Shown one piece after another: positions 1 to 64,000 of a stretch of DNA of 64,000 bases (position 1 is the first letter of the stretch; the number at the start of each line of letters is the position of its first letter). This DNA comes from Candidatus Mediterraneibacter faecavium. Its GTDB lineage: Bacteria; Bacillota; Clostridia; Lachnospirales; Lachnospiraceae. Under the pieces are notes generated by a model. The model searched no databases, was not told the DNA's origin, and saw only the letters and a program-made list of their open reading frames with translations. The position numbers and the translations under genes were made by a program. The DNA lies in NCBI GenBank assembly GCA_019119995.1, contig DWVY01000003.1:1-64000 (forward strand), given 5' to 3'.

Positions 1-135
1 TTATTACTATCTCTTATGCCCTGTAACCGGAACCGGAAGCATCCTATCCCCACCTGTCCCGATAACGTGGATCAACATATTGTATCCGATTGATTTTCGG
101 ATGTTTTATTCGCGAAGTATCTCGCCGACAATCAC
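1..135 (-). repeat. Family A palindromic element, copy A1 (cut by window edge)
   Basis: This is the gene-proximal arm of the long inverted-repeat element described in full at 22138-22501. Read on the minus strand it begins 8 nt after the spoIVA stop codon with the terminal repeat at 113-135 (starts GTGATTGTCGGCGAGATAC) and continues to the foot of the core hairpin (ACTATCTCT at 7-15), where the window ends. It matches the proximal arms of A2, A3 and A4 over about 120 bp. The distal arm lies outside the window. Confidence 0.8.
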
Positions 136-143
136 GAATCCCC

Positions 144-1616
144 TCAGATAATGATGCACACCAGTCCTCCATTGGTGTCATTTACGATCTTCTGCATGGA
201 ATCCTGCAGTTTTATCTGGCTTTCATCGCCGATCATAGCGATCTTATTTTTCATGCCGTCCATGACAAGTTCTTCTACTGTCTTGCCGAAGATATTTGTC
301 CCCCATACGCCTTCCGGTGTCTCGCTCTCCTTTTTGATGTATTCCGCCAGGTCCTGGGCCTGCTTTTCACTGCCCACGATCGGCGCGATCTCGGTCTCGA
401 TATTTGCGCGGATCATATGGATGGACGGCGCTTCCGAACGGATCTTTACCCCGAACTTGCTGCCCTGTTTGATAATGACCGGCTCCTCCAGCCTGATGTC
501 CTCTTTTGCCGGTGTGACCACGCCGTAACCTTTCATCTTCACATTTGCAAAGGCATCTTTGAGGCTGCTCAGTTCTTCTCTCATGGATGCAAGTTCTTTT
601 ACCGTGGAGATCAATTCGTATTCTCCATTGATCTGAGTGCCGGTAAGTTCGCTCAGTACCTCGTAATAATAGGACTGTTCATACTGGATCTGTATCCTGA
701 CTTTTCCGGTATCCATCTCGATCCGCTCTACTGTCATCTCTCTGATATAGGGGCTGTCGGTATCCATTTCTTTGGAGACGATGCTCCTTATGTCTTCCAG
801 ATCATTCATTACCGTGCGCACCTGCTCCAGCAGATCTTTCTTGATCCTGTGTTCCCTGGAAAGCATCTCCACCCATTTCGGAATATAAAACTCCGCCTCA
901 GTGACCGGGAATTCATAGAGGACCTGGCGCATGATCTCATGGATATCTTCCTGCTTCATCTGTTCACAGTTTACCGGCACGACCGATGCGCCGTATTTCT
1001 GCTCCAGCTCCTCTTTCAATGCTTTTGTATCCTCGGAGTAAGGTTTCCTGCAGTTCATAAGGATCAGGAACGGTTTCCCGATAGACTGTAACTCCTTAAC
1101 CGTCTTTTCTTCAGCTTCTATGTAGTTCTCTCTCGGCAGATCTGTCACGCTTCCGTCTGTCGTCACGACAAAGCCGATGGTGGCATGGTCATGGATCACC
1201 TTCTGCGTCCCGATAGCCGCTGCTTTTGTAAACGGGATCTCATATTCAAACCACGGCGTTTTCACCTGCCGTTCTACATCATTTTCGATGTGTCCGGAAG
1301 CGCCTTCTACCATAAAGCCGACACAGTCTATGAGACGGATCTTCACTTCCACATCATCGGAAAGCTTAACCGATGCCGCTTCTTTCGGCACAAACTTCGG
1401 TTCCGTCGTCATGATCGTAGTCCCGGAAGCAGACTGGGGAAGCTCATCCTTTGTCCGCTCTCTCGCATGTGCGTCCGTCATATTCGGAAGCACAAGCAGG
1501 TCCATAAATCTTTTGATAAATGTAGATTTGCCTGTCCGCACCGGCCCTACGACGCCGATGTATATCTCTCCGTTTGTACGCGCTTTCATATCCCTGTATA
1601 CCTGAAACGAGTCCAT
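144..1616 (-). CDS. spoIVA: Stage IV sporulation protein A (spore coat assembly ATPase)
   Basis: The 490-residue product is full length for SpoIVA, the ATPase that polymerises on the outer forespore surface and forms the basement layer of the spore coat. The P-loop GPVRTGKST sits at residues 24-32, and the conserved glycine-rich, hydrophobic C-terminal tail ends in VCIII. A GGGGG ribosome-binding site lies 7 nt before the ATG. It is the last gene of a minus-strand series after gpsA, but a candidate sigma-E promoter in the 64-nt gap suggests separate mother-cell expression. It marks the organism as a spore former. Identification is secure. Confidence 0.97.
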   Translation of the reverse strand: MDSFQVYRDMKARTNGEIYIGVVGPVRTGKSTFIKRFMDLLVLPNMTDAHARERTKDELPQSASGTTIMTTEPKFVPKEAASVKLSDDVEVKIRLIDCVGFMVEGASGHIENDVERQVKTPWFEYEIPFTKAAAIGTQKVIHDHATIGFVVTTDGSVTDLPRENYIEAEEKTVKELQSIGKPFLILMNCRKPYSEDTKALKEELEQKYGASVVPVNCEQMKQEDIHEIMRQVLYEFPVTEAEFYIPKWVEMLSREHRIKKDLLEQVRTVMNDLEDIRSIVSKEMDTDSPYIREMTVERIEMDTGKVRIQIQYEQSYYYEVLSELTGTQINGEYELISTVKELASMREELSSLKDAFANVKMKGYGVVTPAKEDIRLEEPVIIKQGSKFGVKIRSEAPSIHMIRANIETEIAPIVGSEKQAQDLAEYIKKESETPEGVWGTNIFGKTVEELVMDGMKNKIAMIGDESQIKLQDSMQKIVNDTNGGLVCIII

Positions 1617-1643
1617 AAAAATACCCCCTTATCCTGCTGATAC

Positions 1644-1673
1644 AATGTATGCACAGAAATACGGGGGTATGAC
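1644..1673 (-). promoter_or_regulatory. Candidate sigma-E promoter of spoIVA
   Basis: On the minus strand, CATACATT (1644-1651) matches the sigma-E -10 consensus, and GTCATAC (1667-1673) lies 15 nt upstream as a sigma-E-like -35. This is the expected sporulation control for spoIVA. Direct sequence match; use is inferred. Confidence 0.7.
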
Positions 1674-1680
1674 ATTTTGT

Positions 1681-2694
1681 TTATTCTTCCCACGTAAGCG
1701 AATGGTTCTCGCTCCGGGACTCTCGCATCATCAGGTCGTTTACTGCCTCCGCAGGCGATTTGCCGTCAAAGAGCACTGCATTGACCTCATCTACGATCGG
1801 CATTGACACTTCATATTTCTGTGCCAGTTTAGCCGCCGCTTTCGCAGAATACACGCCTTCCACTACCATCTTGACTTCATCCATCGCCTCCTGCATGGAC
1901 ATTCCCTGCCCGATCAGATAGCCCGCCTTCCGGTTCCTGCTGTGTACGCTGGCGCAGGTTACGATCAGATCTCCGATCCCGGTCAGTCCGGTGAATGTCT
2001 CGATCTTTCCTCCCATCTTCACGCCGAGGCGGGCGATTTCCGCGATGCCCCTTGTAATGAGGGCTGCCTTCGTATTGTCTCCGTATCCCAGACCGTCCGC
2101 GATCCCTGCTGCCAAGGCAATGACATTCTTAAGGGAGCCTCCAAGCTCGATCCCGAGGATGTCAGGGCTCGTGTAGACACGGAACACATTGCTGATGAAC
2201 ATGGACTGTAAATATTCCGCAGTCTTCCTCGTCTTTGCTCCTATCACACAGGTGGTCGGAAGTCTGCGTCCCACTTCTTCCGCATGGCTGGGACCCGAGA
2301 GCACTGCCACATCTGCCTGCGGGATCTCCTGTTCGATCTGACGGGACAGAGTCATAAGAGTAGACTCTTCGATCCCTTTTGCCACATCTACGATGATCTG
2401 TCCGTCCGCCACTAGAGGAGACATTTTCTTCGCGGTACTCCTGGTGAATGGAGAAGGTACGGCAAGTACGAGGAAGTCCTTTCCCTTTACCGCTGATCCA
2501 AGATCCCCTGTGATCACCATGTCATCCGGAAGTTTCACCCCCGGCAGTTTCAGCTCGTGCTCTCTTTTTTCATTGAGCATCTTCACTTCATTTTCATCGA
2601 TGGACCAGACCGTAACCTGATGTCCGTTGTCGGAAAGGAGAACTGACAGTGCGGTTCCCCAGCTTCCTGCTCCAAGTACGCCTACATTTGCCAT
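1681..2694 (-). CDS. gpsA: Glycerol-3-phosphate dehydrogenase [NAD(P)+]
   Basis: The 337-residue cytosolic enzyme reduces dihydroxyacetone phosphate to sn-glycerol 3-phosphate, the backbone of phospholipids. The N-terminal Rossmann motif GAGSWGTA is at residues 8-15, and the C-terminal half has the family block LTGIGDLIVTC with the nearby SRN. An AAGGAG ribosome-binding site precedes the ATG. It lies 32 nt after plsY, whose product consumes the glycerol 3-phosphate made here, so the two form a functional pair in the der-plsY-gpsA cluster. Confidence 0.97.
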   Translation of the reverse strand: MANVGVLGAGSWGTALSVLLSDNGHQVTVWSIDENEVKMLNEKREHELKLPGVKLPDDMVITGDLGSAVKGKDFLVLAVPSPFTRSTAKKMSPLVADGQIIVDVAKGIEESTLMTLSRQIEQEIPQADVAVLSGPSHAEEVGRRLPTTCVIGAKTRKTAEYLQSMFISNVFRVYTSPDILGIELGGSLKNVIALAAGIADGLGYGDNTKAALITRGIAEIARLGVKMGGKIETFTGLTGIGDLIVTCASVHSRNRKAGYLIGQGMSMQEAMDEVKMVVEGVYSAKAAAKLAQKYEVSMPIVDEVNAVLFDGKSPAEAVNDLMMRESRSENHSLTWEE

Positions 2695-2726
2695 AATTTT
2701 GCCACTCCTTCTTTGATCATTTACTC

Positions 2727-3386
2727 TTACTGCTCTTTTTTCTTTGATCCGAATTTATTCTCTGTCCCGGCTGCCAGCCGTTTGAGATTCTCCTTGTGTC
2801 TGTACCATGCCAGGACCGTCATCAGAGCGAGGATGATATACAGCTCATAACAGTATGACGCCTGCATATCCAGCCAGCCTGCCTGTCCGATGAGGATCAT
2901 CTCGATCAGAAAAGCGGTATAAGCCGCAAGGGATCCCACAGATATGTATCTTGTCACGATCACCGGAACAAGGAAGAAAGCCAGTGTGACCGGGATCATA
3001 AGAAGACTCAGCGGCAGATGCCAGAAGCTGTTGACAGCCACAAGCCCTGCCATCACGGCGATCCCCTTGCCGCCTTTGAAGTTCATATAAAACGGGAAAT
3101 TATGCCCGAGCGTAACGCCTGCTCCCGCATAAAGGGTCAGCAGGGGCCGGCAGTCGCTTCCCCGGTACATGAAAAAGACGATCAGGAATGCCACTACGCA
3201 CTTGATCACATCCCCGGCAAATGTCAGAATTCCCGCTTTCCATCCCAGCACCCTGAGCGCGTTCGTAGTCCCTGCATTGCCGCTTCCTTTTTTTCTGATA
3301 TCTACATGGCTCATCTCGCCTACGATATAGCCGGTCTGAAAAAGGCCGCACACATATCCGATCGCAAGACAGATCAAACGTTCCAT
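2727..3386 (-). CDS. plsY: Acyl-phosphate:glycerol-3-phosphate acyltransferase PlsY
   Basis: This 219-residue integral membrane acyltransferase transfers an acyl group from acyl phosphate to glycerol 3-phosphate, giving lysophosphatidic acid. The conserved loop KKGSGNAGTTNALR is near residues 32-45 and GHNFPFYMNFKGGKG near 93-107, both PlsY signatures; several hydrophobic helices surround them. The length is typical. PlsX, which makes the acyl phosphate, is encoded in this window at 14874-15905. Upstream der ends 20 nt before the start, and an AAAGGAG site supports the ATG. Confidence 0.96.
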   Translation of the reverse strand: MERLICLAIGYVCGLFQTGYIVGEMSHVDIRKKGSGNAGTTNALRVLGWKAGILTFAGDVIKCVVAFLIVFFMYRGSDCRPLLTLYAGAGVTLGHNFPFYMNFKGGKGIAVMAGLVAVNSFWHLPLSLLMIPVTLAFFLVPVIVTRYISVGSLAAYTAFLIEMILIGQAGWLDMQASYCYELYIILALMTVLAWYRHKENLKRLAAGTENKFGSKKKEQ

Positions 3387-3406
3387 AACTTTACCGCTCC
3401 TTTACT

Positions 3407-4735
3407 CTACTGTTCCTTTTCTTTCCTCTCCCTGATAAAGAACTTCAGAGAAGTTCCCCTGAACCCGAATGCTTCCCTGATCTTGTTCTCAAGATATCTT
3501 GTATATGAGAAATGCATCAGCTCCTTGTCGTTGACAAAGATCACGAATGTCGGCGGCTTGACCGATACCTGCGTGATATAGTACAGCTTCAGCCGTTTTC
3601 CCTTATCTGAAGGCGGCTGCTGCAGCGCCACTGCCTCTGTCATGATCTCATTGAGCACGCCTGTTGCGACGCGCAGCGTCTGGTTCTCTATCACCATATC
3701 GATCATGTCATACAGTTTGTTCAGCCGCTGTCCTGTAAGCGCTGATACATACATGATCTCTGCATACGGCATATAAGACAGCACATGACGGATATCATTT
3801 TCATATTCCCGCATCGTCCGGTCATTTTTCTCAATGGCGTCCCATTTATTGACGACGATGATAACACCTTTTCCCCTCTCATGGGCGATCCCCGCGATCT
3901 TCGCGTCCTGTTCCGTGACTCCTTCCGTCGCGTCGATCACCATGAGCACTACGTCCGCGCGCTCCACCGCAGTCACGGTGCGGATAATGCTGTAGCGTTC
4001 CAGATCCTCCTTGATGCGGCTCTTTCTGCGAAGTCCCGCTGTGTCGATAAAGACATACTCTTTCCCGTTATGGACGATCGCTGTGTCGATGGCATCTCTT
4101 GTCGTTCCTGCAATGTCGGATACGATCACCCGGTTCTCGCCGAGCAGCCGGTTCACGATCGACGACTTGCCTACATTCGGCTTGCCCACGATCGCTATAC
4201 GCGGACGGTCATCCTCTTCCTCCTGGCCGCTGCCCTCCGGGAAATGTTCCACGACCGCTTCCAGCATATCGCCGATCCCCAGGCGGGAAGCCGCTGAGAC
4301 CGGCACCGGATCGCCGATCCCCAGATTATAAAATTCATAGACGTCGGGCATATATTTCTCAAAATTATCTACTTTGTTCACGACAAGGACGACCGGCTTT
4401 CCAGAACGCCGGAGCATGTCCGCTACCTTGGAATCCGCATCCACAAGTCCCTGTCTTACATCGGTGATAAAAATGATCACATCGGCGGTCTCGATCGCGA
4501 TCTGCGCCTGCTCCCTCATCTGGGAGAGGATCACATCCTTGCTGTCCGGCTCGATCCCCCCGGTGTCGATCATGGTGAATTCTTTGTCCAGCCATGTCAC
4601 GTCCGCATAGATCCTGTCTCTTGTCACTCCCGGCGTATCTTTCACGATCGAGATCATCTCTCCGGCCAGCGCATTGAACAGTGTGGATTTTCCCACATTC
4701 GGACGCCCTACGATGGCAACTACTGGTTTACTCAT
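3407..4735 (-). CDS. der: Ribosome-biogenesis GTPase Der (EngA)
   Basis: The 442-residue protein has two tandem GTPase domains and a C-terminal KH-like domain, the arrangement unique to Der, which acts in 50S subunit maturation. P-loops GRPNVGKST (near residue 10) and GKPNVGKSS (near residue 184) are intact, as are NKVD and NKWD guanine-recognition motifs. Its ATG overlaps the stop codon of the upstream DUF512 gene (ATGA), indicating translational coupling in one operon. Confidence 0.97.
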   Translation of the reverse strand: MSKPVVAIVGRPNVGKSTLFNALAGEMISIVKDTPGVTRDRIYADVTWLDKEFTMIDTGGIEPDSKDVILSQMREQAQIAIETADVIIFITDVRQGLVDADSKVADMLRRSGKPVVLVVNKVDNFEKYMPDVYEFYNLGIGDPVPVSAASRLGIGDMLEAVVEHFPEGSGQEEEDDRPRIAIVGKPNVGKSSIVNRLLGENRVIVSDIAGTTRDAIDTAIVHNGKEYVFIDTAGLRRKSRIKEDLERYSIIRTVTAVERADVVLMVIDATEGVTEQDAKIAGIAHERGKGVIIVVNKWDAIEKNDRTMREYENDIRHVLSYMPYAEIMYVSALTGQRLNKLYDMIDMVIENQTLRVATGVLNEIMTEAVALQQPPSDKGKRLKLYYITQVSVKPPTFVIFVNDKELMHFSYTRYLENKIREAFGFRGTSLKFFIRERKEKEQ

Positions 4736-6063
4736 TTTATTTGACCTTTCCTTTCTTCCAGGACCGCATCGATCAGATCCTGTCCGCTTGATTTTACAAT
4801 AACTACCGGAACTTGTAAAGCTTCAGACACCTGGCTTACCGTATAGTCATCGAGGAAGACATCCTCGTCCGCTCTGAGCATATTGCATGGGAGCAGAAGG
4901 CGTTCTCCCAGTTCTTTTCCGGCGAGCTGCGCCATGATATCCTGCGCCGTGACAAGTCCTGACACAGTAATGCGTTCCCCGAAGAAATCATTCCGGATCG
5001 GATACACATGGATCCGGATATTCGGATATTTCTCTTCCACCTTCTCTGCCATGCGCTTCAGATACGGATATGCCAGTTTTCCCGTGGCAATAGAAAGCGA
5101 TCTTTTTCTGTCATCCCCATCAGCGGCCTGATACGCTTCTTCAAATTCGTTGAACAGAAGCCGGAGCATCCCCACTCCGTTCTCAAGCTGCAGATATCCG
5201 TCATAGCGTTCCTCTTCCGGTATTTCCTCCTCCGCCAGCAGATACCACTCATCTCCGGCATGGATGAAATGCACGCCGTATTCCGCATAGATCTTTTCCT
5301 GCCATCGGTGGATCGTATCAAGCACTTTTTTCGCCTCATCCTTTGTAAAAGGCTCCAGCGGATACAGTCCGTCCCTGAATTTTGTAAGTCCCACCGGCAC
5401 TACGGACACACTTTTTAAAAGCGGCAGATAACCGGTCAAGTCCCGGATCGACCGCTCCAGTTCTTCCCCGTCATTGACGCCTTTGCACAACACGATCTGC
5501 CCGTTCATCTCAATACCGCCCTGATAGAGCTGATCTACTTTCCTGAGCGCGTCCCCGGCGAACCGGTTGTGGAGCATCCTGCAGCGCAGTTCGGGGTTCG
5601 TCGTCTGGAAAGAGATATTGATCGGTTCCAGGCGGTACCGTATGATCCGCTCAATGTCGTGGCTGCTCATGTTGGTGAGTGTCACATAATTCCCCTGAAG
5701 AAAAGACAGGCGGGAATCATCATCTTTAAAGTAAAGGGTATCCCGCATTCCGGCGGGCATCTGGTCGATAAAGCAGAAGATGCACTTGTTCCTGCAGGAT
5801 CGGTATTCATCCATGAGACCGGGACCGAATTCCATCCCCAGCTCTTCGTCTGCATCTTTCCCGATCTCCAGCTCCCACTGTTCGCCGTCCGGCTTTTCGA
5901 TCAGGAGCAGGAGCTCTTCATCCTCTGAATAAAACTGATAGTCAAAAATGTCCTCGATCTCCTGTCCGTTAATGGATATAAGCCTGTCCCCCGGTGCGAT
6001 CCCCATCTCGTCCGCAATACTTCCCGGCACGATGCTTTTTACAATGTGTATATGTTCTTTCAT
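4732..6063 (-). CDS. DUF512 family protein with PDZ-like and radical-SAM domains
   Basis: The 443-residue protein has a PDZ-like N terminus (residues about 5-65, with PGSIADEMGIAPGD), then a radical-SAM-type cluster motif CRNKCIFC with cysteines at 90, 94 and 97, and a C-terminal DUF512 region. The family is widespread in Clostridia beside der; its reaction is unknown. No good ribosome-binding site lies directly before the ATG; the nearest GGAG is about 15 nt upstream, so the start is less certain than the product. The gene overlaps der by 4 nt and diverges from prs. Confidence 0.9.
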   Translation of the reverse strand: MKEHIHIVKSIVPGSIADEMGIAPGDRLISINGQEIEDIFDYQFYSEDEELLLLIEKPDGEQWELEIGKDADEELGMEFGPGLMDEYRSCRNKCIFCFIDQMPAGMRDTLYFKDDDSRLSFLQGNYVTLTNMSSHDIERIIRYRLEPINISFQTTNPELRCRMLHNRFAGDALRKVDQLYQGGIEMNGQIVLCKGVNDGEELERSIRDLTGYLPLLKSVSVVPVGLTKFRDGLYPLEPFTKDEAKKVLDTIHRWQEKIYAEYGVHFIHAGDEWYLLAEEEIPEEERYDGYLQLENGVGMLRLLFNEFEEAYQAADGDDRKRSLSIATGKLAYPYLKRMAEKVEEKYPNIRIHVYPIRNDFFGERITVSGLVTAQDIMAQLAGKELGERLLLPCNMLRADEDVFLDDYTVSQVSEALQVPVVIVKSSGQDLIDAVLEERKGQIK

Positions 6064-6099
6064 GATCAGAATAGCATACTCCTCTCTTGATTCCTGTCA

Positions 6100-6127
6100 A
6101 GTATAACACAATTCCACGCCACGGCAA
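6100..6127 (-). promoter_or_regulatory. Candidate promoter of the DUF512-der-plsY-gpsA operon
   Basis: On the minus strand TTGCCG (6122-6127) and TATACT (6100-6105) are separated by 16 nt, a sigma-A type promoter about 40 nt before the first gene. Confidence 0.5.
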
Positions 6128-6148
6128 AGGTTATTCTGCCTGTTCTAC

Positions 6149-6177
6149 TTGAATTCGGAGTATAAAGATGATATAAA
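6149..6177 (+). promoter_or_regulatory. Candidate promoter of prs
   Basis: TTGAAT (6149-6154) and TATAAA (6172-6177) are separated by 17 nt, 44 nt before the prs ATG. It is back to back with the promoter for the divergent DUF512 operon. Confidence 0.5.
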
Positions 6178-6220
6178 TGATATGTAAATTCATATTTCAA
6201 TTCAATAACAGGAGAAAAAA

Positions 6221-7405
6221 ATGTCTACAAATATCGAACTTTTAGAGAAAACACTCCCTGTTGCTCCGCTGAAGATCGTAGCAATGGAGAGCTGTCGGGA
6301 ACTCGGCCAGAAAGTCAACGACTATATCGTATCTTTCCGGCAGAACACGATCAACGAAGTGTCAGAATCTCCCCTGTATGTCAACTACAGATCGAATAAT
6401 TATCTGGTAGACTGTGAGTGTCCCCGCTTTGGGACAGGCGAGGCAAAAGGCGTCTTGCGGGAGACGATCCGCGGCACCGATCTTTTTATCATGACAGACG
6501 TGTGCAACTACAGCCTCACTTATACTGTAAGCGGGCATTTAAATCATATGTCGCCGGACGACCACTATCAGGATCTGAAGAGGATCATCTCGGCAGCCAC
6601 AGGAAAAGCGCGCCGCATCAACGTGATCATGCCGTTCCTGTACGAAAGCCGCCAGCATAAGCGCACAAAGAGAGAATCCCTGGACTGTGCGCTTGCCCTT
6701 GAGGAGCTGACCAACATGGGCGTATCCAATATCATCACATTTGATGCCCATGACCCGCGGGTACAGAATGCGATCCCGTTAAGCGGTTTTGACAGCTTCA
6801 GCCCGTCCTACCAGTTCATGAAGGCGATCTTCCGCGCAGTGCCGGACCTGATCCCGGATAAGGAGCACCTCATGATCATCAGCCCGGACGAAGGAGCTAT
6901 GCACAGGGCAGTCTACCTCTCCAACATCCTCGGAGTAGATATGGGAATGTTCTACAAGCGCCGTGATTATTCCGTCATCGTAAACGGCAAGAATCCGATC
7001 GTGGCACACGAATTTCTCGGAGACGACGTCAAGGGCAAGGATGTGATCATTATCGACGATATGATCTCGTCAGGCGGAAGCATGCTCGACGTTGCAAGAC
7101 AGATCAAGGAGCGCAATGCCGGACGCGTCTTTGTATGCACGACTTTCGGACTGTTTACGGACGGCTTTGACAAATTCGACGAGTATTATGAAAAGGGATA
7201 TATCAACAAGGTCATCACCACGAACCTGACCTACCTGCCGCCGGAACTGTACGATAAGCCTTACTTTATCCCGGCGGACATGAGCAAATTCCTTGCGCTG
7301 ATCATTGATTCCCTGAATCATGATATCACCATCGGCACGGTCATGAACCCGACAGACAAGATCCACACCCTTCTGGAAAAGAAGGCGCGCGGCGAAAAGA
7401 TATAA
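6221..7405 (+). CDS. prs: Ribose-phosphate pyrophosphokinase (PRPP synthetase), long form
   Basis: The enzyme makes PRPP from ribose 5-phosphate and ATP for purine, pyrimidine, histidine, tryptophan and NAD synthesis. The PRPP-binding loop VIIIDDMISSGGSM is near residues 274-287, and the phosphoribosyltransferase fold is recognisable from FDAHDPRVQNAIP onward. At 394 residues it is clearly longer than the usual 310-320, with extra sequence at the N terminus and C terminus; from general knowledge, long forms occur in Lachnospiraceae. AGGAG lies 7 nt before the ATG. It is monocistronic, with a strong hairpin just after the stop. Confidence 0.93.
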   Translation: MSTNIELLEKTLPVAPLKIVAMESCRELGQKVNDYIVSFRQNTINEVSESPLYVNYRSNNYLVDCECPRFGTGEAKGVLRETIRGTDLFIMTDVCNYSLTYTVSGHLNHMSPDDHYQDLKRIISAATGKARRINVIMPFLYESRQHKRTKRESLDCALALEELTNMGVSNIITFDAHDPRVQNAIPLSGFDSFSPSYQFMKAIFRAVPDLIPDKEHLMIISPDEGAMHRAVYLSNILGVDMGMFYKRRDYSVIVNGKNPIVAHEFLGDDVKGKDVIIIDDMISSGGSMLDVARQIKERNAGRVFVCTTFGLFTDGFDKFDEYYEKGYINKVITTNLTYLPPELYDKPYFIPADMSKFLALIIDSLNHDITIGTVMNPTDKIHTLLEKKARGEKI

Positions 7406-7419
7406 AGCAAAGATCATAT

Positions 7420-7462
7420 ACAGAGGCAGGTACGTTTTGGCAAAAAACATACCTGCCTCTGT
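7420..7462 (+). terminator. Hairpin terminator after prs
   Basis: A 13-bp perfect stem (ACAGAGGCAGGTA pairing with TACCTGCCTCTGT) with a 17-nt loop begins 14 nt after the prs stop. The following T-tract is weak, so it may act as a 3'-end stabiliser as well as a terminator. Confidence 0.7.
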
Positions 7463-7544
7463 ATTACTGTTTCGTATTCCAATGTAAGCCGCCGCGTTTG
7501 ATCCCAAAATGATCCCTGCCAGGATGATCTCTGACGGTCCTGTC

Positions 7545-8039
7545 TTAGCGCAGCCGTCTGCTCTCATACCTGCTCTTCGTCTTCAGGAAACGCACCAGGG
7601 CCGCATACCGCTCCTCCACCGTTTCCGAGTTTTCCACAAATTCCAGGCTCTCTGAAGCAGCCGTCAGGAATCTTGCGTCGATCTCGGACTGATGCTTCTG
7701 CAGGAATTCTATCCGCTCTTCATTGTCATTCAGATCGAGGAATTCCAGGATGAGCGCGGTCGTATTCCCATGCCGTTTCAGCCTGACCAGTTCCGTGTCT
7801 TTCGTATCCCTGCACAGCTCGAAGCGGTATTTCTGATCCGCATGGGGATATTTTCCTGTATCCAGCGGACTTAAAAACGTCTCCAGGAAGCTCGCGAACA
7901 CTTTGCGTGCTCCCTCCGCCGTCTCGAAGACTACCATGTCTTCTCCTGTTTCCGTGCAGACCGCGATATCCAGTATCCTGTACTTTCTCCCCTTAAAATG
8001 TCTGTAAATATCTCCTTTTTTCGGGATTCTCCTGTCCAT
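7545..8039 (-). CDS. DUF1653 domain protein
   Basis: The 164-residue product starts with MDRRIPKKGDIYRHFKGRKY, the compact beta-rich DUF1653 domain (residues about 5-70), followed by a charged, mainly helical C-terminal region not recognised. An ATG at 8039 is chosen over the one at 8063 because AAAGGAG lies 8 nt before it. It follows ilvA by 27 nt and is probably cotranscribed with it. Function unknown. Confidence 0.75.
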   Translation of the reverse strand: MDRRIPKKGDIYRHFKGRKYRILDIAVCTETGEDMVVFETAEGARKVFASFLETFLSPLDTGKYPHADQKYRFELCRDTKDTELVRLKRHGNTTALILEFLDLNDNEERIEFLQKHQSEIDARFLTAASESLEFVENSETVEERYAALVRFLKTKSRYESRRLR

Positions 8040-8066
8040 AACACCAGCTCCTTTACATGACACTTC

Positions 8067-9281
8067 CTAATACAGCTTTGCACTGATCAGTTTCGGGCGG
8101 AATCCGTTCCTCTCCAGTGCATCCAGTATCCTGTTCTTATGCTCCGTACCGAACGCCTCCATTGTGATCCGAAGTTCCACGGCCGCGTTCCTGTTGGTGC
8201 TTACGAACTGATTATGCTCCAGCTTGATGACATTTCCCTGTTCATCCGCGATCGTCTTCGCCACCTGGACCAGCTCGCCCGGTTTGTCCGGGAGAAGTAC
8301 AGATACCGAAAAGATACGGTCTCTCTGGATCAGTCCGTGCTGGACGATGGAAGACATGGTAATGACATCCATGTTGCCGCCGCTTAACACACAGACTACT
8401 TTCTTTCCTTTCAGATCCAGCTGCTTTAATGCAGCGACAGAGAGAAGGCCGGAATTCTCCACGATCATCTTGTGGTTCTCCACCATATCAAGGAAAGCGC
8501 CGATCAGTTCATCATCTTCCACAAGAAGCATGTCATCCACATTTTCCTGTACGTAAGGCAGGATCTTATCTCCCACGGCTTTCACCGCAGTACCGTCCGC
8601 GATCGTGTTTGCGCTGTCAAGCTCCACCACTTCTCCCGCTTTTAATGCCGCCGTCATGCTTGCCGCCCCCGCAGGTTCCACACCGATCACCTTGATCTTG
8701 GGATTGAGCATCTTCGCCAATGTCGCCACACCGGAGATCAGGCCTCCGCCGCCGACCGGCACCAGGATGTAATCGACCGTCGGGAGCTCCTGCACGATCT
8801 CCATGGCGATCGTCCCCTGACCGGTGGCAACGTCAAGGTCGTTGAACGGATGAACGAACGTGTATCCTTCCTTCTCCGCCAGTTCGCAGGCATATGCATA
8901 AGAGTCATCATATACATCGCCGTAAAGGACGACCTCCGCCCCGTAGCTCTTCGTCCGGTTCACTTTGATCAGCGGTGTGACGGTCGGCATGACGATCACA
9001 GCCCTGCAGCCGAATTTCTTTGCCGCAAATGCAACGCCCTGGGCGTGGTTTCCCGCAGATGCAGTGATCAGGCCGCGGCTCCTTTCTTCTTCCGTCATCG
9101 TGCTGATCTTGTAGTAAGCGCCCCTGATCTTATACGCGCCGGTATGCTGCATATTTTCCGGCTTCAGATAGACTTTGCCGCCCGTCTGCTCGCTCAGATA
9201 TTCACTGCGGATCAGTTTGGTCGGGTTTGTGACCCGTTTGACCAGTTCGCTCGCCTCTTCAAATTTCTCCAGTGTCATCAT
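8067..9281 (-). CDS. ilvA: Threonine ammonia-lyase (threonine deaminase)
   Basis: This PLP enzyme converts L-threonine to 2-oxobutanoate and ammonia, the entry to isoleucine synthesis or to threonine catabolism. The PLP lysine lies in GAYKIRGAYY near residue 50, the phosphate-binding glycine loop is VGGGGLISG, and a C-terminal ACT domain (about residues 325-404) indicates allosteric control; this is the single-ACT, about 400-residue form. Several ATGs cluster at the start; 9281 gives a normal 9-nt spacing to GAGG. The other branched-chain genes in the window are at 29-34 kb. Confidence 0.93.
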   Translation of the reverse strand: MMTLEKFEEASELVKRVTNPTKLIRSEYLSEQTGGKVYLKPENMQHTGAYKIRGAYYKISTMTEEERSRGLITASAGNHAQGVAFAAKKFGCRAVIVMPTVTPLIKVNRTKSYGAEVVLYGDVYDDSYAYACELAEKEGYTFVHPFNDLDVATGQGTIAMEIVQELPTVDYILVPVGGGGLISGVATLAKMLNPKIKVIGVEPAGAASMTAALKAGEVVELDSANTIADGTAVKAVGDKILPYVQENVDDMLLVEDDELIGAFLDMVENHKMIVENSGLLSVAALKQLDLKGKKVVCVLSGGNMDVITMSSIVQHGLIQRDRIFSVSVLLPDKPGELVQVAKTIADEQGNVIKLEHNQFVSTNRNAAVELRITMEAFGTEHKNRILDALERNGFRPKLISAKLY

Positions 9282-9336
9282 TGTCATCATCCTCTTTCCT
9301 GTTGTCTTCTATGGATTGTCTTCTATAGGTCTCTCC

Positions 9337-10269
9337 TTATTCCCCGTCCCGGTAGAATAATGCGTTTACAAATTCTCCGGAATCAAATTTCTGCAGATCA
9401 TCGATCGTCTCGCCCACGCCGATGTATTTGACCGGTATGCCAAGTTCCGCCTGGATCGCGACTGCGATGCCGCCCTTTGCCGTCCCGTCCATCTTTGTCA
9501 GGACGACACCTGTGATATCCGCCACTTCGTTAAATTCTTTCGCCTGAGCCAGTGCGTTCTGCCCGGTCGTGGCATCCAGCACGACCAGAGTCTCCCGATA
9601 CGCCTCAGGGTATTCCCGGTCGATCACACGGTTGATCTTCTTTAACTCTTCCATCAGATTCTTTTTATTATGGAGGCGTCCTGCCGTATCGCACAAAAGC
9701 ACGTCCGCTTTTCTCGCTTTCGCCGCTGCCACCGCATCATAGATGACCGATGCAGGATCCGCCCCTTCCTGACCGCCGATCATGTCCACGGACGCGCGGT
9801 TCGCCCATTCTTTCAGCTGTTCACCAGCTGCCGCGCGGAATGTATCTGCCGCCGCGATCACGACCCTCTTTCCCTGGGCTTTCAATTTCCCCGCCAGTTT
9901 GCCGATCGTCGTCGTCTTGCCCACACCGTTGACTCCGATCACGAAGACAACAGACGTGCGGTTTTCAAATTCATATGCCGTCTCGCCCACATCCATCTGC
10001 TCCCGGATGCTGTCGATCAGGAGCTGCCGGCAGTCGGCCGGCTCTTTGATATGCTGTTCGCGCACCTTTTCTTTCAGGTCATCCAGGATGTTCATCGTGG
10101 CGCGGACGCCCAGGTCTCCCATGATCAGAGTCTCCTCCAGTTCTTCGTAGAACTCGTCGTCGATCCTGGAAAATCCGTGAAAAATACTGTCCATTCCGGA
10201 TACGATATTATCCCGTGTCTTTGTAAGCCCTGATACCAGGCGCTTAAAAAAGCCTTTCTTCTCTTCCAT
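9337..10269 (-). CDS. ftsY: Signal recognition particle receptor FtsY
   Basis: The 310-residue SRP receptor GTPase docks ribosome-SRP complexes at the membrane. It has an N-terminal helical domain, P-loop GVNGVGKTTT, DTAGRLHNKK and TKMDGTAKGG motifs of the SRP GTPase NG domain. The start at 10269 is chosen because GGAGG lies 8 nt upstream, inside the final codons of smc; it therefore overlaps smc by about 20 nt. The acidic A domain is very short. The rnc-smc-ftsY order is the common Firmicutes arrangement. Confidence 0.96.
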   Translation of the reverse strand: MEEKKGFFKRLVSGLTKTRDNIVSGMDSIFHGFSRIDDEFYEELEETLIMGDLGVRATMNILDDLKEKVREQHIKEPADCRQLLIDSIREQMDVGETAYEFENRTSVVFVIGVNGVGKTTTIGKLAGKLKAQGKRVVIAAADTFRAAAGEQLKEWANRASVDMIGGQEGADPASVIYDAVAAAKARKADVLLCDTAGRLHNKKNLMEELKKINRVIDREYPEAYRETLVVLDATTGQNALAQAKEFNEVADITGVVLTKMDGTAKGGIAVAIQAELGIPVKYIGVGETIDDLQKFDSGEFVNALFYRDGE

Positions 10270-10288
10270 TTCATTGTCCTCCATTTTC

Positions 10289-13200
10289 TCAGGATACCAG
10301 CTCGTTTTCCAGCAGGTCCACGGAAACAAGTGTGGATACGCCTTTCTCCTGCATCGTGATCCCGTAGAGCCTGTCCGCAGCGGACATTGTCCCCCGCCGG
10401 TGCGTGATCACGATAAACTGGGTATACTTTGTCAGCTTATGCAGGTACTGTGCGAACCTGGTCACGTTATTGTCATCCAGCGCCGCCTCGATCTCGTCCA
10501 GGAGACAGAAGGGCGACGGTTTTAAGTTCTGGATCGCAAACAGAAGTGAGATCGCGGTCAGCGCTTTCTCTCCGCCTGAGAGCTGCATCATATTCTGAAG
10601 CTTCTTGCCCGGCGGCTGCGCGATGATACGGATCCCCGCCTCAAGGATATCCTCGTCTTCCATCAGTTCCAGCGTTCCCTTTCCTCCGCCGAACAGCTCA
10701 CGGAATACGATGTTGAACTCCTCCGCGATCCTCTTGAACTGCTCGCTGAACTGTTTTCTCATCGCGGTATCCAGCTCGTCAATGATCTGGACCAGCGTTG
10801 CCTCGGCTTCCACAAGATCATCATGCTGGCCTTTGAGGAATCCATACCGCTCGGATACATTTTTGTAGTCCTCGATGGCATTGACATTGACGGTCCCCAA
10901 CTGCCGGATCTCGTTTTTCAGCGTCTGGATCTGACGTTTCATAAAGCTTAGATCCGTAAGGTTCGGATTGCGGAGCTCCATGGCGTGGTTGTAGGTGATC
11001 TCGTACTCCTCCCACATATAATTCATCTGCTTTTCAGAGGAAGCCTCGTAGGATTCTTTCTGGCTGTTCAGCCGGAAACACTCTTTGTCAAGAGCGGAGA
11101 TATGTTTTGAGAGCTCTTCCCGCATTTTAAGGAAATCCTTGTTCTTCTGATTGAGCTCTTCTCTTTTTTTACTCCGCTCTCCGATCTCGTTTTCGATCTC
11201 GTGATAGAGATCTTTCGAATCCTCGATCGTCTGCCGCAGTCCGCTGATCTTCTCTTCTTTCTCCCGGATCTCCTCAGACGCATTGTCTTTATTCCGGTCA
11301 AGTTCTCTAAGCTCTGCCTCAAATTTCTCGATCTCATCATTGATACGTGTGATATTTTCTTCGATAAACGCGTTCTGCTGTTCAAAGCCTGCCAGGGCGA
11401 GATGTACTTTCTCCGACTCTTTCAGCCTTGCACTCTCTTCTTCCTTCTCGCGCTCCAGATCCTTCTGCAGCGTTTCGATCTCAGTATTCAATTCCTGCTC
11501 CAGACTCTGGGACGTCTCCAGCTCCATCTGGATAGACTCTTCATTCTCAGCGATGGTCTGAAGCTGCCGTTCCAGAACGGACTGTTCTTCGCGGAACCGC
11601 TCAAAACGCTCGTGTGCCTCCCGCTGGCGGACCTGCGTCTGCTCCACGTTCATCTTCTCGGTATTTTCGAGGACGGAAGCCTTCCGCAGCTCTTTTTGTA
11701 TCTCATCGACCGTATTATAACACGATGCACGGGCCGTCTTTATTTCGCCCACCTGCTTCTCCATTGCATCCATGTCAGCCTTCAATAATGCAACGGTCTT
11801 CTCGAATTCTTCAATCTCCCGCCTGCGGCTTAAGAGGTTGCTGGAATTCTTGAAAGCGCCTCCGGTCATGGAGCCGCCCGGATTGATCAGTTCGCCTTCG
11901 AGGGTGACCAGACGCAGTGACTGCCGGTATTTTCTCGCAATAGCGATCCCGTCGTCGATGGTGCGCACCACGATCGTCCGGCCCAGGAGCTGGTCTGCCA
12001 GACCTGTAAAGCGCTTCTCCACATGGACCAGCGTGTTCGCAAGTCCGATCACTCCGGATTCTTTCAGCGCCTCCGGCGTGCGGATGCCGCCGCTTCCATG
12101 CATGCTCGTAAGCGGCAGGAATGTTGCCCTGCCGAATTTGTTTTTCTTCAGGAATGCGATCATCCGTTTTGCAGTATCTTCATTATCAGTGACAATATTC
12201 TGGATACTGCCGCCTAAAGCCGTCTCGACGGCGATCTCATATTCCTTATCTACTTTAATGATATCAGCCACTACGCCGATCAGGCCCTTTTCCCGGTCTT
12301 TATTCGCCATGACTTTCCGGATACTGTTGCCGTAGCCGTCATAGCGCTCGGTGATATTTTTCAGGGATTCCAGACGGGAGGATTCTCTGTGGTAAGCGGT
12401 CTGCCCGATCCGCAGTTTCTCCTGCTTCTCGTCCAGTTCTTTCTGGAGTCTCTCGATCTGATGCTCGTTTTCCTCGATCTGAGTCGTGTATCCCCGGATC
12501 GTCTCCTGTACTTTCCCCAGTTCTTCCTCATATTCCCTGAGCCGTTCCGCCAGACGTTCTCCCTCTTCCGATACTTCCAGGATATTGCGGGCAAGCTCCG
12601 CCTTTCTGACAGCGATCTGGTCTTTCGTCGTATCATAATGCTGGATCTTTGCCTGGGTGGACGCCCTGTTTCCGAGCAGATCCATGATCTCCTGCTTTTT
12701 CTCCTCGATCTGCGATGTATGTTCCGCGATCCGGCTCTGTATTTCGATCAGGCCCTCCCTTGCATCACGGTCCTGTGCAAGCGCGCTGTCCAGTTTTTCC
12801 TGGACTTCTGTTTTCTCAGCGCCGAGAGAATTTTTCTGTTCCTGCCGCGTATCGATCTCCACACGGATCGTATTGGCGCGGTTTCCATAGTGCTCGTCAT
12901 TCATCCGCACCGTATTGATCTGCTCCTTGAGGACATTGATCTGCCCTTCCAGCTGCTGTTTCAGCAGATTCGTCTCGTTGAGCTGGTTTTTGGCGGTTTC
13001 GATGGCAAGGTCGATCTCCTCGACCTCTTCCTCGATCGCTTCATATTCCGCCTTCATCTTGTCATAGCGCTCATTCGACTCTTCCATCTCGGAGGATGCA
13101 GTCGTATACTTCTCTTCCAGCTCTTTGATCCGCTCCCGCAGACGCTCCTCTTCCAGAAGGAACATATTGATATCATATGTCTTTAATTCTTCTTTTTTCT

Positions 13201-13849
13201 TCAGGTATTCCTTTGCTGTCTCAGACTGCTTCTCCAGAGGCCCCAGCTGTTTTTCCAGTTCTGAGAGGATGTCATTGACACGGGTCAGGTTCATCCTCTC
13301 TTCCTCCAGTTTCTTCAGTGAAAGATTCTTCCGGCGCTTGAATTTCACGATCCCCGCCGCCTCGTCAAAAAGCTCCCTGCGCTCTTCCGGCTTTCCGCTT
13401 AAGATCTTGTCGATCTGTCCCTGCCCGATGATCGAATATCCTTCTTTTCCGATCCCCGTGTCATAGAACATCTCGTTGATGTCCTTTAAGCGGCAGGCGG
13501 CTCCGTTGATCAGATATTCGCTCTCTCCGGAACGGTACAGCTTGCGGGTCACTGTCACTTCCTCAAAGTCGACCGGGAGCTTGTGATCCGAATTGTCCAG
13601 AGTAATAGCAACCGAAGCATAACTGAGCGGTTTCCTGTTCTCCGTGCCGGAGAAGATCACATCCTGCATGCTTCCTCCGCGGAGCTGCTTGACCCTCTGC
13701 TCTCCGAGCACCCAGCGCACAGCGTCCGCCACATTGCTCTTCCCGCTTCCATTCGGTCCCACAATACCGGTGATACCATTGTGAAAATCAAATCTTATCT
13801 TGTTTGCAAAGGATTTGAACCCCTGCACCTCAATGTTCTTTAAATACAT
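10289..13849 (-). CDS. smc: Chromosome segregation ATPase SMC
   Basis: The 1186-residue protein is full length for bacterial SMC, the condensin core that compacts and segregates the chromosome. It has the N-terminal Walker [10 protein letters not shown] (near residue 32), two long coiled coils around a hinge (about residues 500-680), and a C-terminal [10 protein letters not shown] signature with Walker [13 protein letters not shown]. ScpA and ScpB are not in the window. It lies 12 nt after rnc with AGGGG before the ATG. Confidence 0.98.
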
Positions 13850-13861
13850 ATAACCCCTGCT

Positions 13862-14551
13862 TTATCCCCGTTTTCTGAGCTTCAGGATCGCCTGGTAAGC
13901 CGCCTGCTGCTCTGCGGATTTTTTTGTCCTTCCTCTGCCTCTCCCGCAGCCTTTGCCCTGGATCTGCACTTCCACTTCAAAAGACTTATTATGGTCAGGC
14001 CCCTGCTCGCTCACGAGGTGGTAGGTGATCTCTCCACTCTTCTGTGCCTGTACCATCTCCTGAAGGATAGTTTTACTATCATAAAAGAGCTTCTTATCTT
14101 CAAGGTCTGTCAGTATAAACCGGTGGATAAACTCTTTTGCACTAGTAAAACCACCATCCAGATAGATTGCGCCGATCAGCGCCTCCATCGCATCAGATGT
14201 GATCGAATCACGTTCTCTTCCGCCTGTAGCCTCCTCGCCTTTTCCGAGCAGAAGGTAATCACCCAGGCCGATATCTCTCGCGCAGAGCGCAAGGGACGGT
14301 TCACACACCATGCTCGCCCTCGTCTTTGTCAGTTCACCCTCCGGAGTGTGCGGTGATCCTTTAAAAAGATACTCGCTGGATACCAGTTCGAGTACCGCAT
14401 CTCCCAGGAACTCCAGACGTTCATTGCACCTGTATTTCGGAAGATGCTTTTCATTCGTATAGGAACTGTGCATCATTGCCTGCTTCAGAAGAGAAAAATC
14501 CTGAAATGTGTATCCTGTCTTCTTTTCCAGTTCTTTTAATCTTTTATCCAT
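13862..14551 (-). CDS. rnc: Ribonuclease III
   Basis: This endonuclease cuts double-stranded RNA, including rRNA precursors. The catalytic signature ERLEFLGDAVLEL is near residue 43, and a double-stranded RNA-binding domain occupies the last 70 residues (ending GRTKKSAEQQAAYQAIL). The product has 229 residues from the ATG at 14551; a GTG at 14560 in the same frame is an alternative start. The gene begins just after a bidirectional terminator and leads the rnc-smc-ftsY operon. Confidence 0.96.
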   Translation of the reverse strand: MDKRLKELEKKTGYTFQDFSLLKQAMMHSSYTNEKHLPKYRCNERLEFLGDAVLELVSSEYLFKGSPHTPEGELTKTRASMVCEPSLALCARDIGLGDYLLLGKGEEATGGRERDSITSDAMEALIGAIYLDGGFTSAKEFIHRFILTDLEDKKLFYDSKTILQEMVQAQKSGEITYHLVSEQGPDHNKSFEVEVQIQGKGCGRGRGRTKKSAEQQAAYQAILKLRKRG

Positions 14552-14576
14552 ATTCCTCACATTTTCTCATGAAAAC

Positions 14577-14601
14577 GAAAAAGCCCACAGGGGCTTTTTC
14601 A
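14577..14601. terminator. Bidirectional terminator between acpP and rnc
   Basis: AAAAAGCCC and GGGCTTTTT flank a very short loop, giving a terminator on either strand. It closes the yceD-rpmF-plsX-acpP operon and separates it from rnc. Confidence 0.8.
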
Positions 14602-14624
14602 TTTCAGATTGTAGACTTTTTAAC

Positions 14625-14855
14625 TTATTCCACTGCTTTCTTGATCTGATCTACCGCATCCTGTACGGTTACGATCTTTTCAGCCTCGTCATTGTCGATC
14701 TCAATATCAAACTCCTCTTCGATCCCCATGATGATCTGGAAAATATCGAGGGAATCTGCACCGAGATCATCTACAAATGTCGTCTCCGGCTTGATATCCT
14801 CTTTCTGAACATTGAGCACATCCGCGATAATGTCCTGAAGTTTTTCAAATTCCAT
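14625..14855 (-). CDS. acpP: Acyl carrier protein
   Basis: The 76-residue acidic protein carries growing acyl chains on a phosphopantetheine arm attached to Ser35 in the motif GADSLD. Length and sequence are typical. It follows plsX by 18 nt, a common lipid-synthesis pairing; the acyl groups on ACP are substrates of PlsX. GAGGAACTGATT precedes the ATG. Confidence 0.97.
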   Translation of the reverse strand: MEFEKLQDIIADVLNVQKEDIKPETTFVDDLGADSLDIFQIIMGIEEEFDIEIDNDEAEKIVTVQDAVDQIKKAVE

Positions 14856-14873
14856 AATCAGTTCCTCCTTACT

Positions 14874-15905
14874 CTACTCGCTCTCTTTGCCTTCCGTCTG
14901 CGTCTCCTGGATCGCTGCTTTTATTTTTTCATTGATCTTCTGCTCTTTAAATGTGACGCACTGGATAATTGAATTACATATTTCCGTGGAAGTAGAACTT
15001 CCATGGGTCTTGACCACGAGACCTTTTAATCCCAGGAGCGGAGCCCCGCCGTACTCGCTGGCATCGAAGTCTTTCAATGTAGCTTTCAATGCCGGCTTCA
15101 CAAGCAGCGCGCCGATCTTGCTGCGAAGATCGGACATCATCCCCTGCTTCACCTTTTTGATCAAGGCACCGCCTACGCCTTCGTAAAGCTTGAGGATCAC
15201 ATTGCCGACAAACGCCTCGCAGACGATCACGTCCACTTTGCCGTATGGGATCTCCCTCGCCTCCACACTGCCGACAAAATTAATATCTTTGCAGGCTTTC
15301 AGAAGCGGGAATGTCTCTTTGACAAGCGCGTTTCCCTTTTCCTCTTCAGCTCCGATATTTACGATGCCGACCGTAGGATTCTTCTTTCCCATCACACTCT
15401 CCATATAGATGGATCCCATCTTCGCAAACTGTACGAGATGCGACGGGCGGGCGTCTACATTTGCCCCGCAGTCGATCAGGAGCGATACTCCTGTCAGTGT
15501 CGGAAAAAGAGGGGCGAGCGGCGGTCTCTCCACGCCTTTGATCCTGCCCACGAGCACCTGGCCTCCCACAAGGACAGCTCCCGTGCTTCCCGCCGATACA
15601 AACGCGTCAGCCTCTCCGTTCTTTACCATCTTCATCGCAACCACGATCGATGAATCTTTCTTCCCCCGGATCGCCTTTACCGGCGGCTCCGCAGTCTCGA
15701 TCACCTCAGTGGCATTGACGATCTTGATCTGGTCTTCAGGCCAGGTGTACTTTGCGAGCTCATTCTTGATCACATCCTCCTGTCCTGTCAGCAAGATCTG
15801 AATGTCCTTTCTCTTCTGCACTGCCTCTACCGCACCCTTTACGATCTCGACAGGGGCATTGTCTCCGCCCATCGCGTCAAGGGCGACTTTCGTAATCTCA
15901 GACAT
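14874..15905 (-). CDS. plsX: Phosphate acyltransferase PlsX
   Basis: The 343-residue peripheral membrane enzyme converts acyl-ACP to acyl phosphate, the substrate of PlsY. It opens with ALDAMGGDNAP, the family signature, and contains the SAGSTGAVLVGG loop. The start at 15905 has AGGAGG 7 nt upstream; the in-frame ATG further upstream would add a spurious hydrophobic stretch read from the intergenic region. It follows rpmF and precedes acpP in the classical order. Confidence 0.96.
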   Translation of the reverse strand: MSEITKVALDAMGGDNAPVEIVKGAVEAVQKRKDIQILLTGQEDVIKNELAKYTWPEDQIKIVNATEVIETAEPPVKAIRGKKDSSIVVAMKMVKNGEADAFVSAGSTGAVLVGGQVLVGRIKGVERPPLAPLFPTLTGVSLLIDCGANVDARPSHLVQFAKMGSIYMESVMGKKNPTVGIVNIGAEEEKGNALVKETFPLLKACKDINFVGSVEAREIPYGKVDVIVCEAFVGNVILKLYEGVGGALIKKVKQGMMSDLRSKIGALLVKPALKATLKDFDASEYGGAPLLGLKGLVVKTHGSSTSTEICNSIIQCVTFKEQKINEKIKAAIQETQTEGKESE

Positions 15906-16016
15906 TTTCTCTCCTCCTAACACTACTGAAATCATTCTACTGGAAAACAATATAAAAATCAACAAAAAAAAGACGCAAAACACAAAGTTTTTACGTCTCT
16001 TACATGCACTTTCAGA

Positions 16017-16196
16017 TCAGTCAACGGAGATGATCTCACGCTTGTTGTATGCGCCGCATGCCTTGCACACACGATGCGGCATCATCAGCTCGCCGCACTT
16101 GCTGCATTTCACAAGATTCGGAGCGCTCATCTTCCAGTTAGCTCTTCTCTTATCTCTTCTTGCTTTTGAAGATTTATTCTTTGGACAGATTGACAT
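16017..16196 (-). CDS. rpmF: Ribosomal protein L32 (zinc-binding form)
   Basis: A 59-residue basic protein starting MSICPKNKSSKARRDKRRAN. It keeps CxxC pairs in CSKCGE and CKACGA, so it is the zinc-binding (C+) form of L32, a 50S subunit protein. An AAGGAGGTG site lies 6 nt before the ATG and directly after the upstream yceD stop. The yceD-rpmF-plsX order is conserved across bacteria. Confidence 0.96.
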   Translation of the reverse strand: MSICPKNKSSKARRDKRRANWKMSAPNLVKCSKCGELMMPHRVCKACGAYNKREIISVD

Positions 16197-16199
16197 AGG

Positions 16200-16727
16200 T
16201 TACACCTCCTTAAAATTCTTAAATAAGTCACGGACAACTGACATTCTAGGATCAAGCCCCGGATCTTCACAGTCACAGGACCCCGTATTCAGATTCCGGC
16301 CGCACACTCTGCACAGACCTTTGCAGTCTTCCCGGCAGAGCACTTTCTCCGGCCACTCTGACAAAATCTCGTGAAAGAGCATTTTGTCCACGTCAAGATG
16401 ATATCCGTCAATAAAGTTTGATTCATCCAGCTCCTCTGTCAGTTCTGCGTCGGAGAGACCTATGTCCACATGCTTCGTACAATTGATCACAAAGTCATAT
16501 CTGACATCCTCCAGGCATCGGTCACACGGGATCAGGACCGTCAGCGCCGTATCGGCTTTGATAAGAAGTTCCTTCCCCTTTATATGCTCCGCCCGGACGT
16601 GAACCGGCTCACTTGCAACGACCGGATAATCTCCGGATCTCAGACGGATCATCTCCATCGTGAGCGGCACAGTCTCCTCCACTGTCTTATGCTGGTCTGA
16701 CAAAACGTCTGATAGGTTAATTAACAT
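16200..16727 (-). CDS. DUF177 (YceD-like) protein, putative 23S rRNA accumulation factor
   Basis: The 175-residue protein belongs to the YceD/DUF177 family, almost always encoded just before rpmF; plant and E. coli members are linked to 23S rRNA accumulation. The C-terminal half has cysteine pairs in DRCLEDV and CKGLCRVCGRNLN, suggesting a metal site. It starts the rpmF-plsX-acpP operon, 3 nt before the L32 ribosome-binding site. The role in this organism is inferred from the family. Confidence 0.85.
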   Translation of the reverse strand: MLINLSDVLSDQHKTVEETVPLTMEMIRLRSGDYPVVASEPVHVRAEHIKGKELLIKADTALTVLIPCDRCLEDVRYDFVINCTKHVDIGLSDAELTEELDESNFIDGYHLDVDKMLFHEILSEWPEKVLCREDCKGLCRVCGRNLNTGSCDCEDPGLDPRMSVVRDLFKNFKEV

Positions 16728-16755
16728 AGTTATATCTCCTATTCACACCTAATTC

Positions 16756-16783
16756 ATTATATCACGGAAAATGTGTTTGTCAA
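16756..16783 (-). promoter_or_regulatory. Promoter of the yceD-rpmF-plsX-acpP operon
   Basis: On the minus strand a consensus TTGACA (16778-16783) and TATAAT (16756-16761) are separated by 16 nt. Confidence 0.75.
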
Positions 16784-16815
16784 CCAGGAAATGTACAAAA
16801 TATTGTTCAACCCGC

Positions 16816-16861
16816 AAAAAAGGAGCAGCCATCTCTGAGTAAAATGACTGCTCCCTTTTTT
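16816..16861 (-). terminator. Terminator of pta-ackA
   Basis: On the minus strand GGGAGCAG pairs with CTGCTCC, followed by TTTTTT. It lies 12 nt after the ackA stop codon. Confidence 0.85.
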
Positions 16862-16873
16862 ATCTTATGCTCT

Positions 16874-18070
16874 TTATTTTACAAGCGCCAGAGTCTCTCT
16901 TGCGATCGCCAGCTCCTCATTTGTCGGGATCACGAACACTCTTACTTTAGATCCCGGTTTTGTAAGCTCTTTCTCTGTACCTCTAAGCCCGTCGTTGATT
17001 TCCTTGTCAAAATCAACCCCGAGATATCCGAGATAGCTGCATACCTGCTCTCTTACATAATCGTCATTCTCGCCGATCCCTGCCGTAAATGCGATGCAGT
17101 CCACACCGTTCATGGCTGCTGCGTAAGCGCCGATATATTTTGCCACGCTGTAGGAGAATACATCCATCGCGATCTTCGCTTTCTTGTCTCCTGCATTCAT
17201 CGCATCCGTCAGATCACGGAAATCGCTGGAAAGTCCGCCGGAAAGTCCGAACACACCCGATTTTTTATTCAGGACTTCCATTACTCCCTCGATATCGAGA
17301 TTCTCCTTCTGTGCGATAAACTCCATGATCGCAGGATCGATGCTTCCGGAACGGGTTCCCATTACAACGCCCTCAAGCGGTGTCAGACCCATGGATGTGT
17401 CAACGGATTTTCCGTTCATAACAGCTGTTACACTGGAGCCGTTTCCAAGGTGGCACACGATCGTCTTAAGATCATCATACGGTCTGCCCATCACTTCAGC
17501 CGCTCTCTTGGAAACAAAGCTGTGGCTTGTCCCGTGGAAGCCGTAACGTCTTACTTTGTATTTCTCGTAGTACTCATACGGAAGTCCGTACATATAAGCC
17601 TTCTCCGGCATTGTCTGGTGGAAAGCTGTATCAAATACTCCGACCATCGGTGTATCCGGCATCAGTTTCTCACATGCCTCGACTCCGATCAGGTTTGCCG
17701 GATTGTGAAGCGGTGCCAGATCATTGCACTCAGCGACAGCTTTCTTCACCTCATCTGTGATCACAACAGAAGAGGAGAACTTCTCGCCGCCGTGTACCAT
17801 GCGGTGTCCTACCGCACCGATCTCATCAAGGCTCTTGACAACGCCTGTCTGCGGATTTGTCAGCGCCTCGATCACGAACTGGATCGCTTCGGTATGTGTC
17901 GGCATCGGCTTGTCTGATTTTTCCTTTTCCCCGCCTTCCGGCTGGTACGTCAGTCTGCCGTCGATCCCGATCCTCTCGCAGATCCCCTTTGCCAGTACTT
18001 CTTCTGACTCCGCATTGATGAGCTGGAATTTCAGAGAAGAGCTTCCACAGTTGATTACTAATACATTCAT
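16874..18070 (-). CDS. ackA: Acetate kinase
   Basis: The 398-residue enzyme converts acetyl phosphate and ADP to acetate and ATP, the ATP-yielding step of acetate fermentation. It starts MNVLVINCGSSSLKF, and GAVGHRMVHGGE, VFDTAFHQTMP and HLGNGSSVTA are intact family blocks. The start at 18070 is supported by GGAGG 7 nt upstream. It follows pta in the same operon, so the pair forms a complete acetyl-CoA to acetate route. Confidence 0.98.
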   Translation of the reverse strand: MNVLVINCGSSSLKFQLINAESEEVLAKGICERIGIDGRLTYQPEGGEKEKSDKPMPTHTEAIQFVIEALTNPQTGVVKSLDEIGAVGHRMVHGGEKFSSSVVITDEVKKAVAECNDLAPLHNPANLIGVEACEKLMPDTPMVGVFDTAFHQTMPEKAYMYGLPYEYYEKYKVRRYGFHGTSHSFVSKRAAEVMGRPYDDLKTIVCHLGNGSSVTAVMNGKSVDTSMGLTPLEGVVMGTRSGSIDPAIMEFIAQKENLDIEGVMEVLNKKSGVFGLSGGLSSDFRDLTDAMNAGDKKAKIAMDVFSYSVAKYIGAYAAAMNGVDCIAFTAGIGENDDYVREQVCSYLGYLGVDFDKEINDGLRGTEKELTKPGSKVRVFVIPTNEELAIARETLALVK

Positions 18071-18161
18071 ATTCTTTCCTCCACACAACTTATATTTCCA
18101 CCGGATCCATCCGGGGCAATACTGAATTCATCTCATCCGCCCGCCGGCGGATCATCCTGTT

Positions 18162-19157
18162 TTACTGCGCCTGTGCCTGAACAGATGTGATCGCAACGAC
18201 ACCTACGATATCTTCTGCGCTGCATCCTCTTGACAGATCATTGACCGGAGCTGCGATCCCCTGTGTAAGCGGTCCGTAAGCTTCTGCCTTTCCGAGTCTC
18301 TGTACAAGTTTGTAACCGATATTTCCCGCATCCAGATCCGGGAAGATCAGTACATTGGCATGTCCTGCGACCGGGCTGCCCGGTGCTTTGGAAGCTCCCA
18401 CTTCCGGCACGATTGCCGCGTCAAGCTGAAGTTCTCCGTCCAGTTTCAGATCCGGAGCAAGTTCCTTGGCAATCTTGGTTGCTTCTACGACTTTGTCCAC
18501 ATCAGCGTGCTTTGCACTTCCCTTTGTGGAGTGTGAAAGCATAGCGACGATCGGCTCGTGTCCGGTCAGCGTGCGGAATGATTCAGCGGAAGAAATTGCA
18601 ATATTTGCAAGCTTCTCCGGATCCGGATTCTGCTCAAGCCCTGCATCGCCGAAGATAAATGTTCCGTTGTCGCCCATATCGCAGTCCGGTACTACCATAA
18701 GGAAGAATGCAGATACAAGCTTTGTTCCCGGTTTCGTCTTCAGGATCTGAAGACACGGACGCAGTGTATCAGCCGTGGAGTGGCATGCGCCGGAAACCAT
18801 ACCGTCTGCATCGCCCATCTTCACCATCATAACGCCGTAGTACAGGTAGTTGTTGAGGAGAAGCTCTCTTGCCTGCTCTTCCGTCATTCCCTTTTTCTGT
18901 CTGAGCTCAACAAGCTTTGCGATATAAGTTTCTGTCTTGTCACTCGTCGCCGGATCTACGATCGCTGCGCCTGAAATATCATATGTACCTTTGTTCTTCT
19001 CGATCTCTTCCTGGCTACCGACAAGGATCAGGTTCGCGATCCCCTCTTTTAAAACTGTCTCAGCAGCTTTATAAGTTCTTTCGTCCTCTGTCTCAGGCAG
19101 GACGATCGTCTTTACGTCTGCTTTAGCCCTTGCCTTGATCTCATCAATAAATCCCAT
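18162..19157 (-). CDS. pta: Phosphate acetyltransferase
   Basis: The 331-residue short-form enzyme interconverts acetyl-CoA and acetyl phosphate. The C-terminal block PGSPVAGHANVLIFPDLDAGNIGYK is characteristic and the length fits the single-domain class. The start at 19157 lies 10 nt after AAAGGTGG. It is first in the pta-ackA operon. A palindrome like that in the citrate synthase promoter overlaps its -35 region (see findings). Confidence 0.97.
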   Translation of the reverse strand: MGFIDEIKARAKADVKTIVLPETEDERTYKAAETVLKEGIANLILVGSQEEIEKNKGTYDISGAAIVDPATSDKTETYIAKLVELRQKKGMTEEQARELLLNNYLYYGVMMVKMGDADGMVSGACHSTADTLRPCLQILKTKPGTKLVSAFFLMVVPDCDMGDNGTFIFGDAGLEQNPDPEKLANIAISSAESFRTLTGHEPIVAMLSHSTKGSAKHADVDKVVEATKIAKELAPDLKLDGELQLDAAIVPEVGASKAPGSPVAGHANVLIFPDLDAGNIGYKLVQRLGKAEAYGPLTQGIAAPVNDLSRGCSAEDIVGVVAITSVQAQAQ

Positions 19158-19196
19158 ATTAAATGTGCCACCTTTCATTTTTAATCACATAGATTC

Positions 19197-19225
19197 ATTA
19201 TAAAGCAAATTAATTTTGTATACAA
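19197..19225 (-). promoter_or_regulatory. Promoter of pta-ackA with overlapping FadR-type palindrome
   Basis: On the minus strand TTGTAT (19220-19225) and TATAAT (19197-19202) are separated by 17 nt. The -35 is embedded in the perfect palindrome TTGTATACAA (19216-19225), which also occurs at 26802-26811 upstream of the citrate synthase-gntR-icd operon. Binding by the GntR protein encoded at 24678-25343 is an inference. Confidence 0.7.
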
Positions 19226-19363
19226 GGGATTCCATCGTATTTTATCGGCATTTTATGTGCATTTTTGAGTACAATTCCCCATTGTGGATTCATCCTTTTA
19301 TCTGTTTGTTACAAAAATAACGATCTTATCTCCCCATCCCGTCTCATCCCGTGCCGGACACCA

Positions 19364-20728
19364 TTACAATCCGAAAAATACCGTTACGATATTAAAGTAC
19401 ACGAGGATCGTGCAGGTATCCAGTATCGTAGTGATCAGAGGCGCCGCCATGATCGCCGGATCGAGCCCGATCTTCTTCGCCGCCAGCGGCAGTACGCACC
19501 CGATGCATTTTGCCATGATGACAACCGCGATCATCGTGATCCCCAGCGCCAGCGCCAGCATGATATTCCAGTCATACATCAGACAGATGCGGATCCCGTT
19601 TACGATCGCCAGTAAAGTTCCTACAATCAGCGCCACGCGGATCTCCTTAAAGATAACCCGGAAGATGTCTTTAAACTCGATCTCTCCTACCGCCAGTCCG
19701 CGGATCATCAGGGTAGATATCTGCGATCCGCAGTTACCGCCCGTACCCATGAGCATCGGGATAAATGTGATGAGTACAGGCATCACTGCCATTGCATTTT
19801 CATAGTATCCAAGTATCTCCCCCGAGACAGTCGACGAGAGCATCATGATCATCAGCCACGGAGTCCTGTTCTTCGCCTGCTGGAACACAGAACTCTCAAA
19901 GTAAGAGTCGTCGTCAGGGCTGACGCCGGCCATCATGCTCATATCTTCCGTGGTCTCATCCTGCAGGACGAGCATCGCATCGTCAACAGTTACGATTCCC
20001 ACAAGGCAGTCCTCGTGATCGATGATCGGGATCGCCACAAGACCGTATTTATTGATCATATTCGCCACATGCTCCTGATCGTCCAGTGTCCGCGCATAGA
20101 GCACATTCTCATCCATGATCTCCTCTATCTTACGGGATTCACCGGCAGTGAGCAGGTCTTTGACGTCCACCATGCCGATCAGCTTCTTCTTTTCCGTCAC
20201 ATAACATGTATAGATCGTTTCCTTATTGATACCGACCTGCCGGATCTTGAGGATCGCATCCGCCACAGTCATCTCCTTGCGCAGACTGATATATTCGATA
20301 TTCATGATACTGCCGGCACTGTCCTCGGGATACTGGAGCAGGGCATTGATCTTCTGTCTCGTATCCTCGTCCGTCGCCATCAGGAGACGGTCTACGACAT
20401 TGGCCGGCATTTCCTCCAGGACATCTACCGTATCATCGACGTACATCTCGTCCATGACTTCTTCCAGCTCCGAATCCGTCAGCGCATTGATCAGATCCTC
20501 GCGCATGTCGCTGTTCATATCCGTAAATACTTCCGCCGCCTCTTCCTTCGCCAGAAGGCGGAATACAAGCGTCCGCTGCTTTTTATCCAATTCCTCGAAA
20601 GCATCAACAATGTCCACAGGATGCATGGATTCCAGCTCTTCCTTCAATTGTTTAAATTCATGCCTGTCAAGCAGTTCGGCCATGCGTTCTGCATCTATAC
20701 CGAAATTCTTTCCGAAGTCCTTTTCCAT
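19364..20728 (-). CDS. mgtE: Magnesium transporter MgtE
   Basis: The 454-residue protein is the MgtE Mg2+ channel/transporter: a helical N domain (residues about 15-130), two CBS domains (about 135-260) that sense cytosolic Mg2+, and five C-terminal membrane helices containing the pore block PMLMGTGGNCGSQ. Length is typical. A GGGTG site precedes the ATG. It is monocistronic and diverges from tmcAL; I see no room for an M-box riboswitch in the 115-nt gap. Confidence 0.95.
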   Translation of the reverse strand: MEKDFGKNFGIDAERMAELLDRHEFKQLKEELESMHPVDIVDAFEELDKKQRTLVFRLLAKEEAAEVFTDMNSDMREDLINALTDSELEEVMDEMYVDDTVDVLEEMPANVVDRLLMATDEDTRQKINALLQYPEDSAGSIMNIEYISLRKEMTVADAILKIRQVGINKETIYTCYVTEKKKLIGMVDVKDLLTAGESRKIEEIMDENVLYARTLDDQEHVANMINKYGLVAIPIIDHEDCLVGIVTVDDAMLVLQDETTEDMSMMAGVSPDDDSYFESSVFQQAKNRTPWLMIMMLSSTVSGEILGYYENAMAVMPVLITFIPMLMGTGGNCGSQISTLMIRGLAVGEIEFKDIFRVIFKEIRVALIVGTLLAIVNGIRICLMYDWNIMLALALGITMIAVVIMAKCIGCVLPLAAKKIGLDPAIMAAPLITTILDTCTILVYFNIVTVFFGL

Positions 20729-20843
20729 GCGATCACCCTTTTCAAAATTTTAGTATTTCATAATATAGTTGATTGATTGCCTCTATGTGAAGCCGCCTTT
20801 TTATAGTATAATATGGTAGAAATTGATATACAAGGAGATTCTT

Positions 20844-22133
20844 ATGAAAATTGTCGGACTGATCACTGAATATAATCCGTTCCACAACGGCCACCTTCAC
20901 CACATAAAAGAAGCCCTGCGCATCACCGGTGCGGACGCCGCCATCGTGGTCATGAGCGGGGACTATGTGCAGAGAGGCGTTCCCGCTGTCATGCCAAAGA
21001 GGCTGCGCGCCGAGATGGCTTTAAAATGCGGCGCGGCCGCTGTATTTGAGCTGCCGGTCTGCTACGCATCCGGGAGCGCGGAATATTTTGCCACGGGCGC
21101 CGTATCTCTTCTCGATCAGCTGGGGATCGTGGACAGCCTCTGCTTCGGCAGCGAATGCAATGACATTGACGCGCTCAGCCGGATCGCCGGCATTCTCCTG
21201 GCTGAGCCTGCAAAATACCGCAGTCTCCTGAAAAGCCACTTGAAAAACGGTCAGTCTTATCCTGCCGCACGCATGCGTGCCGTCTCAGAATATCTGGGCG
21301 CATCGTCCTGCGTTTCAGTGCTTAACGATCCGAACAACATCCTCGGGATCGAATATCTGAAAGCCCTGAAAAAACTCGAAAGCCCGATCAAACCCTATAC
21401 GATCAGAAGAGTCGGATCCCATTACCATGACCGGGAGCTCTCCGGTGAGCACTTAAGTTCCGCATCTGCCATCCGGTCCCTTTTAGCCTACTCCGGATCC
21501 GCGCTGCAGACAGACCGCTTTGGCGGCACTTTTGAAGACTTATCCCTCTCCGGCATCTTAAATGAACTGGAGGGGCAAGTTCCTTCCTGCTGTCTGGAAC
21601 TGTTAAAAGACTATCACAGAGTCTCGTATCCGGTGTACCAGAATGATTTCTCGCTTATTTTGAAATATAAGCTCCTGAACAAACGTCCGGAAAGCCTGCT
21701 CCGCTACATGGATGTATCAGAAGAACTTGCAAACCGGATCTGCGGACAGCTTGATAATTATTTTAACTACAAACAATTCTGCGAACTGCTGAAAACAAGG
21801 GAGACCACACAGACCCGTATCAACCGGGCACTCCTCCACATTATGCTGGGGATCAAAAAGCAGGATGTCTCAGAATATATAAACAGCGGGTATCACAGTT
21901 ACGCCCGCCTGCTCGGCGTCAGAAAAGACAAAGAGAAACTATTGTCCCGCATCGCAAAAGCAGGCTCACTGACACTGCTCACGCGGCTTACAGACAGCGA
22001 CAGCCTTCCCGCCGCCGGCAGAAAAATGCTCCGGAACGATATCCTCGCATCCAACCTGTATACATCCGTCGTGACAGATAAATACAAGACAGCATATCAA
22101 AATGAATATAAGCAGAGGCTCCTCAAAATATAA
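20844..22133 (+). CDS. tmcAL: tRNA(Met) cytidine acetate ligase TmcAL
   Basis: The 429-residue protein matches the YlbM/TmcAL nucleotidyltransferase family, which makes N4-acetylcytidine at the wobble position of elongator tRNA-Met using acetate and ATP. The nucleotidyltransferase motif EYNPFHNGHLHH is at residues 8-19 and GSECND near 95. The start at 20844 is chosen for AGGAG 6 nt upstream. A -10 TATAAT is at 20807-20812. The stop codon is followed after 4 nt by palindromic element A2. The family needs acetate, made by the neighbouring pta-ackA pathway. Confidence 0.93.
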   Translation: MKIVGLITEYNPFHNGHLHHIKEALRITGADAAIVVMSGDYVQRGVPAVMPKRLRAEMALKCGAAAVFELPVCYASGSAEYFATGAVSLLDQLGIVDSLCFGSECNDIDALSRIAGILLAEPAKYRSLLKSHLKNGQSYPAARMRAVSEYLGASSCVSVLNDPNNILGIEYLKALKKLESPIKPYTIRRVGSHYHDRELSGEHLSSASAIRSLLAYSGSALQTDRFGGTFEDLSLSGILNELEGQVPSCCLELLKDYHRVSYPVYQNDFSLILKYKLLNKRPESLLRYMDVSEELANRICGQLDNYFNYKQFCELLKTRETTQTRINRALLHIMLGIKKQDVSEYINSGYHSYARLLGVRKDKEKLLSRIAKAGSLTLLTRLTDSDSLPAAGRKMLRNDILASNLYTSVVTDKYKTAYQNEYKQRLLKI

Positions 22134-22137
22134 AATT

Positions 22138-22501
22138 CGTGTTTGCCAGCGAGATACTTTCAATAAATCATCCGAAAATCAATCGGATACAGTGGATTGT
22201 TGACTCACGTATCCGGGATGGGCGGGGAGGAGATGCTTCCGGCTCCGGTTACGGAATATAAGATAAAGTAACAAACCTGTGATACAGCTAAAAACAATCA
22301 GGAAAATGAACAACTCGTTTCACTCAAACAATTTCATTTTCCTGATTAACGCTGCATCCCAGGTTTTAACTTTATCTAATATCCCTTTACAGTCACCGGC
22401 AGCATCTCCTCCCCGCCCATCCCGAAAGGTGCATCAAAGGGGGCTGTATCCGAATGATTTTCTACGTTCATCCAATCGGAAGTATCTCCCCGACAATCAC
22501 G
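22138..22501 (+). repeat. Family A palindromic element, copy A2
   Basis: A 364-bp giant imperfect hairpin begins 4 nt after the tmcAL stop. Its ends are inverted repeats (CGTGTTTGCCAGCGAGATAC... and its complement at 22477-22501). Next inward come long arms (conserved GGATACAG, GATGGGCGGGGAGGAGATGC and complement), then a 117-bp core hairpin at 22261-22377. The core pairs AGATAAAGT with ACTTTATCT, then AACCTG/CAGGTT, then AATCAGGAAAATGAA with its complement. No gene is present. It lacks a T-tract, so a simple terminator role is not evident. Confidence 0.85.
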
Positions 22502-22502
22502 G

Positions 22503-23071
22503 AATTAGATAAACCGAGTCGAAAGGGGAACTGTATCGGGGCGGATACCTGAAATCTTAGTTTGTAAAGTTCCGATCTCTTCGTGTTTGTCGAAAGGCTA
22601 ACGCCGCAGTAGAAGAAAGTATATTGATCGGATAAAGGACGCAGAAAAGGAGAATACTGCAACGCTGTGCCGACCCGCTCTGTCTCATCCAGTCGGTAAT
22701 CTTTCTTCTCACCGCCGCTTCATCTTTCAACAAACACTCATTAAAAGTTGGAAGAAGCCGGGACTTCACAAACTAAGATTTCAGGTATTCCACCCGATAT
22801 AGAAACCGGTAAATCGTGGGGCTGAGTCCAGACCGCGATGATTTCTGGTCCGCTTGATCAAACACTATCTGCCGTATGGTTCCATGTCAAGTCCTTGCCT
22901 GTAAACAGGTGCTCCGCAGGCTTGACATGGAACCATACGGCAGATATAAAACAAACAAGCGGAACCAGAAATCTCCATATCCGGAAACGGTTCACCAGCC
23001 AGTAATAATATTAGTTTCTACGACAGCGCCTTTGTCGACACAGCTCCCCCCTCGACTCGCTTTATCTAATT
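22503..23071. repeat. Element D: 569-bp palindromic element between A2 and A3
   Basis: It has terminal inverted repeats of about 32 bp (starting AATTAGATAAACCGAGTCGA and ending with its near complement) and contains two large hairpins. Hairpin 1 (22533-22801) has arms pairing TATCGGG...ACCTGAAATCTTAGTTTGT with its near-perfect complement at 22763-22801, plus an inner imperfect inverted repeat. Hairpin 2 (22839-22973) has a perfect 25-bp stem, 22867-22891 with 22921-22945, around a 29-nt loop, and an outer stem of GATTTCTGGT. No credible gene: open frames here are only palindrome arms. Confidence 0.8.
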
Positions 23072-23072
23072 T

Positions 23073-23433
23073 GTGATTGTCGGGAAGATACTTCCGATTG
23101 GATGAACGAAGAAAAACAGCCGGATACAGCCCTATTGATAAACCTTCCGGATCAGACGGGATTGTAATGTGGACGGTGACTGTGGAAAGGGATTAGAGAT
23201 AGTTCAAGCCCGTGGTGCGGCGTTAATCCGGGAAAGGATGTTGTCTGAACGAAGTGAGTTCTTCCTTTCCCGGATTGCTTTTAGCCGTATCACGGGCTTG
23301 TTACTATCTCTTATGCCCTGTAACCGGAGCCGGAAACATTACAATCCCGCCTGATCCGGTTACGCATATCGATCCGCTGTATCCGGGTGATTTTCGAATC
23401 TTATCTCCAACGGCGTTCAATTCAACAAACACG
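23073..23433 (-). repeat. Family A palindromic element, copy A3
   Basis: A 361-bp element whose proximal end lies 3 nt after the icd stop codon. Its long arms match A2 in inverted orientation. The 117-bp core hairpin (23195-23311) pairs AGAGATAGT/ACTATCTCT, CAAGCCCGTG/CACGGGCTTG and AATCCGGGAAAGGA with its complement. The proximal terminal repeat is altered by extra bases compared with A1 and A4. Confidence 0.85.
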
Positions 23434-23436
23434 AAT

Positions 23437-24633
23437 TTACAGTCTCTTTGCGATTGCTTTGATAAACTGCTCGCTGTTTAACACGGTCGGATCCTCGATC
23501 GTTGTGATCAGTGCCAGGTCTTTTGTCATCTCGCCTGCCTCGATCGTATCGATGGTTGCTTTCTCCAGGCGGTCAGCGAATTCCATCAGTTCTTTATTGC
23601 CGTCCAGTTCACCGCGCTTACGGAGCGCGCCCGTCCACGCGAAGATCGTTGCCACGGAGTTTGTGGATGTCTCCTCGCCTTTTAAGTGTTTATAGTAATG
23701 GCGCTGTACTGTCCCGTGGGCTGCCTCGTACTCATAGTATCCTTCCGGGGATACGAGCACGGATGTCATCATTGCAAGGGAACCGAATGCGGAGGAGATC
23801 ATATCGCTCATCACATCGCCGTCGTAGTTCTTGCATGCCCAGATATATCCGCCCTGGGATTTCATCACTCGTGCCACCGCGTCATCGATCAGAGTGTAGA
23901 AATACTCGATCCCTGCTTCTTTGAACTTCTCATCGAATTCTGCATCGTAGATCTCCTGGAAAATATCTTTAAATGTATGGTCGTATTTTTTAGAGATCGT
24001 ATCTTTTGTAGCGAACCACAGATCCTGTTTCGTATCAAGTGCATAGGAGAAGCAGCTTCTTGCGAAACTCTCGATGGACTTGTTGAGATTGTGCATGCCC
24101 TGTACGATGCCCGGACCGTCGAAATTATGTACCAGTTCTTTTGTCTGGCTTCCGTCTTCCGCCGTGTACACAAGCTCCACTTTGCCGGCTCCCGGTATCT
24201 TCATCTCAGATCCCTTATAGACGTCACCGTATGCATGTCTTGCGATCGTGATCGGTTTCTTCCAGTTTTTCACACATGGTTCAATGCCTTTTACGACGAT
24301 CGGGGCACGGAATACTGTTCCGTCAAGGATCGCACGGATCGTTCCGTTCGGGCTCTTCCACATCTCTTTCAAGTTGTACTCATCCATACGTGCGGCATTC
24401 GGTGTGATCGTTGCGCACTTTACGGCTACTTTGTATTTCTTTGTAGCCATCGCCGAATCTACCGTAACCTGGTCATTTGTCTCATTTCTGTGCTCAAGCC
24501 CCAGATCATAGTACTCTGTCTTAAGATCAATATACGGAATGAGCAGCTCATCCTTGATCATCTTCCAGAGAATCCTTGTCATCTCGTCTCCGTCCATCTC
24601 TACCAGTGGTGTTGTCATCTTAATCTTCGCCAT
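23437..24633 (-). CDS. icd: NADP-dependent isocitrate dehydrogenase (eukaryotic-type)
   Basis: The 398-residue enzyme decarboxylates isocitrate to 2-oxoglutarate for glutamate synthesis. It resembles the homodimeric eukaryotic-type (subfamily II) NADP-IDH, not the E. coli type: [17 protein letters not shown] at the N terminus, [16 protein letters not shown], and [10 protein letters not shown] near residue 305. AGGAGG lies 8 nt before the ATG. It is the last gene of a probable operon with Re-type citrate synthase and a GntR regulator, so the operon runs from oxaloacetate and acetyl-CoA towards 2-oxoglutarate; aconitase is not in the window. Confidence 0.95.
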
Positions 24634-24677
24634 TGTCTGTCTCCTCCTACCTTTCTTTTTCCTTACAGCGCAGCATA

Positions 24678-25343
24678 CTACTGAGCGCGATAGCCCTGTT
24701 TCTTCAGGTTCTGCATCACGTGCAGGATATGCTCATTTGCAAGCTGTTCCGCCATCTCTGCATCTCGTTCTTTGATCGCCCGCAGGATCTGACGGTGCTC
24801 CCTTATAGATTTTCTCGCCCGTTCTTCTGAAACGATGGACGACTTTCTCGCCATCTGCACGTAATTATGAAAATCCGTCAGAACGTGGCTCAGTATCCTG
24901 CTTCCCGAAGCCTCATAGAGGATCGCGTGGAATCTGCCGTCAAGCGCAGCCACCTGCGGCACGCTGAACCCGCTCTCTCTGTTCATCTGGAACTCAGAGA
25001 GCATCAGTGTCTCTTCCAGTTCATCGAGCTGTTTCTCGGTGATATGTTCTGTGGCCCATCTGGCGCACAATCCTTCCAGATGCGACCGCACCATATAGAT
25101 ATCCCAGATATCTTTCTGGCTGATCCCTGTCACATAGGCGCCCCTGTTGGGAATGATCGTCACCAGCCCCTCCAGCTCGAGCTGGCGCAGTGCCTCTCTG
25201 ACGGGAGTACGGCTCACTCCTAATTCTTTCCCGATCGTATTCTCTCTGAGTTCATCATTTTCCTTATATTTTCCATCGAGGATATCTTCGCGGATCTTCT
25301 GGAAAACGCGCCCGCTAAGGGAATGATCCTGGTATTCTTCCAT
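24678..25343 (-). CDS. GntR family transcriptional regulator, FadR subfamily
   Basis: The 221-residue protein has an N-terminal winged helix (residues about 10-75, with [19 protein letters not shown]) and a C-terminal all-helical FCD effector domain, so it belongs to the FadR subfamily, whose members usually sense small carboxylates. It sits between the citrate synthase-like gene and icd in one operon, suggesting control by a tricarboxylate or 2-oxo acid. The candidate operator TTGTATACAA overlaps the operon promoter. Ligand and autoregulation are inferred. AGGAGG precedes the ATG. Confidence 0.9.
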
Positions 25344-25359
25344 TCTGAAGTCCTCCTGG

Positions 25360-26748
25360 TCACAATGTCATATGCAGCTCTTTGCACACACGTTCTATTT
25401 TGTCAATTAATTCTTCATCTGTCAAGACCGTAACTCTGCCATCCTCATATTCTTGATCCACACTCGCCTTTACCATCTGCACCAGTTCCGAATTCTTATC
25501 CACCTCACGGTCTCCGGAAAGTTTATAATATGTATTGATCCAGTAGGCGATGCCGGCAGCTCCGGAAGTATTGGAAACTGATACGAGCGCCGGGCGGTTC
25601 AGGAATTTGTCTGTATCAAATATGTTGTAGATCTCTTCGTTCTTGAGCATGCCGTCCGCGTGGATCCCGGCTCTTGTCACATTAAAGTTTTTCCCTACGA
25701 AAGGCGTCCTTGACGGGATGTGATAGCCGATCTCTTTTTCATAGTATTCTGCAAGTTCCGTGATCACCGTCGTATCCATCCCGTCCAGCGTCCCGCGAAG
25801 CTGTGCATATTCAAATACCATCGCCTCAAGCGGTGTATTCCCCGTGCGCTCCCCGATACCGAACAGGGAACAGTTGACGCCGCACGCGCCGTAGAGCCAT
25901 GCCGTGCTTGAATTGTTCACAGCCTTATAGAAATCATTGTGTCCGTGGAATTCGATCAGCTCGCTGGGCACGCCTGCATGGGTCATCAGACCGTAAATAA
26001 TGCCGGGGATCGATCTCGGGATCACGGCTCCCGGATAATTCACCCCATATCCCATCGTATCGCAGACACGGATCTTCACCGGTATCTTATATTCGTCCAT
26101 CAGTTTCATCAGTTCCACACAGAACGGGATCACAAAGCCGTAAATGTCCGACCGCGTGATATCTTCCAGGTGGCATCTTGGCTTCACTCCCGTCTCCATG
26201 CATTCCCGCACGACGGAAAGATAATGCTCCATCGCCTGCCTTCTCGTCATTTTCAGCTTATAAAAGATATGATAATCAGAGCAGCTCACAAGTATACCCG
26301 TTTCTTTGAGCCCGATCTCTTTTACAAGTTCGAAATCCTTTTTGCTTGCCCGGATCCAGCTTGTCACTTCGGGAAATTCATATCCTTTTTCCAGGCAACG
26401 GTACACCGCGTCCCTGTCTTTTTTACTATAGAGGAAGAATTCACTCTGGCGGATCTTCCCGTTCGGGCCGCCCAGCCGGTGCAGATGATCATAGATCGTC
26501 ACGATCTGATCCGTAGTGTACGGAGCTCTTGACTGCTGCCCGTCCCGGAACGTGGTATCTGTGATCCATATCTCATCCGGCATGTGATGGGGGACGATCC
26601 TGTCGTTAAACGCGATCTTCGGTATCTCATCATAGCGGAACAGATTGCGGAACACGTTCGGCGTATCCACATCCACCAACGGATACATGTGCTCTTCCAG
26701 TTCCAGGAGATTCGTGTGCTCATTCAAAAAAACTTTTCTGTTTTCCAT
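25360..26748 (-). CDS. Probable Re-citrate synthase (isopropylmalate synthase-like)
   Basis: The 462-residue protein is an HMGL-like TIM-barrel enzyme of the 2-isopropylmalate/homocitrate synthase superfamily, with ITDTTFRDGQQSR near residue 65 and the metal-binding EFHGHNDFYKAVN. From family knowledge, clostridial relatives include Re-citrate synthase, which condenses oxaloacetate and acetyl-CoA. Position in an operon with icd supports that role; it lacks a LeuA-type regulatory domain. Citramalate or homocitrate synthase remain possible. The start at 26748 has GGAGGAAG 7 nt upstream. Confidence 0.7.
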   Translation of the reverse strand: MENRKVFLNEHTNLLELEEHMYPLVDVDTPNVFRNLFRYDEIPKIAFNDRIVPHHMPDEIWITDTTFRDGQQSRAPYTTDQIVTIYDHLHRLGGPNGKIRQSEFFLYSKKDRDAVYRCLEKGYEFPEVTSWIRASKKDFELVKEIGLKETGILVSCSDYHIFYKLKMTRRQAMEHYLSVVRECMETGVKPRCHLEDITRSDIYGFVIPFCVELMKLMDEYKIPVKIRVCDTMGYGVNYPGAVIPRSIPGIIYGLMTHAGVPSELIEFHGHNDFYKAVNNSSTAWLYGACGVNCSLFGIGERTGNTPLEAMVFEYAQLRGTLDGMDTTVITELAEYYEKEIGYHIPSRTPFVGKNFNVTRAGIHADGMLKNEEIYNIFDTDKFLNRPALVSVSNTSGAAGIAYWINTYYKLSGDREVDKNSELVQMVKASVDQEYEDGRVTVLTDEELIDKIERVCKELHMTL

Positions 26749-26800
26749 TTGTTTCTTCCTCCATTGTTCCAACTGCAGTGTATTCTTGTATTCGTGTATA

Positions 26801-26829
26801 ATTGTATACAAGTGTGCAATCATTGTCAA
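26801..26829 (-). promoter_or_regulatory. Promoter and GntR-type operator of the citrate synthase-gntR-icd operon
   Basis: On the minus strand a consensus TTGACA (26824-26829) and TACAAT (26801-26806) are separated by 17 nt. The perfect palindrome TTGTATACAA (26802-26811) overlaps the -10 and fits the TNGTNNNACNA-like half-site rule of FadR-type regulators. Occupancy would block RNA polymerase. Confidence 0.75.
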
Positions 26830-26831
26830 CT

Positions 26832-26877
26832 ATAAAAAAGCCGGATAGACACAGTTTTCTCCTGTATCCGTCCGGCT
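26832..26877 (-). terminator. Terminator of the leuB-ilvD-ilvB-serC-serA operon
   Basis: On the minus strand AGCCGGACGGATACAG pairs with CTGTGTCTATCCGGCT and is followed by TTTTTTAT. It sits 100 nt after the serA stop and just before the next promoter. Confidence 0.8.
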
Positions 26878-26977
26878 CCTTTGCCGTCTGTATAGCGCCG
26901 GAAATCCGCCCGCGGGTTCTGGCTCTCAACTTTTGATCTTTCCTTTCCGCTTCAGCGGATCGCTCTGACTTTCAGCT

Positions 26978-28141
26978 TCAGCGGATCACTCGTACTTTCA
27001 GCACTCCGCCCACAGCTGAGATCTGCTCTTCCAACTCTGCAGACACTTCCGAGTCTACATCGATCATCGTATATGCGTACTCTTTCCTGCTCTTATTTGT
27101 CATAAGGGCGATATTCATGTCTTTTTCAGCAAGCAGTGTGGTAAACTGGCCCAGCATGTTCGGGATATTCTTATGCAGGATCGTGATCCTCTCTCCCTCT
27201 CCTTTGACGCCCATATTGCAGTCCGGATAGTTTACCGAATGTGTGATATTTCCGTTCTCGAGGAAATCTCTCAGCTCTGCTGCCGCCATCTTTGCGCAGT
27301 TGTCTTCCGACTCTTCTGTAGAAGCGCCGAGGTGGGGGATCACGATGGCATTTTTCACCCCTACGATCTCCTTTGTCGGGAAATCCGTCACATAGGAGCG
27401 CACTTTTCCGGAGACAAGCGCGTCAACGATATCTTCCTGATCGACCAACACGTCGCGGGCAAAGTTCAGGATCACCACGCCGTCTTTCATCAGGCTGATC
27501 GCATTCTTATCGATCATGCCCTTTGTATCCTCTGTCGCGGGCACATGGATCGTGATATAATCACACTCCTTGTACAGTTCATCCACTGTTTTCGCATGGT
27601 GGATGCTGCGCGACAGATTCCATGCAGCGTCAACAGACACATAGGGGTCATATCCGTAGACGTCCATCCCGAGATGGACCGCCACGTTCGCGACACGCAC
27701 TCCGATTGCTCCCAGACCGATCACGCCAAGCTTCTTGCCCTGGATCTCTGTCCCGGCGAATGCCTTTTTCTTCTTCTCTGTGATCTTTGCGATATCTCCG
27801 TCTTCTTCATACTCCTGTACCCAGTTGATGCCGCCGATGATATCACGGGCAGCCAGCAGCATTCCCGCGATCACAAGCTCTTTTACGCCGTTCGCATTCG
27901 CCCCCGGCGTGTTGAATACAACGATCCCTTCATCCGCGCACCGCTCCAACGGGATATTATTCACACCGGCTCCGGCGCGTGCGATCGCTTTTAAATTCCT
28001 GCCGAACTCCATATCATGCATCTTGGCGCTCCGTACAAGGATGGCGTCCGCCTCTTCAGCATTTCCGACAGCAACATAATTTTCATCCAACTGTCCTAAT
28101 CCCACTTCCGAGATCGGATTCAGGCAATGATATTTATACAT
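26978..28141 (-). CDS. serA: D-3-phosphoglycerate dehydrogenase
   Basis: The 387-residue enzyme oxidises 3-phosphoglycerate to 3-phosphohydroxypyruvate, the first step of serine synthesis. It has the D-isomer-specific dehydrogenase fold, the NAD-binding loop GLGAIGVRVANVA near residue 150, and a C-terminal ACT domain (about residues 315-387) that would bind serine. The ATG lies 1 nt after the serC stop codon, with GAGGAG inside serC, so translation is coupled. The start at 28141 replaces a longer frame. Confidence 0.95.
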   Translation of the reverse strand: MYKYHCLNPISEVGLGQLDENYVAVGNAEEADAILVRSAKMHDMEFGRNLKAIARAGAGVNNIPLERCADEGIVVFNTPGANANGVKELVIAGMLLAARDIIGGINWVQEYEEDGDIAKITEKKKKAFAGTEIQGKKLGVIGLGAIGVRVANVAVHLGMDVYGYDPYVSVDAAWNLSRSIHHAKTVDELYKECDYITIHVPATEDTKGMIDKNAISLMKDGVVILNFARDVLVDQEDIVDALVSGKVRSYVTDFPTKEIVGVKNAIVIPHLGASTEESEDNCAKMAAAELRDFLENGNITHSVNYPDCNMGVKGEGERITILHKNIPNMLGQFTTLLAEKDMNIALMTNKSRKEYAYTMIDVDSEVSAELEEQISAVGGVLKVRVIR

Positions 28142-28142
28142 C

Positions 28143-29225
28143 TTACAGATTCTCCTCTTCAAATTTCTTCATAAAGTCAACCAACGCCACAACGCCCTCA
28201 TAAGGCATTGCATTGTAAATGCTCGCGCGCATGCCGCCGACTGTCCTGTGGCCTTTCAGGTTCTCAAGACCTGCTTCTTTCGCCTCTTTTACGAACTTCG
28301 CATCCAGATCTGCATTTCCCGTCACGAACGGAACATTCATAAGGGAACGGTCTTTCGGCACTACGGTTCCTTTGAAGAGCTTGCTCTGATCCAGGAAGTC
28401 ATAGAGGACCTTTGCCTTCTTCTCGTTTCTCTCTTTCATCGCCGCAAGTCCGCCCTGGGCTTTGATCCACTTGAACACCTTGCCGCAGATGTAGATCCCG
28501 TATGCCGGCGGCGTATTATAGAGAGATCTGGCGTCCGCATGTGTCTTATAGGTCAGCATGGTCGGAGTTCCCGGAAGCACATCCTCCGTGATCAGGTCCT
28601 CGCGGATGATCACGATGACCACGCCCGCAGGTCCGATATTCTTCTGAACACCGCCGTAGATCACGCCGTATTTCGTCACATCGACAGGCTCGGACAGGAA
28701 GCAGGAAGAAACATCCGCCACCAGTGTCTTCCCCTTGGTATTTGGAAGCTCTTTAAATTTCGTTCCGTAGATGGTATTGTTCTCGCAGATGTACACATAA
28801 TCCGCATCCTCGGAAACCGGGAGGTCGGAGCAGTCCGGGATATAGGAAAATGTCTTATCCTCTGAGGACGCGATCCGGTTGACTTTTCCGTATTTCTCCG
28901 CCTCTTTTGCCGCTTTCTTCGCCCACTGGCCCGTGATGATATAATCCGCCACACGGTTCTTCATCAAGTTCATCGGGATCATTGCAAACTGCTGGGATGC
29001 GCCGCCCTGTAGGAACAGCACCTTATAATTGTCCGGGATCCCCATCAGGTCGCGGAGATCCTGCTCCGCCGTCGTGATGATCTCCTCAAATGCTTTGGAA
29101 CGGTGGCTCATCTCCATCACGGACATTCCCGTTCCCCTGTAATCCAGCATCTCCTCTGCCGCTTCTTTCAGTACTTCCTCCGGCAGCACTGCCGGTCCCG
29201 CTGAAAAGTTATACACTCTGCTCAT
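28143..29225 (-). CDS. serC: Phosphoserine aminotransferase
   Basis: The 360-residue PLP enzyme converts 3-phosphohydroxypyruvate and glutamate to phosphoserine. It opens with YNFSAGPAVLPEEVL, the family signature, and the PLP lysine lies in YGGVQKNIGPAG near residue 195. It overlaps ilvB by 4 nt (ATGA) and abuts serA, so serine and branched-chain genes are one transcription unit. A phosphoserine phosphatase (serB) is not obvious nearby. Confidence 0.97.
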   Translation of the reverse strand: MSRVYNFSAGPAVLPEEVLKEAAEEMLDYRGTGMSVMEMSHRSKAFEEIITTAEQDLRDLMGIPDNYKVLFLQGGASQQFAMIPMNLMKNRVADYIITGQWAKKAAKEAEKYGKVNRIASSEDKTFSYIPDCSDLPVSEDADYVYICENNTIYGTKFKELPNTKGKTLVADVSSCFLSEPVDVTKYGVIYGGVQKNIGPAGVVIVIIREDLITEDVLPGTPTMLTYKTHADARSLYNTPPAYGIYICGKVFKWIKAQGGLAAMKERNEKKAKVLYDFLDQSKLFKGTVVPKDRSLMNVPFVTGNADLDAKFVKEAKEAGLENLKGHRTVGGMRASIYNAMPYEGVVALVDFMKKFEEENL

Positions 29226-30898
29226 TTCTTCATATCCTCCTCGTCAAATGCCTCTTTGATATCTGCTCCCGGCGCCACCATCGGCCACACCTTATCGTCG
29301 CTGCCGATCTGACAGTCGATCACGACCGGACGGTTCAGCGAAAGAGCTTTCTCAAACGCCGCTTTAAACTCATCCTGCGTCTCTACATGGATGCCGGCCG
29401 CGCCCATCGCCTCCGCCACTTTTGCAAAATCAACGGAGTCACGTAACACCGTAGCAGAATAACGCTCATCATAGAACAGATCCTGCCACTGGCGCACCAT
29501 GCCGAGCACATGATTGTTGACTACAACCTCGATGACCGGGATGTTGTGTCTGACTGCCGTTGCGATCTCATTCATGTTCATGCGGAAGCATCCGTCTCCG
29601 GCAATATTTACCACTGTCTTGTCCGGGCATCCGACCTTGGCGCCCATAGATGCTCCCAGGCCGTATCCCATGGTTCCCAAGCCGCCTGATGTCAGGAGCG
29701 TCCTTGGCTTCGTATATTTATAATACTGCGCCGCCCACATCTGGTGCTGTCCCACTTCCGTTACGATCAGCGCCTCGCCCTTTGTCTGGCGGTAGATCTC
29801 TTCTATGATAAACGGCCCTGTAAGGACGTCCGGATGATATTTCAGCGGATATTTCTCCTTGTAAGCCTCGATCTTCTCAAGCCATGCCCGGTGATCCTGC
29901 TGCTTCAGATTGCGGTTCAATATATTTAATACTTCTTTTACATCTCCGATCACTTCCTCTGAGACAAGGATATTCTTGTTGATCTCAGCCGCGTCGATAT
30001 CGATCTGGAGTATTTTCGCATTCTTCGCAAATGTCTGTGTATTTCCCGTCACACGGTCGCTGAACCTGGCTCCCAGTACGACGAGGAGATCACATTCGCT
30101 CACACCGTAATTGGAAGTCTTGGTCCCGTGCATGCCGAGCATTCCGGTATAGCGCGGGTCTGTTCCCGGGAAAGCGCCCTTGCCCATAAGCGTATCGGTG
30201 ACAGGCGCATCCAGTTTATCTACAAACTCCATCAGTTCATCACTGGCGCCGGAGAGGACAGCGCCGCCTCCGACAAATACATAGGGCCGCTCAGACTCTT
30301 CCAGCATAGAAAGGACTTTTTTAATCTTCTCCTCGCTGATATGCGGATGCTCGGGAACATATTTTCCAAGTTCCTGGCGCTCATATTCCGTGACCGCCGC
30401 CGTCACGTCTTTCGGGATATCGATCAGCACCGGCCCCGGTCTCCCGGACTTTGCGATCCGGAACGCCTTACGGATCGTGTCCGCAAGTTTGGTCACGTCT
30501 TTCACGATAAAACTGTATTTTGTGATCGGCATCGTAATGCCTGTGATATCGATCTCCTGAAAGCTGTCTTTTCCCAGAAGGGATACGCCCACATTACATG
30601 TGATCGCGACGATCGGAATGGAATCCATATACGCTGTGGCGATCCCGGTCACAAGATTGGTCGCTCCCGGACCGCTGGTAGCCAGGCACACGCCGACTTT
30701 TCCCGTAGCGCGTGCATAGCCGTCCGCAGCGTGGGATGCCCCCTGCTCATGGGAGGTCAGGATATGCCGGATCTCATCCCTGTGTTTATACAGCTCGTCA
30801 TAAACATTGAGGATGGCTCCGCCCGGGTACCCGAATACCGTGTCTACCCCCTGCTCTTTCAGGCACTCTATTACTATCTCAGATCCATTTAACTGCAT
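29222..30898 (-). CDS. ilvB: Acetolactate synthase large (catalytic) subunit
   Basis: The 558-residue ThDP enzyme condenses two pyruvates, or pyruvate with 2-oxobutanoate, in valine, leucine and isoleucine synthesis. The catalytic glutamate is Glu51 in SHEQGASHAADG, and the ThDP-binding GDGCFRMNMNE motif is near residue 430. No regulatory subunit gene (ilvN) follows; serC does. The nearest AAAGGAG is about 15 nt from the ATG, an unusually long spacing. The 2-oxobutanoate partner substrate is made by IlvA (8067-9281). Confidence 0.95.
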   Translation of the reverse strand: MQLNGSEIVIECLKEQGVDTVFGYPGGAILNVYDELYKHRDEIRHILTSHEQGASHAADGYARATGKVGVCLATSGPGATNLVTGIATAYMDSIPIVAITCNVGVSLLGKDSFQEIDITGITMPITKYSFIVKDVTKLADTIRKAFRIAKSGRPGPVLIDIPKDVTAAVTEYERQELGKYVPEHPHISEEKIKKVLSMLEESERPYVFVGGGAVLSGASDELMEFVDKLDAPVTDTLMGKGAFPGTDPRYTGMLGMHGTKTSNYGVSECDLLVVLGARFSDRVTGNTQTFAKNAKILQIDIDAAEINKNILVSEEVIGDVKEVLNILNRNLKQQDHRAWLEKIEAYKEKYPLKYHPDVLTGPFIIEEIYRQTKGEALIVTEVGQHQMWAAQYYKYTKPRTLLTSGGLGTMGYGLGASMGAKVGCPDKTVVNIAGDGCFRMNMNEIATAVRHNIPVIEVVVNNHVLGMVRQWQDLFYDERYSATVLRDSVDFAKVAEAMGAAGIHVETQDEFKAAFEKALSLNRPVVIDCQIGSDDKVWPMVAPGADIKEAFDEEDMKK

Positions 30899-30933
30899 GC
30901 TTTTCTCTTACGCTCCTTTCCATCCGGACTTCC

Positions 30934-32613
30934 TTAGTCCGCCTTCTTCCCCGGTACTTCAAGGATGGCACCTCTGTTGCCGGAGGTCACCATGGCAGCA
31001 TATCTTGCAAGATATCCTGTCTTGACCTTCGGCTCTCTCGGCTGCCATTTTGCCTTTCTTGCAGCCATCTCTTCCTCAGAGATATCAAGCTCCAGCTTCA
31101 GCTCTGGTATATTGATCTTGATAATGTCTCCTTCTTCTACCAGAGCGATCGGGCCGCCCACTGCCGCCTCCGGCGATACGTGTCCGATGGAAGCGCCGCG
31201 GGACGCGCCGCTGAACCTGCCGTCTGTGATCAGGGCAACGGTAGAGCCCAGGCCGTATCCTGCGATCGCGGAAGTCGGATTGAGCATCTCTCTCATGCCC
31301 GGTCCGCCCTTCGGTCCTTCATAGCGGATGACAATAACGTCTCCCGGGTTGATCTTCCCGCTCTTGATCGCCTCTGTCGCCTCTTCGTCGCTCTCAAAGA
31401 TCCTTGCCGGGCCTTCGTGCACCAGCATCTCGTCGCAGACAGCAGAGCGTTTTACCACACTTCCGTCCGGCGCCAGATTTCCCTTCAGGACAGCAAGCCC
31501 GCCGGTCTCGCTGTACGGATGGTCGATCGGACGGATCACTTCCGGATCCAGGTTCTCGCATCCGGCAATATTCTCTCCCACTGTTTTGCCTGTGACTGTC
31601 ATGCAGTCCAGGTTCAACAGGTTCTTCTTGCTCAGTTCATTCATGACCGCGTACACACCGCCGGCTTCATTGAGGTCTTCTATATATGTATGTCCTGCGG
31701 GCGCCAGATGACACAGGTTCGGCGTCTTCTCACTGATACTGTTTGCGAAGTCGATCTCAAAATCCATGCCGATCTCGTGGGCGATCGCCGGGAGATGCAG
31801 CATACTGTTGGTGGAGCATCCGAGCGCCATATCCACGGTCAGCGCATTGAGGATCGCATCCTCTGTCATGATGTCGCGGGGTCTGATATTCTTTCTCACC
31901 AGTTCCATCACCTGCATCCCCGCATGTTTTGCAAGCTGCAGCCTTGCGGAATAGACAGCCGGGATCGTGCCGTTGCCGCGAAGTCCCATGCCCAGTGCTT
32001 CCGTCAGACAGTTCATGCTGTTCGCCGTGTACATGCCGGAGCAGGATCCGCAGGTCGGACATGCCTTATTCTCATATTCACAGAGATCCTCATCAGTGAT
32101 CTTGCCCGCCGCGTGCGCTCCCACTGCTTCGAACATGCTGGAAAGGCTCGTGCGCCCGCCCTTTACATGACCGGCAAGCATGGGGCCGCCGCTGACGAAG
32201 ATGGTCGGGATATTAACGCGGGCCGCCGCCATCAGAAGCCCCGGCACATTCTTGTCGCAGTTGGGGATCATCACGAGTCCGTCAAACTGATGTGCCATTG
32301 CCAGCGCTTCTGTAGAGTCCGCGATCAGGTCTCTTGTCACAAGTGAATACTTCATCCCGATGTGTCCCATCGCAATGCCGTCGCACACCGCGATGGCAGG
32401 GACTACGATCGGAGTACCTCCTGCCATGGCAACTCCCATCTTGACCGCTTCCGTGATCTTGTCAAGATTCATGTGTCCGGGTACGATCTCATTGTATGAG
32501 CTGACCACGCCGATCAGCGGTCTGTCCAGCTCTTCCTGCGTCATGCCCAAAGCGTTAAATAAAGATCTGTGGGGCGCCTGCTGTACACCTTTTGTCACTG
32601 TATCACTTCTCAT
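30934..32613 (-). CDS. ilvD: Dihydroxy-acid dehydratase
   Basis: The 559-residue iron-sulfur enzyme makes 2-oxoisovalerate and 2-oxo-3-methylvalerate. Cluster cysteines are visible in PNCDKNVPG near residue 117 and [17 protein letters not shown] near 189, and the C-terminal [19 protein letters not shown] block is intact. AGAGAGGAA lies before the ATG. It sits between leuB and ilvB with short gaps. Confidence 0.97.
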
Positions 32614-32699
32614 CTGTCAATTCCTCTCTTTCTTGCATTTTCTGCATCTGTCCCTGTTTCCGCCGCCACACTGCTGCCGGCTCTCTGTCAGATGCGCCG

Positions 32700-33785
32700 T
32701 TATTTAATATATGCGCAGATTCGGTCTCCCATTTCTTTTGTGCCGATCTGCTCCATTCCCTCGGACATGATGTCGATCGTGCGGTATCCGTCTTTTAACA
32801 CTGCTGATACGGCTCTCTCTACCGCATCAGCTTCCTTATCAAGATCAAAGGAGTATCTGAGCATCATGGCTGCCGACAGGATCGTTGCGATCGGGTTGGC
32901 GATCCCCTGTCCTGCGATATCCGGCGCGGATCCGCCACTCGGCTCATAGAGCCCGAACTTCGTCTCATTTAAGCTGGCGCTCGCGAGCATCCCGATGGAC
33001 CCGGTCACCATGCTTGCCTCGTCAGAGAGAATATCTCCGAACATATTCTCGGTCAGGATCACGTCAAACTGCGCCGGATCCTTTACAAGCTGCATCGCGC
33101 AGTTGTCAACGAGCATATGCTCCAGTGTGACTTCCGGGTACTCTTTCGCCACATCCTCCACAACTTTTCTCCACAGTCTGGAAGAATCCAGTACGTTCGC
33201 CTTATCCACGCTGGTCACTTTCTTCCGCCTCTTCATAGCGATGTCAAAGCCGCGTTTTGCGATCCTGCGGATCTCTGTCTCGCTGTATGTAAGCTCGTCT
33301 TTTGCCACAAGGACGCCGTCCACTTCCTCTGTGCTCCTCTTCCCGAAATAGAGCCCGCCGGTCAGCTCTCTCATGATCATCATGTCAAAGCCCCGGTCTG
33401 CGATTTCTTCTTTCAGCGGGCATGCGCCTTTCAACTCCGGATACAGCACAGCCGGCCTTAAATTGGCGAACAGGTTCAGTCCTTTCCGCAGGGCTAACAA
33501 TCCGGCTTCCGGCCGTTTGGACGGCTCCAGCTGATACCACGGGGAGGTCTTCGCATCTCCGCCGATGGATCCCATCAGCACCGCATCGCTTGCCTTTGCC
33601 GCTTCCAGCGTCTCGTCAGTGAGAGGCACGCCGTTCACATCGATGGACGCCCCGCCCATCAAAAGCTGTGTATAAGAAAAGGAATGACCGTAAACCTCCG
33701 CGATCCGGTCGAGTACTTTCATCGCCTCTTCCACGATCTCAGGACCGATGCCATCCCCTTTTATCACTCCGATCTTCATCTTCAT
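32700..33785 (-). CDS. leuB: 3-isopropylmalate dehydrogenase
   Basis: The 361-residue enzyme oxidises and decarboxylates 3-isopropylmalate in leucine synthesis. It has [20 protein letters not shown] at the N terminus, [10 protein letters not shown], and the C-terminal [18 protein letters not shown] loop. It is the first gene of the leuB-ilvD-ilvB-serC-serA operon; leuA and leuCD are not present in the window. A second in-frame ATG two codons downstream is possible. Confidence 0.96.
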
Positions 33786-33822
33786 AACCGCTCATCCTTC
33801 CAAATCTAAAATATCACTGTCT

Positions 33823-33851
33823 ATCATACCTCATTTTGCAGAGTGTTTCAA
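33823..33851 (-). promoter_or_regulatory. Promoter of the leuB operon
   Basis: On the minus strand TTGAAA (33846-33851) and TATGAT (33823-33828) are separated by 17 nt, 38 nt before the leuB ATG. The leader is too short for a T-box, so the operon is probably controlled by a repressor or CodY-like protein; no operator was recognised. Confidence 0.65.
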
Positions 33852-33879
33852 GTAGCACGGGGCAAAAAATAGAGGGCGC

Positions 33880-33913
33880 TCTAAAATATAGCGTAACAGT
33901 TCAGCTATTTTAG
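33880..33913. repeat. Short palindrome upstream of leuB containing a family B end
   Basis: CTAAAATA (33881-33888) pairs with TATTTTAG (33906-33913), and the loop side contains GTAACAGTTCAGC (33893-33905), identical to 13 of the 14 terminal bases of family B element B2. It may be a relic end or coincidence. Confidence 0.4.
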
Positions 33914-33920
33914 TTATAAG

Positions 33921-33969
33921 AAAAGCCGGATAAAAATTTCGTCCTCCGACTAATCTTTATCCGGCCACT
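33921..33969 (-). terminator. Terminator after yajC
   Basis: GCCGGATAAA pairs with TTTATCCGGC; on the minus strand TTTTC follows the stem. It ends the tgt-yajC unit. Confidence 0.65.
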
Positions 33970-33984
33970 AATCCAATTTTAATC

Positions 33985-34263
33985 TTACTCTGCGCTCGGT
34001 TTTTCAATCTGAGCGATCGCCGCTTTCTGCATCGGGATGCGGCAGTTCTTGTTATTTCCGAACTCTACGATCACGTCGTCGTCCGTGATATCAATGATCA
34101 CGCCGTAGAATCCGCTCGTTGTCAGCGCTGTATCGCCGACCTCCATGGACGCCAGCATCGCCTGCACTCTCTTCTGCTCTTTCTTCTGGGGACGCATGAG
34201 CAGGAACCACATAAGTCCGATCACAACGACCCAAAGGATCAGCATACTTACCATTTCACCCAT
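33985..34263 (-). CDS. yajC: Preprotein translocase subunit YajC
   Basis: The 92-residue protein has one N-terminal membrane helix (residues about 5-24), then the typical basic stretch MRPQKKEQKRVQAML and a small beta domain (GDTALTTSGFYGVI). YajC associates with SecDF at the Sec translocon. The gene commonly follows tgt, as here (114-nt gap), which supports the call. Confidence 0.93.
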   Translation of the reverse strand: MGEMVSMLILWVVVIGLMWFLLMRPQKKEQKRVQAMLASMEVGDTALTTSGFYGVIIDITDDDVIVEFGNNKNCRIPMQKAAIAQIEKPSAE

Positions 34264-34377
34264 AATATATTTCCTCCTAACTTTCTATCCGACAATAAGT
34301 CTACTATACACAAAAACAGCGTTTTCTTCAAGAGTTTTTTGAAAAACACGCGAAAATCAGGCAAAAAGGAAATCTTC

Positions 34378-35505
34378 TTACCGCTGCATCATGCCGTCCA
34401 GTTTCTTTTTCTTGTATGCCTTGTACTCTCCGGCATCGATCGCATCCCGGATCTCTTCCATCATCGTATTGTAGAAGTACAGATTGTGGAGGACGCACAG
34501 GCGCATTCCCAGCATCTCCTTCGCCTTGAGCAGATGTCTGATGTAAGCCCTGCTGTAGCTCCTGCACGCCGGACATCCGCACCCTTCTTCGATCGGCCGG
34601 TCGTCAAGCTCGTATTTCGCATTAAAGAGATTCATTTTCCCGTGGTTGGTGTACACATGCCCGTGCCTTCCGTTGCGCGACGGATATACGCAGTCGAAGA
34701 AGTCAACGCCGCGGTCCACCGCCTCCAGGATATTCGCCGGAGTCCCCACGCCCATCAGATAGGTCGGCTTGTTGTCCGGCAGATACGGCACTACCGCATC
34801 CAGGATCCGGTACATTTCTTCATGGCTCTCGCCTACTGCAAGCCCCCCTACTGCATAGCCGTCCAGGTCCAGCTCCGTGATCATCTGCGCATGGGCGATA
34901 CGGATATCCTCGTATACGCCTCCCTGGTTGATGCCGAAGAGCATCTGGTGGGGATTGATCGTATCGGGAAGGGAATTCAGCCTCGCCATCTCATCCTTGC
35001 ACCGCTTCAGCCAGCGCGCCGTGCGCTCTACGGAATTCTGAATGTATTTCTTATCCGCCACACTGGACGGGCACTCGTCAAAAGCCATAGCGATCGTGGA
35101 CGCCAGATTTGACTGGATCCGCATACTCTCTTCCGGCCCCATGAAGATCTTTCTTCCGTCAATGTGGGAATGAAAGTGGACCCCTTCTTCCTTTATCTTT
35201 CGCAGGGACGCCAGAGAGAACACCTGGAATCCGCCCGAGTCTGTCAGGATCGGCTTGTCCCAGTTCATGAAACGGTGCAGACCGCCAAGCTTCTTCACCA
35301 CTTCGTCTCCCGGCCTTACATGGAGATGGTATGTGTTGGACAGCTCCACCTGTGTCTTGATCCCCCTGAGATCGTCTGTAGATACGGCTCCTTTGATCGC
35401 CGCAGCCGTTCCCACATTCATAAATACCGGCGTCTCAACCGTGCCGTGCACCGTGTGGAATCTGCCACGCTTCGCCATTCCCTCTTTTTTCAGTAGTTCA
35501 TACAT
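34378..35505 (-). CDS. tgt: tRNA-guanine transglycosylase
   Basis: The 375-residue enzyme exchanges guanine-34 for a queuosine precursor in tRNAs with GUN anticodons. The catalytic loop TDSGGFQVFSLASLRKI lies near residue 88, DCVYPSRNGRHG near 264, and the zinc site CGCPACRSYSRAYIRH near 302. Length is normal. AAGGATATAAC precedes the ATG. It follows the L,D-transpeptidase by 40 nt and is followed by yajC. Confidence 0.97.
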   Translation of the reverse strand: MYELLKKEGMAKRGRFHTVHGTVETPVFMNVGTAAAIKGAVSTDDLRGIKTQVELSNTYHLHVRPGDEVVKKLGGLHRFMNWDKPILTDSGGFQVFSLASLRKIKEEGVHFHSHIDGRKIFMGPEESMRIQSNLASTIAMAFDECPSSVADKKYIQNSVERTARWLKRCKDEMARLNSLPDTINPHQMLFGINQGGVYEDIRIAHAQMITELDLDGYAVGGLAVGESHEEMYRILDAVVPYLPDNKPTYLMGVGTPANILEAVDRGVDFFDCVYPSRNGRHGHVYTNHGKMNLFNAKYELDDRPIEEGCGCPACRSYSRAYIRHLLKAKEMLGMRLCVLHNLYFYNTMMEEIRDAIDAGEYKAYKKKKLDGMMQR

Positions 35506-35545
35506 ATTGTTATATCCTTATCTGTAAATTATTTTATCGACCCGC

Positions 35546-37258
35546 CTAGTTGTGGACGATCACGGGCGTTCCCGCGCTGATCATGCCGAACAGCTGCTCT
35601 GCCTTGCCATACGGCATATTCACGCATCCATGAGATCCATTTGTCAGATACCGGCTGCCGCCGAACGACGACTGCCACGTAGCGTCATGGAATCCGTGGC
35701 CCTGCCAGGTAAACGGCATCCAGAATGCCACCGGCGTCTCATAGCTCGGTTTTCCTGTAGCCGGATCTGTCTCGCCTTTCAGAGTAGAATCCCGCTCTGT
35801 ATATAAGATGGAATAGACACCCGTCGGCGTATCTCGCCCGTCCGCCGGAAGTCCTGTCACCACATCAGACTCCATCGCGACCGACCCGTCCACGATATAC
35901 CACATATGCTGCGCCGCGATATCCACCTCGATATAGGTGCTTCCCCAGTCCTGGGCGCCGTGGGACGCCGCTTTCTGCTTGTATGCAGGCTCTCTCTCCG
36001 CTACTTCGCCGTTCTTGATACTGTTGATCAGATTCTTCGTCTCCGTATCTTCATCGACAGACCAGCCGTATGTACCGCCGGATACCTGCGCGGTCTTACC
36101 CGTAGGCGTTGTGATCGATCTTGTCTTTCCCACTGTATCATACTTGCTGCCAAACTCCCGCATCCATTCCCGGACGGCATCTTCATTAAATGTAACGTTC
36201 ATCTCGCTGTCATATGTGACCCATCCTGAGATCAGTTCCTTATCCACCACGATATTTTCATCCATCGGGTACGTGATGCTGGCTTTCAGATACGTGTTCA
36301 TCTCGTCACAGGCAGCCTGCACTTCCGGTGAATCGGAAGTATATGCCGGCATGACATAGCACTGCTCATCCATCATATCCAGAGTCGGCTTGAACTCGGA
36401 AATATACTGTTCGACCTTTGCCTTCAGTGTCTCCATATCCACCTTCGTGCCGTACTGTTCCTCTGCTACGACAAACGAATTTCCATCGAATTCCGGATGT
36501 GCAGCCACCGGGTCTGTCTGCTCCGCCGTCACTGCCTGAAGGTTCTGTATCCTCTCCTCAAGCGCGCTCTCATCATATTCGACCTGGATCGTGACGCTTG
36601 CACGGGATCTGGAAAACAGTGATGTGATCCATAAGAGCTGATTCTGCTCTTTCAGGGCGTCCTCCACCTGAGAATTTTCTTTGTAGGCAAGGGAGATCTC
36701 CGTCCCCCTGATCACATCAGAAGCATTGTTCTGTTCCAGGATGGTCAGCTCATAATCCGCCACCTGTTCTTTCAGATATTCCTCCACGTCGGCAGCCGTT
36801 TTCCCGGAGAAATCTTTCCCGTTGACCGTCGTATTCACAAGGAAATGGCTCATAAAGAAAACTGCAACGCCGAGATAGATCACGAGAAGCGCGCCGACGA
36901 TACTGCCCGCGATGACCCACGGCTTCTTGCCCATGCTTTTCTTCTCCTTCTTTCTCCTGTTCCGTCTCATTGCCCTGCGTCTCTTTCTCACACGTTTCCG
37001 CGGAAGTTCCTCGTCAGCCCCGTCATCCTCTTCGGCTTCGTCAGATCCGTCAAAGTCATCAAAGTCGTCAGATCCGTCGATTTCCTCAGCTTCCTCTGTT
37101 TCCTCTGTCCCATCCAGCGCTGCCATATCTTCTTCTGCGCTCTCATCAGCGGATCCGTCCGCTGTCTCTTCTTCCGGGAGATCGTCGTATAAGCTGTCGT
37201 TCTTCATATCTATATTTTCCTGATGTGTTTCAGCGTTTCGTTTTTTATTTCTGCTCAT
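35546..37258 (-). CDS. L,D-transpeptidase (YkuD) with peptidoglycan-binding region
   Basis: The 570-residue protein has a very acidic cytosolic N terminus (residues about 1-85), a short basic patch rich in Arg/Lys, one membrane helix (about 113-137), an extracellular PG_binding_4-like region (about 150-420) and a C-terminal YkuD domain with the catalytic NGSHGCVNMP near residue 545. Such enzymes make 3-3 cross-links or attach substrates to peptidoglycan. The acidic-then-basic tail is unusual but seen in clostridial homologues. The nearest GGAG is 13 nt from the ATG. Confidence 0.9.
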   Translation of the reverse strand: MSRNKKRNAETHQENIDMKNDSLYDDLPEEETADGSADESAEEDMAALDGTEETEEAEEIDGSDDFDDFDGSDEAEEDDGADEELPRKRVRKRRRAMRRNRRKKEKKSMGKKPWVIAGSIVGALLVIYLGVAVFFMSHFLVNTTVNGKDFSGKTAADVEEYLKEQVADYELTILEQNNASDVIRGTEISLAYKENSQVEDALKEQNQLLWITSLFSRSRASVTIQVEYDESALEERIQNLQAVTAEQTDPVAAHPEFDGNSFVVAEEQYGTKVDMETLKAKVEQYISEFKPTLDMMDEQCYVMPAYTSDSPEVQAACDEMNTYLKASITYPMDENIVVDKELISGWVTYDSEMNVTFNEDAVREWMREFGSKYDTVGKTRSITTPTGKTAQVSGGTYGWSVDEDTETKNLINSIKNGEVAEREPAYKQKAASHGAQDWGSTYIEVDIAAQHMWYIVDGSVAMESDVVTGLPADGRDTPTGVYSILYTERDSTLKGETDPATGKPSYETPVAFWMPFTWQGHGFHDATWQSSFGGSRYLTNGSHGCVNMPYGKAEQLFGMISAGTPVIVHN

Positions 37259-37335
37259 CAGTCAATTTTCTCTCCTTTACTCAATCTCGTCAACATTATA
37301 GTACGTACGATACAAAAAGTAAAGTGCACTTCCAC

Positions 37336-37365
37336 TTGTCAATAACAGGTATCTTCCTATATAAT
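37336..37365 (+). promoter_or_regulatory. Promoter of aroC
   Basis: TTGTCA (37336-37341) and TATAAT (37360-37365) are separated by 18 nt, 36 nt before the aroC ATG, in the region shared with the divergent L,D-transpeptidase gene. Confidence 0.65.
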
Positions 37366-37401
37366 GGTTTCTATGTACAATCAGAAAGGAGAACATCTAT
37401 T

Positions 37402-38496
37402 ATGAGTGGTTCATCATTTGGCAAACTGTTCCGCATAACGACATGGGGCGAATCCCACGGTCCGGGTATCGGTGTTGTGATCGACGGATGTCCCGCCGGG
37501 CTTGCGCTTTCCGAAGCGCACATCCAGAAGTTCCTTGACCGCAGAAAACCCGGCCAGAGCAAATATACGACAAAGAGAAATGAGGCAGATTCGGTAGAGA
37601 TACTCTCCGGAGTATTCGAGGGAAAGACGACCGGCACCCCCATCTCTCTTCTCGTGCGCAACCAGGACCAGCGTTCCCGGGATTACGGCAATATAGCAGA
37701 GCTGTTCCGCCCCGGCCACGCGGATTATCCATTTACAGAAAAATACGGGATCCGTGATTACAGAGGCGGCGGCCGTTCCTCAGGCAGGGAGACGATCGGC
37801 CGTGTAGCGGCAGGAGCTGTCGCTTCCCTGATCCTGAACGAACTGGGCATCTCTGTGCGTGCATACACAAAATCCATCGGCCCGTTCACCGTCAGCCAGG
37901 AGGACTATCGTTTTTCCGAAATAGAAGAAAACAGCCTGTACATGCCGAGCAATGCTGTGGCAGAACAGGCAGGGGAATATATCAGTTCTTTGATGGCGGA
38001 GAGGGACTCCTGCGGCGGTATCATCGAATGCATCGCCGACCATCTTCCGGTAGGACTTGGCGAGCCTGTATTTGACAAGCTCGACGCGCTCCTTGCGCAG
38101 GCCGTCATGTCGGTCGGCGCCGTCAAAGGGGTGGAGATCGGCGATGGTTTTCAAGCGCCGCTCTCCACCGGCAGCAAGAACAACGACCCGTTCCGTGCCG
38201 AAAACGGCCGCATCTACAAGGAATCCAACCATGCAGGCGGCACGCTCGGCGGCATGAGCGACGGATCCAGACTGGTCTTGAGAGCCGCCGTCAAGCCCAC
38301 TTCCTCGATCGCCAGGACGCAGCACACAGTCAATACTTCCGGTGAAAATACGGACATCACAGTGCTCGGACGTCATGACCCGGTCATCGTCCCCCGCGCG
38401 GTCGTCGTCGTAGAATCCATGACAGCGGTCACACTCGTTGACCTGCTCCTGCAGAATATGACCGCCAGGATGGAATATCTGAAAAAAATCTATTGA
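37402..38496 (+). CDS. aroC: Chorismate synthase
   Basis: The 364-residue FMN-dependent enzyme makes chorismate, the last common precursor of aromatic amino acids. It begins MSGSSFGKLFRITTWGESHG, and contains GRSSGRETIGRVAAGA and a C-terminal RHDPVIVPRAVVVVESM block. The reading frame is open for 430 nt upstream, but AAAGGAG 10 nt before 37402 and the family N terminus fix the start. It stands alone on the plus strand among minus-strand genes. Confidence 0.97.
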   Translation: MSGSSFGKLFRITTWGESHGPGIGVVIDGCPAGLALSEAHIQKFLDRRKPGQSKYTTKRNEADSVEILSGVFEGKTTGTPISLLVRNQDQRSRDYGNIAELFRPGHADYPFTEKYGIRDYRGGGRSSGRETIGRVAAGAVASLILNELGISVRAYTKSIGPFTVSQEDYRFSEIEENSLYMPSNAVAEQAGEYISSLMAERDSCGGIIECIADHLPVGLGEPVFDKLDALLAQAVMSVGAVKGVEIGDGFQAPLSTGSKNNDPFRAENGRIYKESNHAGGTLGGMSDGSRLVLRAAVKPTSSIARTQHTVNTSGENTDITVLGRHDPVIVPRAVVVVESMTAVTLVDLLLQNMTARMEYLKKIY

Positions 38497-38504
38497 TCCG
38501 ACGG

Positions 38505-38536
38505 CTCAGCCCTTTCTTTTTCAGGGCCAAGCCAGT
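38505..38536. terminator. Hairpin between convergent aroC and nucleoside kinase
   Basis: GGCTcaGCCCT pairs with AGGGCcaAGCC around a loop TTCTTTTTC. It fills nearly the whole 40-nt gap between two converging genes; T-tracts are poor. Confidence 0.5.
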
Positions 38537-40207
38537 CTATACGCGGAAGCATCCGCCGCCGATGAATTCTCTTAACAGGGAATTCGTCGGCACATATTCA
38601 CTTCCGATCCCCACGAAATAGTCAAAGAACTTCAGAAGGCGCTTTGCCTCCAGATACTCTTCCGACTCCTTATCCACACCGAACAATAACGGCTCCACAT
38701 ACTGTTTCAGGACTGCCAGCTCGTAGAGGAGAGATGAATTGAACATCACATCTGCCTGCTCCTGATACGGAAAGATATTCTCCTCCTCCCCCCGCCGGAC
38801 GGAGGGCCACATGGAAATGGTCCGCATCGCGGAAGAGCCGCGGGTACGTGCATCCCGCACGATCCGCCGGATCAGGCGCCCGTCTGTGGACGGGATCCGG
38901 TTGTGCTCATCGACATTCAGCTGGGTCAGGGCGCTGATATAGATCTTAAACTTACATTCATCCCGCATCGCCTCCGTCAGCTTTGGATTCAGGCAGTGGA
39001 TCCCCTCGATCACAAGGATATCATCCTGCTCCAGTCTCTTCGGCCGGTTCTCATATTTTCTTTTGCCTGTCTTGAAATCAAATACAGGGAGATATACTTC
39101 CTCACCCCGCAGAAGCGCTTCCATATCTGTGTTAAATTTCTCAATATCGATCGCTTCCAGAGATTCAAAATTATAATTCCCGTCTTTATCTCTCGGCGTA
39201 TGTTCCCGGTCCACAAAGTAATTGTCCACGGCTATGGGATGCGGTTTGAGCCCGTTGACCCGAAGCTGTATGGATAACCTGTGGGAAAATGTCGTCTTTC
39301 CTGAGGAAGACGGCCCTGCGATCAGGACAAATTTTGTATTTCCCTTTTCGGATATCTGCTTTGCGATCTCTCCGATCTGCCGTTCCTGATGTGCCTCCTG
39401 TACGAGCACGACTTCGCGCATATCATTCTTCGTGATCATATCGTTGAGCGCCCCCACGGTCTCTATGTCCTGGCAGTCGCCCCACTGCACAGATTCTTTC
39501 AGCACATGGAAAAGTTTCGGGCTGGGGACGAACTCCGGCACCTCTTCCGGCTTTTCCCTGACAGGCATCTGCAGCACGAATCCCTCATCATAGAGATGCA
39601 AAGAGAAGTATTTCAGGCAGCCCGCATCCGGGACCATATATCCGTAATAATAATCCTCAAATTCATTGATGCTGTATATATTGACTTTTGACACGCGCCT
39701 GTACTCAAAGAGACGCTCTTTGTCATACATTCCGTGCCGGTGGAAAAGCTCGACCGCATCGTCCGTATGCACAGATCGCTTATCGATCCGTATCCGCTGT
39801 CCGGAGAGTTCTTTCATGCGGTCCGATACCTTTTTGAGAAATGCTTCATCGAGCGCCACGCTTCCCTCCACGGTACAGTAATACCCTTTATCGAGAGAAA
39901 AATGGATCCTGACGCGTTCTACCTTGTCATGTCCCGCGGCGTCATGGACTGCCTTGACGAGCAGAAAGCACATGCTTCTCTTGTAAGCCGCATGCCCGAT
40001 CGCATCCCCGGTCGTCACGAACCGCAGTTCGCAGTCTTTTTCCAGCGTCTTTCTGAGCTCCTGCAGATGGAATCCGCCGGCAAATACGAGCACGATCTGA
40101 TGCTCATACTGCGGCTGAAAATCCTCCGCGATCTCCTGATACGTAGTTCCTGCTCTATATTCTCTTGTCTCGCCGTCTACCGTAACCTTACACATACGTG
40201 CAGCCAT
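38537..40207 (-). CDS. Nucleoside (uridine-type) kinase with TGS-like N terminus
   Basis: The 556-residue protein joins an N-terminal TGS-like and threonyl-tRNA-synthetase second-additional-domain-like region (residues about 5-230) to a P-loop kinase related to uridine kinase (GPSSSGKTTFSHRL near residue 296, then AVDNYFVDREHTPRD). This fusion is common in Clostridia and is annotated as nucleoside kinase; substrate is not proven. AGGAGGAGACAG precedes the ATG. It is the last gene of the rpoD-trmK-nif3 series. Confidence 0.85.
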   Translation of the reverse strand: MAARMCKVTVDGETREYRAGTTYQEIAEDFQPQYEHQIVLVFAGGFHLQELRKTLEKDCELRFVTTGDAIGHAAYKRSMCFLLVKAVHDAAGHDKVERVRIHFSLDKGYYCTVEGSVALDEAFLKKVSDRMKELSGQRIRIDKRSVHTDDAVELFHRHGMYDKERLFEYRRVSKVNIYSINEFEDYYYGYMVPDAGCLKYFSLHLYDEGFVLQMPVREKPEEVPEFVPSPKLFHVLKESVQWGDCQDIETVGALNDMITKNDMREVVLVQEAHQERQIGEIAKQISEKGNTKFVLIAGPSSSGKTTFSHRLSIQLRVNGLKPHPIAVDNYFVDREHTPRDKDGNYNFESLEAIDIEKFNTDMEALLRGEEVYLPVFDFKTGKRKYENRPKRLEQDDILVIEGIHCLNPKLTEAMRDECKFKIYISALTQLNVDEHNRIPSTDGRLIRRIVRDARTRGSSAMRTISMWPSVRRGEEENIFPYQEQADVMFNSSLLYELAVLKQYVEPLLFGVDKESEEYLEAKRLLKFFDYFVGIGSEYVPTNSLLREFIGGGCFRV

Positions 40208-40272
40208 CTGTCTCCTCCTTCTGCTCCTGAAACAGCCACCTGCTTTTCCTGTCCACGGATCAGCCCGTCTTA

Positions 40273-41055
40273 TCAGATCACCTGAAACGGATGGACGATC
40301 GGAGTCGTCACAACTTCCAGTACAGGCAGCTTTTCTTCGAGGAACTGCTTCATGTCGTCGATAAATATATATTCTGTCCCATAGTGTCCCGCGTCGATGA
40401 CCGCAAGCCCCTGCCCGACAGCATCCAGCCCGTCGTGGTGGCCGATATCGCCTGTCACTAGGACGTCTGCTCCTTTCGCGATCGCGGGAGCGACAGCCGA
40501 TCTTCCCGATCCCGGTGATATCGCCAGCCTTGACACTTTCTGATCCATATCGCCGAATACTTTCAGGCTGCCCAGCTTCAGTCTATGCTTTACATAGACG
40601 CAACATTCCTCCAGCGTCATCGGTTTCTCAAGTTCTCCGATGCGTCCGATCCCTTCCTCCCTTCCGTCTTCACTCATCGTGACATCCAGCACCTGTGTGT
40701 TTTTGATCCCCAGGATCTTCTCCGAGAGAGCTGCCATACCGAGCACATCGTAGTTTGTGTGCATCGCGTAATAGGCAATGTCGTTCTGGATCAGTCTGAC
40801 CACCCGCCTGCTGATAAAGTCTTCGTCCGTTACCTTTTTCAGAGGGGAGAAGATCAGCGGATGATGGGTGATCAGCATATCCGCCCCCGCTTCCACCGCA
40901 CGGTCGATGACTCCATCCGTCGCGTCAAGCGCCAGATATACACGGTTTACTTCCTTTTCTGCACGTCCCGCGAGAAGTCCCACATTGTCAAAATCAAGCG
41001 CCGCACTTCTCGGGTACGTTGCCTCGATTACCTGCATGATCTCTTTACACAGCAT
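40273..41055 (-). CDS. Nif3-like dinuclear metal protein (YqfO family)
   Basis: The 260-residue protein belongs to the Nif3/DUF34 family, annotated as GTP cyclohydrolase I type 2 homologues, with a dinuclear metal site: ITHHPLIFSPLKK near residue 60 and DAGHYGTE near residue 227. The biological role is unsettled. It overlaps the trmK stop by 11 nt, the usual rpoD-trmK-nif3 arrangement of Firmicutes. Confidence 0.92.
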   Translation of the reverse strand: MLCKEIMQVIEATYPRSAALDFDNVGLLAGRAEKEVNRVYLALDATDGVIDRAVEAGADMLITHHPLIFSPLKKVTDEDFISRRVVRLIQNDIAYYAMHTNYDVLGMAALSEKILGIKNTQVLDVTMSEDGREEGIGRIGELEKPMTLEECCVYVKHRLKLGSLKVFGDMDQKVSRLAISPGSGRSAVAPAIAKGADVLVTGDIGHHDGLDAVGQGLAVIDAGHYGTEYIFIDDMKQFLEEKLPVLEVVTTPIVHPFQVI

Positions 41056-41845
41056 AATGATCCATCCCTTTCTCTGCTATTTTTAATTCTTTCTCAAGTT
41101 CCGTTTTCCTTCTCTGCACATCCGCTGAATCCCTGCCTTTCAGTCTATCCAGGATCTGAGCGCGGATACGGATCTCTCTTTGAAGATATTCCCGCAGCAC
41201 CGGGTTCTTCTCTTCCAGCAGAAATTTCCCGTACCGCAGTTCTGTGTCATTCCAGCCTTGTACGCCGCTTCCTTGTGCGCCGTTTCCCCTTCCATCCGGT
41301 TCCTTCCTGTCCGGTTCTTTCCTGTCTGGCTCTTTCCCGTTCCTTTCGCATCCGGCTCCGCGCCCGTCCCCGGGCGGCAGTACTTTCATCATAGGATAAT
41401 ATTTGCCGTCCTCTTCCACCATATCTTCCCTGAGAAAGAAAAAGCCTTCCTCTAAAAGAAAGGCTCTGACTTCTTCTATCTCCGACTGGGGCTGGAGGAT
41501 ACATTCCTTCAGAGAACGGACAATGTCCTTTCCCTCTTTCAGGATACGGATCGTCAACGGCCCGCCCATTCCAGCGATCACGGCTGCATCCGCTTCATTC
41601 TCTTCCAGAGCGGCAAAGCCGTCCGAAATACGGGTCGTGATCTTGTCCTGCAGGCCGTGCGCCCGTATATTTTCCTCCGCTCTCAGGAGAGGACCGCGGT
41701 TCACATCCATGGCGACCGCCGCCGGGATCTTCCCGGTGCTGACCAGAAAGATCGGGATATAAGCATGGTCTGTCCCGATATCTGCCAGCCTGTATCCATC
41801 CGTCACCAGAGAGGCAACCGCATTTAAACGTTTCGATAATTCCAT
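41045..41845 (-). CDS. trmK: tRNA (adenine(22)-N1)-methyltransferase TrmK
   Basis: The 266-residue SAM-dependent enzyme methylates A22 in tRNA. Motif I VTDGYRLADIGTDHAYIP is near residue 15, AMDVNRGPLLRAEENI near 45 and AVIAGMGGPLTI near 85. Between the methyltransferase domain and the C-terminal helices lies a low-complexity insert built from three KEPDR-like repeats encoded by a 15-bp tandem repeat (41295-41339), followed by a Gly-rich stretch. The start at 41845 has GGAG 5 nt upstream. Element B1 separates it from rpoD. Confidence 0.92.
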   Translation of the reverse strand: MELSKRLNAVASLVTDGYRLADIGTDHAYIPIFLVSTGKIPAAVAMDVNRGPLLRAEENIRAHGLQDKITTRISDGFAALEENEADAAVIAGMGGPLTIRILKEGKDIVRSLKECILQPQSEIEEVRAFLLEEGFFFLREDMVEEDGKYYPMMKVLPPGDGRGAGCERNGKEPDRKEPDRKEPDGRGNGAQGSGVQGWNDTELRYGKFLLEEKNPVLREYLQREIRIRAQILDRLKGRDSADVQRRKTELEKELKIAEKGMDHYAV

Positions 41846-41867
41846 ATTGTCTCCATCTCCGTGTCCG

Positions 41868-42024
41868 CAGTTCAGCCGCGCCATTCGGAAATCCGCACTC
41901 CGTGCTTCCCGCGGCTGCCGCCGCTGATTTCCTCATAGGCAGGCGCTCACCCCATGGTGTGGCGCGCTCACAAAACCATGCCAGCATGGTTTCTGCTCCC
42001 GTCCGCGCCATGGCTGAACTGTTA
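41868..42024. repeat. Family B palindromic element, copy B1 (between rpoD and trmK)
   Basis: The element fills the gap after rpoD: its right terminal repeat (GGCTGAACTGTTA) includes the rpoD stop codon, and its left end (CAGTTCAGCC) lies 23 nt before the trmK ATG. The left half forms a stem GGAAATC/GATTTCC (41887-41893 with 41926-41932) enclosing two mini-hairpins, GCAC-TCC-GTGC and GCGG-CTG-CCGC. The right half has hairpins CATGGT/ACCATG and CCATG-CCAG-CATGG. Compare B2 at 54478. Confidence 0.8.
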
Positions 42025-43140
42025 GTCTAAGTAGTCTCTCAACTTTCTGCTGCGGCTCGGGTGTCTTAGTTTTCTCAGGGCTTTTGCCTCGATCTGGCGG
42101 ATACGTTCTCTTGTGACGTCGAATTCTTTGCCTACTTCTTCAAGGGTACGGGCGCGTCCGTCGTTCATTCCGAAACGCAGCCGGAGTACTTTCTGCTCTC
42201 TCTCTGTCAGTGTATCCAGCACTTCGTCGAGCTGTTCTTTCAGCAATGTCTGCGCAGCTGCCTCCGCCGGCACCGGTACGTTATCATCCTGGATGAAATC
42301 GCCGAGATGACTGTCCTCTTCCTCGCCGATCGGAGTCTCCAGTGACACCGGTTCCTGGGAGATCTTCAGGATCTCACGCACTCTGTCCACGGGCATGTCC
42401 AGTTCTTTGGCGATCTCCTCCGGGAGCGGTTCTCTTCCCAGTTCCTGGAGCAGCTGTCTGGACACACGGATCAGCTTGTTGATCGTCTCCACCATATGCA
42501 CCGGGATACGGATCGTCCTTGCCTGGTCTGCGATCGCTCTCGTGATCGCCTGACGGATCCACCATGTGGCATAGGTACTGAATTTGTACCCCTTGTGATA
42601 GTCGAACTTCTCTACCGCTTTGATCAGTCCCAGATTCCCCTCCTGGATCAGATCGAGGAAGAGCATCCCTCTTCCCACATATCTTTTGGCGATACTGACG
42701 ACGAGACGCAGATTTGCCTCTGCCAGTTCTTTCTTCGCGTCTTCGTCGCCCTCCTCCATCCTCTGGGCAAGTTCGATCTCGCGCTCGGCACTTAAGAGAG
42801 GGACTTTACCGATCTCCTTTAAATACATGCGGACCGGATCTTCAATGCTCACACCTTCCGGAACAGACAGATCGATATTCTCCATATCGACTTCTTCTTC
42901 GTCAGATATGATGTCATCGATCTCGATCCCCGCGTCGTCATCTGTATCTGAACTGATCCGCAGGACATCGATATTGTTCGACTCCAGATAGTCAAATACC
43001 TTTTCCATCTGATCGGGCGTCAGCTCCATATCTGTAAAGAAATCGTTGATCTCCTGAACATCCAGTATGCTCTTCTTTTTCTTTCCCAGCGCTACCAGTT
43101 CATTCATTCTTTCCAGAAATTTCTGTGTGTTCTCTTCCAT
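42022..43140 (-). CDS. rpoD: RNA polymerase sigma factor RpoD (sigma-A)
   Basis: The 372-residue primary sigma factor has region 1.1 (residues about 1-70), a short acidic linker, region 1.2-2 with [11 protein letters not shown]-like sequence and the -10 recognition helix [17 protein letters not shown], region 3, and region 4.2 with [24 protein letters not shown]. Length is normal for Firmicutes. The start at 43140 follows AAGGATGG. dnaG lies 58 nt upstream: the macromolecular synthesis order dnaG-rpoD. Confidence 0.98.
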
Positions 43141-43197
43141 GTGTCCATCCTTCCTTTGCCGGCGCACAGGCGCAGGCTATCTTGTTTTATTTTATCC

Positions 43198-44979
43198 TTA
43201 ATCAATAGAAATATGCAGTGTCCGCAGGCCTTCCAGCTTGCGCTTCTCCTCCATCAGCTGCTGGAGCCCTGCCATGTCTGAGGGGTCCAGGCTGCGGGTC
43301 CGCTCCTCGATGCTGTGGCTTTTCACCCGGAGGATGATCTCCTTTAAAGCCTGTTCTTCTTCTTCCTTTGTCTTCAGCTGCCGGATCTTTGTATTGAACA
43401 GCGATGCCGCTTCCCTGTGGTCCGCCTCTTCCGTAAAGTGGTTCAGGATCCCGGCAGGGTTCAGCCCCCCATTGTCGTACTGTCCATAGAGCAGTTCCGC
43501 CACCTGGCGGTAGATCCCCGGGGCGAAATCATCCGGATGGATGTAGCTGCTGATCTTCCCGAACAGCTTTTCATCCTCGATCATCCAGGTAAGGAGCGCT
43601 TTCTGGGACGTCAGGATACCGTCCTCCTTGTGCTTCTCTTTTGCAGTTCCCTCCGCCCGTCTGGGTCTGGATGCGGGTCTTGCCATGCCCGAATTGACAG
43701 CGGTCTTTGCCACCAGCTTCTCAAGGCTCTCTCTGCCCACTTTATAGGCGGACGCCACAGCCTCGATATAGTTATTGCGCTCCAGTTCATCCTCAAAAGC
43801 CAGAAGCCTCCTGGCTGTCTCCCGGAAGAAATCTGTCTTGCCCTCGGGCGAAGCCATGTCATACTCTTTTTCCAGCATCTCCAGGCTGAACATGAAGCCG
43901 TTCCTTGCATTCTGTATCCGCTTCTCGTACTCCTCCGCGCCCAGATTTTTTATGAATTCGTCCGGGTCTTTGTAAGGATCCATGCGCACGACCTTCGCTG
44001 AGATCCCTGCCTCCCGCAGGATCGGGACCGCACGGAGCGCTGCCCGCGTACCGGCGTCGTCGCTGTCATATGTAAGATATACTTCTTTGACATATCGCTT
44101 GATCAGGGAAGCATGTCCGGGCGTCAGGGCTGTTCCAAGCGAGGCGACGGCATTGGTAAATCCTGCCTGGTGCAGCGAGATCACATCCATATATCCTTCG
44201 CATAGGAGGAAATACGGTTTCCGCGACGTCCTTGCCCGGTTCAGTCCGTAGAGGTTCCGGCTCTTGTCGAACACCGGTGTCTCCGGGGAGTTCAGATACT
44301 TGGGCTTCGCATCCCCCATCACGCGTCCTCCGAATCCGATCACCCGGCTGTTCACGTCCATGATCGGGAAAATGACCCGGTTCCAGAACTTGTCATAAAC
44401 GCCTTTTTTCTCATCCGTGCTGATCAGTCCCGCCTGGCGGATCAGTTCCTCGCTGTATCCCTCTTGCCGCAGATATTTGTACAGATCATCACTGAACACG
44501 TTCGAATAACCGAGACCGAAAGCCTTGATCGTATCATCAGAAAGCTCCCTGTCCTTCAGATAGGCATATGCCTTTTTCCCTCGTTCTGTTCTCAGCTGTA
44601 CATAATAATATTTCGCGGCTTTTTTGTTCACCTCCAGGATCGATGCCTTAAGGTCTGCTTTTTCTCTTGCCTCTTTTGAATATTCCATTTCCGGAAGCTC
44701 GATCCCCGCCCGGTCCGCCAGATACTTCACCGCTTCCACAAAGGAGAAATTCTCATACTCCATCAGAAACGTATAGACGTTTCCCCCCGCGCCGCATCCG
44801 AAGCAGTAGTACATCTGCTTCTGTCTGCTGACAGAAAAGGAGGGAGATTTCTCATTATGAAAAGGGCAGAGCCCAAAATATGAACTGCCCTTTTTCTGAA
44901 GCCGGACGTAGCCGGATATCACATCTACTATATCATTTCTTGTCCTTATCTCTTCGATCAGCTCGTCTGGATAGTACAT
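43198..44979 (-). CDS. dnaG: DNA primase
   Basis: The 593-residue enzyme synthesises RNA primers at the replication fork. It has the CHC2 zinc finger (CPFHNEKSPSF...YYCFGCGAGG, near residues 40-65), the TOPRIM core (LCEGYMDVISLHQAG near residue 262, YDSDDAG near 309) and a C-terminal DnaB-interacting region. The ATG at 44979 has GGAGG 6 nt upstream; an upstream in-frame ATG would add 31 residues not found in the family. Confidence 0.97.
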   Translation of the reverse strand: MYYPDELIEEIRTRNDIVDVISGYVRLQKKGSSYFGLCPFHNEKSPSFSVSRQKQMYYCFGCGAGGNVYTFLMEYENFSFVEAVKYLADRAGIELPEMEYSKEAREKADLKASILEVNKKAAKYYYVQLRTERGKKAYAYLKDRELSDDTIKAFGLGYSNVFSDDLYKYLRQEGYSEELIRQAGLISTDEKKGVYDKFWNRVIFPIMDVNSRVIGFGGRVMGDAKPKYLNSPETPVFDKSRNLYGLNRARTSRKPYFLLCEGYMDVISLHQAGFTNAVASLGTALTPGHASLIKRYVKEVYLTYDSDDAGTRAALRAVPILREAGISAKVVRMDPYKDPDEFIKNLGAEEYEKRIQNARNGFMFSLEMLEKEYDMASPEGKTDFFRETARRLLAFEDELERNNYIEAVASAYKVGRESLEKLVAKTAVNSGMARPASRPRRAEGTAKEKHKEDGILTSQKALLTWMIEDEKLFGKISSYIHPDDFAPGIYRQVAELLYGQYDNGGLNPAGILNHFTEEADHREAASLFNTKIRQLKTKEEEEQALKEIILRVKSHSIEERTRSLDPSDMAGLQQLMEEKRKLEGLRTLHISID

Positions 44980-45046
44980 GTTCCGCCTCCATAAAGAATA
45001 CCCTATAATATATATTCGACAAAAGTTTTCGGTTTCCTTTATTTTT

Positions 45047-46048
45047 TTAAATTTTCCATGATTCCGGAACAAAATAATCCTGAAACTTCTTTACCGCATA
45101 GGAATCCGTCATCCCTGCGATATGGTCGCACACGACCTGTTCCCGGCTGGTATCCGTGTTCTCCAGCATATTTCTGAACTGCTGCGGGAGCGCCTCCGGC
45201 CGCTTCATATAGTAATCAAAGAGCTGTTCGATCATATGTACCGCTTTATCTTCTTCCCCCTTTGCCTTTGGATTAAGATAGACATTCTCAAACATAAACT
45301 TTCTAAGATCAGACATTGCCTTTTCCACGGCAGGAGACATACAGATCTCCGGACGGTCCATACTGTTGATGATCACGTCATGGATCATTTTATTGAGTCT
45401 TTCCTTGCAGGAATTCCCCAGTATATTGCGGATATCGGCAGGGATATCATCTTCCGTCAGTATCCCGCCCCGGATCGCATCATCCATATCGTGATAGATA
45501 TATGCCAGTTTATCCGAGATCCTCATGACCTGTCCCTCAAGGGTATGGGGATGTCCCGCCGTCTGGTGATTGAGGATCCCGTCCCTTACTTCCCAGGTGA
45601 GGTTCAGCCCTCTCCCTGCCTTTTCGATACAGTCGACGACCCGCAGACTCTGCTTATTGTGTGAAAAATGATACACGTTATTGAGCGCTCGCTCCCCGGC
45701 ATGTCCGAAAGGCGTGTGTCCGAGATCGTGGCCGAGCGCGATCGCCTCCACCAGATCTTCATTCAGCCGCAGAGCCTTTGCGATCGTCCTGGCATTCTGG
45801 GAAACCTCCAGCGTATGCGTCAGCCTGGTCCTGTAATGGTCTCCGCTGGGCAGAAGAAAGACCTGTGTCTTTTGCTTCAGCCGCCGGAATGCCTTGCAGT
45901 GGAGGATCCGGTCCCGGTCTCTCTGGAAGACCGGGCGGATATCGCATTGTGGCTCCTCCCGCACTCTCCCTTTCGTATTGCAGCTTAACGTGGCATACGG
46001 GCTTAAGTTGCTCTTCTCCCTCTCTTCAAGCTGCTCTCTGATCGTCAT
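45047..46048 (-). CDS. dgt: Deoxyguanosinetriphosphate triphosphohydrolase-like protein
   Basis: The 333-residue HD-domain enzyme of the dGTPase family removes triphosphate from dNTPs. HD motifs are RLTHTLEVSQNARTIA (near residue 75) and ALGHDLGHTPFGHAGE (near 105), plus YIYHDMDDAI. It lies 67 nt before dnaG and 4 nt after the polyphosphate phosphotransferase gene; the dgt-dnaG-rpoD order is common in Clostridia. Exact nucleotide specificity cannot be read from sequence. Confidence 0.93.
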   Translation of the reverse strand: MTIREQLEEREKSNLSPYATLSCNTKGRVREEPQCDIRPVFQRDRDRILHCKAFRRLKQKTQVFLLPSGDHYRTRLTHTLEVSQNARTIAKALRLNEDLVEAIALGHDLGHTPFGHAGERALNNVYHFSHNKQSLRVVDCIEKAGRGLNLTWEVRDGILNHQTAGHPHTLEGQVMRISDKLAYIYHDMDDAIRGGILTEDDIPADIRNILGNSCKERLNKMIHDVIINSMDRPEICMSPAVEKAMSDLRKFMFENVYLNPKAKGEEDKAVHMIEQLFDYYMKRPEALPQQFRNMLENTDTSREQVVCDHIAGMTDSYAVKKFQDYFVPESWKI

Positions 46049-46052
46049 GGTA

Positions 46053-47648
46053 TCATTCCTCTCTCAGGCGCTCTTCGATCGCATCTACTACTGTCTGTAG
46101 CACTTTCACACGCGCATAATACTTGCTGTTGCCTTCTACGACGACCCACGGTGCATAATCGGTAGATGTGCGCATCAGCATCTCATTGACCGCATCTTCG
46201 TACTGATCCCATTTCTCGCGGTTCCTCCAGTCTTCATCCGTGATCTTCCACTGTTTCTCCGGATTATCCTGCCGTTCCCTGAACCTGCGTTCCTGTTCAT
46301 CCTTGTCGATATGCATCCAGAATTTGATCACGATCGCGCCCGCATCATACAGGTCTTTCTCCATATCATTGATCTCCTTATATGCCCGCTTCCATTCTTT
46401 TGTCGTACAGAATCCCTCGATGCGCTCTACCATCACACGTCCGTACCAGGTCCTGTCGAAGATCGCCACATGGCCGTCTTTCGGCATTGCCCGCCAGAAT
46501 CTCCAGAGATAATGATGTGCTTTCTCGATATCATTGGGCGAAGCCGTCGGGTTTACCACATATCCTCTTGGGTCCATTTTCTGTGTAAGACGCTTGATCG
46601 CCCCGCCTTTTCCGCCGGCGTCCCATCCTTCGAATCCGAGAACGACCGGGATCCTTCTCCGGTACAGCTCTCCATGGAGCTTTTCCAGTTTCTTCTGGAG
46701 TTTGTCCAGCTTTTCCTTATATTCTTCTCTCGTATAGCTCAGGCTCAGATCCGCCTTGGACAGGATCGACACCTGGAGTTCCTTCATCTCGGCATCCGTC
46801 TCGCGTGCGATCTCATCGATATCATTCACACCGGCATTTCCGCCCGTTCCTGCCGTCTGCATATCTCCGGACGTCCCTGTCAGTCCCGCCGCTGCCTGTT
46901 TCGCTTTCGCCGCCGCTTTTTGAGCATTCTGGCGCTGTACCTTCTCGATCTGGTCTGCCATCGCCTTGATCACTGTCGTGTAGATCTTGAGAGTGGCAAA
47001 CCTGCGGTCTATTGCCTCAATGATCGTCCACGGCGCATAATCCGTATCCGTTTTAAAGAGCATGTCTTCCATCATTGCGGCATATTCATCATAATGTGCG
47101 TTGCGCTCCCTGTCACCCTGGCTGACACGCCACGCTGTCTCTTTATTCTTTGCAAGTTTGTCTAAACGCTTTTTCTGCTCTTTTTTGTCAATATCCAGGA
47201 ATAGCTTAATGATCAGGTTCCCGTCTTCCGCAAGCTGCTGCTCAAACGAATTGATGGAATGGAACGCTGCCGGAAGATCTTTGTTTTTCGTGCGTTTCTC
47301 AAAGCGGTCTATGAGCACCCTTCTGTACCAGCTCCCGTCATAAATGGCGATCCTGCCTCTCGCCGGCGTCTTTGTCCAGAATCTCCACATAAACGGATGC
47401 ATCCGCTCCTCTTCGGTCTCATTTTTGATCGGATGCACCTCAAAACCTCTCGGGTCCATACTCTGGATCAGATGTCCGATCTGCAGCCCCTTCCCGGCTG
47501 CCCCGAATCCTTCAAATACGATCAGGACAGGGATCCCCAGCGCTTTGCACTCTCTCTGGAGCCTTCCGATCCTTGCCTCGAGCTGCGGCATTTTCTCCTT
47601 ATATTCTTCTTTTGAGATTTTTTTCGTCAGATCCACTTTTTCTAACAT
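46053..47648 (-). CDS. pap: Polyphosphate:AMP phosphotransferase (two PPK2 domains)
   Basis: The 531-residue protein carries two PPK2-type kinase domains, each with a P-loop: FGAAGKGLQIG near residue 52 and GWDAGGKGGAIKR near 345, and each followed by a DRSWYRR/DRTWYGR lid. The two-domain form is class II PPK2, which phosphorylates AMP to ADP with polyphosphate. An Ala/Lys/Gly-rich linker (about residues 235-280) joins the domains. GGAGGAAGTGTT precedes the ATG. It is the first gene before dgt. Confidence 0.9.
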   Translation of the reverse strand: MLEKVDLTKKISKEEYKEKMPQLEARIGRLQRECKALGIPVLIVFEGFGAAGKGLQIGHLIQSMDPRGFEVHPIKNETEEERMHPFMWRFWTKTPARGRIAIYDGSWYRRVLIDRFEKRTKNKDLPAAFHSINSFEQQLAEDGNLIIKLFLDIDKKEQKKRLDKLAKNKETAWRVSQGDRERNAHYDEYAAMMEDMLFKTDTDYAPWTIIEAIDRRFATLKIYTTVIKAMADQIEKVQRQNAQKAAAKAKQAAAGLTGTSGDMQTAGTGGNAGVNDIDEIARETDAEMKELQVSILSKADLSLSYTREEYKEKLDKLQKKLEKLHGELYRRRIPVVLGFEGWDAGGKGGAIKRLTQKMDPRGYVVNPTASPNDIEKAHHYLWRFWRAMPKDGHVAIFDRTWYGRVMVERIEGFCTTKEWKRAYKEINDMEKDLYDAGAIVIKFWMHIDKDEQERRFRERQDNPEKQWKITDEDWRNREKWDQYEDAVNEMLMRTSTDYAPWVVVEGNSKYYARVKVLQTVVDAIEERLREE

Positions 47649-47725
47649 AACACTTCCTCCATCTCTCTTATTCTGATATTATTGACGGGTTCCTCTAAAT
47701 TATTGTAATTATATCACATATCCAA

Positions 47726-47764
47726 TAAAAAAAAGAAAAAATCCGCATAAGATTCTTTCTTTTC
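47726..47764 (-). terminator. Terminator after the minus-strand XRE gene
   Basis: On the minus strand AAGAAAGAATC pairs with GATTTTTTCTT around TTATGCG and runs into eight T residues, 17 nt after the regulator's stop codon. Confidence 0.75.
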
Positions 47765-47780
47765 TCAATTTTCTATATTT

Positions 47781-48128
47781 TCATCCTTTTTCTCTCTGCT
47801 GTTCTTCCAACTGTCCCATCAGCCGGTAGACAAGTTCCTGGTTCGTCCGGTTCAATCTGTCATATACCCGGCAGATTTCTGTATTCCGTTCCATATTTTG
47901 ATCGATCTCGATCCGCCATTCCTGCGTCAGCCTCGAATCAGACAGCTTTAATATGTAATCGGCGGAAACATGGAACACTTTTGAGAGATCGATCAATATA
48001 TCCGAGGTAAGAGCATTCTCTCCGTTTTCAAGCCGGCTGATCGTCTGTTGGGAGACATTTATCATAGCGGCAAGATCTTCCTGCCTGAGTCCTTTTTCAT
48101 TGCGTAATTCTCTGATCCGGTTGTCCAA
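47781..48128 (-). CDS. XRE-family helix-turn-helix regulator
   Basis: The 115-residue protein has an N-terminal HTH_XRE domain (IRELRNEKGLRQEDLAAMIN...QQTISRLENGENALT, residues about 4-58) and a C-terminal helical tail with a Gln/Glu-rich end (LMGQLEEQQREKG). The start codon is TTG, with GGAG 8 nt upstream. It diverges from a second XRE gene across a 164-nt region that contains the tandem ATATTCCGG (48218-48235 region), a possible operator. Target genes unknown. Confidence 0.85.
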   Translation of the reverse strand: MDNRIRELRNEKGLRQEDLAAMINVSQQTISRLENGENALTSDILIDLSKVFHVSADYILKLSDSRLTQEWRIEIDQNMERNTEICRVYDRLNRTNQELVYRLMGQLEEQQREKG

Positions 48129-48292
48129 AGTAATTTCTCCACTCTTTTGTATTTTACATATATTCTAGCTGATAATCCGATGCATAATACCCGGATGCAA
48201 CGTATTGTTGTACTCATATTCCGGATATTCCGGTCCCTGGCGTACAAATAATGTTAGAATACTGTAAAGTAATATCTTCCGTGGAGATCCAG

Positions 48293-48553
48293 ATGAAAGA
48301 ATACAAAGGAAATACAGAGTACAAAGGAAATACAATCGGTGAAAATATCAGGAATCTGCGCATACAGAAAGAGATGAAACAGACTGCCCTTGCACTGGAG
48401 CTGCACATTGGCAGACAGTCTGTCTCCGCCTATGAGCGCGGGGTCACTCTGCCGGATATCTACCTGCTCATCCGGATCGCTGATTATTTTGACGTGACGT
48501 TGGATGAACTTACCGGAAGGAAGAGGGATATTCCCCAAAAAGTCAATTACTAA
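48293..48553 (+). CDS. Small XRE-family helix-turn-helix regulator
   Basis: The 86-residue protein is little more than a HTH_XRE domain (IGENIRNLRIQKEMKQTALALELHIGRQSVSAYERG). The start at 48293 is chosen for GGAG 6 nt upstream. Its N terminus contains an 18-bp tandem duplication (48299-48316 and 48317-48334) giving EYKGNT twice, so the first 13 residues are probably a recent expansion. It is divergent from the other XRE gene. Ligand and targets unknown. Confidence 0.8.
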   Translation: MKEYKGNTEYKGNTIGENIRNLRIQKEMKQTALALELHIGRQSVSAYERGVTLPDIYLLIRIADYFDVTLDELTGRKRDIPQKVNY

Positions 48554-48599
48554 AAAAGGATGCCCTGTAGCGCAGCCTGCCGCAGGACATCCTTTTTTC
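48553..48599. terminator. Bidirectional terminator between XRE gene and lipoprotein gene
   Basis: AAAAAAGGATGcCCTG pairs with CAGGaCATCCTTTTTT. It overlaps the stop region of the plus-strand regulator and serves the converging lipoprotein gene as well. Confidence 0.85.
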
Positions 48600-48616
48600 A
48601 TATCAATGCAGATTAT

Positions 48617-49342
48617 TTATTTGATCTTCGTCCATCGATGGACCGTATCCGTTCCCGGACTCACAAGATCCATCTGTGTATCGTCTTCATTGAGCGTATA
48701 CTCATATTCAAGAGATCCGCCTGATACAACGATCCTGAGGAGAAGGGTGCCTTCCGCATTCTCCACAACACTGTAAGTGCCCTCAGTCGTGCCGCTTTCT
48801 CCTGTGATCTCCATATTTTTGTCTTCGTCAAACTTGTAGGTATTGCCGCTCTCATCCGACCACTCTCCCAGTATCCCCCCGGCACGCTCGTCTGTCATGT
48901 CAAGGAATTCGAGATCAGCCGGCAGAAAATACAGATCCTCACCGCCGTCCAGAGAAGTCAGCCTGATCCCGTATCCTGTCTCATCGGTTGAGATCGCATA
49001 GAGCATTTCGGCATCACCGATCTTCATCTGCAATGTTATATTCTTTTCATCGTCAAATCCGCACTCAAACGTCAGATCCTCTTCATTCTTCTTCCCGGTG
49101 CCGTCAGATTTCAACTCATATATGTCATCTTCCCCCTGAACAGTCCAGGTATTTGAAACCGCCTTCGTCACAGCCTCGCTCGGCGCACTGATCTGACCGC
49201 CCAGTGTGTCCTTCATCTCGTCTGTATAGCTGTCCACTTTCTCTGTCGTGGACTTCCCGGCTTTCTTCTCCTCTGTACATCCAGTCAGTCCCGTTGATCC
49301 GATCACCAACGCAAGGGTCAATAGTAGTATTTTTTTCTTCAT
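48617..49342 (-). CDS. Putative lipoprotein of unknown function
   Basis: The 241-residue product starts with a lipoprotein signal: KKK, a hydrophobic stretch, then LTGC with the lipidated cysteine at residue 22. The mature part is acidic and beta-rich with two similar segments (TWTVQGEDDIYELKSDG near 67 and EWSDESGNTYKFDED near 160) resembling small extracellular repeats of the kind called DUF5640-like lipoproteins, though I cannot assign a family with confidence. The start at 49342 is 9 nt from AGGAG. It is next to tRNA-Leu. Confidence 0.75.
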   Translation of the reverse strand: MKKKILLLTLALVIGSTGLTGCTEEKKAGKSTTEKVDSYTDEMKDTLGGQISAPSEAVTKAVSNTWTVQGEDDIYELKSDGTGKKNEEDLTFECGFDDEKNITLQMKIGDAEMLYAISTDETGYGIRLTSLDGGEDLYFLPADLEFLDMTDERAGGILGEWSDESGNTYKFDEDKNMEITGESGTTEGTYSVVENAEGTLLLRIVVSGGSLEYEYTLNEDDTQMDLVSPGTDTVHRWTKIK

Positions 49343-49369
49343 GATCATCCGCTCCTGCATTTTTAATAA

Positions 49370-49412
49370 AGAAAAAGCCTTGACGTTAACTGTTAACTCA
49401 AGACTTTTTCCC
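49370..49412 (-). terminator. Terminator after tRNA-Leu
   Basis: On the minus strand AGTCTTGAG pairs (with one G-T) with GTCAAGGCT and is followed by TTTTTCTTT, starting 4 nt after the tRNA 3' end. Confidence 0.75.
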
Positions 49413-49415
49413 TAA

Positions 49416-49499
49416 TGCGGAAGATGGGACTTGAACCCACACGACACGAATGTCACAAGATCCTTAGTCTTGCTCGTCTGCCAGTTCCGACACTTCCGC
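49416..49499 (-). tRNA. tRNA-Leu (anticodon AAG)
   Basis: An 84-nt class II tRNA: acceptor GCGGAAG with CTTCCGC and discriminator A; anticodon stem CAAGA/TCTTG around the loop CTAAGGA, giving anticodon AAG (reads CUU); a long variable arm; and the T-arm GTGGGTTCAAGTCCCAT. CCA is not encoded. Leucine identity fits the long variable arm and A73. Confidence 0.93.
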
Positions 49500-49550
49500 A
49501 TCCCATATTCATCGTGGTCTTTCTGATCTCTCGTGCTGACCACAAGTGAT

Positions 49551-49579
49551 ATAATACTATCACAAGCATAAAATGTCAA
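49551..49579 (-). promoter_or_regulatory. Promoter of tRNA-Leu
   Basis: On the minus strand TTGACA (49574-49579) and TATTAT (49551-49556) are separated by 17 nt, 52 nt before the mature tRNA 5' end. Confidence 0.75.
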
Positions 49580-49659
49580 CTAAAATCCATAAAAAAAATA
49601 AAGTTCGAAAATTGTTCTGTTTTTTCAGAAAATACCGAAAATTCCAACAACTGGTTTTC

Positions 49660-49797
49660 GCGGGCTTTCGCCCCAGCCATGTCAGTTCGATTCCGCTTCG
49701 CTCCATCTCACTGCGGGCTTTCGCCCTATACAGGAAAAGAGTGGCGGTTGGTTTTGTGCGAGCACAACCAACCGCCACTCTTTTCCTGTGCATGGCT
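49660..49797 (-). repeat. Element C: hairpin cluster after trpB2
   Basis: Starting 12 nt after the trpB2 stop codon, the element has outer repeats CATGGCT/AGCCATG (49791-49797 with 49675-49681) and a near-perfect 28-bp hairpin (49730-49789). The hairpin tip TGTGCGAGCACA resembles the tip of B2. Two identical copies of GCGGGCTTTCGCCC (49660-49673 and 49713-49726) are each a mini-hairpin. The arrangement of a long hairpin plus small hairpins resembles family B. Confidence 0.7.
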
Positions 49798-49809
49798 CAA
49801 TGCTTATCG

Positions 49810-51180
49810 TCACATCTTCGGAATACCGGCGAATCCGGCCTGGAGGTCTTCATCTGTCGGGATGTAGTCTGTCATTTCACCGTTATTGTATTTCTCATAT
49901 GCGTACATATCAAAGTAGCCTGTGCCTGTAAGGCCGAAGAGGATCGTCTTCTCTTCTCCTGTCTCTTTGCACTTCATCGCCTCGTCGATCGCAACGCGGA
50001 TCGCGTGGCTGCTCTCCGGTGCAGGAAGGATGCCTTCCACTCTTGCAAACTGCTCTGCCGCCTCGAATACAGAAGTCTGCTCTACTGAACGGGCTTCCAT
50101 ATATCCGTCGGCATAGAGCTGTGACAGAGTAGAACTCATGCCGTGGTATCTCAGTCCTCCCGCATGGTTCGCTGACGGGATGAATCCGCTTCCGAGCGTA
50201 TACATCTTCGCCAACGGGCATACCATTCCGGTATCGCAGTAATCATATGCGTACACGCCTCTTGTCAGGCTCGGGCAGGACGCCGGCTCTACCGCGATAA
50301 ACTGATAATCAGCCTCTCCGCGGAGCTTCTCTCCCATAAACGGAGAGATCAGGCCGCCCAGATTGGAGCCGCCGCCGGCACAGCCGATAATGATATCCGG
50401 CTTGATACCGTACTTATCCATCGCGATCTTTGTCTCCACTCCTATGATCGACTGATGCAGGAGCACTTGATTGAGCACACTTCCGAGCACATATCTGTAA
50501 CCCTCTGTATGCGTCGCCACCTCGACCGCTTCGGAGATCGCGCAGCCAAGACTTCCTGTTGTCCCCGGATGCTCGGCAAGGATCTTTCTTCCCACCTCGG
50601 TCATCTCGGACGGGGACGGAGTCACGCTTGCACCGTATGTCCGCATCACCTCGCGGCGGAACGGTTTCTGCTCGTAGGAACATTTCACCATGAACACTTT
50701 GCAGTCCAGATCAAGGTATGCGCACGCCATAGAAAGTGCGGTTCCCCACTGGCCTGCTCCCGTCTCTGTCGTAACGCCTTTGAGCCCCTGCTCTTTTGCA
50801 TAGTAAGCCTGTGCGATCGCTGAATTGAGCTTGTGGCTTCCGGATGTATTATTCCCTTCGAATTTATAGTAGATCTTCGCCGGTGTCTGAAGCTTCTCCT
50901 CAAGGCAGTAAGCCCTGACAAGCGGCGCCGGTCGGTACATCTTATAGAAATCACGGATCTTCTCCGGGATCTCGATATACCGGTTGTCATTATCCAGCTC
51001 CTGCTTCACCAGTTCTTCGCAGAACACAACGCCCAGTTCTTCCGCCGTCATCGGCTTTAAGGTAGCCGGATTGAGGAGCGGCGCCGGTTTATTCTTCATA
51101 TCCGCGCGGACGTTGTACCAGTCTTTCGGCATCTCGCTCTCTTCAAGGTAGATTTTGTAAGGGATCTTCTTTTCGCTCAT
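49810..51180 (-). CDS. trpB2: Tryptophan synthase beta-like protein TrpB2
   Basis: The 456-residue PLP enzyme belongs to the TrpB2 group, longer than ordinary TrpB (about 400) and usually not paired with TrpA. The PLP lysine lies in NTSGSHKLNSAIAQ near residue 117 and the phosphate-binding loop is GCAGGGSNLGGL. It would make tryptophan from serine and indole. AAAGGAG precedes the ATG at 51180. The gene lies alone behind a T-box with a UGG specifier, so control by tRNA-Trp charging is strongly suggested. No trpA or other trp gene is nearby. Confidence 0.93.
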   Translation of the reverse strand: MSEKKIPYKIYLEESEMPKDWYNVRADMKNKPAPLLNPATLKPMTAEELGVVFCEELVKQELDNDNRYIEIPEKIRDFYKMYRPAPLVRAYCLEEKLQTPAKIYYKFEGNNTSGSHKLNSAIAQAYYAKEQGLKGVTTETGAGQWGTALSMACAYLDLDCKVFMVKCSYEQKPFRREVMRTYGASVTPSPSEMTEVGRKILAEHPGTTGSLGCAISEAVEVATHTEGYRYVLGSVLNQVLLHQSIIGVETKIAMDKYGIKPDIIIGCAGGGSNLGGLISPFMGEKLRGEADYQFIAVEPASCPSLTRGVYAYDYCDTGMVCPLAKMYTLGSGFIPSANHAGGLRYHGMSSTLSQLYADGYMEARSVEQTSVFEAAEQFARVEGILPAPESSHAIRVAIDEAMKCKETGEEKTILFGLTGTGYFDMYAYEKYNNGEMTDYIPTDEDLQAGFAGIPKM

Positions 51181-51269
51181 TTTTGTTCTCCTTTCAGACA
51201 TTACTTTTCGGGACTTAAGTCTCCTGCCCGTCGATTTTGGTTCTGCCGGGAAGTCTAAGGACTTCCCTG

Positions 51270-51602
51270 ACAAAACAAAAAACTCTCGTCCCATACAATT
51301 TAAACTATTGCAGGGACAAGAGTTGATATACATTTTATAACTCCTGCGGTGCCACCCGGCTTGATGCTTTCTTTCTGCATCCACTCATCGCATACTGTCA
51401 TATGCTGCTTTTCTTAACGAAGTCACATTCTCCGTCTCGCCTACTCGCCTGCTGCAAAAGTGCAGATCATATCATCTTCTCAGCAGCATGCTTTCAGTTC
51501 GCCCTCAGAAGCCCATTCGCTCCACGTCCGTCTGCCGCTTTCCACCAACTGCGGCTCTCTGTGAGACGTTCCTTGAAGTTACTTGCTCTTCCTCATCGGT
51601 TT
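51270..51602 (-). promoter_or_regulatory. T-box riboswitch, tryptophan specifier
   Basis: On the minus strand the leader has Stem I with AGAGAG and GTTGGTGGAAAGCGGC, a specifier loop reading GAA-TGG-GCTTCTGAG (TGG at 51513-51515), the T-box motif GGGTGGCACCGC (51346-51357), and a terminator AACTCTTGTCCC/GGGACGAGAGTT followed by TTTTGTTTTG. Uncharged tRNA-Trp should favour the antiterminator. A consensus promoter precedes it. TGG fits the tryptophan gene downstream. Confidence 0.93.
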
Positions 51603-51608
51603 AAAGTG

Positions 51609-51637
51609 ACTTTACCACGTCACAGCATGGATGTCAA
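51609..51637 (-). promoter_or_regulatory. Promoter of trpB2 T-box transcript
   Basis: On the minus strand TTGACA (51632-51637) and TAAAGT (51609-51614) are separated by 17 nt, directly upstream of T-box Stem I. Confidence 0.75.
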
Positions 51638-51708
51638 CCATAAAATGTCGTTTGCCCGTCGTTGTTTGTCCGTCCCCAAAATTCTGCTTGTTTGCCTGTT
51701 CCGATCGA

Positions 51709-52728
51709 TCAGTACCTGTTATGCACTTTTTCTGCGAAACACATAAAATCTTTCAGCTCGATAAATCTTCCGTCATCCAGTATCGCTTTCCCGCTCATCT
51801 TCCCGAATACCTGGTGCTGGTCTGAAGACACCAGAAAAGCCGACATACCTGCCGCACGGTCCAGCACCGGCTCGAATTCCATCTCAAACCGTCCGTCGCT
51901 CGAGCTGAAACGCCACGGCTTCATATAGTCGTCCTCGGGTATGTGGAAGGTCACATCGTCCAGTTTGTGGCCTCTTCCGTCATAAAAGAGGATATTCTCC
52001 GTCGCCGCCGAAGTGTCGCCGAATCCGTACCCGATATTAAATCCGAATGCTTTTCCTCCTACCGTGCCGTTTCCCGACCCCCAGTACCATGTATTGTCAT
52101 AGGTCCAGACGCCTCTCCCCCAGTCGAGCGTACCATAATCCTTATCCGGGCTGAACCAGTAAGTGATGTCGTCGAAAGACATGTATCCCTCCGCCGGCAT
52201 GCAGTTGATCTTCTGATTATAATAAAAAGCTTTCTTCCCATTCCATGGAGTCGCGATCGTCATGGTATCCATATCCGGCTGCTCCAGAGCGATCTCACAG
52301 TAGAACGGCTTTCCCTGATAAAATTCTTTAAAATCACAGGAGATCATACGCCTCCCCGAGTCCACGCGGAATTCCAACCGCATCCTTTTATCCCTGTAGA
52401 CAATATCTCCCTTTGACGAGGAGGACGGCATCTTCATCTTTCCCATGGGGAACGGACTAAGGATCGTCTCTGTATGCTCCCATCTCTCTTTCAAGTTCAG
52501 AAGAGAGACCGACTGAAGCCCGATATATCCGTCGTCGGACAAAGTGAAAGCCGCCGCATAGTCCTCGTTCATCACCAGATAATAGTCCCATTCCTTGATC
52601 CGAAAAGCCGGGGACTGGATCTTCTTCCTGTCATACTGCCACACCTGCCGGCGCGCCCATCCCGGTTCCGCGATCCTTCCATCCTCTCCGAGAAGCGGCT
52701 GTTCTTTTGTCACTTCATGATTTCTCAT
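51709..52728 (-). CDS. DUF2804 domain protein
   Basis: The 339-residue protein matches the DUF2804 family across its length; it is rich in Trp, Tyr and Gly and appears beta-rich and soluble, with blocks TYWFSPDKDYGTLDWGRGV and WYWGSGNG. Function is unknown. The ATG at 52728 is preferred, with GGGGTG 8 nt upstream; a GTG three codons earlier is possible. It lies downstream of the rplT operon after a hairpin-rich gap and upstream of the T-box. Confidence 0.85.
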   Translation of the reverse strand: MRNHEVTKEQPLLGEDGRIAEPGWARRQVWQYDRKKIQSPAFRIKEWDYYLVMNEDYAAAFTLSDDGYIGLQSVSLLNLKERWEHTETILSPFPMGKMKMPSSSSKGDIVYRDKRMRLEFRVDSGRRMISCDFKEFYQGKPFYCEIALEQPDMDTMTIATPWNGKKAFYYNQKINCMPAEGYMSFDDITYWFSPDKDYGTLDWGRGVWTYDNTWYWGSGNGTVGGKAFGFNIGYGFGDTSAATENILFYDGRGHKLDDVTFHIPEDDYMKPWRFSSSDGRFEMEFEPVLDRAAGMSAFLVSSDQHQVFGKMSGKAILDDGRFIELKDFMCFAEKVHNRY

Positions 52729-52823
52729 ATCTGTCACACCCCATTTCCGGCGAAATGCTAAATGCTGCTTTCACCGCAGTTTATTCTTCCCTCAGCATAG
52801 GGATAATCCTGCAAAAATTCCCC

Positions 52824-52956
52824 GATCGGATAAGGGAGGATTCCCCTATCCGATCACCGCGATACCGCGCTCATCTCGCTGCATCGCCGCTCGATGACCG
52901 TTGCCCGTCGGATGCCCGCTCGTGCAAGCACGGCGGTCGCCCTCCGGGCGTATCGC
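52824..52956. repeat. Element E: hairpin cluster between rplT and the DUF2804 gene
   Basis: A 9-bp stem GATCGGATA/TATCCGATC (52824-52832 with 52847-52855) extends inward to AGGGA/TCCC. Next to it, GCGATAC (52859-52865) pairs with GTATCGC (52950-52956) and encloses smaller hairpins, including CGTGCAAGCACG. The layout recalls elements B and C but the sequence is different. Confidence 0.55.
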
Positions 52957-52958
52957 AC

Positions 52959-52999
52959 AAAAAAAGAAGAGCCCGAATCCCAACCGGGACCGGGCTTCT
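52959..52999 (-). terminator. Terminator of infC-rpmI-rplT
   Basis: On the minus strand AGAAGCCCGG pairs with CCGGGCTCTTCT-like sequence (one bulge) and is followed by TTTTTTT, about 13 nt after the rplT stop. Confidence 0.85.
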
Positions 53000-53011
53000 G
53001 CCTTTATTCTA

Positions 53012-53368
53012 CTACGCTACTTTCTCTTTTGCAAGTGCTGCCAGTGTTGCAAATGCTTCTCTGTCATTTACAGCCAGCTCAGCCAGCATCTTTCTGTTCA
53101 TATCAACGTTCGCCAGCTTCAGGCCGTGCATGAACTTGCTGTAGGACAGACCGTTCATTCTTGCCGCTGCATTGATACGTGCGATCCAGAGCTGTCTCAT
53201 CTGACGCTTGCGCTGCTTTCTTCCTGCATATGCGGAAGTAAGAGCTCTCATGACAGACTGTTTTGCCACTCTGTACTGTTTGGAGCGCGCTCCTCTGTAT
53301 CCTTTTGCCAGTTTCAGTGTTCTGTTATGTTTCTTCTTAGCGTTCATTCCGCCTTTGATCCTTGCCAT
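53012..53368 (-). CDS. rplT: Ribosomal protein L20
   Basis: The 118-residue basic 50S protein is full length: [26 protein letters not shown]-type N terminus (shown in two parts, [12 protein letters not shown] and [13 protein letters not shown]) and the globular C-terminal half with [19 protein letters not shown]. In Firmicutes L20 represses its own operon by binding the infC leader. It is the last gene of infC-rpmI-rplT. Confidence 0.98.
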
Positions 53369-53457
53369 TTCTTAATCCTCCTATTTCATTTAAAACAGTG
53401 TGTCTGTAATCATGTCCTTTACGTTCAGATCTGCTATCTGCAAAGCCGAACCGCAAT

Positions 53458-53655
53458 TTACAGATACGGAAGAACTTTCTTCATGTTCTTTACGTTTGTT
53501 GCATCTGTGATCGTAGACTGTCTGAGATTTCTTTTTCTCTTTGTAGACTTCTTCGTTAAGATATGGCTCTTGTAAGCTTTATTCCTTTTCAGTTTACCTG
53601 TACCTGTCAGTTTGAAGCGCTTTGCTGCTGCTCTGTTTGTTTTGATCTTTGGCAT
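53458..53655 (-). CDS. rpmI: Ribosomal protein L35
   Basis: The 65-residue very basic 50S protein starts [20 protein letters not shown] and ends with KKVLPYL, both typical. AAAGGAGGAAATTATC lies before the ATG. It is the middle gene of the infC-rpmI-rplT operon. Confidence 0.98.
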
Positions 53656-53711
53656 GATAATTTCCTCCTTTATTGTGCTGCCTGCCGGACTTCATCCCGG
53701 ACATATCAAAT

Positions 53712-54218
53712 TTAACGTTTTTCAGTTAAAACCATGCTCATCGCTCTTCCTTCCATCTTGGCCGGTTTCTCAACGACCGCAATGTCCGCAAGAGTCTCTG
53801 CGAAATCATCGAGGATGTGCCTGCTCTGCTGAACATGAGCCATCTCTCTTCCGCGGAAACGAAGCGTGACCTTCACCTTATTTCCTTTGGAGATAAACTT
53901 CTTCGCGTTGTTTATCTTCGTGTTCAGGTCATTGGTGTCGATGTTCGGTGACAGACGGACCTCTTTGATCTCGACCGTCTTCTGCTTCTTCCTCGCCTCT
54001 TTTTCTTTCCTCGTCTGCTCGTACTTGTACTTGCCGTAGTCGATGATCTTGCAGACCGGCGGTTTCGCCATAGGCGCGACCTTCACCAGATCGAGTTCTG
54101 CTTCCTGTGCGATTTTAAAAGCCTCCCGGGCTGACATGATACCTAACTGCTCTCCATTCTCGCCGATCAGCCGTACTTCTCTGTCCCTGATCTGCTCGTT
54201 AATCATTAAATCGCTAAT
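53712..54218 (-). CDS. infC: Translation initiation factor IF-3 (AUU start codon)
   Basis: The 168-residue factor has the N-terminal domain (INEQIRDREVRLIGENGEQLG), a helical linker and the C-terminal domain (SPNIDTNDLNTKINNAKKF). The start is placed at the ATT at 54218: GGAGG lies 9 nt upstream and the frame reads ISDLMINEQIR. The first ATG (54206) is four codons later and 21 nt from the GGAGG, too far. A rare AUU start is a known IF-3 autoregulation device. L35 and L20 follow. Confidence 0.93.
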   Translation of the reverse strand: MSDLMINEQIRDREVRLIGENGEQLGIMSAREAFKIAQEAELDLVKVAPMAKPPVCKIIDYGKYKYEQTRKEKEARKKQKTVEIKEVRLSPNIDTNDLNTKINNAKKFISKGNKVKVTLRFRGREMAHVQQSRHILDDFAETLADIAVVEKPAKMEGRAMSMVLTEKR

Positions 54219-54413
54219 TGTCGTATACCTCCGTCACATGAATTCCTTCAGGTTTCCTATGCGAAAACACAAAAAAACGAGTGAATATCATATCCACCCG
54301 ACAATCAATAAAACGTCCCGGATCCCGGAACCGCTGCATCAATATCAGACCAATAGTCACCCGATCGTGCTATGGTGAGAGTGGATACTCTACTTTGTTT
54401 TTTGCTTCACGCA
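54219..54413 (-). promoter_or_regulatory. infC leader with attenuator, probable L20-type leader
   Basis: The approximately 195-nt leader contains a small terminator: on the minus strand GTGGATA pairs with TATTCAC and is followed by TCGTTTTTTT (54271-54297). The GTGGATA arm can pair instead with GTATCCAC farther upstream (about 54381-54388), giving a mutually exclusive antiterminator. This is the expected behaviour of the Firmicutes L20 leader, though I identify it by position and structure, not by a model search. Confidence 0.65.
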
Positions 54414-54419
54414 GTGTCT

Positions 54420-54448
54420 AATTTACCATACCTGTTCCGCTTTGTCAA
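54420..54448 (-). promoter_or_regulatory. Promoter of infC-rpmI-rplT
   Basis: On the minus strand TTGACA (54443-54448) and TAAATT (54420-54425) are separated by 17 nt. Confidence 0.65.
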
Positions 54449-54477
54449 CTCTATAAAATTATTTTCCTGCAAAACTT

Positions 54478-54641
54478 GTAACAGTTCAGCCCGCGCCATT
54501 CGTAAAACCGCACTTCGTGCTTATTGCGGCTGCCGCCGCTGTTTTACTCATTGACAGGCGCTCATCTCATCTGAATGTCAGTGAACGGATTCTTATGCGA
54601 GCATAAATCCGTTCACTGACATCAGATGGCTGAACTGTTAC
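54478..54641. repeat. Family B palindromic element, copy B2 (infC promoter / SNF gene gap)
   Basis: A 164-bp element with perfect 14-bp terminal inverted repeats GTAACAGTTCAGCC and GGCTGAACTGTTAC. The left half has a stem GTAAAAC/GTTTTAC (54502-54508 with 54541-54547) enclosing GCAC-TTC-GTGC and GCGG-CTG-CCGC. The right half is one long hairpin (54568-54628) with the tip ATGCGAGCAT. The left-half stem has the same span (46 nt) as in B1 with two compensatory pair changes. Confidence 0.85.
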
Positions 54642-54812
54642 CAAAACTTTATTCCAACTTTATTCCGCACTTCATTCCATGCTATAATACTGCTGTTGCA
54701 GCTCCTGTATCCGGGCTGCCGCAAGCAGCGGAAACATCGGGAACGGTGGAAAAACAGCGAAAACAGCAGAAGCAATAAAAATAACAGAAATAACAGGAAA
54801 GAGAGATCATCT

Positions 54813-56168
54813 ATGAGTTTCAAAAATTCTACAAGTTCCAAAACTATAGTATCAGAAGATAAATTTAATAACAAGTGGGGATTTGTCATCTCCTGCATCG
54901 GAAGCTCGGTGGGCATGGCAAATATATGGATGTTCCCGTACCGGATCGGCGAATTCGGAGGCGCGGCATTCCTGATCCCGTATATCATCTTTGTCCTGCT
55001 CATCGGATTCACCGGCGTGATCGGCGAGATGGCGTTCGGGCGTGCCATGCATTCAGGTCCCCTCGGCGCATTTAAAAAGGCTTTCGACATGAAAAGCCCT
55101 CAGAAAAAATCCCGCATCGGAACAGTCATCGGCCTGATTCCCGTTATCGGTTCCCTGGGCATTGCCATCGGCTACAGTGTGATCATCGGCTGGATCTTAA
55201 AGTTCCTTGCCGATTCTGTCACCGGGGCAATTATCAATGACGAGGATCCCGCACAGGTATTCGGCGTGCTTTCCCGGGACTTCGGAAGTATCCCGTGGCA
55301 TCTGCTGGGACTTATACTCGCCCTGATCTGCACGTCTTTCGGCATTGCCCGGGGCATTGAAAAGGTAAACCGGATCATGATGCCCGCATTTTTTGTTCTG
55401 TTCCTTTTTCTTGCAGTAAGGGTTGCCTTCCTTGACGGAGCGGCAGAGGGCTATGCATATCTGTTCAAACCGGACTGGTCAGCTATGACAAACCCGCAGA
55501 CCTGGGTGTACGCTATGGGACAGGCATTCTTCTCTCTGTCTGTCGCCGGCAGCGGAACCGTTGTATACGGAAGTTATCTGAGATCAGACGTCGATATTGT
55601 CAGCAGCGCGAAATACGTGGCGTTCTTTGACACCCTTGCCGCACTGCTTGCAGGGCTTGTCATTATTCCCGCCGTATTTGCCTACGGCATGGAACCGAAT
55701 TCCGGTCCGGGGCTGCTCTTTATCACAATTCCCGCTGTGATCCGGAGCATACCTTTCGGACAGGTATTTGCCATCCTTTTCTTCCTTGCAGTGCTCTTTG
55801 CAGGAGCCACTTCTCTTGTCAACCTGCTGGAAAGCCCGGTAGAAGCCCTGCAGTCCAGATTCGGATGGTCCAGGCGCTCCGCCCTCATCCTCGTAGGAGC
55901 CGTAACTGCAGCCGCCGGACTCTTTGTGGAAGGCAGCCTTTTAAGCCCGTGGATGGACACCATCTCCATCTATGTCATCCCGCTGGGCGCGCTGCTCGCA
56001 GGCATCACCATGTTCTGGGTCTGCGGAAAGACCTTCGCGCGCAACGCCGTTCAGCTGGGGCGCAGACGCACCCTGGGGCGGTGGTTCGAGCCCATGACCA
56101 GGTACGTCTTCTGCGGCGTGGCACTCGTGGTGTATGTACTCGGGATCTTCTTTGGGGGCATAGGGTGA
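54813..56168 (+). CDS. Sodium-dependent transporter, SNF (neurotransmitter:sodium symporter) family
   Basis: The 451-residue membrane protein has 11-12 predicted helices and SNF blocks: KWGFVISCIGSSVGMANIW at helix 1 (residues about 21-39), GVIGEMAFGRAM, and AFFSLSVAGSGTVVYGSYL near helix 6. Bacterial members (LeuT relatives) import amino acids with Na+. The frame is open upstream, but AGAGAGAT 7 nt before 54813 and the family N terminus fix the start. TATAAT is at 54682-54687. Substrate unknown. Confidence 0.9.
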   Translation: MSFKNSTSSKTIVSEDKFNNKWGFVISCIGSSVGMANIWMFPYRIGEFGGAAFLIPYIIFVLLIGFTGVIGEMAFGRAMHSGPLGAFKKAFDMKSPQKKSRIGTVIGLIPVIGSLGIAIGYSVIIGWILKFLADSVTGAIINDEDPAQVFGVLSRDFGSIPWHLLGLILALICTSFGIARGIEKVNRIMMPAFFVLFLFLAVRVAFLDGAAEGYAYLFKPDWSAMTNPQTWVYAMGQAFFSLSVAGSGTVVYGSYLRSDVDIVSSAKYVAFFDTLAALLAGLVIIPAVFAYGMEPNSGPGLLFITIPAVIRSIPFGQVFAILFFLAVLFAGATSLVNLLESPVEALQSRFGWSRRSALILVGAVTAAAGLFVEGSLLSPWMDTISIYVIPLGALLAGITMFWVCGKTFARNAVQLGRRRTLGRWFEPMTRYVFCGVALVVYVLGIFFGGIG

Positions 56169-56262
56169 ATTCGTGCTTATCGTACCGGCTGCAATTAGAA
56201 AACTTTCCCAAAGCAGCCAATCAGCGAATGAATGACTCACGTATTCGCGGACAGAGGGAGAT
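56169..56262 (+). repeat. Truncated family A element, copy A5
   Basis: Directly after the SNF transporter stop codon comes ATTCGTG, as in the other copies, and then AATGACTCACGTATTCGCGG (56229-56248), which matches the proximal arm of A2. Core and distal arm are missing. It runs into the distal end of A4. Confidence 0.6.
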
Positions 56263-56268
56263 TGATTC

Positions 56269-56636
56269 CGTGATTGTCGGGGAGATACTTCCCGTTGGAT
56301 GAACGTAGAAAATCAGACGGATACAGCCCCTTTGATGCATCTTTCGGGACGGACGGGGAGAGGATGCTGATGGTGACTGTGAAAGGGGATTAGAGATAGT
56401 TCAAGCCCGTGGTGCGGCGTTAATCCGGGAAAGGATGTTGTTTGAACGAAGTGAGTTCTTCCTTTCCCGGATTGCTTTTAGCCGTATCATGGGCTTGTTA
56501 CTATCTCTTATGCCCTGTAACCGGAGCCGGAAGCATCCCCTCCCGCCCGTCCCGGATACGTGAGTCAATATACTGTATCCGAGTGATTTGCGGATGTTTC
56601 ATGTTCTATCGCGAAGTATCTTGCAGACAAACACAA
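56269..56636 (-). repeat. Family A palindromic element, copy A4
   Basis: A complete 368-bp element whose proximal end lies about 3 nt after the degV stop codon. The distal end starts CGTGATTGTCGGGGAGATAC (56269). The 117-bp core hairpin (56392-56508) is nearly identical to that of A3. Together with A5 it fills the 471-nt gap between the converging SNF transporter and degV genes. Confidence 0.85.
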
Positions 56637-56639
56637 ATA

Positions 56640-57497
56640 TCACACTTTCTTCATGCATGTCACTGCCATCGCCCCCGGCCCGATATGGCACGCCACGCTC
56701 AGCGACAACGGGCCTTCTATTATTTCATATCCGGGGAACCGGTCCATGATCTCCTGCTTCCACTCCTGTGCTTCTTCTTTGGAACAGGTATATGCCATTC
56801 CCAATATCATCTTGTCTTTCACATCGGCAAAGCGTTCGTTCAGGTCTTTTTCAATGGCATTTAACATCGTCTTCTTGGCTGCTTTCCAACCGCGTACTTT
56901 CGCAAATGCATCCAGTTTTTCTCCCTGGATCTGGAGTACGGGTTTCAGGTTCAGCACAGTTCCGATGGCTGCGGCAGCCGGTGTGACCCTGCCGCCTTTT
57001 TTCAGGTACTTCAGCGTGTCTACTGTAATGTAGATGCTGGCCTGGAGTTTTTCTCTCTCCAGCACTTCTTTGATCTCTGCCGCGGATTTGCCCTGATCGC
57101 GCAGGTACATTGCGTCATACACAGACTGTTCCTGTGTGACGGAGATCCTCTGATTATCGACCACCTGTACCCTGCCTTTATACTCAGCCGCAATAGACAG
57201 GGCTGTAGCGCAGGTGCTGCTCAGTCCGCTGGACATCGGGATGCAGACGATCTCATCGTATTCTTTCAGGACTTTCTCCCACAGCTCCATCACATTTCCC
57301 GGAGAGGGCTGAGAGGTAGAGATATCCGAGTCGGCTCCCAGTTTCTCATAGAACTGCTCCTGTGTCAGCGTGATATCTTCATAATATATTTCTCCGTCGA
57401 TGAAAAAGGGCATAGGGAGTACATAGATCCCGAGTTCTTTTCCCCGTTTCTGCGTAATTCCGCTGTTGCTGTCAGTAACGATAGCAATTTTACTCAT
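56640..57497 (-). CDS. DegV family fatty-acid-binding protein
   Basis: The 285-residue protein starts with IAIVTDSNSG and has the DegV two-domain fold with ISTSQPSPG near residue 88 and SSGLSSTC near 115. DegV/FakB proteins bind fatty acids and can present them to a FakA kinase; no fakA gene is visible here. AGGAG lies 8 nt before the ATG at 57497. It is the last gene of the polA-coaE-MBL-ACT-PFL series; element A4 follows its stop codon. Confidence 0.9.
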   Translation of the reverse strand: MSKIAIVTDSNSGITQKRGKELGIYVLPMPFFIDGEIYYEDITLTQEQFYEKLGADSDISTSQPSPGNVMELWEKVLKEYDEIVCIPMSSGLSSTCATALSIAAEYKGRVQVVDNQRISVTQEQSVYDAMYLRDQGKSAAEIKEVLEREKLQASIYITVDTLKYLKKGGRVTPAAAAIGTVLNLKPVLQIQGEKLDAFAKVRGWKAAKKTMLNAIEKDLNERFADVKDKMILGMAYTCSKEEAQEWKQEIMDRFPGYEIIEGPLSLSVACHIGPGAMAVTCMKKV

Positions 57498-57556
57498 TTC
57501 TTCTCTCCTGATTCTCAAGGCTGTTTTCTATAAACTGTCCTTTTGTTCTGATAACT

Positions 57557-58921
57557 CTAATTCTTGAAGCTGTGGATCGGAGCCGGTATCCGCCCTTTCC
57601 TGCTGATAAATGTCTCGCAGCCGAACTCATTGACCGGCATGATCGGGGCATATCCGAGAAGTCCGCCGAACTGTGCCGTCTCCCCGACGTCTTTTCCGAT
57701 CACAGGGATCAGGCGCACGGCTGTCGTCTTCTGGTTTACCATACCGATCGCCATCTCGTCGGCAATGATACCGGAGATCGTACTTGCAGAAGTTTTTCCC
57801 GGAATGGCGATCATGTCAAGCCCCACCGAGCACACACAGGTCATAGCCTCCAGCTTTTCCAATGTCAGGGAGCCTGCATGGACTGCGTCGATCATCCCCT
57901 GATCCTCGCTGACCGGGATAAACGCGCCGCTTAAGCCGCCCACATAGGAAGACGCCATCACGCCGCCCTTTTTCACCTGGTCATTGAGCAGTGCCAGCGC
58001 TGCCGTTGTCCCCGGCGCTCCTACGCGCTCCAGACCGATCTCTTCAAGGATTTCCGCCACACTGTCGCCCACATCCGGCGTCGGTGCAAGGGAGAGATCC
58101 ACGATGCCGAAGGGAACGCCCAGGCGCTGGGACGCCTCGCCGGCTACAAGCTGTCCGACGCGGGTCACCTTGAAAGCTGTCTTCTTGATCGTCTCGCAAA
58201 GCTCCTCAAAACCTTTGCCGCGCACTTTCTCAAGCGCTTTTTTCACTACTCCGGGGCCGCTGACTCCCACGTTGATCACGGCGTCAGCCTCCGTAACGCC
58301 GAGGAAAGCTCCTGCCATGAACGGATTGTCATCCGGTGCATTACAGAAGATCACGAGCTTTGCACATCCCAGAGAATCTCTGTCCTTTGTAGCCTCCGCC
58401 GTTGCTTTTACGATCTCACCGCACAGGCGCACGGCGTCCATATTAATACCTGTCTTTGTAGATCCTACATTGACAGAACTGCAGATACGCTCTGTGACCG
58501 CAAGCGCCTGAGGGATCGACCGGATCAGATTCTCATCGCTCTTTGTCATCGCTTTTGATACAAGCGCGGAATACCCGCCGATAAAGTTGACTCCCACTAC
58601 TTCCGCCGCCCGGTCCAGAGTCTTCGCAATTTCTACGAAATCCTCCGGAGTCTTGCAGGCTGCTCCTCCGACCAGAGCGATGGGAGTGATGGAAATCCTC
58701 TTGTTCACGATCGGAATGCCGAATTCCTTCTCGATATCCTGTCCCACAGAGACAAGATCCTTTGCCGTTGTAGTGATCTTTTCATAGATCTTACGGTTCA
58801 GTTCCTTTAAGTCAGAGTCAATGCAGTCCAGAAGGCTGATCCCCAGAGTGATGGTCCTCACATCAAGGTTCTCGCTCTCGATCATCTTATTTGTCTCTGA
58901 CACTTCATACATATTGATCAT
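57557..58921 (-). CDS. PFL (DUF711 / UPF0210) family protein
   Basis: The 454-residue protein matches the UPF0210/DUF711 family of pyruvate-formate-lyase-like fold; blocks include IRTITLG-like sequence [15 protein letters not shown] near residue 21 and [16 protein letters not shown]. Function is unknown. The family is typically encoded just after a small ACT-domain protein, as here (19-nt gap), so the two probably act together. GGGGG lies 9 nt before the ATG. Confidence 0.9.
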
Positions 58922-58940
58922 ACAGCATTACCCCCGCAAT

Positions 58941-59213
58941 CTACAGTCTGTGCATTTTCTCAAAGATTTCTTCTCTCTGGCAGTGGATGCTCACGCCGAT
59001 CTCCTGTCCCAGCGTTTCCATCTCATCGCAGAGCGCCGTGAAGTCTTTGTCAAGATCTGTCACATCCGCGATCACCATCATATTAAAGTATCCCTGGACG
59101 ATGGTCTGTGAAATATCCAGAATGTTGATCTTGTTCTCCGCAAGATAGGTACACACTTTTGCAACGATCCCGACTGTATCCTTGCCCAGCACTGTAACGA
59201 TACATTTCTTCAT
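58941..59213 (-). CDS. ACT domain protein (UPF0237 family)
   Basis: The 90-residue protein is a single ACT domain (VTVLGKDTVGIVAKVCTYLAE), a small ligand-binding module, matching UPF0237. It pairs with the following PFL/DUF711 gene in many Firmicutes. Ligand unknown. GGGAGGATTATAAAG lies before the ATG. Confidence 0.9.
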   Translation of the reverse strand: MKKCIVTVLGKDTVGIVAKVCTYLAENKINILDISQTIVQGYFNMMVIADVTDLDKDFTALCDEMETLGQEIGVSIHCQREEIFEKMHRL

Positions 59214-59237
59214 CTTTATAATCCTCCCTGATCAAAA

Positions 59238-60035
59238 TCATACTGTAATGATATCTGAAACGGTATCACGGCTGGCGACAAACATATCCAGATCCTCTCC
59301 CCGGTAATCATTGTCGGCAAGCGTGACTTCCAGTTTCACTGTCTCATATGCAAGCTTTGCATAATTGTTCTCTTTGCTCAGATGTCCAAGGACGATATGT
59401 TTCAGATCATCATGTAGTATATCACAAAGCAAACGCCCTGACAATTCATTTGAGAGATGCCCTCTGTCTCCTAAAATACGCTGTTTCAGATAATACGGAT
59501 AGCCCCCGACCTCCAGCATATGTATATCGTGGTTGGCCTCCAGGAGCACTGCGTCCAGGTTCTGAAGATGCTCTACCGTGTAGTCGTCGTATTTTCCCAG
59601 ATCCGTCGCCACAGCAACCGATTTCCCGCCGCATTCCAGACGGTAACCGGACGGCTCGTTGGCATCGTGGGAGATCGCAAAAGGGTTGACCGTCACATCC
59701 CCGAGTACGAACGCTTCGTCTGTGTGGATCGGATGGAGCAGTCCTTCCGGCATGCGCCCCAGTCCGGAATAGCTTAAGATGCCTTCAATGGTCCCCGGTG
59801 TCGCATAGATCGGGATCTCATATTTTCTGCTGAATACCCCCAGTCCCTGGATATGGTCGGAATGTTCATGGGTGATCAGGATCCCGTCAAGTTCATCCCC
59901 TTTGATCTCCAGTTTCTTCAGTCCTTCCTCTATTCTCTTCTTGCTGATCCCTGTATCGATGAGAAGATGCGTATCGTCGCTTCCCACATAGATACAGTTG
60001 CCGCTGCTTCCGCTGGCAATGCTGCACATTCTCAT
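59238..60035 (-). CDS. MBL-fold metallohydrolase (WalJ/YycJ-like)
   Basis: The 265-residue protein has the metallo-beta-lactamase fold with the metal motif THEHSDH near residue 55, the WalJ/YycJ-type N terminus CSIASGSSGNCIYV, and later HDANEP and GHLSKENN. Homologues are linked to DNA double-strand break handling or cell-wall homeostasis; the substrate is not certain. Its ATG overlaps the coaE stop (ATGA). Confidence 0.9.
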   Translation of the reverse strand: MRMCSIASGSSGNCIYVGSDDTHLLIDTGISKKRIEEGLKKLEIKGDELDGILITHEHSDHIQGLGVFSRKYEIPIYATPGTIEGILSYSGLGRMPEGLLHPIHTDEAFVLGDVTVNPFAISHDANEPSGYRLECGGKSVAVATDLGKYDDYTVEHLQNLDAVLLEANHDIHMLEVGGYPYYLKQRILGDRGHLSNELSGRLLCDILHDDLKHIVLGHLSKENNYAKLAYETVKLEVTLADNDYRGEDLDMFVASRDTVSDIITV

Positions 60036-60616
60036 AACTGCAAATTATCTCCTATCTGTTTCTTTGTATTTTCAAAATCCCCGCTGTTGTCGATCACCAC
60101 GCCGCAGGACGCACGGAACCGCTCCTCCTCCGGCTGGGATGCGATCATCTGAGATATCTTATCGTCTGTATATCCGCGTGATGCCTTCAGGCGCTCTCTC
60201 CGCACATTTTCATCCGTATAAATATACCACAGCTCGTCGCACAGCTCTTTTCCCACGTCGGGGAGAAGGGCTGCCTCAACTACATAGAGCTTCCTGCCTT
60301 CCTCCGCCTTGCTCCGTATATCCTGCTCCACCTGGCAGATCACTTCCGGGTGAACGATGCCGTTCAGCTGCGCCAGTTTTTCTTCATCGGCAAATACGAT
60401 GCTTCCCAGAGCCGCACGGTCCAATTCTCCCTGTCCGTCAAGGATTCCTGTCCCGAACGCCTCCACGATCCGCTCGAAGCACCGGGTTCCTTTTTTCTGC
60501 AGGGCGCGCGCCGTCTCGTCCATCTGACAGATGACCGCGCCGTAAGCATCTTTCAGATACTCAAGCACTCTGCTTTTCCCTGATCCAACTCCTCCTGTGA
60601 TTCCGATTACTTTCAT
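60032..60616 (-). CDS. coaE: Dephospho-CoA kinase
   Basis: The 194-residue enzyme phosphorylates dephospho-CoA, the last step of CoA synthesis. The P-loop GGVGSGKSRV is at residues 7-16 and the lid region contains RLKASRGYTDD. The ATG lies 1 nt after the polA stop codon. The polA-coaE pairing is common in Firmicutes. Confidence 0.96.
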   Translation of the reverse strand: MKVIGITGGVGSGKSRVLEYLKDAYGAVICQMDETARALQKKGTRCFERIVEAFGTGILDGQGELDRAALGSIVFADEEKLAQLNGIVHPEVICQVEQDIRSKAEEGRKLYVVEAALLPDVGKELCDELWYIYTDENVRRERLKASRGYTDDKISQMIASQPEEERFRASCGVVIDNSGDFENTKKQIGDNLQL

Positions 60617-60617
60617 T

Positions 60618-63233
60618 TTACTTTGCCTCGTACCAGTTCATTCCGGTATGCATGTCTGCGATCAGCGGCACAGAGAGATCCGCCGCGTGTTCCATCTTAT
60701 CCTTCAGGATCTCTTTTACTTCTTCCACTTCATGTTCATCAGCTTCGATCAGAAGCTCGTCATGTACCTGCAGGATCAGTCTGGACTTGAGGTTCCTCTT
60801 TCTCAATTCCTCATCTACGCCGATCATGGCGATCTTTATGATATCAGCTGCCGTCCCCTGAATCGGTGCGTTCATAGCCACCCGTTCTCCGAAACTGCGC
60901 TGCATGAAATTACTGGATTTCAGCTCCGGCACCGGTCTTCTCCTGCCGAACAGGGTCACCGCATATCCTTTTTCCTTTGCATGTGCCACCGAGTCATCCA
61001 GGAACTTCTTGATCCCGGGATAAGTCTCAAAATAATGTTCGATATACTGAGCCGCTTCTTTCCTCGTGATGCTCAGATCCTGGCTCAGCCCGAAAGAACT
61101 GATCCCGTATACGATCCCGAAGTTCACTGCCTTGGCATTTCGCCTCTGAAGATCCGTCACTTCATCAAAAGGCGTGTGGAATACCTGGGACGCGGTCATC
61201 CTGTGGATATCTCTTGCATCCCTGTATGCCTGGATGAGCTGTTCATCTCCGGAGCAGTGCGCCAGGATCCTCAGCTCGATCTGGGAATAATCCGCATCCA
61301 CGAACACATATCCCTCTCTCGGCACAAAGACTTTCCGGATCAGCCGGCCAAGCTCCATCCTTACAGGTATATTCTGAAGGTTGGGTTCCGTGCTGCTCAG
61401 TCTCCCGGTCGCGGTCACTGTCTGATTGAATTTCCCGTGTATCCGCCCGTCCGGCCCGATAAAGACCGCCAGCCCGTCCGCATAAGTTGATTTCAATTTG
61501 GCAAGCTGCCTGTACTCCAGGATCTTCGCCACGATCGGATGATCCGGCGCAAGCTTATCCAGCACGTCAGCCGCCGTCGAGTAGCCGGTCTTTGTCTTCT
61601 TCGCATGAGGCATCCCCAGCTTTTCAAACAAGATCACGCCCAGCTGCTTGGGGGAATTGATATTGAATTCCTCGCCCGCGAGATCATAGATTTCTTTTTC
61701 CAGCTCCACGATCCTCGTTCCCAACTGATCCCCGTATGCTTTCAGGGCCTGGGCCTCTACCTTCACGCCTGCCTGTTCCATATGATATAAGGTAAATATA
61801 AGCGGCATCTCGATATCGCGGAACAGGCGGTCCATCCCCGCATCCGCCAGTTTTTTCTCAAGGACCGGCACGGCCGCATAGGCAGTGTACGCCTCATAGC
61901 AGGATTTCGCGGTATCATCCAGCTTTTCATCAATCATAAGCCCCAGATGTTCTCTTGCCACATCTTCATAATCGTAATCACTTTTCAGCGGATTGAGCAG
62001 ATAAGCCGCCACGATCATATCGAAACAGCCGCCGCACTTTACGCCGGGGAGAAAGGAAAGGAATTCTTTGAGCCCGCACATGGAAAAGCACTTCACTTTT
62101 CCGGCAAGGTGCGACAGATGTTCTGCCAGCTTTTCAAAATCCATATCCATATCACAGGGAATGGAGACGATCTTATCTTTTCCCCATGCAAGTGAGATCC
62201 GCCCGTATCCCGAAGGATGTGCGAACAGAGGCAGCACATTTCCCGGATCTTTGGAAAATGCAGCTCCCACGCACTCCGCTTTCTCCGCTTCGGCAAATAC
62301 AGATGCAATCTCCTGCGGATCTGCCACTTCCCGGAAAGATGTCTCCACATCGTTAGACACTGTTTCCACATCAAACCTGCTGAGCATATTCTTGAACTGC
62401 AGCCTCTGGAACCATTCGTGGGCTGCGCTTGTATAAGGATTCCCGTGGCGGGCTTTCTCCAGGTCGAAATCAATATCCGCATGGATGTCGATGGTCGCCA
62501 GCACCTTGCTCATCTTCGCCTGTTCCCAGTACTCTTTCAGGTTTTTACTTGCTCTGGGCGGCTTTAATTCATCTGCATGCGTGTATGCATTCTCGATAGA
62601 CTTGTACTGCTGTATGATCTTTGTGGCGGTCTTTTCGCCGATCCCCGGCACTCCCGGTATATTATCGGAAGCATCTCCCATCAATGCCTTCACATCGATA
62701 AATTCTTTCGGGGTGACGCCGTAATGTTCCTCGACATCTGCGGCATTGTAATCCTCAACCTCTGTCCTGCCCTGCTTTGTCTTCGGGATCCGGATCTTCA
62801 CATGTTCCGTCGCCAGCTGAAGCGTATCACGGTCGCCGGATATGATGGATACATCCATTCCCTTTTCTTCGCACAGATGGGAGATCGTACCGAGCAGGTC
62901 ATCCGCCTCCAGACCTTCTTTCTCGATGATCTCGATATCCATCGCCCGCAGTACTTCTTTGATCACGGGCACCTGCTGTCTTAATTCCTCCGCCATCGGT
63001 TTGCGTGTCCCTTTGTAATCCGCGTACATCTTATGCCGGAAAGTCGGCGCATGCACATCAAAAGTCACCGTCAGATACTCCGGCTGCTCCTCATCCAGTA
63101 TCTTAAACATGATATTTAAAAAACCATAGACTGCATTCGTGTGCAGTCCCTCGGAATTCGTCAGGTCCGGTACTCCGTAAAACGCCCGGTTCAATATACT
63201 GTGTCCGTCTATCAGTACGATTTTTTCACTCAT
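60618..63233 (-). CDS. polA: DNA polymerase I
   Basis: The 871-residue enzyme fills gaps in repair and removes primers. It has the 5'-3' exonuclease domain (residues about 1-290, with GDRDTLQL and GDASDNIPGVPGIGEKTA), a 3'-5' exonuclease-like domain (about 310-480) and the polymerase domain with DYSQIELRILAH near residue 645 and QVHDELLIEA near 825. In the middle domain the ExoI Asp-x-Glu position reads VGAAFSKD, so proofreading is predicted to be lost, as in the Bacillus and Thermus enzymes. It leads the polA-coaE operon. Confidence 0.97.
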   Translation of the reverse strand: MSEKIVLIDGHSILNRAFYGVPDLTNSEGLHTNAVYGFLNIMFKILDEEQPEYLTVTFDVHAPTFRHKMYADYKGTRKPMAEELRQQVPVIKEVLRAMDIEIIEKEGLEADDLLGTISHLCEEKGMDVSIISGDRDTLQLATEHVKIRIPKTKQGRTEVEDYNAADVEEHYGVTPKEFIDVKALMGDASDNIPGVPGIGEKTATKIIQQYKSIENAYTHADELKPPRASKNLKEYWEQAKMSKVLATIDIHADIDFDLEKARHGNPYTSAAHEWFQRLQFKNMLSRFDVETVSNDVETSFREVADPQEIASVFAEAEKAECVGAAFSKDPGNVLPLFAHPSGYGRISLAWGKDKIVSIPCDMDMDFEKLAEHLSHLAGKVKCFSMCGLKEFLSFLPGVKCGGCFDMIVAAYLLNPLKSDYDYEDVAREHLGLMIDEKLDDTAKSCYEAYTAYAAVPVLEKKLADAGMDRLFRDIEMPLIFTLYHMEQAGVKVEAQALKAYGDQLGTRIVELEKEIYDLAGEEFNINSPKQLGVILFEKLGMPHAKKTKTGYSTAADVLDKLAPDHPIVAKILEYRQLAKLKSTYADGLAVFIGPDGRIHGKFNQTVTATGRLSSTEPNLQNIPVRMELGRLIRKVFVPREGYVFVDADYSQIELRILAHCSGDEQLIQAYRDARDIHRMTASQVFHTPFDEVTDLQRRNAKAVNFGIVYGISSFGLSQDLSITRKEAAQYIEHYFETYPGIKKFLDDSVAHAKEKGYAVTLFGRRRPVPELKSSNFMQRSFGERVAMNAPIQGTAADIIKIAMIGVDEELRKRNLKSRLILQVHDELLIEADEHEVEEVKEILKDKMEHAADLSVPLIADMHTGMNWYEAK

Positions 63234-63412
63234 CAGATCCGCCTCCGTCTGTGTTCAGACGTGCTGCTGACTGCAGCCGTCTTTAACCATTAATCCAGTA
63301 TACACTAAAAATCTCCTTTTTAAAAGGCTGTTTTTATGGTATCATGAGAAACACGGCGGTCAGATACGACCGCCAGGTACACGAACTCTTAATCAACAAA
63401 AGGAGAGCTGAA

Positions 63413-64000
63413 ATGGACAGTATCATATTTGATGTAGACGGCACGATCTGGGATTCCACGGAATCCGTAGCAGCTTCATGGAATAAAGCGATCCGGGAAT
63501 CTTCCGATCTGGATCTTACACTGGAGCCGGTTTCACTGAGCAGAGTATTCGGCAAGACCATGACTGAAATCGCCGATGCGCTTTTTCCGGCTTTAGAAAA
63601 CGATAAACGCATGAAACTGCTCGATATATGTTTTGACGAGGAAAACCGGTATCTGGAAGACCACCCCGGCATCCTCTATCCGGGAGTTACAGAGACGATC
63701 AAAAGCCTCGCCCTTAAGTATCCGCTCTATATCGTCAGCAACTGTCAGTGCGGCTACATCGAAGTCATGCTCCGCACAACCGGCCTGGAACCATATATCA
63801 AAGACCATCTTTGCTTTGGGGAAACTCAGGTGTCCAAAGGCGAGACCATCCTCATGCTGATGGAGAAGAACGGTTTAAAATCTCCCGTATATGTAGGCGA
63901 CACCCAGGGAGATGCCGATTCCTGTAAAACTGCCGGGATCCCATTTATCTTTGCAGAATATGGATTTGGCAATGTACCTGACGCCGGCACCCGTATACAT
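63413..64000 (+). CDS. HAD-family hydrolase (phosphoglycolate phosphatase-like), truncated by window end
   Basis: Only the first 196 codons are present; no stop is reached. The start has AGGAG 8 nt upstream. HAD motif I is FDVDGTIWDS (Asp7 and Asp9), motif II is VSNCQ near residue 109, a lysine follows in QVSKGET near 139, and motif III-IV is YVGDTQGDADS near 160. The protein is of the PGP/Gph-like subgroup with a helical cap. It diverges from polA. Confidence 0.9.
   Translation, partial: MDSIIFDVDGTIWDSTESVAASWNKAIRESSDLDLTLEPVSLSRVFGKTMTEIADALFPALENDKRMKLLDICFDEENRYLEDHPGILYPGVTETIKSLALKYPLYIVSNCQCGYIEVMLRTTGLEPYIKDHLCFGETQVSKGETILMLMEKNGLKSPVYVGDTQGDADSCKTAGIPFIFAEYGFGNVPDAGTRIH

Follow-up and report, generated by a model that had tools for sequence, protein, structure and literature searches.

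Arrays of palindromic repeats abut native stop codons in one orientation in Candidatus Mediterraneibacter faecavium and related species

In E. coli, REPs lying within ~15 nt of a stop codon affect translation, and to our knowledge the cause of the clustering of REP-like repeats at gene 3′ ends is an open question. The same question is raised by the first 64,000 nucleotides of contig DWVY01000003.1 of Candidatus Mediterraneibacter faecavium (assembly GCA_019119995.1), hereafter the window, where long near-palindromic repeats directly follow the stop codons of several genes. An earlier note, made from the sequence alone, described four copies of one repeat family, A1 to A4, with the same arm always turned toward the stop codon of the preceding gene; all four exist, and the right arm of each points to the stop of spoIVA, tmcAL, icd and degV, respectively. 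As set out below, the position of these repeats is exact, their orientation and outer end are shared, the stop codons are native, and the arrangement recurs across the genus with different contents. The features concerned are as follows.

1 to 139 (family A match 3-135), plus strand: A1, a family A copy truncated by the contig end, right part only
128-139, minus strand: end motif of A1, 4 nt past the spoIVA stop codon
144 to 1616, minus strand: spoIVA, 490 aa (family search)
20823 to 22133, plus strand: nucleotidyltransferase gene, the tmcAL of the earlier note (HIGH_NTase1, PRK13670)
22139 to 22501, minus strand: A2, a family A copy; its motif at 22135-22146 begins 1 nt past the tmcAL stop codon
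22502 to 23072, no strand assigned: middle of the tmcAL-icd array, with more palindromic repeats and an internal motif at 22579-22590 (inverted repeats)
23073 to 23415, plus strand: A3, a family A copy whose right end differs (repeat search)
23425 to 23436, minus strand: end motif ATTCGTGTTTGT, 0 nt past the icd stop codon (motif tabulation)
23437 to 24633, minus strand: icd, NADP-dependent isocitrate dehydrogenase (domain and family searches)
54696 to 56168, plus strand: SNF-type sodium symporter gene, convergent with degV (Pfam SNF)
56169 to 56268, plus strand: truncated copy of the sister family F, starting ATTCGTGCTTAT directly past the SNF stop codon
56269 to 56636, plus strand: A4, a full family A copy, right arm toward degV (repeat search, fold, genome copies)
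56627 to 56638, minus strand: end motif of A4, ATTTGTGTTTGT, 1 nt past the degV stop codon (motif tabulation)
56640 to 57518, minus strand: degV, stop codon at 56640-56642 (Pfam DegV)

The family A unit is ~366 nt long and matches its own inverted sequence as a near-palindrome, so that terminal inverted repeats are present in an element that is near-palindromic as a whole. The A4 stretch (56265-56640) has a predicted RNA minimum free energy of -194.4 kcal/mol, whereas shuffled sequences average -114.4. A3 matches family A only to A position 345, and its last stretch toward icd differs. The copy behind the SNF gene, taken at first for a truncated A copy (A5), proved to belong to another family: 56169-56268 is 91-93% identical to F copies at two other loci of the set (L248 and L254) and matches A4 over 20 nt only. 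A search of the whole window against Rfam 15 at gathering score returned a single match, a tRNA, and none in the repeats, and a structured RNA family was therefore dropped as the identity of A. The window also holds an 80 nt direct repeat outside family A, with two 85% identical copies at 41876-41955 and 54491-54570, and a hairpin with 34 nt arms, 88% complementary, at 49723-49796 near the tRNA gene at 49416-49499.

The host assembly is a 2.84 Mb draft in 66 contigs and contains at least about 40 copies of family A (41 places among the matches listed), a lower bound, as 40 of 70 candidates were scored and A1 lies outside that list. Many contigs (e.g. C10, C12, C39, C48, C61, C62 and C64) start or stop within A copies; the repeats therefore probably break up the assembly, leaving the inside of arrays hidden. 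Family A was matched in 10 of 41 genomes searched, host included, all of one genus; across the order, 3 of 295 genomes gave a match, namely the host and two genomes with core pieces of 28-63 nt only. Identity of the host SpoIVA is 94% with the protein of Candidatus Mediterraneibacter faecipullorum and 95% with that of an uncultured Lachnoclostridium MAG, which puts the host in the Mediterraneibacter group.

Read from the gene side, the constant outer edge of the repeats is the stop codon followed by ATTCGTGTTTG, and the outer edge of A is thus the motif ATTCGTGTTTG(T) rather than the final base of A. Measured to this motif, the distances for A1 to A4 are 4, 1, 0 and 1 nt; adjacency to the stop codon, as first described, was borne out. 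The 11 letters of ATTCGTGTTTG open several repeat families with different bodies. Genome-wide, ATTCGTGTTTGT with at most one mismatch was found at 78 places, against 5 for the reversed control, and at 53 of the 78 the motif starts -1 to 7 nt past a coding stop (codon score >=10; genes for stop distances and gap statistics were called by our own script). The chance expectation for this oriented position is 0.37% over the whole window or 2.7% in intergenic sequence only, in agreement with the earlier view that the position bias is unlike random insertion. The mode, with 26 of these 53 places, is exactly 0 nt from the scored stop; none of the 78 lies 8-30 nt past a scored coding stop, and in none does the opposite side of the motif come within 20 nt of a stop codon. 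When the codon-score filter was omitted, 56 of the 78 places fell -1 to 7 nt past the stop of an open frame. The remaining 25 places comprise three that are stop-adjacent but whose gene is below score (L021 twice, L255), three internal left ends of A (L017, L061, L185), the internal motif at window position 22579, and 18 further places, some of which resemble chance matches. By a rough string classification, with two strings placed by eye and with B to F as our own labels, the 53 stop-adjacent places are assigned to A (26), D (10), E-like (7), C (4), B (3) and F (3).

The arms of family A gave the same picture. In a tally over five genomes, which excluded three duplicate loci, matches scoring <100 and ends with <250 nt of flank, and in which distances were taken to the letter that follows ATTC, right ends were located -3 to 12 nt from a scored coding stop in 40 of 54 cases (24/32, 8/10, 6/9, 2/2 and 0/1 per genome), whereas left ends faced a stop in 3 of 46 cases, all three being single A copies that fill a convergent gap from stop to stop. 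Right ends fell outside this range in 14 cases. In four of them, at L005 (beside glyA), at L021 (two cases) and at L067 (a truncated copy behind spoIVA), the adjoining gene failed the score or the extrapolation; one other lies at -4, and the rest have no scored gene within reach. Tabulating the genomic copies by stop distance and orientation, the check proposed with the first description, thus yielded a strong one-orientation excess, sharper than originally stated, and the rule that the same arm faces the gene is near-constant. The spoIVA-side copies stand 4 nt from the stop, behind GGGG. By eye, AATT-like letters occur on both flanks of many arrays, yet these are part of the end motif.

The stop codons beside the repeats are those of the genes themselves. 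Usage of TAA, TGA and TAG is 28, 16 and 9 at the repeats and 25, 14 and 9 in 48 window genes. Of 80 SpoIVA orthologs, 77 count 490 codons and one counts 491; the two others, matched from residue 3 onward, count 488. Past the stop these orthologs carry different elements or none. Likewise, DegV is 292 aa long in 30 of 30 loci, GlyA 418 in all 27 countable of 30 loci (in the other three the match began before the start codon) and TrxB 307-310 in 30 of 30, with or without a repeat behind the gene. Stop codons supplied by the elements were rejected on these grounds of usage and protein length.

The same gene ends were then compared across the genus, with 58 genomes searched and 30 loci read per gene for four genes. 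Depending on the species, spoIVA, glyA, trxB, degV and icd are followed by A, by other families, by a terminator-like hairpin (by eye) or by almost nothing, and the other families at these gene ends carry a similar end, e.g. AATCTGGATTTG or ATTCGGATTTG. The pairs degV-SNF, icd-tmcAL and trxB-DUF are convergent in many species. The degV-SNF pair is present in 21 of 30 loci, with 13 gaps of 426-1233 nt, four of 68-88 nt and single gaps of 6, 6, 16 and 29 nt; in the 13 long gaps the end motif was seen by eye at both stops in nine, at one stop in three and at neither in one. The icd-tmcAL pair, present in 17 of 30 loci, has 10 gaps of 193-1303 nt, four of 51-127 nt and others of 8, 0 and 0 nt, where a gap of 0 nt may conceal a gene overlap. 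For trxB-DUF (13 of 30 loci), seven gaps measure 268-795 nt and the others 32, 33, 43, 87, 165 and 179 nt, and most arrays leave 0 nt at both stops. Long convergent gaps are thus mostly arrays running from stop to stop. Behind spoIVA, array-free species have a short stretch before the next promoter-like sequence, a space that arrays occupy at L096 and L098 (by eye). At glyA-rplY (L256, G000:C38) the two genes are convergent neighbours in the host alone among 30 glyA loci, with at most 1.5 kb past each gene examined and some contigs ending sooner, and an array lies at the junction, which suggests a rearrangement at arrays. As a general account of the convergent pairs, rearrangement was set aside; it is likely for glyA-rplY only, the three other pairs being widespread in species.

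Within this fixed frame the contents of the arrays change. Thirteen same-gene pairs of A copies were compared between species; they are partly non-independent, three of them coming from a single gene end in three species. Identity is 68-84% in 12 pairs and 94% in the other, and 84-97% for the gene ends. Ten of the 13 (68-84%) are less alike than the best own-genome paralog of either partner, although their gene ends are 86-93% identical; the other three do not conform to the turnover pattern (94%, 83% and 82%), two of them involving one genome, G020, with two copies in the set. Truncation is visible in the window, where 56169-56268 is the first 100 nt of F, cut at the start of A4, and the remaining F is absent. 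An array often has a different family at each of its outer ends, and arrays therefore look side by side rather than nested in one palindrome. Nesting of all repeats within one ancestral hairpin was accordingly disfavoured, given the side-by-side arrays and the few short hairpins.

We next consider whether the palindrome is kept as DNA or as a transcript fold. For the alignment of A, 52 of 102 listed matches were kept (loci of six genomes, score >=120, nearly full length), and the pairing test drew on 64 of 67 pairs common to both strands (128 of 131 in a second test). Paired positions were kept at 85.6%, against 75.7% in shuffles, and in the gene sense 436 cells held compensated pairs against 51 G-U, 83 A-C and 52 other; since the copies are related, these counts are non-independent. 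No excess of G-U over A-C was found at paired positions in the gene sense (51 vs 83; 249 vs 316 in counts of the same kind), A-C exceeding G-U in 28 copies and the reverse holding in 14. Among the 11 closest pairs of copies, one-sided changes were 58 A-C, 43 other and 32 G-U, and two-sided changes were 16, so that changes between the closest copies mostly break pairs. A guarded RNA fold in the gene-sense transcript is not supported by these data. Folding of the consensus is more favourable on the opposite strand (-148 kcal/mol) than in the gene sense (-100 kcal/mol), and an A-C tilt in the gene sense equals G-U on the opposite strand, which leaves room for a fold of that strand; the better opposite-strand fold and the A-C excess could hint at a role of an antisense transcript. 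We read the pairing data as a palindrome kept at the DNA level in a mobile lineage rather than a transcript fold guarded gene by gene.

The explanation that we favour, tentatively and at somewhat short of an even chance, is that mobile palindromic repeats form arrays in tight 3′ gaps, with the native stop as the outer end and turnover in the interior. The repeats would be non-coding, palindromic, mobile DNA resembling REP/BIME or MITE arrays, of several families with one end motif. Side-by-side arrays would be built in the narrow space that runs from a stop codon to whatever functional sequence follows, either a second stop or the promoter of the next gene, and the outer end would stay fixed at the native stop while the inside changes by gain, truncation and deletion. 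Copies would presumably arrive by transposition and survive mainly in tight 3′ gaps, as elsewhere they would probably break a gene or a promoter, and by separating abutting genes the arrays may become useful as insulators. At two window loci some other species have array-free gaps of 0-16 nt, and insertion into such a tight gap would also place both ends at stops. Against this explanation, array-free trxB-DUF gaps in some species are 33 and 43 nt, yet arrays there mostly leave 0 nt at both stops. The three same-gene pairs outside the turnover pattern, the hint of an antisense role and the fact that no transposase with these ends was noticed also weigh against it. Moreover, convergent gaps free of arrays were measured in a 464 kb sample of the host genome: the median of these 33 gaps is 81 nt, and just 4 are <=8 nt, overlaps included. 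Tight gaps alone therefore do not account for arrays shunning wider gaps. The tight gaps could also be scars of lost arrays and not targets.

The main rival of selection in tight gaps is targeted insertion, in which the mobilising machinery would recognise a stop-codon feature, such as DNA or RNA exposed at the end of translation, in one orientation. This we consider unlikely, though worth keeping in view. The mode at 0 nt, the empty interval from 8 to 30 nt and the lack of any wrong orientation among the 78 places are what it predicts, as are the arrays of most convergent pairs examined, which reach a stop at either end, and the occurrence of different families behind the same stop codons in several species. 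However, no transposase with these ends was noticed in passing, including between facing motif pairs within 2 kb (559 to ~1300 nt apart); by eye the flanks have little in common beyond the stop, the 4 nt offset behind GGGG at spoIVA does not fit, and at two loci the tight gaps of array-free species would explain the position more simply. Of the two readings offered by the earlier note, target choice at gene 3′ ends fits as a candidate, and a function in the 3′ untranslated region finds no support in a folded gene-sense transcript.

That second reading, an element serving as a transcript terminator or exonuclease barrier and held beside the stop by selection, appears quite unlikely. In its favour, the fold is very stable, and the degV-SNF and icd-tmcAL gaps are array-sized, 51-127 nt or almost nil depending on the species, but the same gene carries different contents between species, and neither the missing gene-sense G-U excess nor the mostly pair-breaking changes of the closest copies favour it. 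The element was said to end in no T-tract, and indeed 0 terminator-like sites were found across the A4 gap (56100-56760), where 0.7 were expected; in the tmcAL-icd array (22000-23600) there were 4 against 1.8 expected, so other array parts may differ from the A4 gap. It is improbable, too, that a short stop-to-stop hairpin with the end motif came first and that larger repeats entered it or its neighbours and inherited its position: the trxB-DUF gap of one genome (G069) is filled exactly by a perfect hairpin of 32 nt that bears these ends, and similar end motifs follow glyA in many species with the remainder differing (by eye), but exact short hairpins of the searched form occur in just 3 of 58 genomes, of which G069 alone was read in context, the outermost families of an array often differ, and the 32 nt form may have arisen by deletion. 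Just as improbable is a mobile superfamily of unrelated bodies with a common end and one orientation whose integration would be coupled to translation termination.

Several known systems resemble the favoured picture of mobile repeats held in tight 3′ gaps. For two Proteobacteria, P. entomophila and S. wittichii, Di Nocera et al. 2013 (PMC3733652) report that REPs located between convergent genes mostly lie <20 bp from both 3′ ends, and unidirectional REPs near the upstream gene. Like REPs and BIMEs, family A is palindromic, extragenic, present in many copies, grouped and near gene 3′ ends. In contrast, the REP unit is 20-40 nt, whereas A is ~366 nt and occurs in gaps of 193-1303 nt; the GTAG/CGTC tag of REPs is absent from the outer end of A, which carries ATTCGTGTTTG instead; and placement is more precise, with a mode of 0 nt from the stop. 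Bacterial MITEs (RUP, NEMIS, Bcr1, ERIC and others) are given as 70-300 bp in the same source (PMC3733652). A shares with them terminal inverted repeats, an apparently non-coding nature, foldability when transcribed and a location near genes, but is longer and has an exact stop-codon position; neither a parent insertion sequence nor a clear target duplication stood out by eye.

A RAYT-like gene of ~255 aa is present in the host (L231, G000:C41:1801-5130), and several genomes of the genus carry close relatives of it; the host gene matches Pfam Y1_Tnp at 31.4 bits (cut-off 23), and its best NCBIfam match, REP_Tyr_transpos, scores 68.1 bits, under the cut-off of 80. Where PMC2817692 deals with RAYT homologs, it reports none outside the lineages studied, mainly gammaproteobacteria. 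Unlike in RAYT systems, where the repeat's own palindrome flanks the gene, the host gene is flanked by another palindrome, GGGGACGTAGT, and by neither family A nor its end motif. The palindromes like those at its sides (19 in the loci examined) gave 20 stop distances from -2 to 199 nt with a median of 20, 16 of the 20 at 5-34, and the RAYT was rejected as the mover of A because its neighbouring palindromes differ in sequence and in stop distance.

A search of the open-licence literature for these repeats in Mediterraneibacter gave no earlier description. Large palindromic repeats of multiple families at stop codons sharpen the loose pattern known for short repeats elsewhere: the position is near base-exact, it is shared by several families, and across the genus a given gene end occurs both with and without an array, so that targeting, selection and insulation become separable by strain comparison and simple reporters.
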